A stretch of 32,716 nucleotides of DNA from a virus, in IMG/VR virus record IMGVR_UViG_3300025120_000272, positions 1 to 32,716 of that record; one strand, written 5' to 3'. Position numbers and translations under genes: made by a program. Shown piece by piece: positions 1-32,716 of the stretch (the first letter of the stretch is position 1; every line of letters starts with the position of its first letter). The notes beneath the pieces were generated by a model. It was given only the letters and a program-made list of their open reading frames with translations, was not told where the DNA came from and made no database searches.

Positions 1-1284
1 TGCAATATCGCTGAATGGTTGTCCTGCATCTTCAGGACTTCTTTTGAATGTGTGTACTGCTAATGCGGCCACACTGTTACCTATCTGATCACCTAGATCT
101 GTGCTTTTGTCTATTGCATATGAAACAGTGTTTGGAGTAAAGGTATACCTACCGTTGCTTTCTTTTGGTGTACCTACATATAGCAAGTCACCCATAAGAT
201 AACCTTTCATACCTTTTGGTGTTTGTGCTTCTAGTGCAGGCCATATAGTTTTATACATGTTAACAAGATCACCTCGTTCGCCACCACGTTGTTGCATTAT
301 CTTTTCTAATTGTGTTGAGCTTGTTGCTAATCCATTATAACCTTTAGCAGTGAATCCTGACTTGTCTGTTAACACAAACTGTCCTTGTGGATTACGTCCA
401 AAAACAATCGCAGGTTTTCCGTCCCATTTAATTGTGATGTCTTCAGCTTGCTTGGGTAATGATCTGAGGGTAGCAATAGCTTTAAGTGCACCTTGGCTGG
501 CACCATCAAATATCATATCTTCAGGATGTTCTATACGAGCCGCTTCTATAATTACTTGCATACCTTGATTAACAATACGATCTCTTAAACGTGCTAAAAA
601 GTTTGCATCATTGGCATCTTCTAATACCAATCCATCTTTTTCAAATGTTTCCTTTGCATCTGCCACTAGTGTTTCGTATTCAGGATCTTGTTTGACTTTA
701 GCAATTATTGATTCAACTGAATTTAAATCTTTACGTGTTCCACCAATTAATATTTTAGCAATTTCGTCTGGATCAACTGATAACAATCTGTTACTGTCTC
801 TAACCAACAGACCATTTTTATAACTCCATTTAAGTCCTCTTGCTTTGGCAATACTTGCTAATAGGATATGTCTATGCACTCCTTTAAATTCGCTGTTTCC
901 AACAACATTTAAACTAAACTTTTGCCAGTCTGGATTACCAAACATAAAGTCTGCTTGTACATAACCATTGTTGGGATCACCTTTTATAGGTGCTTTGTAA
1001 TGAACACTGTCGCCCGACTTAGCGATATCTTTGTCATCCACGCCTTTGGCCTTGAGTGTTTGTATTAGTTGTTCTTTTGAAGTTTTTGTAACATCAACTG
1101 ATAGATCTAAATCACCACTGGTTGCTTTATTACCTGTACTACCTAACATGTTATCTTGCAAGGATAATCCAGTAAGTTTTTCTAATTGTTGTATTGTTGG
1201 CTTAATGTCAGCAAGATTGATACGTTGCGTTAACGGTTGTTTGTTTTCGTCTTTGAATACGTTACCGCCCTCAAGTATTATCAT
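1..1284 (-). CDS. Two-domain nucleotidyltransferase-like protein (pol-beta-type plus KxDG ligase-like), 3' end outside window
   Basis: Starts at ATG 1284 (ATGA overlap with the upstream gene's stop) and stays open to base 1, giving 428 visible residues; the C-terminus is missing. Residues 48-64 hold a G-S...G-D-L-D-L-S-V-D motif, and D112 sits in QADFMF. Together these match the GS plus three-Asp pattern of pol-beta-fold nucleotidyltransferases. Residues 286-289 are KWDG, matching motif I (KxDG, adenylated lysine) of ATP-dependent ligases and RNA-capping enzymes; a GYLMGDLLYVG block about 80 residues later resembles the ligase 'GEL' motif. The N-terminus MIILE|GG fits a T4 prohead-protease (I/L-x-E) cleavage site. 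Inference: an RNA/DNA end-modifying or nucleotide-transferring enzyme, possibly packaged in the capsid. Both domain calls rest on motifs only; the substrate is unknown. Confidence 0.6.
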   Translation of the reverse strand, partial: MIILEGGNVFKDENKQPLTQRINLADIKPTIQQLEKLTGLSLQDNMLGSTGNKATSGDLDLSVDVTKTSKEQLIQTLKAKGVDDKDIAKSGDSVHYKAPIKGDPNNGYVQADFMFGNPDWQKFSLNVVGNSEFKGVHRHILLASIAKARGLKWSYKNGLLVRDSNRLLSVDPDEIAKILIGGTRKDLNSVESIIAKVKQDPEYETLVADAKETFEKDGLVLEDANDANFLARLRDRIVNQGMQVIIEAARIEHPEDMIFDGASQGALKAIATLRSLPKQAEDITIKWDGKPAIVFGRNPQGQFVLTDKSGFTAKGYNGLATSSTQLEKIMQQRGGERGDLVNMYKTIWPALEAQTPKGMKGYLMGDLLYVGTPKESNGRYTFTPNTVSYAIDKSTDLGDQIGNSVAALAVHTFKRSPEDAGQPFSDIA

Positions 1285-1820
1285 TTTATGCCCAACTTAT
1301 TAGCAAGTTCTTTGTATCCAGGCTCGCCATCTTTAATTGGCTCACCGCATACATATATTGTGTCGCCTTTTACCGTTGTTGGTTGGTCACGACAAATATC
1401 CTGTCTTTTTGGATCAAATCCTCCTCCGCTTGAGGCACCTGCTGTAGGATCCAATGCGACTTTACCTGCAACAGTTAATATTTGTTTGAATGAATCTTCT
1501 GTTTGTTCGGGATTACTCATTATATTACTGGACATTCTTTTAACAACCGTATTCAGGACATTTCCTCCGTTGGCTAAGGAATAAGATCCTAATAGATTAT
1601 CGTCTATCCATTTTATTAATTTATCGTTAAGCATTGCTTTTGGTACTGGATTGTAATTATTGATACGTTCTAAATTTTGTTTGTACTTGCCCCATGCTCT
1701 TGCGGCTATTTTCGATGCTCCTACCATTGCTTGGGCATTTATAGCTTGCTCTCTATCTTGTGTATTTCTTCCAAGTAGTCGATCGAGTATACCTTCATTT
1801 ATTATTTCATTAATCTTCAT
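1281..1820 (-). CDS. Unknown 179-aa protein with capsid-targeting-like N-terminus
   Basis: I do not recognise the family. The protein begins MKINEIINE|GILDRL, a short amphipathic peptide ending in I-N-E followed by G, which is the shape of T4 capsid-targeting sequences cut by the gp21 prohead protease. The body is helical and polar (about residues 20-120), followed by a Gly/Ser-rich linker (SSGGG near 131) and a C-terminal part with two cysteines (DICRD, YVCGE). It overlaps the upstream gene by 11 nt and the downstream nucleotidyltransferase by 4 nt (ATGA), so translational coupling is likely. Inferred role: internal head or packaged protein, co-expressed with the putative packaged enzyme downstream. 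No function can be assigned from motifs. Confidence 0.6.
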   Translation of the reverse strand: MKINEIINEGILDRLLGRNTQDREQAINAQAMVGASKIAARAWGKYKQNLERINNYNPVPKAMLNDKLIKWIDDNLLGSYSLANGGNVLNTVVKRMSSNIMSNPEQTEDSFKQILTVAGKVALDPTAGASSGGGFDPKRQDICRDQPTTVKGDTIYVCGEPIKDGEPGYKELANKLGIK

Positions 1821-2055
1821 CTTTACGTCTCACTGATCTATAAAACTTTTTTGGATCTCTGGTTTTAATGGCATTGACGAATTTACGCTGAAGGTCGTCT
1901 GCCTGCTCTCTGTCATATGCTTTATCAATCTGTTCAAATAGATTAATTGCCGACTGGATAATATTACTGGCACGGCTTTCAACAAGATGTGTTTTATCTT
2001 TTGGAATGTGCAAGTCATTTAGTTCGTCTAATATACTTCTAGTCTTTTTTTGCAT
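1810..2055 (-). CDS. Small conserved-type phage protein, 81 aa, unknown function
   Basis: ATG at 2055 with the leader AGAGAGAATAATAACC in front. The product is helical and charged, with an R/K/D-rich C-terminus (KFYRSVRRKDED) and a central helix (ASNIIQSAINLFEQIDKAY). From memory, similar short helical proteins occur in marine T4-like phages without known function. A late-type promoter octamer GATAAATA lies 25 nt upstream, inside the end of the radical SAM gene, so this is probably the first gene of a late operon running 2055 to the left edge. Overlaps the next gene by 11 nt. Confidence 0.65.
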   Translation of the reverse strand: MQKKTRSILDELNDLHIPKDKTHLVESRASNIIQSAINLFEQIDKAYDREQADDLQRKFVNAIKTRDPKKFYRSVRRKDED

Positions 2056-2080
2056 AGGTTATTATTCTCTCTAGTCTGTA

Positions 2081-2088
2081 TATTTATC
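2081..2088 (-). promoter_or_regulatory. Late-type promoter octamer GATAAATA
   Basis: Minus-strand GATAAATA differs from the T4 late consensus TATAAATA only at the first base. With T4 spacing (octamer at -13 to -6), +1 falls on an A at 2075, giving a 20-nt leader with a purine-rich stretch before the ATG at 2055. It overlaps the stop codon of the radical SAM gene. Confidence 0.65.
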
Positions 2089-3079
2089 AGGAACCGCAAA
2101 CATCGTTACAGATAACTAAACGGCCATTGTTGAAATCTTTATTACTCCAACTTTCCTCAACACTATTAAACCAACTAATACTTTCTTGTAAAGAAGTTTC
2201 TAACGCATTGTTAGGTTCAATGATGTCCTTTAACTGTTGATTAACTACTTGATAGTATTGTCCATGACCATATGTTCTAGGATAAAAGCCAGTATAACAA
2301 CACGGATATACTTCTCCTGTACTTGTTACATATATTGATTTACTTTTCTTTACTTCACAGGTTATGTTTTTGATCACAGGATTAAGATCTTCTAATAATA
2401 TCTCATCTGTCTTTTTAGATTCTAATAGCTGATCAAAGTTAATAACCTCAGGCTTACCTATTACGTTAATAACCTTGCCTTTTTTGTCAACTGCAACTCC
2501 ATTGTCTCTACCTTGGTCTGTTAACATGAAGTTACTGAATCCAAGTTCTTTACTTAGTGCTTGACATTCTTTAATTTGATGTTGATTATGATCAAAAGGA
2601 ATCATTTTCCAAATAGCATTACCGCCTGCGTTGATAAATGTTTGTGCATTCTTTATTACTGTTTCATATACCGTGTCTTGCCTATATATAGAATGTGTAT
2701 CGGATAATCCGTCCAATGCAAAAAATACTCGAACATCTAGTTTAGCTAACCGTTGCCAAAACTGTTTAGAGCGTGCACCACCATTGGTGTTTATATCTAT
2801 TTTAATATTAGGACTGTATGTTTTAAAATATTCAATGATGTCTGGAGTTTCTGTATTCATAACACAGTCTCCAAAGTTACCATTGATCATTACTCCCGTT
2901 AACTGTTTCACAAAGTTGGGTTCAAATATCTTTTTAACATCTTCAAGTGTGAGGTTTCTTTCTATGTATCCATCATTATAGGGATAGCCGTGAAAGTTAC
3001 GAGGGCATAGTGGACATCGGGCATTACATAAACTAGATATTTCTAAGTGGATATGTTTTATATCATGATAAGAAATCAT
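2087..3079 (-). CDS. Radical SAM enzyme with SPASM/twitch-like C-terminus
   Basis: 330 aa. C18-x3-C22-x2-C25 (CNARCPLC) is the radical SAM [4Fe-4S] motif that binds S-adenosylmethionine. A C-terminal block with C241, C260-C261 (STGEVYPCC) and the terminal C324-x3-C328 resembles the auxiliary-cluster (SPASM/twitch) region of radical SAM enzymes that modify peptides or carbohydrates. NGG near 99-101 and the ALDGLSDTHS block near 121-130 fit the TIM-barrel core. The stop-to-start junction with gp41 upstream is adjacent (TAAATG), so it probably sits in the replication transcript. The substrate is unknown: it could modify a phage or host peptide, or a sugar. Confidence 0.85.
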   Translation of the reverse strand: MISYHDIKHIHLEISSLCNARCPLCPRNFHGYPYNDGYIERNLTLEDVKKIFEPNFVKQLTGVMINGNFGDCVMNTETPDIIEYFKTYSPNIKIDINTNGGARSKQFWQRLAKLDVRVFFALDGLSDTHSIYRQDTVYETVIKNAQTFINAGGNAIWKMIPFDHNQHQIKECQALSKELGFSNFMLTDQGRDNGVAVDKKGKVINVIGKPEVINFDQLLESKKTDEILLEDLNPVIKNITCEVKKSKSIYVTSTGEVYPCCYTGFYPRTYGHGQYYQVVNQQLKDIIEPNNALETSLQESISWFNSVEESWSNKDFNNGRLVICNDVCGS

Positions 3080-4483
3080 TTACTGAGTTTTAATTTGACT
3101 TAATAGACTTTTTAGTTTACTGCTTTGTATATCAGCTGTTACTTTACCATCTTCTTTTTGTACTTGTCCATCAGATACTGTGCTAGTAGTAGATTTTGCT
3201 GAGTCCATAATTTTACTACCACTTGGTGATGGTCTATTGTAATCACTTTGTCCTTCTTCGCCTAGGTCTGTAATACGTAGTGTATCTAAATTAAACTCTA
3301 GATCTACTTTTTGCCCTACACCTGAACTTGATCTAGTTTTCATTAACTGTATTTGATATCTTCCACGTTCTCGCATTGCACGACTTGTAAATATACCAAA
3401 CACATTATCAGCAGTATTAATTTTACTCAATCCACCTGCAATGTGACTGTGATCAAACTCTACTTCTTCCACTGCACCCCTATTCAATTGCGATGCTGTT
3501 ACAAATATGATATCTAATTCTTTTGCCAGGTTACGTAATTCTTCACTCACATACTTGTCTTTAACAAACAAATCATTTGGTGAAACTTTAGCACTCACGG
3601 GCATTAACAAATCTAAGTAATCAACGCATAGAAAGTCTGGCTTATGTCCAGTTTGTATTTCTAATTCTTTCATGTATGCTCTGATATCATTTACTGTTGA
3701 CTGTGCTGGCATATATTTGATACGTAAGTGTCCTGCTTTTTTACCTGCAAGTTTAACTTTCATTTCAACGTTATCGATATCTTTGAATATTTCTTTTGAT
3801 GCAGTGTTTGTCATCATACTATCCATACGCATGGCACACAAGCCTTCACTTAATTCCAATGTTAAATAACAACCATTCATGCCTTGCATTGCCCAGTTTA
3901 CTGCCATATTCTGCATAAACAAACTTTTACCAGAACCAGATCCGCCTGCCCATATCTGTAGTTCACCTCTATTAAATCCGCCATACAACAATCTATCTAA
4001 CATTGGCCAACCTGTTGATACTTGTCCGTTACTGGACTTAATTTCCATTAGTCTGGTTTTAGGATCTAAAAAGTAATCTGTTCCCATGTCTTTAGTTAAA
4101 CTAATTTGTACTGCATCTTTAACTATTTTTTCTACCGGTCCATAATCACCTTTCTCTAACAAGTCAGCTGACTTTAAGATTGCACGTTCAAGTTCTTGCC
4201 TGCGTGTAAAACCTTCAAACTCTTCTAAGAACCAATCAAAATGTCCGTCTTTGGCTTCGGGTATTGATGTTAATTGAATATTAGTAACTGCGGAAACCTG
4301 CTTCATGTCTGGCATTGTGTTATGTTTGTCAGCATGATCTTTAATAAATTTAGCACATTCTTGTAAGCTACGATCAAAGTTTTCTGGATTAAAGATATTT
4401 TGTACACGAGTATAACTCTGTGCATCCTGCAACATCATTTCAAGAAATAGTCTTTGTATATCAGTTCCGTATTCTTTTAACAA
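3080..4483 (-). CDS. 41: Replicative DNA helicase (T4 gp41 / DnaB family)
   Basis: 467 aa, close to T4 gp41 (about 475). Walker A GGSGSGKS at 180-187, a catalytic Glu region TLELSEG at 208-214 and Walker B LCVDYLDLLM at 285-294 define the RecA-like motor of DnaB-type hexameric helicases, which unwind the lagging-strand template 5'-3'. The N-terminal 130 residues form the helical collar expected for this family. The C-terminus (after about 405) is Ser/Lys-rich and probably disordered. The start is TTG at 4483: it has an AGGA Shine-Dalgarno element 6 nt upstream, while the next ATG (M16) would cut into the N-terminal domain. Overlaps the primase gene by 23 nt, as expected for primosome partners. 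Confidence 0.93.
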   Translation of the reverse strand: MLKEYGTDIQRLFLEMMLQDAQSYTRVQNIFNPENFDRSLQECAKFIKDHADKHNTMPDMKQVSAVTNIQLTSIPEAKDGHFDWFLEEFEGFTRRQELERAILKSADLLEKGDYGPVEKIVKDAVQISLTKDMGTDYFLDPKTRLMEIKSSNGQVSTGWPMLDRLLYGGFNRGELQIWAGGSGSGKSLFMQNMAVNWAMQGMNGCYLTLELSEGLCAMRMDSMMTNTASKEIFKDIDNVEMKVKLAGKKAGHLRIKYMPAQSTVNDIRAYMKELEIQTGHKPDFLCVDYLDLLMPVSAKVSPNDLFVKDKYVSEELRNLAKELDIIFVTASQLNRGAVEEVEFDHSHIAGGLSKINTADNVFGIFTSRAMRERGRYQIQLMKTRSSSGVGQKVDLEFNLDTLRITDLGEEGQSDYNRPSPSGSKIMDSAKSTTSTVSDGQVQKEDGKVTADIQSSKLKSLLSQIKTQ

Positions 4484-5438
4484 GTTTCTTCCTCATAAGT
4501 TCAATTTTAATTTTACTAGTTTCTCTGCTATTCATAATAGTTATCAGAGTTCCTAATCTACCATAACGTTTTACTGCGTCATTTACATCTTTAACTTCAG
4601 GATGCCATCTAGGTATTGAAACTGCCCATCCTAATTCAACTGCACGATCAACAAGTTTTAGTCCTGCTTCATCTTGATCTGGTACCACTGTTATATCTTT
4701 ACGCAAGCTAGTAATTACTTGTGCTTGCTTTGCATTAATATCATTATGTAATACAGCTAAACAGTTCAAACTGAGTGCATCAAATATACCTTCAACAACT
4801 ATAGATTGTGTCCAATAATCTTGTTGTAAATCAGTACCAAACACATAACCTGGTTGCTGTTCATTGATAAACTTTGGTTGCCTGTCATCCAAGTATCTGG
4901 CTGACCAACCAACTATTACTTCATTATATGTATATGGTATAACAATACGCTCTGCTTGTCTACCTTTTTGATCTGGACTTATCATATATGGATAATCTCC
5001 AGGATCAACTGCTCTGGACTCTAGATAATCAACATACTGTTGATCAGACTCTTCTATCAATCTCAATTCTTTAGGTAATTCTAATTTATTAAATGTTACC
5101 TTGGTAAGTTTTGGTTGTGTTCTATCCTCTGCTAGTTGACTAATATCTTTATGTCTTAGACTTTCTAAGTTAAGAGCAGAAATAGTATTTTGATCAACAC
5201 CCATCCAAGATAACAGCTTACGGGTTTTAAACGACAGTGTACGTCCTAATTTAAAACTTGCTTTATATCCACAATTGAAACAGTGATAACTCCAGTTTTT
5301 ACCATCGGTCTTTATACCACCACGCTTTCTTTTATCTGCCCTTTCTCCGTTATGCTGACAACAGACCGCATTGAAAGAAACCCAACCACTTGAAGTTTGT
5401 TTGTGCTTGCCTGGTATAACAGATAAGATATCTAACAT
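4461..5438 (-). CDS. 61: DNA primase (T4 gp61-like)
   Basis: 325 aa from ATG 5438 (the TTG just before it is an unneeded extension). The N-terminal zinc-binding domain has C26/C27, H29, C53 and C56 (CCQH...CFNC). A Toprim catalytic core follows: E216-G-I-F-D220 (VVEGIFDAL) and D254-x-D256 (VVPDQDEAG), the acidic triad that binds Mg2+ for RNA primer synthesis. T4 gp61 is 342 aa, so length agrees. It makes primers for lagging-strand replication together with gp41, encoded immediately downstream with overlap. The start overlaps the upstream SGNH gene stop by one base (TGATG), implying coupled translation. Confidence 0.93.
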   Translation of the reverse strand: MLDILSVIPGKHKQTSSGWVSFNAVCCQHNGERADKRKRGGIKTDGKNWSYHCFNCGYKASFKLGRTLSFKTRKLLSWMGVDQNTISALNLESLRHKDISQLAEDRTQPKLTKVTFNKLELPKELRLIEESDQQYVDYLESRAVDPGDYPYMISPDQKGRQAERIVIPYTYNEVIVGWSARYLDDRQPKFINEQQPGYVFGTDLQQDYWTQSIVVEGIFDALSLNCLAVLHNDINAKQAQVITSLRKDITVVPDQDEAGLKLVDRAVELGWAVSIPRWHPEVKDVNDAVKRYGRLGTLITIMNSRETSKIKIELMRKKLVKRIRN

Positions 5439-6169
5439 CAAGTTAGTATAACAGAATCTATCTCCGGAATCAACTGTTTTGATATCATTTGGTGTCCAAT
5501 TTCATTGGGGTGCCCGCCTGGACATGTAACTAATTCTTTCTCAGGATGTCTTACTATCCAACTACAATAATTACGCTCGGGCCATAATAATGTAGGAACA
5601 TCTGCAGGAGTTATCGGTGGCATAATATGAAATTGTAGCATTGGTATGTTTAGTCTGGCACTCTTACCATCAAATAATCCAACAGCTTGCTCATAATTAT
5701 ATTGACGTAGGTCTTCACAGTCGCTATATGCAATTAAATTTTTACCGACATCTCGGAAGTGGTCTGGAACAACACTGCTACCATATTCTATCCACGCTGA
5801 ATGTATGAATTTGTTCCAAATAGGGTCGTTTGAATAATGCTTGTGTTTGGGATCAAATAGACTAAAACGGTCGTTGTCTGTTGTACCGTGTAGTACTAAA
5901 CATTCTTCTGGATTTGATTCGTGACGTAGCCACCAAAGAAAAGTCCACATAGCACTTTGTAAGCTACCTCCTGGTATTCCAAAATTCTCAACAGGAACAT
6001 CATAATTTTGACCTAACAGACCTAGGAAACAGTTAGTTTCTCTATAGTCTACATTCTGAGACCAGCAAGAATGTGCTTCTTGATCTTGCTCAACTAATTT
6101 GGGATCTAATAGCTCATCACCGTAAATCCAGCTATCACCGAATCCAACGATTTTTTTGATTTTGTTCAA
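5438..6169 (-). CDS. SGNH/GDSL hydrolase-like protein
   Basis: 243 aa, TTG start at 6169 with AGGT 5 nt upstream. Block I: GFGDSWIYG at residues 9-17 (GDS, nucleophile Ser). Block II-like: NFGIPGGSLQSAM, with Gly. Block III-like: LHGTTDNDR, with Asn. Near the C-terminus GGHPNEIGHQM gives two candidate catalytic His residues, although the classical DxxH spacing is not exact. This family includes esterases that deacylate lipids or carbohydrates; a phage version could act on sugars of the host surface. Oddly placed between a baseplate-like gene and primase. A second SGNH-like gene lies at 29060-29848. Substrate unknown. Confidence 0.6.
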   Translation of the reverse strand: MNKIKKIVGFGDSWIYGDELLDPKLVEQDQEAHSCWSQNVDYRETNCFLGLLGQNYDVPVENFGIPGGSLQSAMWTFLWWLRHESNPEECLVLHGTTDNDRFSLFDPKHKHYSNDPIWNKFIHSAWIEYGSSVVPDHFRDVGKNLIAYSDCEDLRQYNYEQAVGLFDGKSARLNIPMLQFHIMPPITPADVPTLLWPERNYCSWIVRHPEKELVTCPGGHPNEIGHQMISKQLIPEIDSVILT

Positions 6170-6176
6170 ACAGTAC

Positions 6177-6932
6177 CTATCTAATTTTTATTTCAGATAT
6201 GCTACCACTTGTTTCTTCAATGCGTAATCTTAAAAAAGGATGGTAGCCCGATATAGTTATATATCCGGTTGTACTAGATGATGTTAAAGAAAGTTCAGTT
6301 CCTAGATTATATCTTAAATTGTCGTCTGCTGTTGCACCTTCTACTTGTATCTTACCTGTAAATGCACTAGGTTTATATTGTAGAGTTTGAACATCATTGG
6401 TTCCATGCCATTCACTTGAGTAATGGGTAGTAACACCTTCATCATCAAAGAAGGCTGGAATTGTAATCGAGGTGCTTTCGGTATGTGTTGGCATAACAGA
6501 ATCAACAATTTCAACAACGCCTCTACCTCCCAAATGATCATCTACAAACACAGCGTCATAAAGATCACTGGTCGAAAGACTACGTTCAATTGTGTAGTGT
6601 GCTCGTTGTGTGCTTACTGCATCTAATTCTTGTTCAGTGACAGTAATTGAAGCAGTACCTTTAGTAGCATCAATAGCAGTCATTGTTTTAGCAAGAAGTA
6701 CGTCACTGCCTTCTCTATTGATTAATCTGAATGTAAAGGTTGCTGTGGAATTATTAACAGGTTTTTGGTCCTGATTAACAAATGTAAACACTAAGACATT
6801 ATCTGTGCCTCTGTGTAATTTTAAATTTTTTGCGTACACGGGATTATACCTCATTGATGTTAGAGCCGTTGTGGTATCTCTTAATACCACTTGGTGTTTT
6901 TGCTTATATAAATAGACTTGAGTTGTAAACAT
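6177..6932 (-). CDS. Putative virion structural protein (baseplate/fibre-like)
   Basis: 251 aa, beta-rich and low in Cys. Residues about 38-130 (RGTDNVLVFTFVNQDQKP...ATFTFRLINRE...) look like the BppU-type N-terminal domain seen in phage baseplate upper proteins and adhesin scaffolds. The C-terminal 90 residues resemble an Ig-like or sugar-binding beta-sandwich. A late-type octamer GATAAATA lies 6 nt before the ATG, supporting expression late with virion genes. It ends 7 nt before the SGNH-like start. The fold is an inference from sequence pattern; the exact virion location is unknown. Confidence 0.6.
   Translation of the reverse strand: MFTTQVYLYKQKHQVVLRDTTTALTSMRYNPVYAKNLKLHRGTDNVLVFTFVNQDQKPVNNSTATFTFRLINREGSDVLLAKTMTAIDATKGTASITVTEQELDAVSTQRAHYTIERSLSTSDLYDAVFVDDHLGGRGVVEIVDSVMPTHTESTSITIPAFFDDEGVTTHYSSEWHGTNDVQTLQYKPSAFTGKIQVEGATADDNLRYNLGTELSLTSSSTTGYITISGYHPFLRLRIEETSGSISEIKIR
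6907..6914 (+). promoter_or_regulatory. Late promoter, perfect TATAAATA
   Basis: Exact T4 late consensus on the plus strand, located within the first codons of the minus-strand baseplate-like gene. It points at the plus-strand gene starting at 6952; with T4 spacing +1 is at 6920, giving a 32-nt leader that lacks a clear Shine-Dalgarno element. Confidence 0.65.
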
Positions 6933-6938
6933 ATAGAG

Positions 6939-6946
6939 TATTTATC
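6939..6946 (-). promoter_or_regulatory. Late-type promoter octamer GATAAATA
   Basis: Minus strand GATAAATA-CTCTAT-ATG. T4 spacing puts +1 one base before the start codon at 6932, so the message would be essentially leaderless. Divergent to the perfect TATAAATA 25 bp away. Confidence 0.6.
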
Positions 6947-6951
6947 GATCA

Positions 6952-7329
6952 ATGAGCAATGAATTCTTTAAAGAATTATCAGACAAGTATCCATTTGTTA
7001 CAGTAGTCAGATACGCCAGTGCCGAATACGTTGGTATTGTGCAAAATCGTGACAGTACTGTTACCACTCTATACGATTTTGGCCGCATCGTAGATGTAGA
7101 ATTAAAACAAAAGTTTTTAGATCTTGCTAACGTTTGGTGGTGGGAATCAAATCGTTCAATACCAATCAATATATTCCTAAGAGAAGAATGGGCACAATTT
7201 AAACCATATCTACAAACATTTATTAATAAAGATTTAGAAATACTGTTAGGTCCAACAATCAGTCTAAGCGATTTGTCTAAGAAACGCACTAAGAAAAAAT
7301 CAATCACACTTGTTCGGCGAATTGACTAA
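6952..7329 (+). CDS. Conserved-type phage protein, 125 aa, unknown function (plus-strand island)
   Basis: Unrecognised by function. It is a compact soluble protein: the N-terminal half alternates beta and alpha (FVTVVRYASAEYVGIVQN), then WWWESNRSIPINIFL, and it ends in a basic tail (KKRTKKKS). It is one of few plus-strand genes in a minus-strand genome. A perfect TATAAATA lies 38 nt upstream. The 3' end overlaps the convergent minus-strand gene by 26 nt. A 121-aa antisense frame covers the same DNA but starts inside the upstream promoter region's reverse side and is judged a shadow. Likely a late gene; it could interact with DNA through the basic tail. Confidence 0.7.
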   Translation: MSNEFFKELSDKYPFVTVVRYASAEYVGIVQNRDSTVTTLYDFGRIVDVELKQKFLDLANVWWWESNRSIPINIFLREEWAQFKPYLQTFINKDLEILLGPTISLSDLSKKRTKKKSITLVRRID

Positions 7330-8323
7330 GAAATAGATCAATCTGATCGCTAGTGTTTGCAGAGTAACTATCCCATAACTTCCAAAAATGTTCAATATTA
7401 TGATCTAAAACGGGTTGGCAATCTCTTGTGAATTGATCAAGATCTAAACTTAATAACCTTTCAATTTCAGTTACTAACCAAGCTCTTCTGTCTTCCCATC
7501 TATTTAGACTTGCAAAGTCTTCCTTAATGATACCGCTAAATGTTTTAAATCCTAATTCTTTCAGCCTCTTATAATGATTGGCACTTGCTAGTGCTAAGAA
7601 TGGATGTCCAGTAATAATTGGTTTCCATGATTTTTCAGTTATTAAAGAATATCTATGTAATACTGTACTTTCAGCAAATACCGAGAAGTACGTGTCAGAG
7701 TACTGATTAACGATGGCTGGTCCCGCCGCCCACTTATCCCAATCAATTAAATCCTTTCCTGAATAAGGACCATACTTTTTTGGTAATTTTTTACTGAATG
7801 GTGCATCGTCATTACCCATATTAATGTTAGACCATAATGCCTTGTCTAACAATTCCTTGCGATACAGATCTCTAATTAATTTAGCTCGATGGGTTCTTAC
7901 TCTATTATTGAGAAATAAAAATGTGTACGGACGATCAATATAACGTATCATAATATTTCGATTGTCTTGATTAACGTTACCTGTCAGCCACATCATGTAT
8001 TCAATGTTTAACGAATTCATTTGTTCTGGCATTTCACCTGAACAAATAATGCTAAACTTTTTATCTAATGCTAGCTTTAACAAACCGTCATTGTCGAGGT
8101 GTCTGATAAGCGTGCTAGACCCCTCTATGCAGTTTTCTAATACAATATGATCATTAGTGTTCTTGATATAATCTATATGTGCATCACTGTCTTCACAGTA
8201 GGTAGCTACTGGTATTATTTTTATTGCGTCTTTAGGAAGGGTAGGTAGCTCTGCTGTTGAGTAATGATCAGCTCGATTGTAAAAGTCTTTAAGTTTACTG
8301 CTCTTGTGTATGTAAATTTTCAT
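7304..8323 (-). CDS. GT-B-like glycosyltransferase candidate (paralogue of 13206-14189)
   Basis: 339 aa. The C-terminal block at about 213-262 (FAESTVLHRYSLITEKSWKP... GHPFLALAS ... LKELGFKTF) has the 'E...TEK..KP...G.P' pattern of nucleotide-sugar-binding C-terminal Rossmann domains, such as in GT10-type fucosyltransferases. The same block recurs in the plus-strand protein at 13206-14189 (STEKTTRPLLGCKPMIIYGS...LRQIGFKTW). So two diverged paralogues flank the replication genes. Last gene of the uvsW-led transcript; overlaps the DnaE-like gene by 29 nt. The sugar donor and acceptor cannot be told; a target such as DNA, virion protein or host glycan is open. Confidence 0.5.
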   Translation of the reverse strand: MKIYIHKSSKLKDFYNRADHYSTAELPTLPKDAIKIIPVATYCEDSDAHIDYIKNTNDHIVLENCIEGSSTLIRHLDNDGLLKLALDKKFSIICSGEMPEQMNSLNIEYMMWLTGNVNQDNRNIMIRYIDRPYTFLFLNNRVRTHRAKLIRDLYRKELLDKALWSNINMGNDDAPFSKKLPKKYGPYSGKDLIDWDKWAAGPAIVNQYSDTYFSVFAESTVLHRYSLITEKSWKPIITGHPFLALASANHYKRLKELGFKTFSGIIKEDFASLNRWEDRRAWLVTEIERLLSLDLDQFTRDCQPVLDHNIEHFWKLWDSYSANTSDQIDLFLSQFAEQV

Positions 8324-8882
8324 CTAGTAGTTTCATATGTAATGTTACCAACAAGGCATAGCTAACAGCATGTGACTTTTTAAAGAAGTATTGGTCATCT
8401 GTTTTTGTCCATATATCCTTACTTATATCTGCCCATGTCTTTCCTACCAAGTGTCGTTTTGCTGGACGTATAAGTGCCAGAAACATTGCCATGCGTGGTA
8501 TTGTATCTAGTGCTAAATCACCTACCAGATCATAATGATTACCAATGTGTATTATCTGTTCAAAGAACTCACGTTCCTGTAATCTTGCCCACGGAACATC
8601 ACGGGCCATCAATTGATCGTAATGTGCCTGATCTTTAATTAACTTATAAACATTGACATTAAGAAAGTCGATTTTAAAGTAACCACGTTCTTCTGCTGAT
8701 TGATAATCAATTGAGGCTGTGTCTGTCAATGGATTATAAGGAATGTCTGTTACGTACACACCTGAATTATGCTTACGTATACCTTGATCATTATTCTGCA
8801 TTGCAGAAGTATGCTTAATTAATTTAAGTATATCATCGCGATCAGCGAAGTCAATATCAACGTCTGTATTAAATTTTACCAT
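8295..8882 (-). CDS. DnaE (DNA polymerase III alpha)-like mini-protein
   Basis: 195 aa against about 1,100 for DnaE, yet it keeps the catalytic-core landmarks in order. DVDIDFADRDD (7-17) matches DnaE DFDIDFC..RRDEV with two palm Asp (D9, D11). RKHNSGVYVT (36-45) matches GKHAGGVVIA. YFKIDFLNVNVY (68-79) matches VKFDFLGLRTL with the third Asp (D72). MFLALIRPAKRHLVG (133-147) matches the ALFRPGPL block. YFFKKSHAVSYALLV (165-179) matches YGFNKSHSAAYALV of the fingers. The PHP, beta-binding and OB domains are absent. This looks like a drastically reduced C-family polymerase core, active or scaffold unknown. Transcribed with uvsW and gp62-like genes; overlaps neighbours by 29 and 7 nt. The homology call is from remembered DnaE sequence and needs a profile search. 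Confidence 0.7.
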   Translation of the reverse strand: MVKFNTDVDIDFADRDDILKLIKHTSAMQNNDQGIRKHNSGVYVTDIPYNPLTDTASIDYQSAEERGYFKIDFLNVNVYKLIKDQAHYDQLMARDVPWARLQEREFFEQIIHIGNHYDLVGDLALDTIPRMAMFLALIRPAKRHLVGKTWADISKDIWTKTDDQYFFKKSHAVSYALLVTLHMKLLDENLHTQEQ

Positions 8883-9568
8883 CCTGCTTGTTTTAACATT
8901 TCCTTAACATATTCTGTGTCACCTGGATAGTCACGTAATATTTTTGACCAACGATCAGGATTAATAAGTTCATACACTATAGCCAACTGTTCTTGATTTA
9001 AACTTTCTAACAGCTCGTGACCTGAGGGACAATTAAATATTATCCAACCTGTTATTCTACCAGTAACAATGTAATGACATAGTTTATTGCAGTTACCATA
9101 ACGCAAGAAGTCTTCGCTTGGCGATTTAACTTCTTCTGCCCAATCCATTGATGTTTCTAATGCTCTGGTTAATGCGTCTGTGGCATTTTCTCTAAAGATA
9201 TATTCCTTTAAAAATTCATCATAAAGTTTATCACTGCCCCAATAGTCTATACGCTTGTTATTTTTTAATAACCATTCAGTGAACCTAACAGTATTAATTA
9301 CACGAGCATTAACGCAATAGTTAGCAAACTTAATAAACGCTTTATAGTATGCTGATGTAGCAAAGTCATCAAATGTTTTTGACTTTGCAGATCCCTGACT
9401 TGTTTCATAAAACTTTAAATAACTCTGAAATGCCATACGACTTGGTGGATCATTTTTATGTTGAAAACGTTTCTTTTGCTCACAGACATGTACGGCCAGT
9501 GTGGTCTCCTTACGGAATTCACGCCCACAATATTTACATTTAAAAGTCTGCTTTAATTCGCTTGTCAT
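8876..9568 (-). CDS. C2HC zinc-finger replication-region protein (possible gp59-type loader)
   Basis: 230 aa. The N-terminus has C11-x2-C14 (CKYCG) and H27-x-C29 (VHVCE), a C2HC zinc finger likely to contact nucleic acid. The rest is helical. About residues 95-130 (RFTEWLLKNNKRIDYWGSDKLYDEF, then EYIFRE) weakly resemble the region of T4 gp59 with pattern F..xL..N.....W..D......F..EYI.R. That suggests, but does not prove, a helicase-loader relation. Sits between the gp62-like and DnaE-like genes with 29- and 7-nt overlaps, so it is probably a replisome accessory. Zinc finger confident, gp59 link weak. Confidence 0.5.
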   Translation of the reverse strand: MTSELKQTFKCKYCGREFRKETTLAVHVCEQKKRFQHKNDPPSRMAFQSYLKFYETSQGSAKSKTFDDFATSAYYKAFIKFANYCVNARVINTVRFTEWLLKNNKRIDYWGSDKLYDEFLKEYIFRENATDALTRALETSMDWAEEVKSPSEDFLRYGNCNKLCHYIVTGRITGWIIFNCPSGHELLESLNQEQLAIVYELINPDRWSKILRDYPGDTEYVKEMLKQAGW

Positions 9569-10016
9569 CCCATCCTAGTTCTTTACAATATTGTTTAATT
9601 TCTTTTTGAGTATTCATTTCCAAAAACATATCCATCTCATCTGACTTCATGTTTGGAAATAATTCAGCTACTACTTTTCTTATTTTGTTAGTCGACTTGC
9701 CCTCTTTCTTTTTGGCCGCTTGCCAATAGTGAAACTGTTTGCCCATATTAGGACTAACTGCTGTACACATTAACCATTGTAACTTTGTATGCTTGTTTAG
9801 ATCAAAGAAGTATTTGTTAACATATTTGTTTGTGGCCATTAGATAGTATGCCTGCAGATCTCTATTACCACCTACTGACGCTCCATAACGCAACATCAAA
9901 TATGTTGAAAACTGTTTCTTTTCCTCATCAGTGAACTTGTCATAGTAGTCCCTGTCCTTGCGATCAAAGGCCGCCATCTCATTACCGATATATAAAGGTG
10001 AATTTGTATTTGCCAT
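9540..10016 (-). CDS. 62: Clamp-loader small subunit-like protein (gp62-like)
   Basis: 158 aa (T4 gp62 is 187). Residues about 79-103, LQWLMCTAVSPNMGKQFHYW and following, line up with T4 gp62 FNYLMAAVPRGKRYGKW, sharing LM, a V-(S)P, G-K and a terminal W. The upstream segment YLMATNKYVNKYFFDL and the helical C-terminus fit the all-helical gp62 type. gp62 joins gp44 to load the gp45 clamp. gp44 and gp45 are not in this window, which is unusual for a gene normally beside them, so the call is tentative. Overlaps the next gene by 29 nt and the previous one by 1 nt. Confidence 0.5.
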   Translation of the reverse strand: MANTNSPLYIGNEMAAFDRKDRDYYDKFTDEEKKQFSTYLMLRYGASVGGNRDLQAYYLMATNKYVNKYFFDLNKHTKLQWLMCTAVSPNMGKQFHYWQAAKKKEGKSTNKIRKVVAELFPNMKSDEMDMFLEMNTQKEIKQYCKELGWDDKRIKADF

Positions 10017-10516
10017 TAGAATGATAACGTATAATTAACTATTTCACAATTACGGCTTATATCCTTAACAAAATAACAACATTTAGGAGTAGGTCCGTCC
10101 TCTAAAGGTACTGCTAGTAACTGTCCATTTTTAAGTTTAGGGCTATACCACGAAACATCTTGATAGACATCTACAATTTCTATATCCAAGAAACTTGGTC
10201 TAAAGTCAGTTAAACTATTAAATTGAAATGCTCTAAATCCTCTATCATTAATTGATGTTAACGGTAATACTTCTAAATCTCCGACATCAGGTTCGCCAAT
10301 TAATATTTGCCAATCCACAGGCATTTTGATAGTATTATTACCTATCTTTAATACCAATGCTGGTGAATTAAAACTTTCTAAAAAGATTAACGGTATCCAA
10401 TGATAATCTGGATTTCCTGGATCACTGTTATCCAGTATGCTAAAACGCATATCATCTATTTCATCAGGAAGTGTAGCCAAGTCGTACTTTGTATTTTCTA
10501 ATGTAAGTATTTGCAT
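10016..10516 (-). CDS. Unknown 166-aa protein in the uvsW operon
   Basis: Start chosen at ATG 10516 (MQILTLENTKYDL), which has AAGGG about 6 nt upstream; the longer frame from TTG 10555 has no ribosome-binding site. Mixed alpha/beta, acidic, with many aromatic residues: HWIPLIFLESFNSPALVLKI, MPVDWQILIGE, and a C-terminal WYSPKLKNGQLLAVPL...CCYFVKD. No catalytic motif that I recognise. Placed between uvsW and the gp62-like gene, so expressed early with replication functions. A transcription or replication accessory role is possible but unsupported. Confidence 0.7.
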   Translation of the reverse strand: MQILTLENTKYDLATLPDEIDDMRFSILDNSDPGNPDYHWIPLIFLESFNSPALVLKIGNNTIKMPVDWQILIGEPDVGDLEVLPLTSINDRGFRAFQFNSLTDFRPSFLDIEIVDVYQDVSWYSPKLKNGQLLAVPLEDGPTPKCCYFVKDISRNCEIVNYTLSF

Positions 10517-10558
10517 ATTACCCTTATTATAAGTTACTGTAGGTGTGTCTGTCAAGAA

Positions 10559-12016
10559 CTATTTCCATTCAATTTTTTCAACTTCAAATGGATAATTTGC
10601 TTCTTTATAAAATGCTTTACGTTTTGTTAGATGTCGCTTGGCAAATTTGCATGTGGATGTTATATCCCAAATTTGAACAAAATCTTTGTCTTCAGCTTTT
10701 CTAATACCTCGGCCAATCGACTGAATAACACGAACAAAACTTTTCCCAGGCTCAACAAGAACAAGATTAAAGATACGAGGAATGTTAATACCAACAGCGG
10801 CAACACCATAAGTGGCAATAATAACCTTACTGTCTGTTGTTGCAATTTCATCATATTCATCCTTTCTGGCTTGTGCTTTGGTGGCTCCGGATACAAACAC
10901 TGCATCTGTAATTAGTTCAGTTAAGGCCTGTCCAGGAGCAATTCTGTCTACCAGTACCAGAGTATTACCACTTGTTCTAATTTTAGTAATCAGATTCGCC
11001 ATGTACTTCATTCGATCCTGTGTTTCTAATAGATATTTTAGTTCATCCTGGTATGATGTATATTCAGCATGATCTACTAACTGTACTACGTTTACATGAC
11101 AATTGGCAAGCACTCCGTCCTGTTGTAATTCGTTAGCTGACAGTTTACCTATTACATCACCTATAGAACAACGCAAGCTCATACGTTCATATGCTTCTTT
11201 AGGAACTGTTCCAGTCAGTCCCCAACGGATAGGTACTTGTGACATGACACCCGTCAATAAAGTTTTCAATGCGTCTGCTTTGGCCATGTGTACTTCGTCA
11301 ACCATGACACAAACAACATCCTGTAGAAACTCGTCGATGGTGATATCTACAGCATGTGCTCTGGATCCTTTAAGTAAAATGTTTAGGCTTTGCCAAGTAC
11401 AAATTGTATGTGTCTTTCCAAACTCTTTACGATCACCAAAGTACACACCAACGTCCAATCCCATATTGACATAATCAGCTTCTGTTTGTGTGACTAAACT
11501 CTTGTTTGGAACAATAACTATTGTGCGACCATGTTGTTCGCAATTGTGACTCAGCACTGCTGTTATTAATGTTTTGCCGGCACCTGTTGCTATTTCTTGT
11601 AAGCATTGTGGATTTGACATAAACTTATTAACTATCTCAACCTGATAATCTCGTAACATGATTGGTTGTCCTGCTACAGGATGTCCTGGAGGCCATTTTA
11701 AGTGGCTGTAACTATCTTCCTTGACCTCAGTAAACGCAAAACTTCTTTCGTAGTCTCTGTAATCCTCAAGATCAACATCATAGTTATATTGTTCAAGCAC
11801 CGGTAATATCTCATCTAACAAATTAATGTAGGTACTACCTCCAAGTTGGAAATAACCAACTTTGCCATCCCATCTGCCTAGTCTAACAGCTGGCATATAT
11901 CGAGCTCCGGGTATTTCAAATTTGAACATGTCAACTAATTTTTTGCGAACGTCAAGATCAAGACCCTCAATTTTTACGTTGACTTCATCTTTAATATGTA
12001 ATAAGGCTTGCTTCAT
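10559..12016 (-). CDS. uvsW: UvsW-type SF2 DNA/RNA-DNA helicase
   Basis: 485 aa from ATG 12016 (T4 UvsW is about 500). Motif I ATGAGKT at 143-149, DEVH box (motif II) at 240-243, GLTGT (motif III), and motif VI QSIGRGIRK near the C-terminus define an SF2 helicase. The N-terminal 110 residues contain the small substrate-binding domain (RYMPAVRLGRWDGKVGYF). UvsW drives branch migration, unwinds R-loops and helps switch from origin- to recombination-dependent replication. The upstream in-frame extension runs through the promoter and hairpin and is rejected. Its promoter TTGACA-N17-TATACT lies directly before the ATG. First gene of an operon running to 7304. Confidence 0.9.
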   Translation of the reverse strand: MKQALLHIKDEVNVKIEGLDLDVRKKLVDMFKFEIPGARYMPAVRLGRWDGKVGYFQLGGSTYINLLDEILPVLEQYNYDVDLEDYRDYERSFAFTEVKEDSYSHLKWPPGHPVAGQPIMLRDYQVEIVNKFMSNPQCLQEIATGAGKTLITAVLSHNCEQHGRTIVIVPNKSLVTQTEADYVNMGLDVGVYFGDRKEFGKTHTICTWQSLNILLKGSRAHAVDITIDEFLQDVVCVMVDEVHMAKADALKTLLTGVMSQVPIRWGLTGTVPKEAYERMSLRCSIGDVIGKLSANELQQDGVLANCHVNVVQLVDHAEYTSYQDELKYLLETQDRMKYMANLITKIRTSGNTLVLVDRIAPGQALTELITDAVFVSGATKAQARKDEYDEIATTDSKVIIATYGVAAVGINIPRIFNLVLVEPGKSFVRVIQSIGRGIRKAEDKDFVQIWDITSTCKFAKRHLTKRKAFYKEANYPFEVEKIEWK

Positions 12017-12023
12017 AATATAC

Positions 12024-12052
12024 AGTATATATAAAAGGAGAAAGGGTGTCAA
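12024..12052 (-). promoter_or_regulatory. Sigma70-type early promoter for uvsW operon
   Basis: Minus strand TTGACA (12047-12052), 17-nt spacer, TATACT (12024-12029). The -10 ends 7 nt before ATG 12016, so +1 falls on or next to the start codon: a leaderless or near-leaderless message. The -35 lies inside the terminator hairpin. Confidence 0.75.
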
Positions 12053-12067
12053 CCAACAACACCCTTT
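12041..12067 (-). terminator. Hairpin, probable terminator of the AAA+ ATPase gene
   Basis: Inverted repeat AAAGGGTGT (12041-12049) / ACACCCTTT (12059-12067), 9-bp stem with a 9-nt loop. On the minus strand it lies just after the ATPase stop at 12088 and is followed by CTCCTTTTATATA. The U-tract is imperfect, so efficiency is uncertain. It overlaps the uvsW -35 element. Confidence 0.6.
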
Positions 12068-12087
12068 TACGAACAAAAAAGATTAAA

Positions 12088-12894
12088 TTATCTTCTTTTC
12101 ATCACAGTTGCTTTTGCAAGCTCTTGCCAGTTGTTTGATGAAACTTTTCTTAAGTCAGCAATTTTAAGTGCCATACGTAAACTAAGTTCATTTAGCATGT
12201 TCTGATTATCATCCATAAAGTCTAACATTTCTTGAATTTGATGTCCGTTAAAGTCATAGTCCTGAAACAAAGCACCAGTACCAGCAATTTGTTTGATACG
12301 TAATAGTTTATCGCGGCTAGTATCAAGTGTAAGATCTAAATAGTGACATCTTGATTGTACAGCTTCTAGGTGATCTTGTAATTTTTTACTTTTAACATTT
12401 TCAAATTTAATGTTAGTAATAAAAATTGCTGATCCTGCAAAGTTAAAGGTATCAGGTACACCTTCGTTACGTAATTTATAACTATCAGTATTCCAACAAA
12501 TCTTTCTTGTTTTCTTTGAATCCAATGCCGCTTTCAAAATGTTCAATGATAACTCATCTTGTAATATTGAATCACAATCATCAAATACTAGTACATTGTC
12601 TTTTTCTTTGTAGTTAAATAGTTTGCAATATAAACCAATTGCACTCATAGCACCTTTAACAACATCATACTGTTTAGGTCTTGATGCAACTTCTGTAAAC
12701 ATGCTAGCTTTTTCTAATTGTTTTTCAACACCATATGATTTACCAACTCCTGGAGGCCCTACAACAATCATTGCTCTAACATCACCTCTGATTGCGGCCT
12801 TGGTCATGTCATCTAGTATAGTAAAACGTTTACCAATACGATCAATGACTTGATCATCTGTTTCTTTTTTGAATTTAATTGCAGTTGCTACCAT
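12088..12894 (-). CDS. AAA+ ATPase (P-loop) of unknown role
   Basis: 268 aa from ATG 12894 (MVATAIKFKKE); ATG 12900 is possible but only 2 nt from the GGGGG ribosome-binding site, while 12894 is 8 nt away. Walker A VVGPPGVGKSYG near 45-54, Walker B LVFDDCDSI near 102-110, sensor-1-like IFITNIKF and an Arg (AVQSRCHYL) usable as arginine finger, followed by a helical lid. Not gp44: the clamp-loader SRC-type motif is missing. Single ATPases of this type occur in many phages, with suggested roles in DNA remodelling or virion maturation. It is transcribed alone, with its own promoter and terminator. Confidence 0.8.
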   Translation of the reverse strand: MVATAIKFKKETDDQVIDRIGKRFTILDDMTKAAIRGDVRAMIVVGPPGVGKSYGVEKQLEKASMFTEVASRPKQYDVVKGAMSAIGLYCKLFNYKEKDNVLVFDDCDSILQDELSLNILKAALDSKKTRKICWNTDSYKLRNEGVPDTFNFAGSAIFITNIKFENVKSKKLQDHLEAVQSRCHYLDLTLDTSRDKLLRIKQIAGTGALFQDYDFNGHQIQEMLDFMDDNQNMLNELSLRMALKIADLRKVSSNNWQELAKATVMKRR

Positions 12895-12938
12895 GTTCAT
12901 TACCCCCGTAAATGATTAATTCCTAACTTTCAAATACT

Positions 12939-12967
12939 ATTATAGCAGTTTTGGAATTATTGGTCAA
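12939..12967 (-). promoter_or_regulatory. Sigma70-type early promoter for the AAA+ ATPase
   Basis: Minus strand TTGACC (12962-12967), 17-nt spacer, TATAAT (12939-12944). Predicted +1 near 12932 gives a leader of about 38 nt containing the GGGGG ribosome-binding site. The -35 lies within the last codons of the upstream small gene. Confidence 0.8.
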
Positions 12968-13145
12968 CCGAATTTAATGCTAAATTTCTCATTAAATCAT
13001 ATAGTTGTTCAAGCTGATCGTCCGGTAACACTATACCTAGCTCTTGTAACTTTTGCTCAAATAATCCGGATGTGTCTAGAGCTAGTTGATCTATATCATC
13101 ATACAAATCAGCACTAACTTTTTCTAAGTTATAATTATATTTCAT
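12957..13145 (-). CDS. Small acidic protein, 62 aa, unknown function
   Basis: Starts at ATG 13145 (MKYNYNLEKVSADLYDD); the longer frame from 13184 would begin upstream of the promoter and is rejected. The product is small, acidic and helical (DDIDQLALDTSGLFEQKLQELG..., LPDDQLEQLYDLM), with no known motif. Its perfect TTGACC-N17-TATAAT promoter puts +1 on the A of the ATG, so the message should be leaderless. Such small early proteins often bind host enzymes, but no target can be named. Confidence 0.6.
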   Translation of the reverse strand: MKYNYNLEKVSADLYDDIDQLALDTSGLFEQKLQELGIVLPDDQLEQLYDLMRNLALNSVDQ

Positions 13146-13151
13146 GTAAAC

Positions 13152-13180
13152 ATTATAACAAAAAATAATTTTTCGGTCAA
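13152..13180 (-). promoter_or_regulatory. Sigma70-type early promoter, leaderless configuration
   Basis: Minus strand TTGACC (13175-13180), 17-nt spacer, TATAAT (13152-13157). With -10 at -12 to -7, +1 is 13145, the A of the start codon. Same -35 sequence and spacing as the promoter at 12939-12967. Confidence 0.8.
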
Positions 13181-13192
13181 CCAAAATATATT

Positions 13193-13200
13193 AGTAAATA
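13193..13200 (+). promoter_or_regulatory. Late-like octamer AGTAAATA
   Basis: Plus-strand AGTAAATA-GTTGC-ATG: 5-nt gap to the ATG at 13206, the same geometry as the minus-strand late octamers at 21833, 27484 and 31616. Two mismatches to TATAAATA, so less certain. Confidence 0.45.
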
Positions 13201-13205
13201 GTTGC

Positions 13206-14189
13206 ATGAAACAATTTAAAATATCCGTATATGACGAATGTCTTCTAAATTCAAATGACCTAATTAGATTCTTAGAGGATAATCTAGATGAAACTGTGCT
13301 ACTGGTCACAGACGAGGGACCTAGCTTATTCCATTGTAATGTTATTAAAATATTAGACGAACATGTTAGAAAAAGCAAGAGAGATCCTTACACTATTAGA
13401 ATACAATCTGAGAATGTTATAGAAAATACCAACTTGTATACTAATATCAACAAGTGGCGAACCCTTAATCATTTTTGGGCTGATGGTGCTAGAAAATATA
13501 AACAATTTCCAATAACTCCTATTAGTCTGAACAGCCACAATCGACTGGGTTGTTTTATTGGAAGAAAGAATATTCCAAGACTAAGCATACTGTACTGGTT
13601 GCGAAATAAAGATTGTTTATTAAGTTCTCAAGACTATCCTTCATATGATTTTGATATTCTTGACAAGACTGCATATGATCAATGGGTAACTGATACAGAA
13701 AATTTTGATAACTGGTGTAAAAATATTGACATTACTAGTATAGATGGAGTAAAAATGCTTGATCAATATATTATTAAAGATTGGACCGAGGGGGAAGAAT
13801 ACCTAACTCCACAATTTAATCTTTTAAATTACTATAAAAACTTTGATATTGAGATAGTAGTAGAAACCTGGACCATGGGCACTACATTTTTTTCTACAGA
13901 AAAAACTACTCGACCGTTGCTTGGTTGTAAACCCATGATAATATACGGATCAAAAGATTATTTAAATAACCTAAGACAGATAGGATTTAAAACGTGGAGT
14001 TCGTGTTGGGATGAAACATATGATAGACACACAGGACCACAACGATGGCGAGCAATGCAAGAAACTATCAACAGTATTCTATCACTGCCTACTGATGAAT
14101 ATCAAACAGTGTTTGAACAAGCTCAGGCAATTAGCTTATACAACAAACAATTTTATCTAGAAACATTAGTCAACAAAAACCCCACTTAG
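13206..14189 (+). CDS. GT-B-like glycosyltransferase candidate, moron-like cassette
   Basis: 327 aa. C-terminal block at about 227-285 (VETWTMGTTFFSTEKTTRPL... then LRQIGFKTWSSCWDETYD) shares the 'E...TEK..(K/R)P...L..(L/I)GFKT' signature with the minus-strand protein at 7304-8323. This resembles nucleotide-sugar-binding Rossmann domains of GT-B enzymes. The N-terminal half is only weakly similar to the paralogue. It is a single-gene plus-strand cassette with its own late-like octamer and a bidirectional terminator overlapping its stop codon, which suggests insertion as an independent unit. Substrate unknown. Confidence 0.55.
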   Translation: MKQFKISVYDECLLNSNDLIRFLEDNLDETVLLVTDEGPSLFHCNVIKILDEHVRKSKRDPYTIRIQSENVIENTNLYTNINKWRTLNHFWADGARKYKQFPITPISLNSHNRLGCFIGRKNIPRLSILYWLRNKDCLLSSQDYPSYDFDILDKTAYDQWVTDTENFDNWCKNIDITSIDGVKMLDQYIIKDWTEGEEYLTPQFNLLNYYKNFDIEIVVETWTMGTTFFSTEKTTRPLLGCKPMIIYGSKDYLNNLRQIGFKTWSSCWDETYDRHTGPQRWRAMQETINSILSLPTDEYQTVFEQAQAISLYNKQFYLETLVNKNPT

Positions 14190-14198
14190 TGTGGGGTT
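14178..14198. terminator. Bidirectional intrinsic terminator
   Basis: AACCCCAC (14178-14185), 5-nt loop, GTGGGGTT (14191-14198): perfect 8-bp GC-rich stem. Plus-strand side is followed by GTTTGTGTT; minus-strand side by TTTG. It overlaps the stop codon of the plus-strand gene and follows the minus-strand gene ending at 14215, so it serves both convergent transcripts. Confidence 0.85.
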
Positions 14199-14214
14199 GT
14201 TTGTGTTAAATTAA

Positions 14215-14859
14215 TTAAGCATTTGGATCTGTTGTTGTTGGATCTAAATTCCATGTACAAGTAAATACCTGACCGTCTTCCAAAACTGGCCAATTAGCTT
14301 TATTAACTGCGTCGTCATTCCACTCTGCCATTGTCGATCCGTCAATTTGACCGTTTGCTCTGGTGTCGTTAGATTCGCCATACACTGTAAAATCAGTTGC
14401 TATTGTATTTTCAGCTAATATTTTTGCATGCTGTTCATCAGTGGCATTCGTAACGGTTCCAGCTTTAAGTGCATTATAAAGATCGCTACCTAAAGCACTT
14501 TCACCTAAAGTGTCTGCTATATGTGTTTGTGCCTCTGCTGTTACAGCAGTGTCATCAGGCACATTTGTGTCAAACCAATCCTTAGATATAGTCAGATTAG
14601 GAATACCATTATACTCTGTTTGTCCTAGACAAAGTTCACCGCCCGTTGCTGTTAGTGAATATGCCATTCCACCTGTTGTTGCTTCATCCAGTGTGAATGT
14701 AAATAAATGATTTGATGTTGTTGGTTGTCCGTTTCTCACTGTAGAGGAGTCATTGACTGCTCCGTTGAATACTTCTACGCCACCCACGGATAAAACCGCA
14801 GTTACATCCCCTGATGCCGCATATGCTTGTCCGTATACCTTAAATGTTCTGTTAGCCAT
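14215..14859 (-). CDS. Putative virion/adhesin beta-rich protein
   Basis: 214 aa, no Met-rich or membrane segment. The N-terminal domain (about 1-95; KVYGQAYAASGDVTAVLSVG, VEVFNGAV, HLFTFTLDEATTGGMAYSLT) looks like a beta-sandwich of the carbohydrate-binding-module kind. A helical middle (HIADTLGESALGSDLYNAL) and a second strand-rich part (DFTVYGESNDT...VFTCTWNLDP) follow. Good GGAG ribosome-binding site about 8 nt before ATG 14859 and a GATAAATA late octamer 25 nt upstream. Its place beside glycosyltransferases suggests a tail or surface protein that binds, or carries, glycans. This role is inference. Confidence 0.55.
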   Translation of the reverse strand: MANRTFKVYGQAYAASGDVTAVLSVGGVEVFNGAVNDSSTVRNGQPTTSNHLFTFTLDEATTGGMAYSLTATGGELCLGQTEYNGIPNLTISKDWFDTNVPDDTAVTAEAQTHIADTLGESALGSDLYNALKAGTVTNATDEQHAKILAENTIATDFTVYGESNDTRANGQIDGSTMAEWNDDAVNKANWPVLEDGQVFTCTWNLDPTTTDPNA

Positions 14860-14883
14860 GTACTATATCTCCAATTGTTACTG

Positions 14884-15606
14884 TTATTTATCCACTCGCC
14901 AATGGCTTAGGACTTGTTCATCATCAATTTCATGTGGATTTGGTATACCATGAAATACGATTATACTTAAATTTTTAAAAATATGGCTTCGATCCTCACC
15001 TCTTCTTGGGTAGTTACGATAGGCAAAATCCATCCCGCCATCCATCACTTCCCATCTGTAGCTTTTTACTTGATTTTGATCTAACCAACGTTTTTTACTT
15101 TCTGGTACTTCATTATCAACATAATCCTGATCACCATTATATTGTGTCATAATAGCATGATGATTACGTTTAAATGTTTTCCATAAACCTGAATATTCAT
15201 CAGTATTAAAAATCATTACGCTACTATTTATACTCCATTTGTTTTTCTTCCAAAGATAGCGAAAATCTCTGACAGCCCAGAACTGTTCCTTACCTAATCT
15301 CAGCATCCAGTCTAAATTACCAGTTAATACGATGTCTAGATCAAAATAAAACAGTCTACCTTGAAAGGCTTTGTTTCTAAATAATTGTACCTTGTACCAC
15401 CAACTTTTCTTTGGTCCTTTAACTCCTAGATCTTTAAGAGCGTGCTTGTGCCATCTTTTAGGAACTTCTCTGGCTTTCTCAGTCCATATATGAAAACGTA
15501 CAGGACAGCTAAAATTTCTACGTAGTCCAGCTTCTAACTTTTTAGCATATTCTAAAGTATAATACTCCCCGTGCAATACGCACCCGCAGTCTATACCATC
15601 TTTCAT
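14884..15606 (-). CDS. GT-A-fold glycosyltransferase
   Basis: 240 aa from ATG 15606; the longer frame begins with TTG 15654 and would overlap the previous gene by 31 nt without a visible ribosome-binding site. The first strand CGCVLHGEYYTLEYAKKLEAG is typical of a nucleotide-binding GT-A Rossmann start. LFYFDLDIVLTGNLDWM has the metal-binding DxD (D89-x-D91). SSVMIFNTDEY and DQDYVDN follow the order seen in GT8-like or bacterial-capsule transferases. Part of the sugar island; the acceptor is unknown. Confidence 0.75.
   Translation of the reverse strand: MKDGIDCGCVLHGEYYTLEYAKKLEAGLRRNFSCPVRFHIWTEKAREVPKRWHKHALKDLGVKGPKKSWWYKVQLFRNKAFQGRLFYFDLDIVLTGNLDWMLRLGKEQFWAVRDFRYLWKKNKWSINSSVMIFNTDEYSGLWKTFKRNHHAIMTQYNGDQDYVDNEVPESKKRWLDQNQVKSYRWEVMDGGMDFAYRNYPRRGEDRSHIFKNLSIIVFHGIPNPHEIDDEQVLSHWRVDK
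14885..14892 (-). promoter_or_regulatory. Late-type promoter octamer GATAAATA
   Basis: Minus strand, inside the end of the glycosyltransferase gene. T4 spacing gives +1 at 14879 and a 20-nt leader with GGAG before ATG 14859: the same distance as at 2081-2088. Confidence 0.65.
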
Positions 15607-15623
15607 GTAGTCGTCTATCTGTT

Positions 15624-16442
15624 TCACAATGTGGGTTCCAATCTTGATATCCAACGACCGTCAGCTATCTCTTCTACCAGATACTCGGTATGTGCTATTT
15701 CTGTTAGCCATTGATCCGTAGCTTTATTTTTTAGTCGACGTATTCGATTAATGTTATTACTTATTGGATGTGCTAGACTGTATTCACTAGTTATTACTGG
15801 TGTTCCCATAATGGCGGCCTGTATGCCCGGACCACTTGAATAGTTAACCACACAATAATATTTGCTATCAAAATCAAAGTCATCATATGTTCCTTCCAGC
15901 TTGCGAGGTCGCTGACTAGGTATGTCTAAGGGTGATCTAGGATGACTTCGAACCACTATATCTCTATCTGTTTGATCTTGTATTGTTTTAATCTGCTGTA
16001 TGATCCAATCTTCCTGACTGTTTAAGTTAGCTAGTTGATGGCTTTTATGATGCTGTGCCGCTATTAATATTTTTCCGTTGTTTCCGGTCTGTTCTTTAAG
16101 TTGAATACCCAACAGTTTAGGACGATCCCAATCTAAGTTTTCAGTATGCCCATAATATCCTTGATTTGTAATGTTGTTAACTGAAATTTTCCAGGAGATA
16201 TTTCGTTTAAGAGCACCCACTTCAATTATTATTACAGGCTTACCTTGACTTCGGAAGTGTTCATATATTTGTTTGTTAGGAGCCATACGTCCTGCCCATA
16301 AACATGACCATATGACAGCACAGTCTGCAGACATATCGCCTTCAGATACTTTAAATTTTTTACTTGCACTTTCCAAAAAAGCACTCATAACTGGCTTTGA
16401 GTTTAGTGAAGTGTACGCAGAAAAATGTGTCAGTGTTTTCAT
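15624..16442 (-). CDS. KpsC/KpsS-like polysaccharide glycosyltransferase, paralogue 1
   Basis: 272 aa from ATG 16442; the longer frame to 16598 overlaps the divergent gene and is rejected. Shares with three neighbours a C-terminal nucleotide-sugar domain: VNYSSGPGIQAAIMGTPVIT, then an S-x-N segment and a WL...E tail. Midway it has DRDIVVRSHPRSP (basic HPR), also found as IRPHPKR in paralogue 2. This arrangement is seen in capsule polysaccharide (Kps-type) transferases. N-terminal VIWSCLWAGRM and VIIIEVGAL are Rossmann-like. Likely transfers a sugar to a phage or host glycan; exact sugar unknown. Confidence 0.6.
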   Translation of the reverse strand: MKTLTHFSAYTSLNSKPVMSAFLESASKKFKVSEGDMSADCAVIWSCLWAGRMAPNKQIYEHFRSQGKPVIIIEVGALKRNISWKISVNNITNQGYYGHTENLDWDRPKLLGIQLKEQTGNNGKILIAAQHHKSHQLANLNSQEDWIIQQIKTIQDQTDRDIVVRSHPRSPLDIPSQRPRKLEGTYDDFDFDSKYYCVVNYSSGPGIQAAIMGTPVITSEYSLAHPISNNINRIRRLKNKATDQWLTEIAHTEYLVEEIADGRWISRLEPTL

Positions 16443-16444
16443 TG

Positions 16445-16452
16445 AATAAATA
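16445..16452 (+). promoter_or_regulatory. Possible late octamer AATAAATA
   Basis: Plus-strand (G)AATAAATA in the 60-bp AT-rich divergent gap. T4 spacing puts +1 at about 16458, a 45-nt leader with AAGG ahead of the TTG start at 16503. The A+T bias makes chance matches likely. Confidence 0.35.
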
Positions 16453-16502
16453 TATGCTAATATAATAATATGTATCCAAATATATAAACAAGGTATAAAA
16501 AA

Positions 16503-17327
16503 TTGAAATATACTCTGATTACCACATTTCACAAAGAAGGTATGAAACAATATGGTCAAAGAATGATTGATACTTTTGAAAAGTATTGGCCTAATCAAAT
16601 TGATCTTGTTGTGTATACCGAAAACTGTTCTCCTAAAACTACTAAACCAAATGTTAAGATAGTTGATTTACTTGCCGAAAGTAAAGAATGTAGAGAGTTT
16701 GTTGAACGACACAAAAATAATCTTCGAGCACACGGTAAAGATGTTAAAACACAGGATCCACGTAAACAATTTAAATGGGACGCTGTTCGATTTTGTTATA
16801 AAGTATTTTCCACACAGCTAGCAGTAAAAACTATTAAAACAGAAACTGATTGGATAGTATGGTGCGATGCTGACACACTTACTCACACACCTGTTCCTGT
16901 AGAATTTATGAGATCAGTATCTCCTGTCGATGCTATGATTACATATCTAGGTAGAGGCGAAAAATATCATCCAGAATGTGGTTGGGTAGGGTATAATTTA
17001 AGACATCCTAACACCAGATTGTTTATTAACGAATTTGTTTCGCAATATACAGAAGATAAACTTTTTGATTTAAAAGAATATCACGACAGTTACGTTTGGA
17101 GTACTATTTGGAAACAATATAGACAGAATCCAGACAATATTTTTTATAATTTAAATCCTAGTCCTGACAATAAAGGCTTTGCAGGACATCCTTTTGTTAA
17201 CAGTGCCCTTGGTCAGTATCTAGATCATGTCAAAGGTAAACGTAAAGATTTAGGACACAGTAATAAAAGAGATCAAGGCGTGCATACTGATCATCCTTAT
17301 TGGTCAAATTTAAGGGAGAAACCTTAA
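16503..17327 (+). CDS. GT-A-type glycosyltransferase
   Basis: 274 aa with a TTG start at 16503 preceded by AAGG at about 10 nt; no ATG fits better (M14 would remove the first beta strand KYTLITTFH). DTDWIVWCDADT-like segment: WIVWCDADT at 117-125 carries the DxD (D122-x-D124) that binds the metal-nucleotide sugar. HPECGWVGYNLRHPNT and a C-terminal His-rich tail (GVHTDHPYW) follow. First gene of the plus-strand sugar island, overlapping the FkbM gene by 1 nt (TAATG), so co-translated. Acceptor unknown. Confidence 0.75.
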   Translation: MKYTLITTFHKEGMKQYGQRMIDTFEKYWPNQIDLVVYTENCSPKTTKPNVKIVDLLAESKECREFVERHKNNLRAHGKDVKTQDPRKQFKWDAVRFCYKVFSTQLAVKTIKTETDWIVWCDADTLTHTPVPVEFMRSVSPVDAMITYLGRGEKYHPECGWVGYNLRHPNTRLFINEFVSQYTEDKLFDLKEYHDSYVWSTIWKQYRQNPDNIFYNLNPSPDNKGFAGHPFVNSALGQYLDHVKGKRKDLGHSNKRDQGVHTDHPYWSNLREKP

Positions 17328-17974
17328 TGTATCAGGAACACGGTTGGTGGTTCCCAGACTACGATACTCATTTTGCCAGAATGTTAACTAAAAATATTAA
17401 AAGAGGCGGAGGTGCAGTTTATCAAGAACCCGTTAGAAGTAAGAGCTTTGAGTTTGTGCAACACAAAGGTCTAGCGTTGGATATAGGAGCCAATGTAGGC
17501 TTATGGAGTCGAGACATGGCTGAACAATTTGATAAGGTAATAGCATTTGAACCTGTCAATGACTTTCGTGAGTGCTATAAAAAGAATGTTGCCATGACCA
17601 AGGTTGATATGCGTTCTCATGCGTTAGGTAATGAAACAACAAAAATTAACATGATCATTACTCCTGAGAATACAGGACACAGTCATGTAGATGTTAACTC
17701 AATGGGCGACGGCACAATAGATATGTTTAGACTGGATGATTTAGATTTACCTAAATTTGACTATTGCAAAATAGATTGCGAAGGATATGAAGAAAATATT
17801 CTGTTAGGTGGTATAGAAACATTTAAAAAATATAAACCCATAATGGTCATTGAACAAAAAGGACATGATGATGTAGGGTTTGATTACGATTATGAAGCGT
17901 TAGGACATTTAACCAGATGGGGTGCTCAAGAACTGTGTCGTGTTCGTAATGACATCGTTATGGGATGGGTATAG
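17327..17974 (+). CDS. FkbM-family SAM-dependent methyltransferase
   Basis: 215 aa from ATG 17327, with AAGGGAG 9 nt upstream (the 27-nt longer frame is rejected). LDIGANVGLWS (51-61) is the SAM-binding motif I, VIAFEPVNDF (71-80) the acidic motif II, and DYCKIDCEGYEENIL the FkbM signature (IDCEG). FkbM enzymes O-methylate sugars, lipid heads or small molecules. With a glycosyltransferase directly upstream, methylation of the transferred sugar is likely, for example capping or masking of a glycan. Overlaps the next small gene by 10 nt. Confidence 0.88.
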   Translation: MYQEHGWWFPDYDTHFARMLTKNIKRGGGAVYQEPVRSKSFEFVQHKGLALDIGANVGLWSRDMAEQFDKVIAFEPVNDFRECYKKNVAMTKVDMRSHALGNETTKINMIITPENTGHSHVDVNSMGDGTIDMFRLDDLDLPKFDYCKIDCEGYEENILLGGIETFKKYKPIMVIEQKGHDDVGFDYDYEALGHLTRWGAQELCRVRNDIVMGWV

Positions 17975-18207
17975 AACTCTGGGGATATGTATTAGGCACT
18001 TGCATTAGCCTAAGCAACGAATGTACGCCTAATTCAATTATTTTAGATTTTGAAACTGAATACACCTGTCACATACATGCCTTGTTAACCACATATTTAC
18101 ATCAAGTTGATCTAATGAAAGGTTTACAAAATTCCGAAATATACATCAGTTATTCGGGTTGTCATACACATGAAAAACTAATGGAGATAGCTGGATCTTA
18201 CAAGTAA
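17965..18207 (+). CDS. Small 80-aa protein, unknown
   Basis: Begins at ATG 17965 inside the last codons of the FkbM gene; the preceding GGG is the only candidate ribosome-binding site. His- and Cys-containing (TCHIHALLTTYLHQ, GCHTHEK), mixed helix/strand, with no known domain. Ends convergently with a 10-nt overlap on the minus-strand gene. It may be real, since it fills the gap without conflicting with another frame, but support is modest. Confidence 0.45.
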   Translation: MGIELWGYVLGTCISLSNECTPNSIILDFETEYTCHIHALLTTYLHQVDLMKGLQNSEIYISYSGCHTHEKLMEIAGSYK

Positions 18208-19106
18208 GATTTAAAGTGTTTCCAGATCAGTCCTTGTTTGGATTCTTCATCACTCCAATGGCACGAAGCTAAATCATACAACCATTGACTACGCTCAGGA
18301 TAATCAGGTGTTAGTATTTTTTTTAAGTTATGATTGGATACTTCCCAAGTTACTGCATCCTCATCTGATACAAATGCCGGTACTCCTTGCAGTATACTAG
18401 CGACCGCACTTGAACTATTATAAAATACACTAGCGTGAGCTCCTGCTAGATCTTGATCTAATGTGCTTTCTTTCACGCTTTCAAATACATTAGGTTGAGA
18501 AGCATACCCTTGTAAATTATATTTACGTTTTGGATGAGGCCTGATTAGTATTGGCATAGCTGTATATTTTCTAATGTTGGTAACTGTGTTAGCCAACCAT
18601 TCGTCCAAATTAGTACCTTTCATATTCCAGCCACCATCACGCTGTAAGCATATTAATATATGACTGCCCTGTCCAGGTGTCTTCCATGGTTTCATTCCTT
18701 GAAGGCGTAGATCATATCTAATTTGATTCCATTTGGTACTAATACTGCCTTTATTAGCATACTCATTTTCGTTATAATAAACACCATCTAGACTATATCG
18801 CACATACATGCTTTCAGGGTCAGCAAACTTAAAACAGGATCCGTCTATGGGCATGCAATGCTGTTTATTGTCACGTGCCCAATCTATCACTGCTTTACGT
18901 AAATGAATATGGGGTCCTGAGAATGTTTGTCCATACCATCCAATGAATACACCTAGTCGTGCAGGAATTACTTTACATTCAGTTTGAACAAATACATTCG
19001 CACCAGCACGCTGACATCCTTCAGCAAATGCCTTTAATATTTGTGCTTTACGATCATGGTCTGCTATTCTAGGTAAACTTGAGAGATAGACTACTACATC
19101 ATACAT
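18198..19106 (-). CDS. KpsC/KpsS-like polysaccharide glycosyltransferase, paralogue 2
   Basis: 302 aa. N-terminal Rossmann strand MYDVVVYLSSLPRIADHDRKAQILKAF is split here into DVVVYLSS and the helix KAQILKAFAEG. Middle: HILICLQRDGGWNMKG, then MPILIRPHPKRK (basic HPK). C-terminal donor-site block: SVFYNSSSAVASILQGVPAF, followed by W-x-x-SN and WLYDLASCHWSDEE. The same order occurs in the genes at 15624, 19099 and 20246. Last minus-strand gene of the cluster 21827-18198; 8-nt overlap with the next paralogue. Predicted cytoplasmic sugar transferase. Confidence 0.65.
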   Translation of the reverse strand: MYDVVVYLSSLPRIADHDRKAQILKAFAEGCQRAGANVFVQTECKVIPARLGVFIGWYGQTFSGPHIHLRKAVIDWARDNKQHCMPIDGSCFKFADPESMYVRYSLDGVYYNENEYANKGSISTKWNQIRYDLRLQGMKPWKTPGQGSHILICLQRDGGWNMKGTNLDEWLANTVTNIRKYTAMPILIRPHPKRKYNLQGYASQPNVFESVKESTLDQDLAGAHASVFYNSSSAVASILQGVPAFVSDEDAVTWEVSNHNLKKILTPDYPERSQWLYDLASCHWSDEESKQGLIWKHFKSYL

Positions 19107-20253
19107 GCCATGTCTCCATAATTTCTTTAGCTGTTCCGTCTAACAATTCTTCATTGGTAAACTGACTATAACTTAGATAACAAAGCCACTGACTGACATC
19201 GTCTCTATATAAGTTATCAATTTTATCTAGACTATTTCTACTAACAGGATTTGTTACGTGCTTACCTAATGTAATTATAGGAACTCCGGCCCATACTGCT
19301 TCGGTCAGTGCATTTGAATTATATCCAACCACGCAATACACAGATTCATCATCTAGTAGATCATCGTATAAGCTAGTACGTGTTTTTCTAGAACCAGTTT
19401 TTGTTCTTACTATTATTTTTTTATCAGTAAGTTTTGTTAATTTTTTAGTTTGTGCCTTTATCCAAGAGTCTTGATTTAATCCGCCAATTGCACATATATG
19501 CTCACTTGGGGGTATTATTATTATGGTATCCCCTCCTGTTCTCCAATGTCGAGGAAATTTAAATCCGTTTAGTAGACCTCGATTATCGAATATCATCTGT
19601 AACAGTCTGTTCATTGGAAAAATATGTTTAGGTATTTCAGCATGTATGTCAGAACGACATAGTCTATGATATATTTTAACACCAGAAGTTCGAGTAAAGT
19701 TAGTATATCCACTATCTACAAACCAAAAAGGAAACTTGTTATCAATTTTATTTTTTAAAAGAACTTCATTGTCCAGCATATTTCTAATTAAACAATCTTT
19801 TTCTATGTTGGTGTATGTTTCTTTTGTTCTATATGATGGTTTATTGTATATTGCATTAGATAATTGTTTCATATACCCGTCGAACGGACTATCTAAATAT
19901 CTAGATAATAGTAAACGCTTACCTTTAAGATGATTACCGTGACCATATATACTACATATTTTTTCTAAATTTTTTAAAACAAAATGCACTAACTTTCTTT
20001 TATCAAATTTCCATTTTGTTCTTTTTTCTTTTATTATCTTGTCTCGCCATCTATCACAATCTGATTTAACTGCTTTCTCTATTCTTTCTTTATGTTTTGA
20101 TGTATTATATACTGGTTTTGTACCATTATAGTGACTGGCATATATCTTGTTACAAAAATGCCAATGGGGTCCTCTTCTATAACCGGATATAATGAGTAGG
20201 TCTGCAATAAAAACAGCTAATTCATCATCATTGATGATTGTGTAGTTAGCCAT
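19099..20253 (-). CDS. KpsC/KpsS-like polysaccharide glycosyltransferase, paralogue 3 (longer)
   Basis: 384 aa, longer than its sisters by a basic helical insert at about 60-160 (KHKERIEKAVKSDCDRWRDK, KEKRTKWKFDKRKLVHFVLK). Donor domain: VVGYNSNALTEAVWAGVPII, then S-R-N, and WLCYLSYSQFTNEEL, almost identical in pattern to paralogue 4 (LRHLSYSQFTRKEM). In place of HPR it has KKIIVRTKTGSRKTRT, so the usual basic-His motif is altered, perhaps changing substrate. The DNA is more A+T-rich than its neighbours. Overlaps both flanking genes by 8 nt. Confidence 0.65.
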   Translation of the reverse strand: MANYTIINDDELAVFIADLLIISGYRRGPHWHFCNKIYASHYNGTKPVYNTSKHKERIEKAVKSDCDRWRDKIIKEKRTKWKFDKRKLVHFVLKNLEKICSIYGHGNHLKGKRLLLSRYLDSPFDGYMKQLSNAIYNKPSYRTKETYTNIEKDCLIRNMLDNEVLLKNKIDNKFPFWFVDSGYTNFTRTSGVKIYHRLCRSDIHAEIPKHIFPMNRLLQMIFDNRGLLNGFKFPRHWRTGGDTIIIIPPSEHICAIGGLNQDSWIKAQTKKLTKLTDKKIIVRTKTGSRKTRTSLYDDLLDDESVYCVVGYNSNALTEAVWAGVPIITLGKHVTNPVSRNSLDKIDNLYRDDVSQWLCYLSYSQFTNEELLDGTAKEIMETWHV

Positions 20254-21124
20254 TCAATATGTCCCAGGCGTCTCCACTTGCCATTTCTTTTCTTGTAAAC
20301 TGACTGTAACTTAAATGTCTTAGCAGTGCGTCAACTTCGTCGGTATTTGGTATGTATGGATTTTCTATCTTTGCTAGATCATTATAACAAAGATGTTGTG
20401 CGGCATTAGGACCTAATGTAAATGCTGGCTTACCATTTATCAATGCTTCTAATGCAGATACTGAATTATATGTAACCAAACAATGACAGTCTGCTAGATC
20501 TTGTTCCATTGTATTCTCAACCAATCTTTCATCTCTGGCACGTTTTAATCTAATCCTAATAGGTCGATCGGTATGTTTCTTTATTTCAGCAACTGTTTGA
20601 TCAATCCACTCTTCCTGATTAATATCCCATAATGTAAAACTTTTTTGGCTAGGTGGTGCAACTAGTATATTACGACCTGGTTTAAAAGATTTAGGTTTTA
20701 AGAAATCTTTAGGATTAGTTATATTAACTCTGCGATTACCTTTACTTCGCGTCCATTCTAAAAACCCTATGACATCTTCCAATCGATCTCTTGGCCTTTC
20801 GATTATTGGTCTGATATCGTGAACGTGATTTTGTATTACACGATGAAATTGTTTATTATTTAATACATTGCCTATGTAACCGTTGTCAATGTAGAAGAAG
20901 TTAATATTGTTTGCCCAGCAGTGTTTGACTCCTCTAGCCATAGCCGCACCATATATTATTATTGTGTTATCATGATAATTTTGAGCTTCGTCCCAACTGG
21001 TTGGATAACCTTGACAACCTTTAGTAAAGTTATACATAGCTGTTGTTTCTAACTTGTGATTATTTTTAGGCTCTTTATCGTGTCCAACTCTGTTAACACA
21101 AAGTATATCAGTGGTCTGTATCAT
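20246..21124 (-). CDS. KpsC/KpsS-like polysaccharide glycosyltransferase, paralogue 4
   Basis: 292 aa. TIIIYGAAMARGVKHCW and FFYIDNGYIGN (N-terminal Rossmann elements), NILVAPPSQKSFTLWDINQ, then PIRIRLKRARDER in the HPR position, and LVTYNSVSALEALINGKPAF plus LSYSQFTRKEM in the donor domain. The shared C-terminal 'LSYSQFT..E' tail with paralogue 3 marks a recent duplication. Overlaps the GT8-like gene upstream by 17 nt. Likely part of one glycan-building pathway. Confidence 0.65.
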   Translation of the reverse strand: MIQTTDILCVNRVGHDKEPKNNHKLETTAMYNFTKGCQGYPTSWDEAQNYHDNTIIIYGAAMARGVKHCWANNINFFYIDNGYIGNVLNNKQFHRVIQNHVHDIRPIIERPRDRLEDVIGFLEWTRSKGNRRVNITNPKDFLKPKSFKPGRNILVAPPSQKSFTLWDINQEEWIDQTVAEIKKHTDRPIRIRLKRARDERLVENTMEQDLADCHCLVTYNSVSALEALINGKPAFTLGPNAAQHLCYNDLAKIENPYIPNTDEVDALLRHLSYSQFTRKEMASGDAWDILNG

Positions 21125-21827
21125 CTAATAGATCAATCCTTTGTTGACAATAATCAGTGAATAATCTTTCTTGATGCCAATCATTGGCCATTCCGGTATT
21201 AGCAAATTCATGAAAACAAGGTGTTCCTAAGGTATAGTGAACCAGTTTAGCATCTGGATTATCTTTATATTCTTCTGCTAACCAATTCCATTCTTTAGGT
21301 AATTCTTCCACACGTTCATCTTTTGTCCATTCAAATCTATGTAACTCTGAACCCTTTGCTTTTTGTATAAATTCAGGTGTTAACTTTCTACAAGGTGCAT
21401 TGCCGCAATTGAAAAGCATTACGCTGGACCAGTTCTTTCTAGGATAGTCTTCGTTTTTGGATCCTAAATATTTAATAGGCATTTTGGTCTTATAGTCATG
21501 TTTTACAACAGCGACATCCCAAGAGCCAAAGTTTTTCGTTTCATTCCATAATTTTGCTATGTCATCTTTGACTATCATATCACCATCAATGAATATAGCT
21601 CGTCCTACAAATCCTGCCATGTAAGGAACTAGAAATCTTGAATATATGAAATGATTGGATCCATCGGTGTGTGTTTCCTCATATCCTGATAGCAGATTAA
21701 GTGCTAGAGGATGTATGCTTACTGGTTGTGTAGCATGTCTTATAATTGAATTAACGCAGGTATGAAACGCTATTGCTTCTCTTGGATCATACCCAATGAA
21801 TATTGGTATAGTTTCTGTTTTGTCCAT
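21108..21827 (-). CDS. GT8-like glycosyltransferase
   Basis: 239 aa. PIFIGYDPREAIAFHTCVNS starts the GT-A fold; AIFIDGDMIVKDDIAKLW (78-95) holds the DxD (D81-x-D83) typical of family 8 retaining galactosyl/glucosyl transferases. NWSSVMLFNCGN and LPKEWNWLAEE follow as in GT8. A CATAAATA octamer exactly 5 nt before ATG 21827 suggests late, leaderless expression. It heads the four-gene run 21827-18198, where each gene overlaps the next, so all would be late genes. Confidence 0.82.
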   Translation of the reverse strand: MDKTETIPIFIGYDPREAIAFHTCVNSIIRHATQPVSIHPLALNLLSGYEETHTDGSNHFIYSRFLVPYMAGFVGRAIFIDGDMIVKDDIAKLWNETKNFGSWDVAVVKHDYKTKMPIKYLGSKNEDYPRKNWSSVMLFNCGNAPCRKLTPEFIQKAKGSELHRFEWTKDERVEELPKEWNWLAEEYKDNPDAKLVHYTLGTPCFHEFANTGMANDWHQERLFTDYCQQRIDLLDDTDH

Positions 21828-21832
21828 ATCAC

Positions 21833-21840
21833 TATTTATG
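21833..21840 (-). promoter_or_regulatory. Late-type promoter octamer CATAAATA
   Basis: CATAAATA-GTGAT-ATG on the minus strand: T4 spacing puts +1 on the A of the start codon at 21827, a leaderless arrangement. It separates the sugar gene run from the upstream recombination operon. Confidence 0.65.
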
Positions 21841-21852
21841 TGGGTAGTTTAT

Positions 21853-22611
21853 TCAGTGATTATTATATGATCCTACGTGTCCTGAAAACCAGGGCAATAT
21901 TAAATCTTGTTGTTTAACATATCCCCATTTATTAATTGATTCCACGGCTGAGTCAGGTAACAGATCTAAATTAGCTAAATCTCTCCAGGAAGTAGTTCTA
22001 GGATCTTGAGGTTTGACTTCACCCTTATAAACTACTGCTTTGATCCAAGGATCACGTAGATCTTTAATAAACAATCCAGACTTACAGTCCCATCCACTAA
22101 CTGCTAACATATGAATTAAATTAACCAGAGTATAATGATGATATTCATTATTTGGATTTGAAATGTCATGGCGATTATACTTGATATTTGTGGTTTGGGG
22201 AATCTGTAGTGCTAACATACCATTTAGGTTGCATAAATCCCACCAATGTCGCAGTGTGGATATAGGGTTAAGAGCATATTGAAAACTGTTATGGCTAGTA
22301 ATAACGTCATACTGTTCACTATCTAATCCGGTATTTTCCATATCTAATTTTAGATGAGTAACATTGCTGTGTTTAACATCAAACTTAGCTTGATCATCAA
22401 TCACAAAAGTTTTAATATTTAACGGCTGAGCCTTACCGGTCGTGTCAACATCTGGATCTGTTTCTCTGGTTGCCCACCATTCAGCATCTAGACCTGCACC
22501 ACCTCCCATATCAGCAACAGTATTAACGGATATCATAAACTCATAAAAGGTTTCTATAACATCCAACATTTCACGTGAATGAATATGACTTTCTTGCGGA
22601 GTCTCAAACAT
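21853..22611 (-). CDS. Class I SAM-dependent methyltransferase
   Basis: 252 aa. VADMGGGAGLDAEWW (about 34-48) is SAM motif I; LKLDMENTGLDSEQYDVITSHN gives the motif II/IV acidic region before SFQYALNP; NLNGMLALQIPQ matches the post-motif strand of small-molecule methyltransferases. The C-terminal part is specific to this family. It is the last gene of the gp32-uvsX-uvsY transcript, joined to uvsY by a 1-nt overlap. The target is unknown; it could be a sugar, a nucleotide or a protein. Confidence 0.78.
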   Translation of the reverse strand: MFETPQESHIHSREMLDVIETFYEFMISVNTVADMGGGAGLDAEWWATRETDPDVDTTGKAQPLNIKTFVIDDQAKFDVKHSNVTHLKLDMENTGLDSEQYDVITSHNSFQYALNPISTLRHWWDLCNLNGMLALQIPQTTNIKYNRHDISNPNNEYHHYTLVNLIHMLAVSGWDCKSGLFIKDLRDPWIKAVVYKGEVKPQDPRTTSWRDLANLDLLPDSAVESINKWGYVKQQDLILPWFSGHVGSYNNH

Positions 22612-23063
22612 TACAGTTGTATATCTTCCATGCCACTGGCTCTTAATCTGACTACATGTCCTAACATAAAGTTTTTACTTTCAAGTCCTTTCATTATACC
22701 TAGCCATTGATTTCTAAGTAAAGCAATGTCATTGATCAGTGTTTCGTATTCAATTACTTCATCTTCGCCATCAACATACTTTTCGGCATCTCTCGATGTT
22801 AATGCTCTTTGATATGCTTCTAGATATTTCTGAAAGTGCTTACGTCTAATTTTACGTAATTGTATGTTTAGAAAGTTAAGCACTGCTTCAATTTCTTGCA
22901 ATTGATGAAATCGATGTTCAGTTACTCCTGGTAAATCACTAAGATTCTTTTCCACATATCCGTAGATACTGACATCTTTCTTGGCACTTTCTAATTCATT
23001 TCGATAGTACATTATGAAATCAGGTAAATTACCAATATTATCAACTACTTTATTATACCACAT
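22611..23063 (-). CDS. uvsY: UvsY recombination mediator
   Basis: 150 aa (T4 UvsY 137), helical and basic in the centre. The segment LNIQLRKIRRKHFQKYLEAYQRAL matches the basic DNA-binding region of UvsY, and the C-terminus NQWLGIMKGLESKNFMLGHVVRLRASG parallels T4 UvsY YWGILLDFCSGALDAIKSRGFAIKHIQDMRA in order, with small identities (W, GI, F..H). UvsY helps load UvsX onto gp32-coated single strands. Position two genes after uvsX and with gp32 in the same operon supports it. Confidence 0.75.
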   Translation of the reverse strand: MWYNKVVDNIGNLPDFIMYYRNELESAKKDVSIYGYVEKNLSDLPGVTEHRFHQLQEIEAVLNFLNIQLRKIRRKHFQKYLEAYQRALTSRDAEKYVDGEDEVIEYETLINDIALLRNQWLGIMKGLESKNFMLGHVVRLRASGMEDIQL

Positions 23064-23332
23064 TAGTAGTTGTCCTCATCGTCCTCATCATCCTGTTCAT
23101 CACCCCAAGTATCTAGACCATCGTCTTCTTCTTCCTCGTCTAACACATATTCTGATACTGCATTTTTAATAGCTTCGTCTTGACCTAATTCACTAGCTTT
23201 AATTGCTTCTCCGTCAAATCCTAAGTTATCAATTAGTGCATTAACAACATCAATACCTGCTTGTTCTTCATCTGAGATATGTTCTTTAACTGCTAGCCAC
23301 ACTTCAGAGGCTGTTACTAGTGGTTCAGACAT
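23063..23332 (-). CDS. Small acidic-tailed protein between uvsX and uvsY
   Basis: 89 aa from ATG 23332 (GAGGAGG ribosome-binding site 10 nt upstream, within the uvsX end); the longer frame from 23365 lies in uvsX and is rejected. The N-terminal 60 residues are helical (TASEVWLAVKEHISDEEQAG). The last 25 are almost all Asp/Glu with a single DTWGD. An acidic tail of this kind can mimic DNA or dock to gp32/UvsX. The role is inferred from location and composition only. Confidence 0.65.
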   Translation of the reverse strand: MSEPLVTASEVWLAVKEHISDEEQAGIDVVNALIDNLGFDGEAIKASELGQDEAIKNAVSEYVLDEEEEDDGLDTWGDEQDDEDDEDNY

Positions 23333-23333
23333 T

Positions 23334-24461
23334 TTATTTTTCCTCCTCTGCCATCTTTGTTTCAACTACAACTTCTGGTGCTTGCTGTTCTACGGCAGTG
23401 TCATCCATGGTTTCCATTTCTTCAATACTTATATCGTCTGCTACTTTTCCGTAACTAGCCATAACTTTATCTAAACAGCCGTTCTCGTTTAGTTCCCAGG
23501 CTTTACGAAACTGTTTAATTTCGTTTTCGCTATCTGCTTCTCCGAAACGTAATCTGTTACCGTCTTTGACTAGTAAGCCTGCTTTTTCTGCCATATCAAC
23601 TAGGCCACTATAAGGACTCATACCTGTTGAATAGGGAATCTTAACTTGAACACCTTCAAATGGTTTAGCATATCGTGTTTTCATTACTTTACAGCCTGCT
23701 CTGATACCTTTAACATCTGATATCTTGTTACCTAGCTCATCTTCTTTTAGTTTAAGTTTTTTCATAGCAACAACAATACTGGATGCGTAAATAAAACCTT
23801 GTCCGCCTGATATCTTATCATCTGGATCAAACATATCTTGTGATGCGTATGTGTGATTAGTTGCCACAATACCAATATTAAGTGCTCCGATCATGTTAAC
23901 AGTATTACGCACAAGTGATGTTAGTGCTTTGGGCTTACGACCCATATCACCTTTCATGTCACCTGCTTCAAACTGGTTAACATCTGTAGGTGTTAGTAAC
24001 ATACCCAAACTATCAATAACAAATAACACCTTAGGTCTATTTTCCTCAGGCATGTCTCTGTATTCTTTTACAAACTCAGAAACAGTTTTAGCCACATCAT
24101 CGATCATGGCCATGTTTAATTTAAGTAGTTTATCATCTGATGTATCTACGCCTAAGGCGTGTAACCAGCTTTCGTCTAGTGCGTTTTCGCTATCAACCAG
24201 GATAACATAGATTCCTTGTTCCTGTGCATTTTTAATAATGTTGCCTGAACAAATATATGATTTACCTGCTCCAGATTCTCCAGCAAATACTGTTACCTTG
24301 CCTAACGGAATACCTTTGTTAAAGTCTCCACTAATTAAATAGTTTAAAGCAAAATTACCTGTTGAAATCCAATCTGTTGGGTCATTGAAACCTAAACTCA
24401 TTCCAGGAATGCTTTTAGTAATACTTTTTCTAAATTTACTTGCGTCAAATGGTTTAGCCAT
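23334..24461 (-). CDS. uvsX: UvsX RecA-like recombinase
   Basis: 375 aa (T4 UvsX about 390). Walker A GESGAGKS at 61-68, catalytic Glu region VDSENALDESW, Walker B KVLFVIDSLGML, and the loop L1/L2 area FEAGDMKGDMGRK ... ISGGQGFIYASS fit the RecA fold. The protein forms filaments on single-stranded DNA and drives strand exchange in recombination-dependent replication. Good AGGAG before ATG 24461. Translationally linked to the small acidic gene (stop and start 1 nt apart). Acidic, disordered C-terminus (EEMETMDDTA...). Confidence 0.95.
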   Translation of the reverse strand: MAKPFDASKFRKSITKSIPGMSLGFNDPTDWISTGNFALNYLISGDFNKGIPLGKVTVFAGESGAGKSYICSGNIIKNAQEQGIYVILVDSENALDESWLHALGVDTSDDKLLKLNMAMIDDVAKTVSEFVKEYRDMPEENRPKVLFVIDSLGMLLTPTDVNQFEAGDMKGDMGRKPKALTSLVRNTVNMIGALNIGIVATNHTYASQDMFDPDDKISGGQGFIYASSIVVAMKKLKLKEDELGNKISDVKGIRAGCKVMKTRYAKPFEGVQVKIPYSTGMSPYSGLVDMAEKAGLLVKDGNRLRFGEADSENEIKQFRKAWELNENGCLDKVMASYGKVADDISIEEMETMDDTAVEQQAPEVVVETKMAEEEK

Positions 24462-24511
24462 CTCTTTCTCCTAATTCAATATCTTTATATTACGTTATCA
24501 GTAGTTATCTA

Positions 24512-24529
24512 AGCGATGTTTCCACCGCT
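24512..24529 (-). other. RNA hairpin with GAAA tetraloop between gp32 and uvsX
   Basis: Minus strand AGCGGTG-GAAA-CATCGCT: 7-bp stem (one G-U) closed by a GNRA tetraloop, in the 83-nt gap before uvsX. No U-tract follows, so it is more likely a message-stabilising or attenuating element than a full terminator. Confidence 0.5.
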
Positions 24530-24544
24530 CGATAATCTAATCTA

Positions 24545-25582
24545 TTAAGACGACTGTCTTGAACGGATCATTGCAAGTATATCTTCTGCTTTTGACCCTG
24601 ATGCCGCAGGTGCCGCTTCAGTTGCAGGTGCTTTTTCAGCTACTGGTGCTGGTGCTGTTTCAGCTACTGGTGTCGCTTCAGTTGCAGGCGCCGGTGCTAC
24701 TTCTGCTTTAGCAGTTACATCTGCTGTGGCAGTTACTGCTGGTGTAGCTTTCGGTGTGCTATATGCTTCTGAGGTTCCACTTGACGCTGGTGCTTGCATT
24801 CCATATGGACGGAAATATGCACCAAATTTTTCTGCATCATATGGTCTACCATCTACTGATGCTTCAAACATTTCTTTCATAACTTTAAGTTCAACTTCAC
24901 TTGGTTTCTTAGGAAGAAAGTCATTTAAATTATGTAAGCCATGTGTTTCAATGGCCGCTTGTTCTACTTCTGTAAGTGCTGTTTCCTTACGTGCCCATGT
25001 TGACGTTGTATAATCAGCATATCCACCTTTTTGTGTTTTAACAACACGGAAATCGATACCACGCAAGTAGTCTGTTGGTAACTCTTCCATTTCTGGATCC
25101 ATTAATGCTGTTTTAATAATATTAAAAATTTGTGGACTCATTACAAATCTACGTATTGGATTTTCAGGTGTGTTATCATCTGCTAATGGATTCTCTCTTA
25201 CAAAGCCTTGGAATATGTAAGAACGTTTTTTCCAATACTTACGACCCATTTCTTCTAGTGAACTATCTTTGAACCAAGTTCTTACTTCTGCTAGAATTGG
25301 ACATGACTCACCCCACATTTCTATACATGGAATTTGTACCTGTACTTGTTTAGTATCCATTTCACCTTTAATACCATTAAATGGTAAACGTATCATGTTA
25401 CGTTCTACCCAAAAGAATGAATTGTTTGGATCACTGTCTGGTAAAAATCGTAAAGTAGATGTTGCTCCTTCTGAGATATTCCAGTGTGGATAGATAGCGT
25501 TATCGCCACCACCTTGTGAATTATTTGATGTTCTTGCTTCTGCTTGTGTGAGTTTAGCTCGAATTTCTGCTAAAGATGCCAT
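24545..25582 (-). CDS. 32: Single-stranded DNA-binding protein (gp32)
   Basis: 345 aa (T4 gp32 is 301). Start ATG 25582, with AAGGAG 9 nt upstream; the 60-nt longer frame lies over the transcription start and is rejected. The N-terminal helix LAEIRAKLTQAEART and the core with WNISEGATSTLRFLPD, FWVER, and the C-P-x-x pair CIEMWGESCP (only two Cys; the T4 His-Cys3 zinc site is not complete) resemble the gp32 OB-fold. Y/F-rich strands (YWKKRSYIFQGFV) match DNA-contacting aromatic residues. The C-terminal third is an Ala/Pro/Thr/Glu linker ending KAEDILAMIRSRQ. Binds lagging-strand DNA and recruits UvsX, UvsY and other partners. Confidence 0.82.
   Translation of the reverse strand: MASLAEIRAKLTQAEARTSNNSQGGGDNAIYPHWNISEGATSTLRFLPDSDPNNSFFWVERNMIRLPFNGIKGEMDTKQVQVQIPCIEMWGESCPILAEVRTWFKDSSLEEMGRKYWKKRSYIFQGFVRENPLADDNTPENPIRRFVMSPQIFNIIKTALMDPEMEELPTDYLRGIDFRVVKTQKGGYADYTTSTWARKETALTEVEQAAIETHGLHNLNDFLPKKPSEVELKVMKEMFEASVDGRPYDAEKFGAYFRPYGMQAPASSGTSEAYSTPKATPAVTATADVTAKAEVAPAPATEATPVAETAPAPVAEKAPATEAAPAASGSKAEDILAMIRSRQSS
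24612..24690 (-). repeat. Imperfect direct repeats coding the Ala/Pro-rich gp32 linker
   Basis: Two copies each of GCTTCAGTTGCAGG(T/C)GC and TTTCAGCTACTGGTG (as read on the plus strand) alternate in this stretch, coding the ATEA/VAETAPAP type repeats. Such repeats allow linker length to change by slippage. Confidence 0.6.
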
Positions 25583-25649
25583 AATGTGTTTCTCCTTAAA
25601 TGTGCCATAATGTTTAGTTTTTAATGTGTATAAATCATACAACAGTTAT

Positions 25650-25678
25650 ATTATATGATACTTTATTTAGCTTTGCAA
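25650..25678 (-). promoter_or_regulatory. Sigma70-type promoter for the gp32-uvsX-uvsY operon
   Basis: Minus strand TTGCAA (25673-25678), 17-nt spacer, TATAAT (25650-25655). +1 near 25643 leaves a leader of about 60 nt before ATG 25582 that contains AAGGAG. Unlike the uvsW and 62-aa gene promoters, this one has a full leader, where gp32 could bind to control its own translation as in T4 (inference). Confidence 0.75.
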
Positions 25679-25709
25679 TAGTTATATTAGTATATTTTAC
25701 CAAAGTCGT

Positions 25710-25744
25710 AAAAAAAGAGTATAACTTATCTATAGTATACTCTT
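25710..25744 (-). terminator. Intrinsic terminator after the 569-aa structural gene
   Basis: Minus strand AAGAGTATA (from 25744 down) pairs with TATACTCTT (down to 25715), 9-bp stem with a 12-nt loop, immediately followed by a T-run (A-run 25710-25714 on plus). It sits 25 nt after the stop at 25769 and just upstream of the gp32 promoter, separating late and early units. Confidence 0.8.
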
Positions 25745-25768
25745 CCCTTACAGTTCTTTTTTAAGGAA

Positions 25769-27478
25769 CTATCTAGCCAACCTAAGTATTGCTTTTAATT
25801 CATCTTCTCGTACTTCATATTTTTTACCATTTACTTCAAACTCTGCTTCGCCTGAGGCTTTTGCTTGTGCTAATTTTTTAGTAAATTCATTGCCTTCATC
25901 AATACCAGCCGCTTTAAGAAATCTTTTTTTATCAAAGCGTGGGTTTTGTTTAGCAAACATATCAGCATGATGATTAGCTAATTCTTTTCTCTTATCTTGA
26001 TCTGGATTTGCTTTAAGCAAGTCTGCTACCATTTGAAAGTCTTTTCTTGTAGGCCCTTCATATACTTCCATGTCCTTATCCTCTGTTGGTTCGTCTTCCA
26101 TTTTCATTTTACTAATGTATGCTGGTTTATTTGGATCCATTGCTAGTCCTGGTGTTTTAACTTCTTCCCAATCTGATTTTTTCATTTTATATTTCTTTTC
26201 AAATTCTTCGTCTGAGGAATGTTGTAAGTCATAGTGTAAGTCTTTCATTTTGCCTTCTTCTAGATCAGCGTCTTCCATTGGTATATCAACATCTCTTGCG
26301 TCCCACTCTGCTTCAGCATCTGCTTGGCATTCATCTCTATACTTTTCGTCTGAGCATTTAGTTACACGCACTGTGTTTTGTTCTTTATCTACTTCAGCAG
26401 TATATTTAATTGTTGTTGGTCTTTCTCCTCTTAATTGGTTTACTGCTGGTATTTTAATTTCACCGTCAAATTCATCAGGATCAAAACCTTCAAGTGCAGT
26501 AATATCCTCTGCCCAATTGTTAAATTCGCTAATTTCTTTCATAACTGAGTTCCTTGATTCGAGTTTGTTTAGTACCGGAATAGCTTGTTCAATTCTGGTA
26601 TCTAGTAATGTTTCTGTAAACATGTCACGTATTTGATCTGTGATTTCAACATGCTCCTGTGTTTGTTCTGGGTCAAATGCGTTAAACTGTTCTTTGTATC
26701 CTCTACGACCTATCATTCTTTTTACTTTCTTTTTAAGATCAGCATAGTGTCTAACACCGGCCTCTGCCATAACGCTTGTACCTGCATCTGTAAATTCTTT
26801 ACCTCTACTTGCTCTCACAAAATTAGCTAGCACTCCTATATCTGATACTAATTCACAAATATATTGGCCAAAGTGATCATGTGGTGACCCACCTTCGCTT
26901 ACGTGTCTTGCCATTGCACGACCAGCAAACAATTTAGTGAAAGGTAGTTTAAAACGTTCACCATCTGAATTTTCAACATATAGAGCTTTTATATTTCTAT
27001 AACGTTGATCTCCTGCCTCTTCATCAATTGGTTTTGAGTGTACTATTTTAAGTTTTGCTTCTTTAGTAGGTTTGGTATAACTTGTATTCTTGTAACCGTA
27101 GTATTTAGATTCTTCTACCTGGCTTCTTGACTGCATTGCATATTTTAGTTTATTCATATTTTTTAAATCAAATCCTAACATGTTACGTCTAGCAAAATGT
27201 CTTAGTTGATAAAGAAAGTCGTACCATTCTGCTTTATGATCTAGGTCCATTCCTTTACCAAGTGTGTCACCGTAAAATACTTCTAGGTTACCATCACCGG
27301 TAATAGTAACTACAACAGTACCATAGTTATTATCATCAGCAGTATAGTCAAAGCTAAACAATTCTGCTTTTTTAGGTTCAGCAGTTTCTTTTCCTTTATT
27401 GTCTCTGGTTACTAGTTCAAAGTTCTTAGTAGTTAAAAGATCAAATAAATTTTGATTAATGTTTTCTGTGGATATCAT
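25769..27478 (-). CDS. Putative virion structural protein, 569 aa
   Basis: Large soluble protein directly after terminase. N-terminal half is mixed alpha/beta (VVVTITGDGNLEVFYGD; WYDFLYQLRHFARRNML; HYADLKKKVKRMIGRRGY); the middle is acidic. Residues around 408-440 (ADLEEGKMKDLHYDLQHSSDEEFEKKY) form a charged helix with an L-E-E|G site of the prohead-protease type. The C-terminus (VNGKKYEVREDELKAILRLAR) is a compact basic/aliphatic tail. No enzymatic motif. The preceding GATAAATA octamer is placed for leaderless late expression, and the terminator follows. Likely a head- or neck-associated protein, cleaved or processed; exact role unknown. Confidence 0.6.
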   Translation of the reverse strand: MISTENINQNLFDLLTTKNFELVTRDNKGKETAEPKKAELFSFDYTADDNNYGTVVVTITGDGNLEVFYGDTLGKGMDLDHKAEWYDFLYQLRHFARRNMLGFDLKNMNKLKYAMQSRSQVEESKYYGYKNTSYTKPTKEAKLKIVHSKPIDEEAGDQRYRNIKALYVENSDGERFKLPFTKLFAGRAMARHVSEGGSPHDHFGQYICELVSDIGVLANFVRASRGKEFTDAGTSVMAEAGVRHYADLKKKVKRMIGRRGYKEQFNAFDPEQTQEHVEITDQIRDMFTETLLDTRIEQAIPVLNKLESRNSVMKEISEFNNWAEDITALEGFDPDEFDGEIKIPAVNQLRGERPTTIKYTAEVDKEQNTVRVTKCSDEKYRDECQADAEAEWDARDVDIPMEDADLEEGKMKDLHYDLQHSSDEEFEKKYKMKKSDWEEVKTPGLAMDPNKPAYISKMKMEDEPTEDKDMEVYEGPTRKDFQMVADLLKANPDQDKRKELANHHADMFAKQNPRFDKKRFLKAAGIDEGNEFTKKLAQAKASGEAEFEVNGKKYEVREDELKAILRLAR

Positions 27479-27483
27479 GTCAG

Positions 27484-27491
27484 TATTTATC
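27484..27491 (-). promoter_or_regulatory. Late-type promoter octamer GATAAATA
   Basis: GATAAATA-CTGAC-ATG on the minus strand, between the terminase stop and ATG 27478. T4 spacing puts +1 exactly on the start codon, i.e. leaderless. Confidence 0.7.
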
Positions 27492-29060
27492 TTAAAACAT
27501 TATAAACGGCATCGGGTCAATTTTGCTATCGCTATGATCTGTCATTGACTCTCCGATACTCTTATGATAATTCTGTATCTGTTGTAACATCCTGACTGCT
27601 AACACTGTTGCCATAACCAGATCGTCATGCTCTCCAGGTTTGGCCGCATAGCTAGTACCATGTGCTACAAAGTTTTTAAGTTCACTAATTAAAGGTCTAG
27701 ATTTAACTTTTAATCTACCTTGCTCCAATAGGGTTTTAAATTTACTACATGCTGATAATTTGCTTTTATTTGTTGTATTAAATCCTTTACGATAACGTCT
27801 GCCTGCACCAGCTTTTTTATCTTCGCTTAGAAACACACCTTTAATGTTATCTTCTCCATAGTCTGCTATAGATATTAAAGCGGCTTCTCCTATGGTATTG
27901 TTTTCCACTGAGTAATAGATATTATTTTGTTCACCTACACGACTTTCTAATACCTTAATCATGTCAGCAAATATTCTAACCTGTTCAGGTATTGTTGTTT
28001 TATTATGTTTCCATTCTGCTACCTGTGTAAATGTTGTTGCGTCAAATACTTGCATGGCCGCATAATCGCCACCTGTTCCCAAACTTGGATCCCAACTTAC
28101 CACATATAAATGATCAGGTTGTATTGTTCCAAACCAGCGTACTTGTCCAGTTTTTTCTGAGGGTTCTTCACCTTCCAATGACATTAGATGTATTGGAGCA
28201 ATCAGTGTTTCATCATTGATGATGAATTCACAATCCATCTCACGTCTAAAACGTTCTTCACCTAGTTTAGCACGTTCTTCATCTGCCCATTCATCATCTC
28301 TATCGGGGTGTTCTTTCCAATATGAACGAAATGGTTTAAATCCGTTGACTCCTAGTTTTGTTTCGTTACCGTGCGTATCCTCTGTTTTGTTGGCGCCTTT
28401 CCATAGTAATGCAAATTGATCTTCATCTGAGTTAGGTGTTGATGTAATAATTGCTTTACCGCCAGTTGCCAGAGTAGGAGATATTGAAGTCCAAAATTCA
28501 CGAGCAATGGTAGGTCTGACAAAAGCAAACTCATCACAGTACAGCATTGATATACTCATACCTCGACCAGTATTTTCAGTTGTTGTTTGTGCCACTATAC
28601 GACTGCCATTATCAAATTCTATACTACCTTTATTATAACTAACAGCACCTGCTCTGATATGATCCGGGCATGCTTCGTAGGCATATCTAACACGTTGCAT
28701 GATTTCTTGTGCACCTGCATATTTGTGTGCGGCGACTAGTATTGTTGCATCTGGTACAAACATGGCATACCATAACAAATATCCTGCGGCTGATGTCGAC
28801 TTACCTGTTTGTCTAGGCATCATTGATATTGAATAACGATAGTTATGATATACATCTATCAAACGACTTTGATATTCAAATGGTTCGTATTTGATACCTC
28901 CTCGTGTAGGATGCTGTATGTGAAAGAAATTTTGCATAAAGTATTTGGCCCCGTTGGTAGGGTCTGCACATTGTGCAAATTCATTTACTTGTTTTTGAGT
29001 GTATGTGGACTTTTTATGGGCTTTCTTAATAAGAACGCCGTCTAGTGATTTGCTAGCCAT
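27492..29060 (-). CDS. 17: Terminase large subunit (T4 gp17)
   Basis: 522 aa (T4 gp17 is 610). ATPase: Walker A PRQTGKST at 82-89 and Walker B SMLYCDEF at 171-178 with catalytic E177, then the coupling motif IITSTPN near 204-210. RNase H-like nuclease: D324 (VSWDPSLG), E386 (SVENN) and D479/D480 (EHDDLV), in the order of the T4 gp17 triad. It translocates and cuts concatemeric DNA during head filling. No gp16 (small subunit) gene is recognisable beside it. It overlaps the SGNH-like gene upstream by 1 nt. Confidence 0.96.
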   Translation of the reverse strand: MASKSLDGVLIKKAHKKSTYTQKQVNEFAQCADPTNGAKYFMQNFFHIQHPTRGGIKYEPFEYQSRLIDVYHNYRYSISMMPRQTGKSTSAAGYLLWYAMFVPDATILVAAHKYAGAQEIMQRVRYAYEACPDHIRAGAVSYNKGSIEFDNGSRIVAQTTTENTGRGMSISMLYCDEFAFVRPTIAREFWTSISPTLATGGKAIITSTPNSDEDQFALLWKGANKTEDTHGNETKLGVNGFKPFRSYWKEHPDRDDEWADEERAKLGEERFRREMDCEFIINDETLIAPIHLMSLEGEEPSEKTGQVRWFGTIQPDHLYVVSWDPSLGTGGDYAAMQVFDATTFTQVAEWKHNKTTIPEQVRIFADMIKVLESRVGEQNNIYYSVENNTIGEAALISIADYGEDNIKGVFLSEDKKAGAGRRYRKGFNTTNKSKLSACSKFKTLLEQGRLKVKSRPLISELKNFVAHGTSYAAKPGEHDDLVMATVLAVRMLQQIQNYHKSIGESMTDHSDSKIDPMPFIMF

Positions 29061-29848
29061 TATACAATTTCCTCTGACAACTTAGTTGATTGTTTAATAT
29101 AAAATTGCTCAGGCACATCACGTTCGTAAGTTGGATTATAACCATTCAGTGTTTGTTCTTTCCAATCAAGATATATTTTTTTAACATGCTCTTGTGTTTG
29201 TTCGCTTACAGGATTATCAAATATGTGTTGCAGATAAGTTAAATGCTGTAATAATGTAGGATGATTATCTACCTGTGCTGATATAAGATCTTTGTCATTG
29301 GGTGTATTGGCATTTATTAAATTACCACCATATATTGCATCTGCATAACTTGTTTTAACCTTAAGAAAAATCTTTTGCTGTTTTTTCATAAAATTTTCTA
29401 ATCCAAATGGTATCAGTCTATCAATACTAAACATGTGATGATTTGTTTTATTTTCTAAGTAACCATCAATGAGATTAATCAATGACATATCTTTTAATAG
29501 AAAATGTTCGTCTGAACAGAAATTCATTACAAACTCCTTAGGGTATGTATCATCATTATATATGTTACCATCACCTGTCCACCCTTGTTCCGTCCATCTA
29601 TCTTCTCTTGCATAAGTTGACCAACACACTAATACCAGATCATCTTTAGTAAATTTGTAAACATTATCTGTTTGAGAAATTCTATTAGCAATGTAAGAAT
29701 TTCCTGCTCCACCTCTTCCTAAATTATAAAAAGGAATATCTAAATCATATGCTAATATATTTGCCCAAGTTCCCCACTGCCAAAATTTAGTAAAACTGCA
29801 CCCAAATGTAAATAATCTTTTAGGTTTTTCGTTGTACAGCGTTTTCAT
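29060..29848 (-). CDS. SGNH-like protein, second copy
   Basis: 262 aa. LFTFGCSFTKFWQWGTWANIL (about 12-32) has the GxS nucleophile region, but GCS replaces the canonical GDS. YNLGRGGAGNSYIANRI supplies the block II Gly and an Asn; LVLVCWSTYAREDRW replaces block III. A clear DxxH near the C-terminus is not visible (DNHPTLLQHL is a candidate). So hydrolase activity is uncertain. Such SGNH-like proteins are frequent in marine myoviruses from general knowledge. Different from the protein at 5438-6169 and not a close duplicate. Overlaps gp17 by 1 nt and the small gene by 1 nt. Confidence 0.55.
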   Translation of the reverse strand: MKTLYNEKPKRLFTFGCSFTKFWQWGTWANILAYDLDIPFYNLGRGGAGNSYIANRISQTDNVYKFTKDDLVLVCWSTYAREDRWTEQGWTGDGNIYNDDTYPKEFVMNFCSDEHFLLKDMSLINLIDGYLENKTNHHMFSIDRLIPFGLENFMKKQQKIFLKVKTSYADAIYGGNLINANTPNDKDLISAQVDNHPTLLQHLTYLQHIFDNPVSEQTQEHVKKIYLDWKEQTLNGYNPTYERDVPEQFYIKQSTKLSEEIV

Positions 29849-30051
29849 TATTTCTTTTTAGGCATTGGGTTCTCACCTGTTAAACGAGGTTGTGCAAACC
29901 ATAACTTAAACCATTCTTCAGTACCTGGTCGTATTTTATGTTTTCTCTGATATGCAGATTTTTCGGAGGCTACTCGGCTTATGTTTTCTCCCATTGAATT
30001 ACCATGTTGATCAGTAACTCCTGCTAATTTTTTTAAATCATTAATATCCAT
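29848..30051 (-). CDS. Small basic protein, 67 aa
   Basis: ATG 30051. N-terminus MDINDLKKLAGV, then a charged middle and a C-terminal signature-like IRPGTEEWFKLWFAQPRLTG ending in PMPKKK. Net basic, helical, no known domain. It sits two genes upstream of terminase in the late-gene direction, with 1-nt overlap downstream and 4 nt spacing upstream. A packaging-related role would fit its location but is unproven. Confidence 0.65.
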   Translation of the reverse strand: MDINDLKKLAGVTDQHGNSMGENISRVASEKSAYQRKHKIRPGTEEWFKLWFAQPRLTGENPMPKKK

Positions 30052-30055
30052 ACTA

Positions 30056-30703
30056 TTATTTAACTTCGATGTTACCTATTTTATTTGCTAATATACAGTT
30101 ATATGTTTCCTGTTGAGTTTTCTTTGTCTCTTTGTTAGTAATAGGAATTTGTGCATTACGATACCATTCTATTTTAAATCCAGCTCTTGATATCAAGCTC
30201 TGTAGAGCAACTGCCCCTAATACACTGTAGTGTTGCGGAAAAGTATCTGCTCCTCTAGGACCCTTAGGTTCTGGCATTTCTACATATATTTGTCCGCCTT
30301 TTTTAAGTAGTCTATTATATTCTAATAGAGCGAAATAAGGAAAAGGACTGTGTTCTAGTGCATGTCGACAAAAAATAAAATCATAAAAACTATCCGGCTG
30401 TTTAATAAAGTTAATATCAGTTTTGATATACTTATAACCTTTGGATTCTAATGCTTTTGCGTCACCATCGGTAAATGTAGTACTTGTGATATTAGTATAT
30501 CCTAAGTCTTTCATATGATCACTAAAGTATCCAACACCAGATCCAATATCTAATATTTTTATGTCTTTTTTTAAGTTTAACGGAGCTATAAAGTTATCAA
30601 CCACTTGTCCTGTGACCGCATTAAAGACTGGATCTTCTCCTTCATCTTTGACAGTATTCAGACTGTAGTCGTAATATAATTTTAATTTTGTTGCGTCAAA
30701 CAT
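30056..30703 (-). CDS. Class I SAM-dependent methyltransferase (Methyltransf_11/23-like)
   Basis: 215 aa. ILDIGSGVGYFSDHM (about 45-59) is motif I, FYDFIFCRHALEHSPFPYFALLEYNRLLKKGGQIYVEMP is read in parts: IFCRHALEHSP (motif IV-like) and LLKKGGQIYVEMPEP (motif VI-like). This combination is typical of small-molecule or glycan methyltransferases. AGGAAA lies 6 nt before ATG 30703. No methyl acceptor can be told. Together with the ones at 17327 and 21853 it makes three methyltransferases in the window. Confidence 0.85.
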   Translation of the reverse strand: MFDATKLKLYYDYSLNTVKDEGEDPVFNAVTGQVVDNFIAPLNLKKDIKILDIGSGVGYFSDHMKDLGYTNITSTTFTDGDAKALESKGYKYIKTDINFIKQPDSFYDFIFCRHALEHSPFPYFALLEYNRLLKKGGQIYVEMPEPKGPRGADTFPQHYSVLGAVALQSLISRAGFKIEWYRNAQIPITNKETKKTQQETYNCILANKIGNIEVK

Positions 30704-30737
30704 TGGGTATTTCCTAGTGATTAATCGTTGTACTTAC

Positions 30738-31355
30738 TTATAGAGCTTTTTCTGTGTACTCTGATTTTTCCCAACCTAGGAGATAATCGGCTTTCCAGTC
30801 GTTTTGTGTGAATGCTTTTAGATGTTGCCATTTATCTTTGTCACGCCATAATGATTTTGCGGCTTCCTCAAAATCTATTCGTTCTATACTATCTTCAAAT
30901 GTATATAATCTTTCTTCAAATTCAGTGAAGTTATTGTAGTCACATTCAATGTGTAACACTTCAAATATCTCACCACTATCTAAAATATAATCTAGATCAA
31001 AGTCAAATCCCCATTGCTGTTTTGTACGCAACAATAAGTCTGCTTGTGGAATAGTTTGTTTTATTTTGATTAATTGTTCTTGGGCAAACTCTTGATAATC
31101 AGCTCGATGTAATATCATGGCATGATCAAGATGTAGCCTAGGATGATCAATGGTCATCCATTCTTCTTGCCACAGTCTGTGATTAAGTATAGGTTGCTCT
31201 ATAGGGTGGTTTTCCGCTTCGTAGTAACGTTGTTCTGCTTGACATAGCTCAAAGCCATCTTTATCGTAATAACGGAACTCATTAGCTGTAAGATTATCTA
31301 CGGTTTGAGTACATTTAGGATTACGTATTAACGGAACATCAATATGCCTAAACAT
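30738..31355 (-). CDS. Unknown 205-aa phage protein
   Basis: ATG 31355 next to the stop of the gene before it. Acidic, aromatic-rich, alpha/beta: FRYYDKDGFELCQAEQRYYE, WGFDFDLDYILDSGEIFEVLHIE, and a C-terminal Trp-rich helix (LWRDKDKWQHLKAF, DWKADYLLGWEKSEY). The mixed strand/helix order gives no enzymatic signature. Downstream of a late octamer-bearing small gene, so probably late. Not similar by eye to other proteins in the window. Confidence 0.7.
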   Translation of the reverse strand: MFRHIDVPLIRNPKCTQTVDNLTANEFRYYDKDGFELCQAEQRYYEAENHPIEQPILNHRLWQEEWMTIDHPRLHLDHAMILHRADYQEFAQEQLIKIKQTIPQADLLLRTKQQWGFDFDLDYILDSGEIFEVLHIECDYNNFTEFEERLYTFEDSIERIDFEEAAKSLWRDKDKWQHLKAFTQNDWKADYLLGWEKSEYTEKAL

Positions 31356-31610
31356 CTAATCGTCCGCATAGCCTATATTTGATCCAGCAACTGGAAACTC
31401 AGATGGTCCTGCACTGTCTCCTACAGCCACTGCAATTTTAACATCTTGAACAAATAGAGCGTATGCTAATTTAGCTGTAGCACGGTCTGCTTTAGTGTCA
31501 GCAGGTGTAGTTGTATTGGTTGCATGTGCAATACCGTTAGGATCGTATTGATCAGTCGGTCTATTCAACGCTGATTGATCTGGGTTTGATGATGATAGTG
31601 TAAGTGCCAT
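31356..31610 (-). CDS. Small late protein, 84 aa, unknown
   Basis: ATG 31610 with GATAAATA-CTATT directly before it, the T4 late extended consensus TATAAATACTATT except for the first base. The protein is Ala/Thr/Ser/Asp-rich and probably partly disordered (ALNRPTDQYDPNGIAHATNT), then has a hydrophobic helix LAYALFVQDVKIAVAVG. No motif; a minor virion component is plausible. Confidence 0.65.
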   Translation of the reverse strand: MALTLSSSNPDQSALNRPTDQYDPNGIAHATNTTTPADTKADRATAKLAYALFVQDVKIAVAVGDSAGPSEFPVAGSNIGYADD

Positions 31611-31615
31611 AATAG

Positions 31616-31623
31616 TATTTATC
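31616..31623 (-). promoter_or_regulatory. Late promoter GATAAATA(CTATT)
   Basis: The best extended match in the window to the T4 late consensus. The 5-nt gap to ATG 31610 puts +1 on the A of ATG: leaderless. Confidence 0.75.
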
Positions 31624-31638
31624 AGGCAATACTAAAAT

Positions 31639-32121
31639 TTATTTTTTGTATTTGTTTGTGACGTTCTTGGCAGAACCTTTTCTATCTTTGTTTGGATCGT
31701 TTCTGCGTTTTCTGTTAACTGCTTGTGCTATTGCTTTCTTACCGCCTTTAGCTCTTAAACTAGCCGCCTTAGATTTTGATAAACATTTAGGTTTGCCTTC
31801 GCCTTTCTTGGCATCTCCACACTTACCTATACGCTCACCTTTACTATTGTAACGGTCCCAACCGCCACCACCAGCTCCGCCTTTCTTACCTTTGCCAAAC
31901 CAGTCTTTAAGATCTTCGTTTGTCTTATCTTCTTTCTTAACACAGTTTGGAACACGCTTGCCAAACATAGTCTTCATGCCTTTCTTTTTATAGCCGTCCC
32001 AACATTTTTCGTCGGTTCTTGATTTTTTAGGTGTTTTACGACACTTCATTTTCTTATCATGAGAACAGTAGTATTCACCATACTGACAATTTAGTTCTGT
32101 AATAAAGTCACTGGCACGCAT
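31639..32121 (-). CDS. Basic Cys-containing protein with capsid-targeting-like N-terminus
   Basis: 160 aa, highly basic. It starts MRASDFITE|LNCQYG; T4 internal protein I starts with a comparable MKTYQEFIAE|A and is cut after I-x-E by gp21. Then two Cys-rich parts (CQYGEYYCSHDKKMKCRKTP and CGDAKKGEGKPKCLSK) and Lys/Arg-rich tail SKAASLRAKGGKKAIAQAVN, RKRRNDPNKDRKG. The WDRYNSKGERIGKCGDAKKG block looks like a phage domain (similar to the DUF5872 type, from memory). The Lys-rich body and CTS-like head suggest a DNA-bound protein packaged in the capsid. ATG overlaps the previous stop by 1 nt. Confidence 0.65.
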   Translation of the reverse strand: MRASDFITELNCQYGEYYCSHDKKMKCRKTPKKSRTDEKCWDGYKKKGMKTMFGKRVPNCVKKEDKTNEDLKDWFGKGKKGGAGGGGWDRYNSKGERIGKCGDAKKGEGKPKCLSKSKAASLRAKGGKKAIAQAVNRKRRNDPNKDRKGSAKNVTNKYKK

Positions 32122-32678
32122 TATTTTTTACTCTTGTTGCCCCAATTCTTAGCACCTACTTTACGGCACTTAACTAAAGCACCTGAAGCATATGCACTAG
32201 GCCATACTTTGTATCTTGATTTTACTTTATGATAGCAAGCATCCTTTTCTCCTGCCGCTTCATCAAACTGTGCTTCTGTTAAACCTTGATCTTCGTGCAT
32301 TCCAAAGTTACCTGCAGTAGATGTCTGTTTAATGTCTTTTTGTTCTGCCCAAACGTCTATTGACATAGCAAGTTGAAAATCCAGCACTGTAAGGCCCTTA
32401 ACGTCAAACGTAGATGTCTTTACTTTAACTTCTGTAACGTCTTGTGTTACTTCTGCGAAGTGATCCATCTTTTCAGATAGGTCATTGATAAAGCCTATCA
32501 TTTCCTCTGCTTGTCTATGATCCTGGCAGACATACATTGTAGTAAGTTCTCTATGATCTAACATTTCCCAGTCTGGGAGATATTTGTTTTTAACTTTGTC
32601 AAGTTGCTCATCGTTAGGCACAAATTCCTCAACATCATTCTCTCTGTATTTGCCTTCCTGAATTTCTAGGATTTTCAT
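32121..32678 (-). CDS. Putative capsid-targeted protein with conserved C-terminal Cys/basic domain
   Basis: 185 aa. N-terminus MKILEIQE|GKYREND: short helix ending I-Q-E then G, fitting the prohead-protease site. The middle (about 20-120) is an acidic alpha/beta domain (MLDHRELTTMYVCQDHRQAEE; VTEVKVKTSTFDVKGLTVLD). The C-terminus holds the module KDACYHKVKSRYKVWPSAYA followed by SGALVKCRKVGAKNWG, which, from memory, recurs at the ends of marine T4-like phage proteins. Basic and with two Cys, it may bind DNA. Probably late and co-packaged with the next gene product. Confidence 0.65.
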   Translation of the reverse strand: MKILEIQEGKYRENDVEEFVPNDEQLDKVKNKYLPDWEMLDHRELTTMYVCQDHRQAEEMIGFINDLSEKMDHFAEVTQDVTEVKVKTSTFDVKGLTVLDFQLAMSIDVWAEQKDIKQTSTAGNFGMHEDQGLTEAQFDEAAGEKDACYHKVKSRYKVWPSAYASGALVKCRKVGAKNWGNKSKK

Positions 32679-32716
32679 TATTTGCCTTCCATTAGTTTAA
32701 CAGCTTTATCGTATGC
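32678..32716 (-). CDS. 3' end of an upstream CDS (last 12 codons)
   Basis: In-frame AYDKAVKLMEGK then TAA, overlapping the next ATG by one base (TAATG). The gene continues beyond the right edge; the product cannot be identified. Confidence 0.6.
   Translation of the reverse strand, partial: AYDKAVKLMEGK

Follow-up and report, generated by a model that had tools for sequence, protein, structure and literature searches.

A family-X-type nucleotidyltransferase joined to a DUF6267 domain with ligase-like motifs: a candidate head-packaged end-repair protein of marine phages

Can a single phage polypeptide combine two different nucleotidyl-transfer chemistries, and could such a protein enter the cell together with the genome? 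This question is raised by the first gene of the stretch of DNA analysed here (IMG/VR record IMGVR_UViG_3300025120_000272, 32,716 nt, hereafter the window), which originates from a marine virus of bacteria, i.e. a phage. The ORF starts with ATG, runs on the minus strand from position 1284 to 1 and is open at the window edge (Table 1). A first-pass annotation had located the motifs GS (residues 48-49), DLD (58-60), QAD (110-112), KWDG (286-289) and GDLL (365-368) in its product, and all of these positions are correct. The C-terminus, which that annotation lacked, was obtained from a full-length copy in the 132-kb contig IMGVR_UViG_3300001472_000005 (L003:6001-7806). This copy has a normal end, encodes 601 aa and is 100% identical over the 428 aa; in the part beyond the window, HEGYV at 575 and KLVDR at 584 add two more motifs of ligase type. 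Residues 1-250 of the protein constitute a nucleotidyltransferase (NTase) domain (N-domain) and residues 251-601 a DUF6267 domain (C-domain).

The neighbourhood of the fusion gene is T4-like, with a DnaB-type helicase, a DNA primase, a UvsW-type helicase, RecA/UvsX, part of a DNA polymerase and a T4-type terminase. As a side observation, a radical SAM protein with a SPASM domain is encoded at positions 2087-3079 (minus strand) of the window, and the 132-kb contig contains ORFs resembling IscS and IscU by eye, along with a B12-binding radical SAM protein detected by Pfam (L334:6470-8082 and 8239-10308). A phage-borne Fe-S supply together with radical SAM enzymes would be unusual, if this is what these genes represent.

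Table 1. Features of the fusion gene and of the gene upstream of it (window positions; a slash marks the putative processing site)
Feature	Position	Strand	Evidence or remark
PolX-type NTase and DUF6267 fusion gene	1..1284	-	5' 428 codons of a 601-codon gene; remainder beyond the window
DUF6267 (PF19782), first part, residues 251-428	1..534	-	Pfam E 1.9e-24
GYLMGDLLY, residues 361-369, motif III-like, D366 invariant	178..204	-	75 relatives; strand 126-135 of the C-domain model
TDKSGF, residues 306-311, motif Ia-like, K308 nearly invariant	352..369	-	75 relatives
KWDG, ligase motif I, residues 286-289, putative AMP-accepting K286	418..429	-	75 relatives
Pol X-like thumb region, residues 118-187	724..933	-	hhalign of SEFKGVHRHILLASIAKARGLKWSYKNGLL...EIAKIL with the PolX thumb; model helices 118-124, 135-148, 172-180
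Third catalytic Asp D112 in VQADFMFG, residues 109-116	937..960	-	invariant in 45 relatives; hhalign to PolX
Palm motif LGSTGNKATSGDLDLSVD, residues 47-64, catalytic D58 and D60	1093..1146	-	invariant in 45 relatives; hhalign onto PolX DxD
MIILE/GG, putative prohead-protease (gp21-type) propeptide, residues 1-5	1270..1284	-	76 distinct N-termini; disordered in the model
Upstream gene, 179 aa	1281..1820	-	4-base overlap with the fusion gene; N-terminus MKINEIINE/G, processing-signal-like

In an alignment of 45 divergent N-domains the residues G48, S56, G57, D58, D60, K70, Q110 and D112 are invariant. The AF2 model of the N-domain (mean pLDDT 90) was compared with the PDB using Foldseek, which yielded 107 matches with E<=1e-3 (best E 3.5e-5, TM ~0.42-0.48), and the best 50 of these 107 consist entirely of Pol X enzymes (Pol lambda, mu and beta, and Tth PolX). 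In line with this, hhalign aligned the N-domain with bacterial PolX at P 1.8e-4 for a set of 52 mostly Bacillus-type loci (collected with a probe modelled on B. subtilis PolX, matches up to 97% identical) and at P 3.2e-6 for a set of 29 sequences obtained via Pfam PF14791 from the phylum of a Gemmataceae genome. The alignment places DLD on the PolX DxD and QAD on the third Asp, and it runs on through the thumb. The control comparisons gave P 0.24 with RlaP and P 0.58 with an RNA ligase profile. The Pol lambda palm motif (GSYRRGKATCGDVDVLIT) resembles GSTGNKATSGDLDLSVD of the N-domain; this is a lead and not a test. Pfam scans of the 45 N-domain members detected no Pol X or Pol beta model at E<=10, a search of PDB sequences with profiles of both domains returned chance matches only, and no NTase relatives were found in bacterial genomes (GTDB contigs).

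The 8-kDa lyase and fingers (HhH) domains are absent from the N-domain, since the palm begins at about residue 20 and leaves no space ahead of it. Thus, the N-domain shares with the family X polymerases (Pol lambda, beta and mu, bacterial PolX) the palm DxD, the third Asp and the thumb, but differs from them by the lack of the 8-kDa and fingers domains, by its fusion to DUF6267 and by a divergence too large for Pfam. Its assignment as a family-X-type (Pol beta/lambda) polymerase core consisting of palm and thumb is well supported by the profile alignments and the model, while template-dependent gap filling is a prediction only. Membership of the NTase in the RlaP family was rejected on the profile comparison given above, and Pfam did not match PF10127 in any of the same 45 members. 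RlaP NTases with their RNA ligases (PF10127; PMC7824862) likewise combine an NTase of Pol beta fold with a ligase; the protein described here differs from them by the missing profile similarity, by the fusion of the domains and by its processing-type N-terminus.

The second half of the protein belongs to a family of wide distribution. The complete C-domain matches nearly the entire PF19782 model (positions 4-374 of 376) with E 3e-42 and 145.8 bits (cut-off 27). DUF6267 corresponds to PHROG 455 and is present in at least 410 sequenced phages, nearly all of them T4-like cyanophages; in the literature searched we found no mention of it. It occurs in cyanophages without the NTase, while in the fusion protein it is joined to it. 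Among 75 relatives of the C-domain, mostly with ~25-35% identity, K286, D288, D366, E576, G577 and K584 are invariant and W287, G289, V579 and R588 nearly so. Hence the lysine of KWDG, on whose conservation the first-pass reading depended, is found in all 75 relatives. The motif order KxDG, G[DE], EGxV, K is the order expected of lysine-adenylating ligases, with motif III of the fusion protein reading GD and not GE. Since the catalytic Asp residues are invariant in 45 N-domains and the ligase-motif residues in 75 C-domains, motif conservation in both domains is far above chance.

The AF2 model of the C-domain (pLDDT 93, pTM 0.89) contains a helical block inserted ahead of motif IV, at about residues 450-562. 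DNA ligase IV, archaeal DNA and RNA ligases, tRNA ligases and the ligase of African swine fever virus (ASFV) lead the matches of this model in the PDB, which also include LigD. Ligases dominate the structural matches, as would be expected for the ligase-like domain proposed in the first-pass annotation, but these PDB matches are weak (best E 0.059, TM ~0.2). In a library of viral structures the DUF6267 proteins themselves are followed by PA5oct A0A4Y5JUK8 (E 1e-4), an Atu_ph07 RNA ligase (E 1e-3, prob 0.99) and further RNA ligases. Comparison of DUF6267 by hhalign with alignments of viral DNA ligases (gp30-like), T4 Rnl2-type ligases and PF09414 RNA ligases gave no significant result; the best P value, 0.039, lies off the motifs, and the others range from 0.14 to 0.47. 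As a positive control, the broad RNA ligase set finds gp30-like ligases (P 2e-5) and Rnl2 (P 3e-20). Comparison with single T4 ligases was also not significant, and the pairing of gp30-like with Rnl2 is uninformative because its positive control failed. Pfam scans of all family members detected no ligase or polymerase model.

Should DUF6267 then be regarded as a ligase at all? The non-significant profile comparisons and the weak PDB matches would be compatible with KWDG, EGYV and KxVDR being part of an unrelated nucleotide-binding fold. We consider this quite unlikely, since the motif residues are invariant and in the right order at ~25% identity and since ligases head both structure libraries when DUF6267 itself is excluded. 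Further, DUF6267 gives two collinear local matches (P 0.0023 and 0.0026) to a set of three ligase-like sequences from jumbo phages. An additional argument comes from the locus L080:707-3831 (IMGVR_UViG_3300028400_000083), where the DUF6267 gene is broken by a split intein directly after KWDG. The N-intein at the end of the first ORF was recognized by Pfam Intein_splicing (E 4e-9) and by a match to the NrdJ-1 intein of the PDB (E 2e-13). A later ORF joins an intein-like C-terminal segment, recognized by eye and unscored by Pfam, to the remaining part of DUF6267. Inteins are usually located at catalytic motifs, and given this placement the position fits an essential KWDG. Two short ORFs of unknown family lie between the intein-split halves. 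With the motifs and the weak fold matches on one side and the failed ligase-family profile matches on the other, it is likely, though not proven, that DUF6267 is a ligase-type domain, for which self-adenylation is predicted.

The claim of two nucleotidyl-transfer chemistries on one chain is well supported for the NTase half, which can now be narrowed to family X type. Its ligase half is partly supported, by motifs, weak fold matches and gene context: separate profile searches led from the N-domain to PolX and from the C-domain to DUF6267, but not to a ligase family. The idea that the fusion protein is a simple stand-in for a replicative ligase was weakened by the presence of a PF01068 ligase in two phages with the fused gene (G007 and G008). 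In the 132-kb contig bearing the fusion gene no PF01068 ligase was detected.

The gene context was analysed in 80 loci fetched with the NTase alignment. The NTase is fused to DUF6267 in 16 of them, and in 55 DUF6267 is located downstream within 3.5 kb, in 46 of these 55 within 100 bases or overlapping. At eight loci no DUF6267 was found in the DNA available, and one locus was too short. NTase and DUF6267 thus form a recurring two-gene module, with the genes fused in a subset of phages. In a tree built from 45 NTase domains the fused, adjacent and absent states require nine changes, which suggests that fusion or fission probably arose more than once. The combination, which had been considered unusual, is indeed fused here, but it is not peculiar to the window.

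Homologues of the NTase were detected by HMM also in the jumbo phages Phosso of Sinorhizobium (E 5e-37), Atu_ph07 of Agrobacterium (E 1e-30) and PA5oct of Pseudomonas (E 7e-21), in each case beside or close to a gene with KLDG or KIDG and EGxV...K; in PA5oct two genes separate the NTase homologue from the ligase-like gene. The latter is the best outside match of the DUF6267 profile (E 0.0046). The Pfam RNA_ligase model matches the ligase-like gene of Atu_ph07 at E 0.002 and that of Phosso at E 0.085, both below the Pfam cut-off. In L075:7030-7110 (IMGVR_UViG_3300001605_000008) the fusion gene continues in two overlapping frames after GGERSELINS, where sequencing error, frameshifting and a real break are indistinguishable. 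When the NTase has no ligase-like neighbour (L159:3010-3966, L162:4717-5673, L081:6966-8609), the next gene sometimes encodes another NTase-like protein with GWAST...GDID and its own MRAKEFILE-type start. Directly 3' of an NTase homologue in Flavobacterium phage immuto, a gene for 907 aa (L500:4908-7631) combines GDLD NTase-like and CTP_transf_like segments with a weak peptidase match.

Does the N-terminus indicate that the protein is carried in the phage head? Among 76 distinct N-termini of NTase proteins, which all have the form [LIV]xE/GG, P1 is always E and P1' is G, but since the search pattern required E and G, only P3 (L in 52, I in 22, V in 2) and P2 (ten different residues) are free observations. 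The motif [LI]xE is present at the N-terminus of 74 of the 76 proteins, while [LI]xEG was found in residues 2-10 of 1.5% of 677 other ORFs. In the AF2 model of the N-domain, residues 1-6 are disordered. Stand-alone DUF6267 proteins start with MKFTEYLTE/S..., MIKFSSFITE/D... and similar sequences, and such a CTS-like start was found in 73% of them compared to 15% of other ORFs, a background set with further internal-protein-like genes in it. A gp21-type prohead protease is encoded in contig G001, which bears an identical fusion gene (PF03420, E 1.8e-25); PF03420 was also matched in G006 and gave no match in four further contigs. In T4, gp21 cleaves short N-terminal peptides off the internal proteins and Alt (PMC9958956; PMC5694885), which are ejected with the DNA after this trimming (PMC9958956; PMC9503650). 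The fusion protein resembles these T4 head proteins in its short N-terminal peptide, which differs in comprising five residues only and the processing of which we infer. The [LI]xE/GG N-terminus is likely, judged by sequence, to be a prohead-protease processing site, so the virus may bring its own end-repair enzyme into the cell. The product of the upstream gene and those of two further window genes on the minus strand, 31639-32121 (MRASDFITE/L) and 32121-32678 (MKILEIQE/G), have similar starts and are possibly head-packaged as well.

The suggested delivery with the genome has indirect support from the N-terminus, from the prohead protease gene and from PA5oct, in which ESI-MS/MS identified the NTase homologue EST35_0231 as structural according to the record. 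However, DUF6267 has no virion label in the S-ShM2 record, and the ligase-like neighbour EST35_0228 has no ESI-MS/MS flag in the record of PA5oct. Delivery could also serve another purpose: an injected effector would attach nucleotides to host proteins or to small molecules soon after infection starts and would not be involved in nucleic-acid repair. Pol beta NTases and other head-packaged enzymes have been proposed as protein modifiers (PMC5512222; for T4 Alt, PMC9503650). Further, DUF6267 in many cyanophages adjoins or is fused to an NMNAT-like nucleotidyltransferase, and in cyanophages without the NTase it often lies next to a CTP_transf_like (NMNAT-like) gene. The cyanophage NMNAT-like protein was detected in S-SM1 and S-CREM2 virions (PMC3037559; PMC10665884). 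At one locus an 835-aa ORF (L158:3296-5800) unites an NMNAT-like segment (GRFQPFSKHH; weak, E 0.04) with NTase and DUF6267. Nevertheless, we regard an effector as improbable, because the thumb region, which a protein modifier would not need, is retained, as is every ligase motif, and because the NTase adjoins more than one kind of ligase-like gene.

Based on these observations, we propose that the fusion protein travels in the phage head and repairs nucleic-acid ends in two steps (fill and seal), a predicted mode of action to which we give about an even chance. The precursor would enter the prohead core via the short N-terminal tag ending in [LI]xE/GG and be trimmed by the gp21-type protease, and the enzyme would then be ejected with the DNA. 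According to its fold and triad, the Pol X core would bind two metal ions through D58, D60 and D112 and add nucleotides to a 3'-OH, thereby filling a short gap or extending an end. The motifs of DUF6267 suggest that this domain would adenylate its own K286, hand the AMP over to a 5'-phosphate and seal the break. Ejection, enzymatic steps and substrate are what we infer for this protein. Against an end-repair enzyme we count the ordinary DNA ligase also present in some relatives, the ~10% of NTase loci without DUF6267 nearby, the non-significant ligase profiles, the weak PDB E value and the missing virion label or flag on DUF6267 and the PA5oct neighbour.

As substrate we slightly prefer phage DNA that is gapped or nicked when infection begins, given the similarity of the NTase to gap-filling polymerases and its possible entry together with the genome. 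Cleaved RNA is almost as probable, since RNA ligases are the closest structural relatives among phage proteins and repair by an NTase plus an RNA ligase is already known (PMC7824862). In its specific form, the RNA alternative assumes that the same chemistry acts on tRNAs of host or phage after their cleavage by anticodon nucleases, a role proposed for RlaP NTases together with RNA ligases. The relatives outside DUF6267 in the viral structure library are mostly annotated as RNA ligases, the Pfam RNA_ligase model weakly matches the partner gene of Atu_ph07, and an RNA-ligase-associated Pol beta NTase has been published for jumbo phages (PMC7824862). On the other hand, the NTase is similar to Pol X of DNA repair rather than to RlaP, neither Rfam nor tRNA scans gave a match in the window, no tRNA gene was found in the window or in the examined portions of the 132-kb contig, and an AAA_33-type kinase was not matched in that contig. 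Repair of tRNA ends is therefore possible but somewhat doubtful.

If the proposed fill-and-seal enzyme acts on DNA, it has counterparts elsewhere. In ASFV a small Pol X without the 8-kDa domain acts together with the viral ligase in gap repair (PMC5330486). The N-domain shares the lack of this domain, and the ASFV ligase is among the structural matches of the C-domain; however, the ASFV proteins are separate and belong to a eukaryotic virus, and DUF6267 has no significant similarity to DNA ligases. Bacterial LigD has polymerase and ligase activities on one chain, its polymerase is of the primase type, and it works with Ku. In contrast, the fusion protein is of Pol X type. No Ku gene was found in 14 related genomes or records, and we rejected Ku-dependent NHEJ as an explanation.

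In summary, NTase-plus-ligase repair is already known as a kind, while the pairing of the NTase with DUF6267, their fusion and the packaging-type N-terminus are new. The ligase-type assignment and the Pol X partner provide a testable chemistry for DUF6267 and a possible job for it in hundreds of phages, and Pol X-type NTases paired with ligase-like proteins across phage groups extend the NTase-plus-ligase theme beyond RlaP. It is tempting to speculate, though only tentatively, that the heads of many large marine phages contain a Pol X-ligase repair machine, made up of separate or fused proteins. If true, gaps would be filled and breaks sealed in the DNA as it comes in, before any repair enzyme of host or phage has been synthesized, and the module would be for phages what the repair pair is for ASFV and LigD for bacteria, which would also give DUF6267 its function. 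If the protein is packaged, some phages would begin to repair their genome or RNA as soon as they enter the cell.
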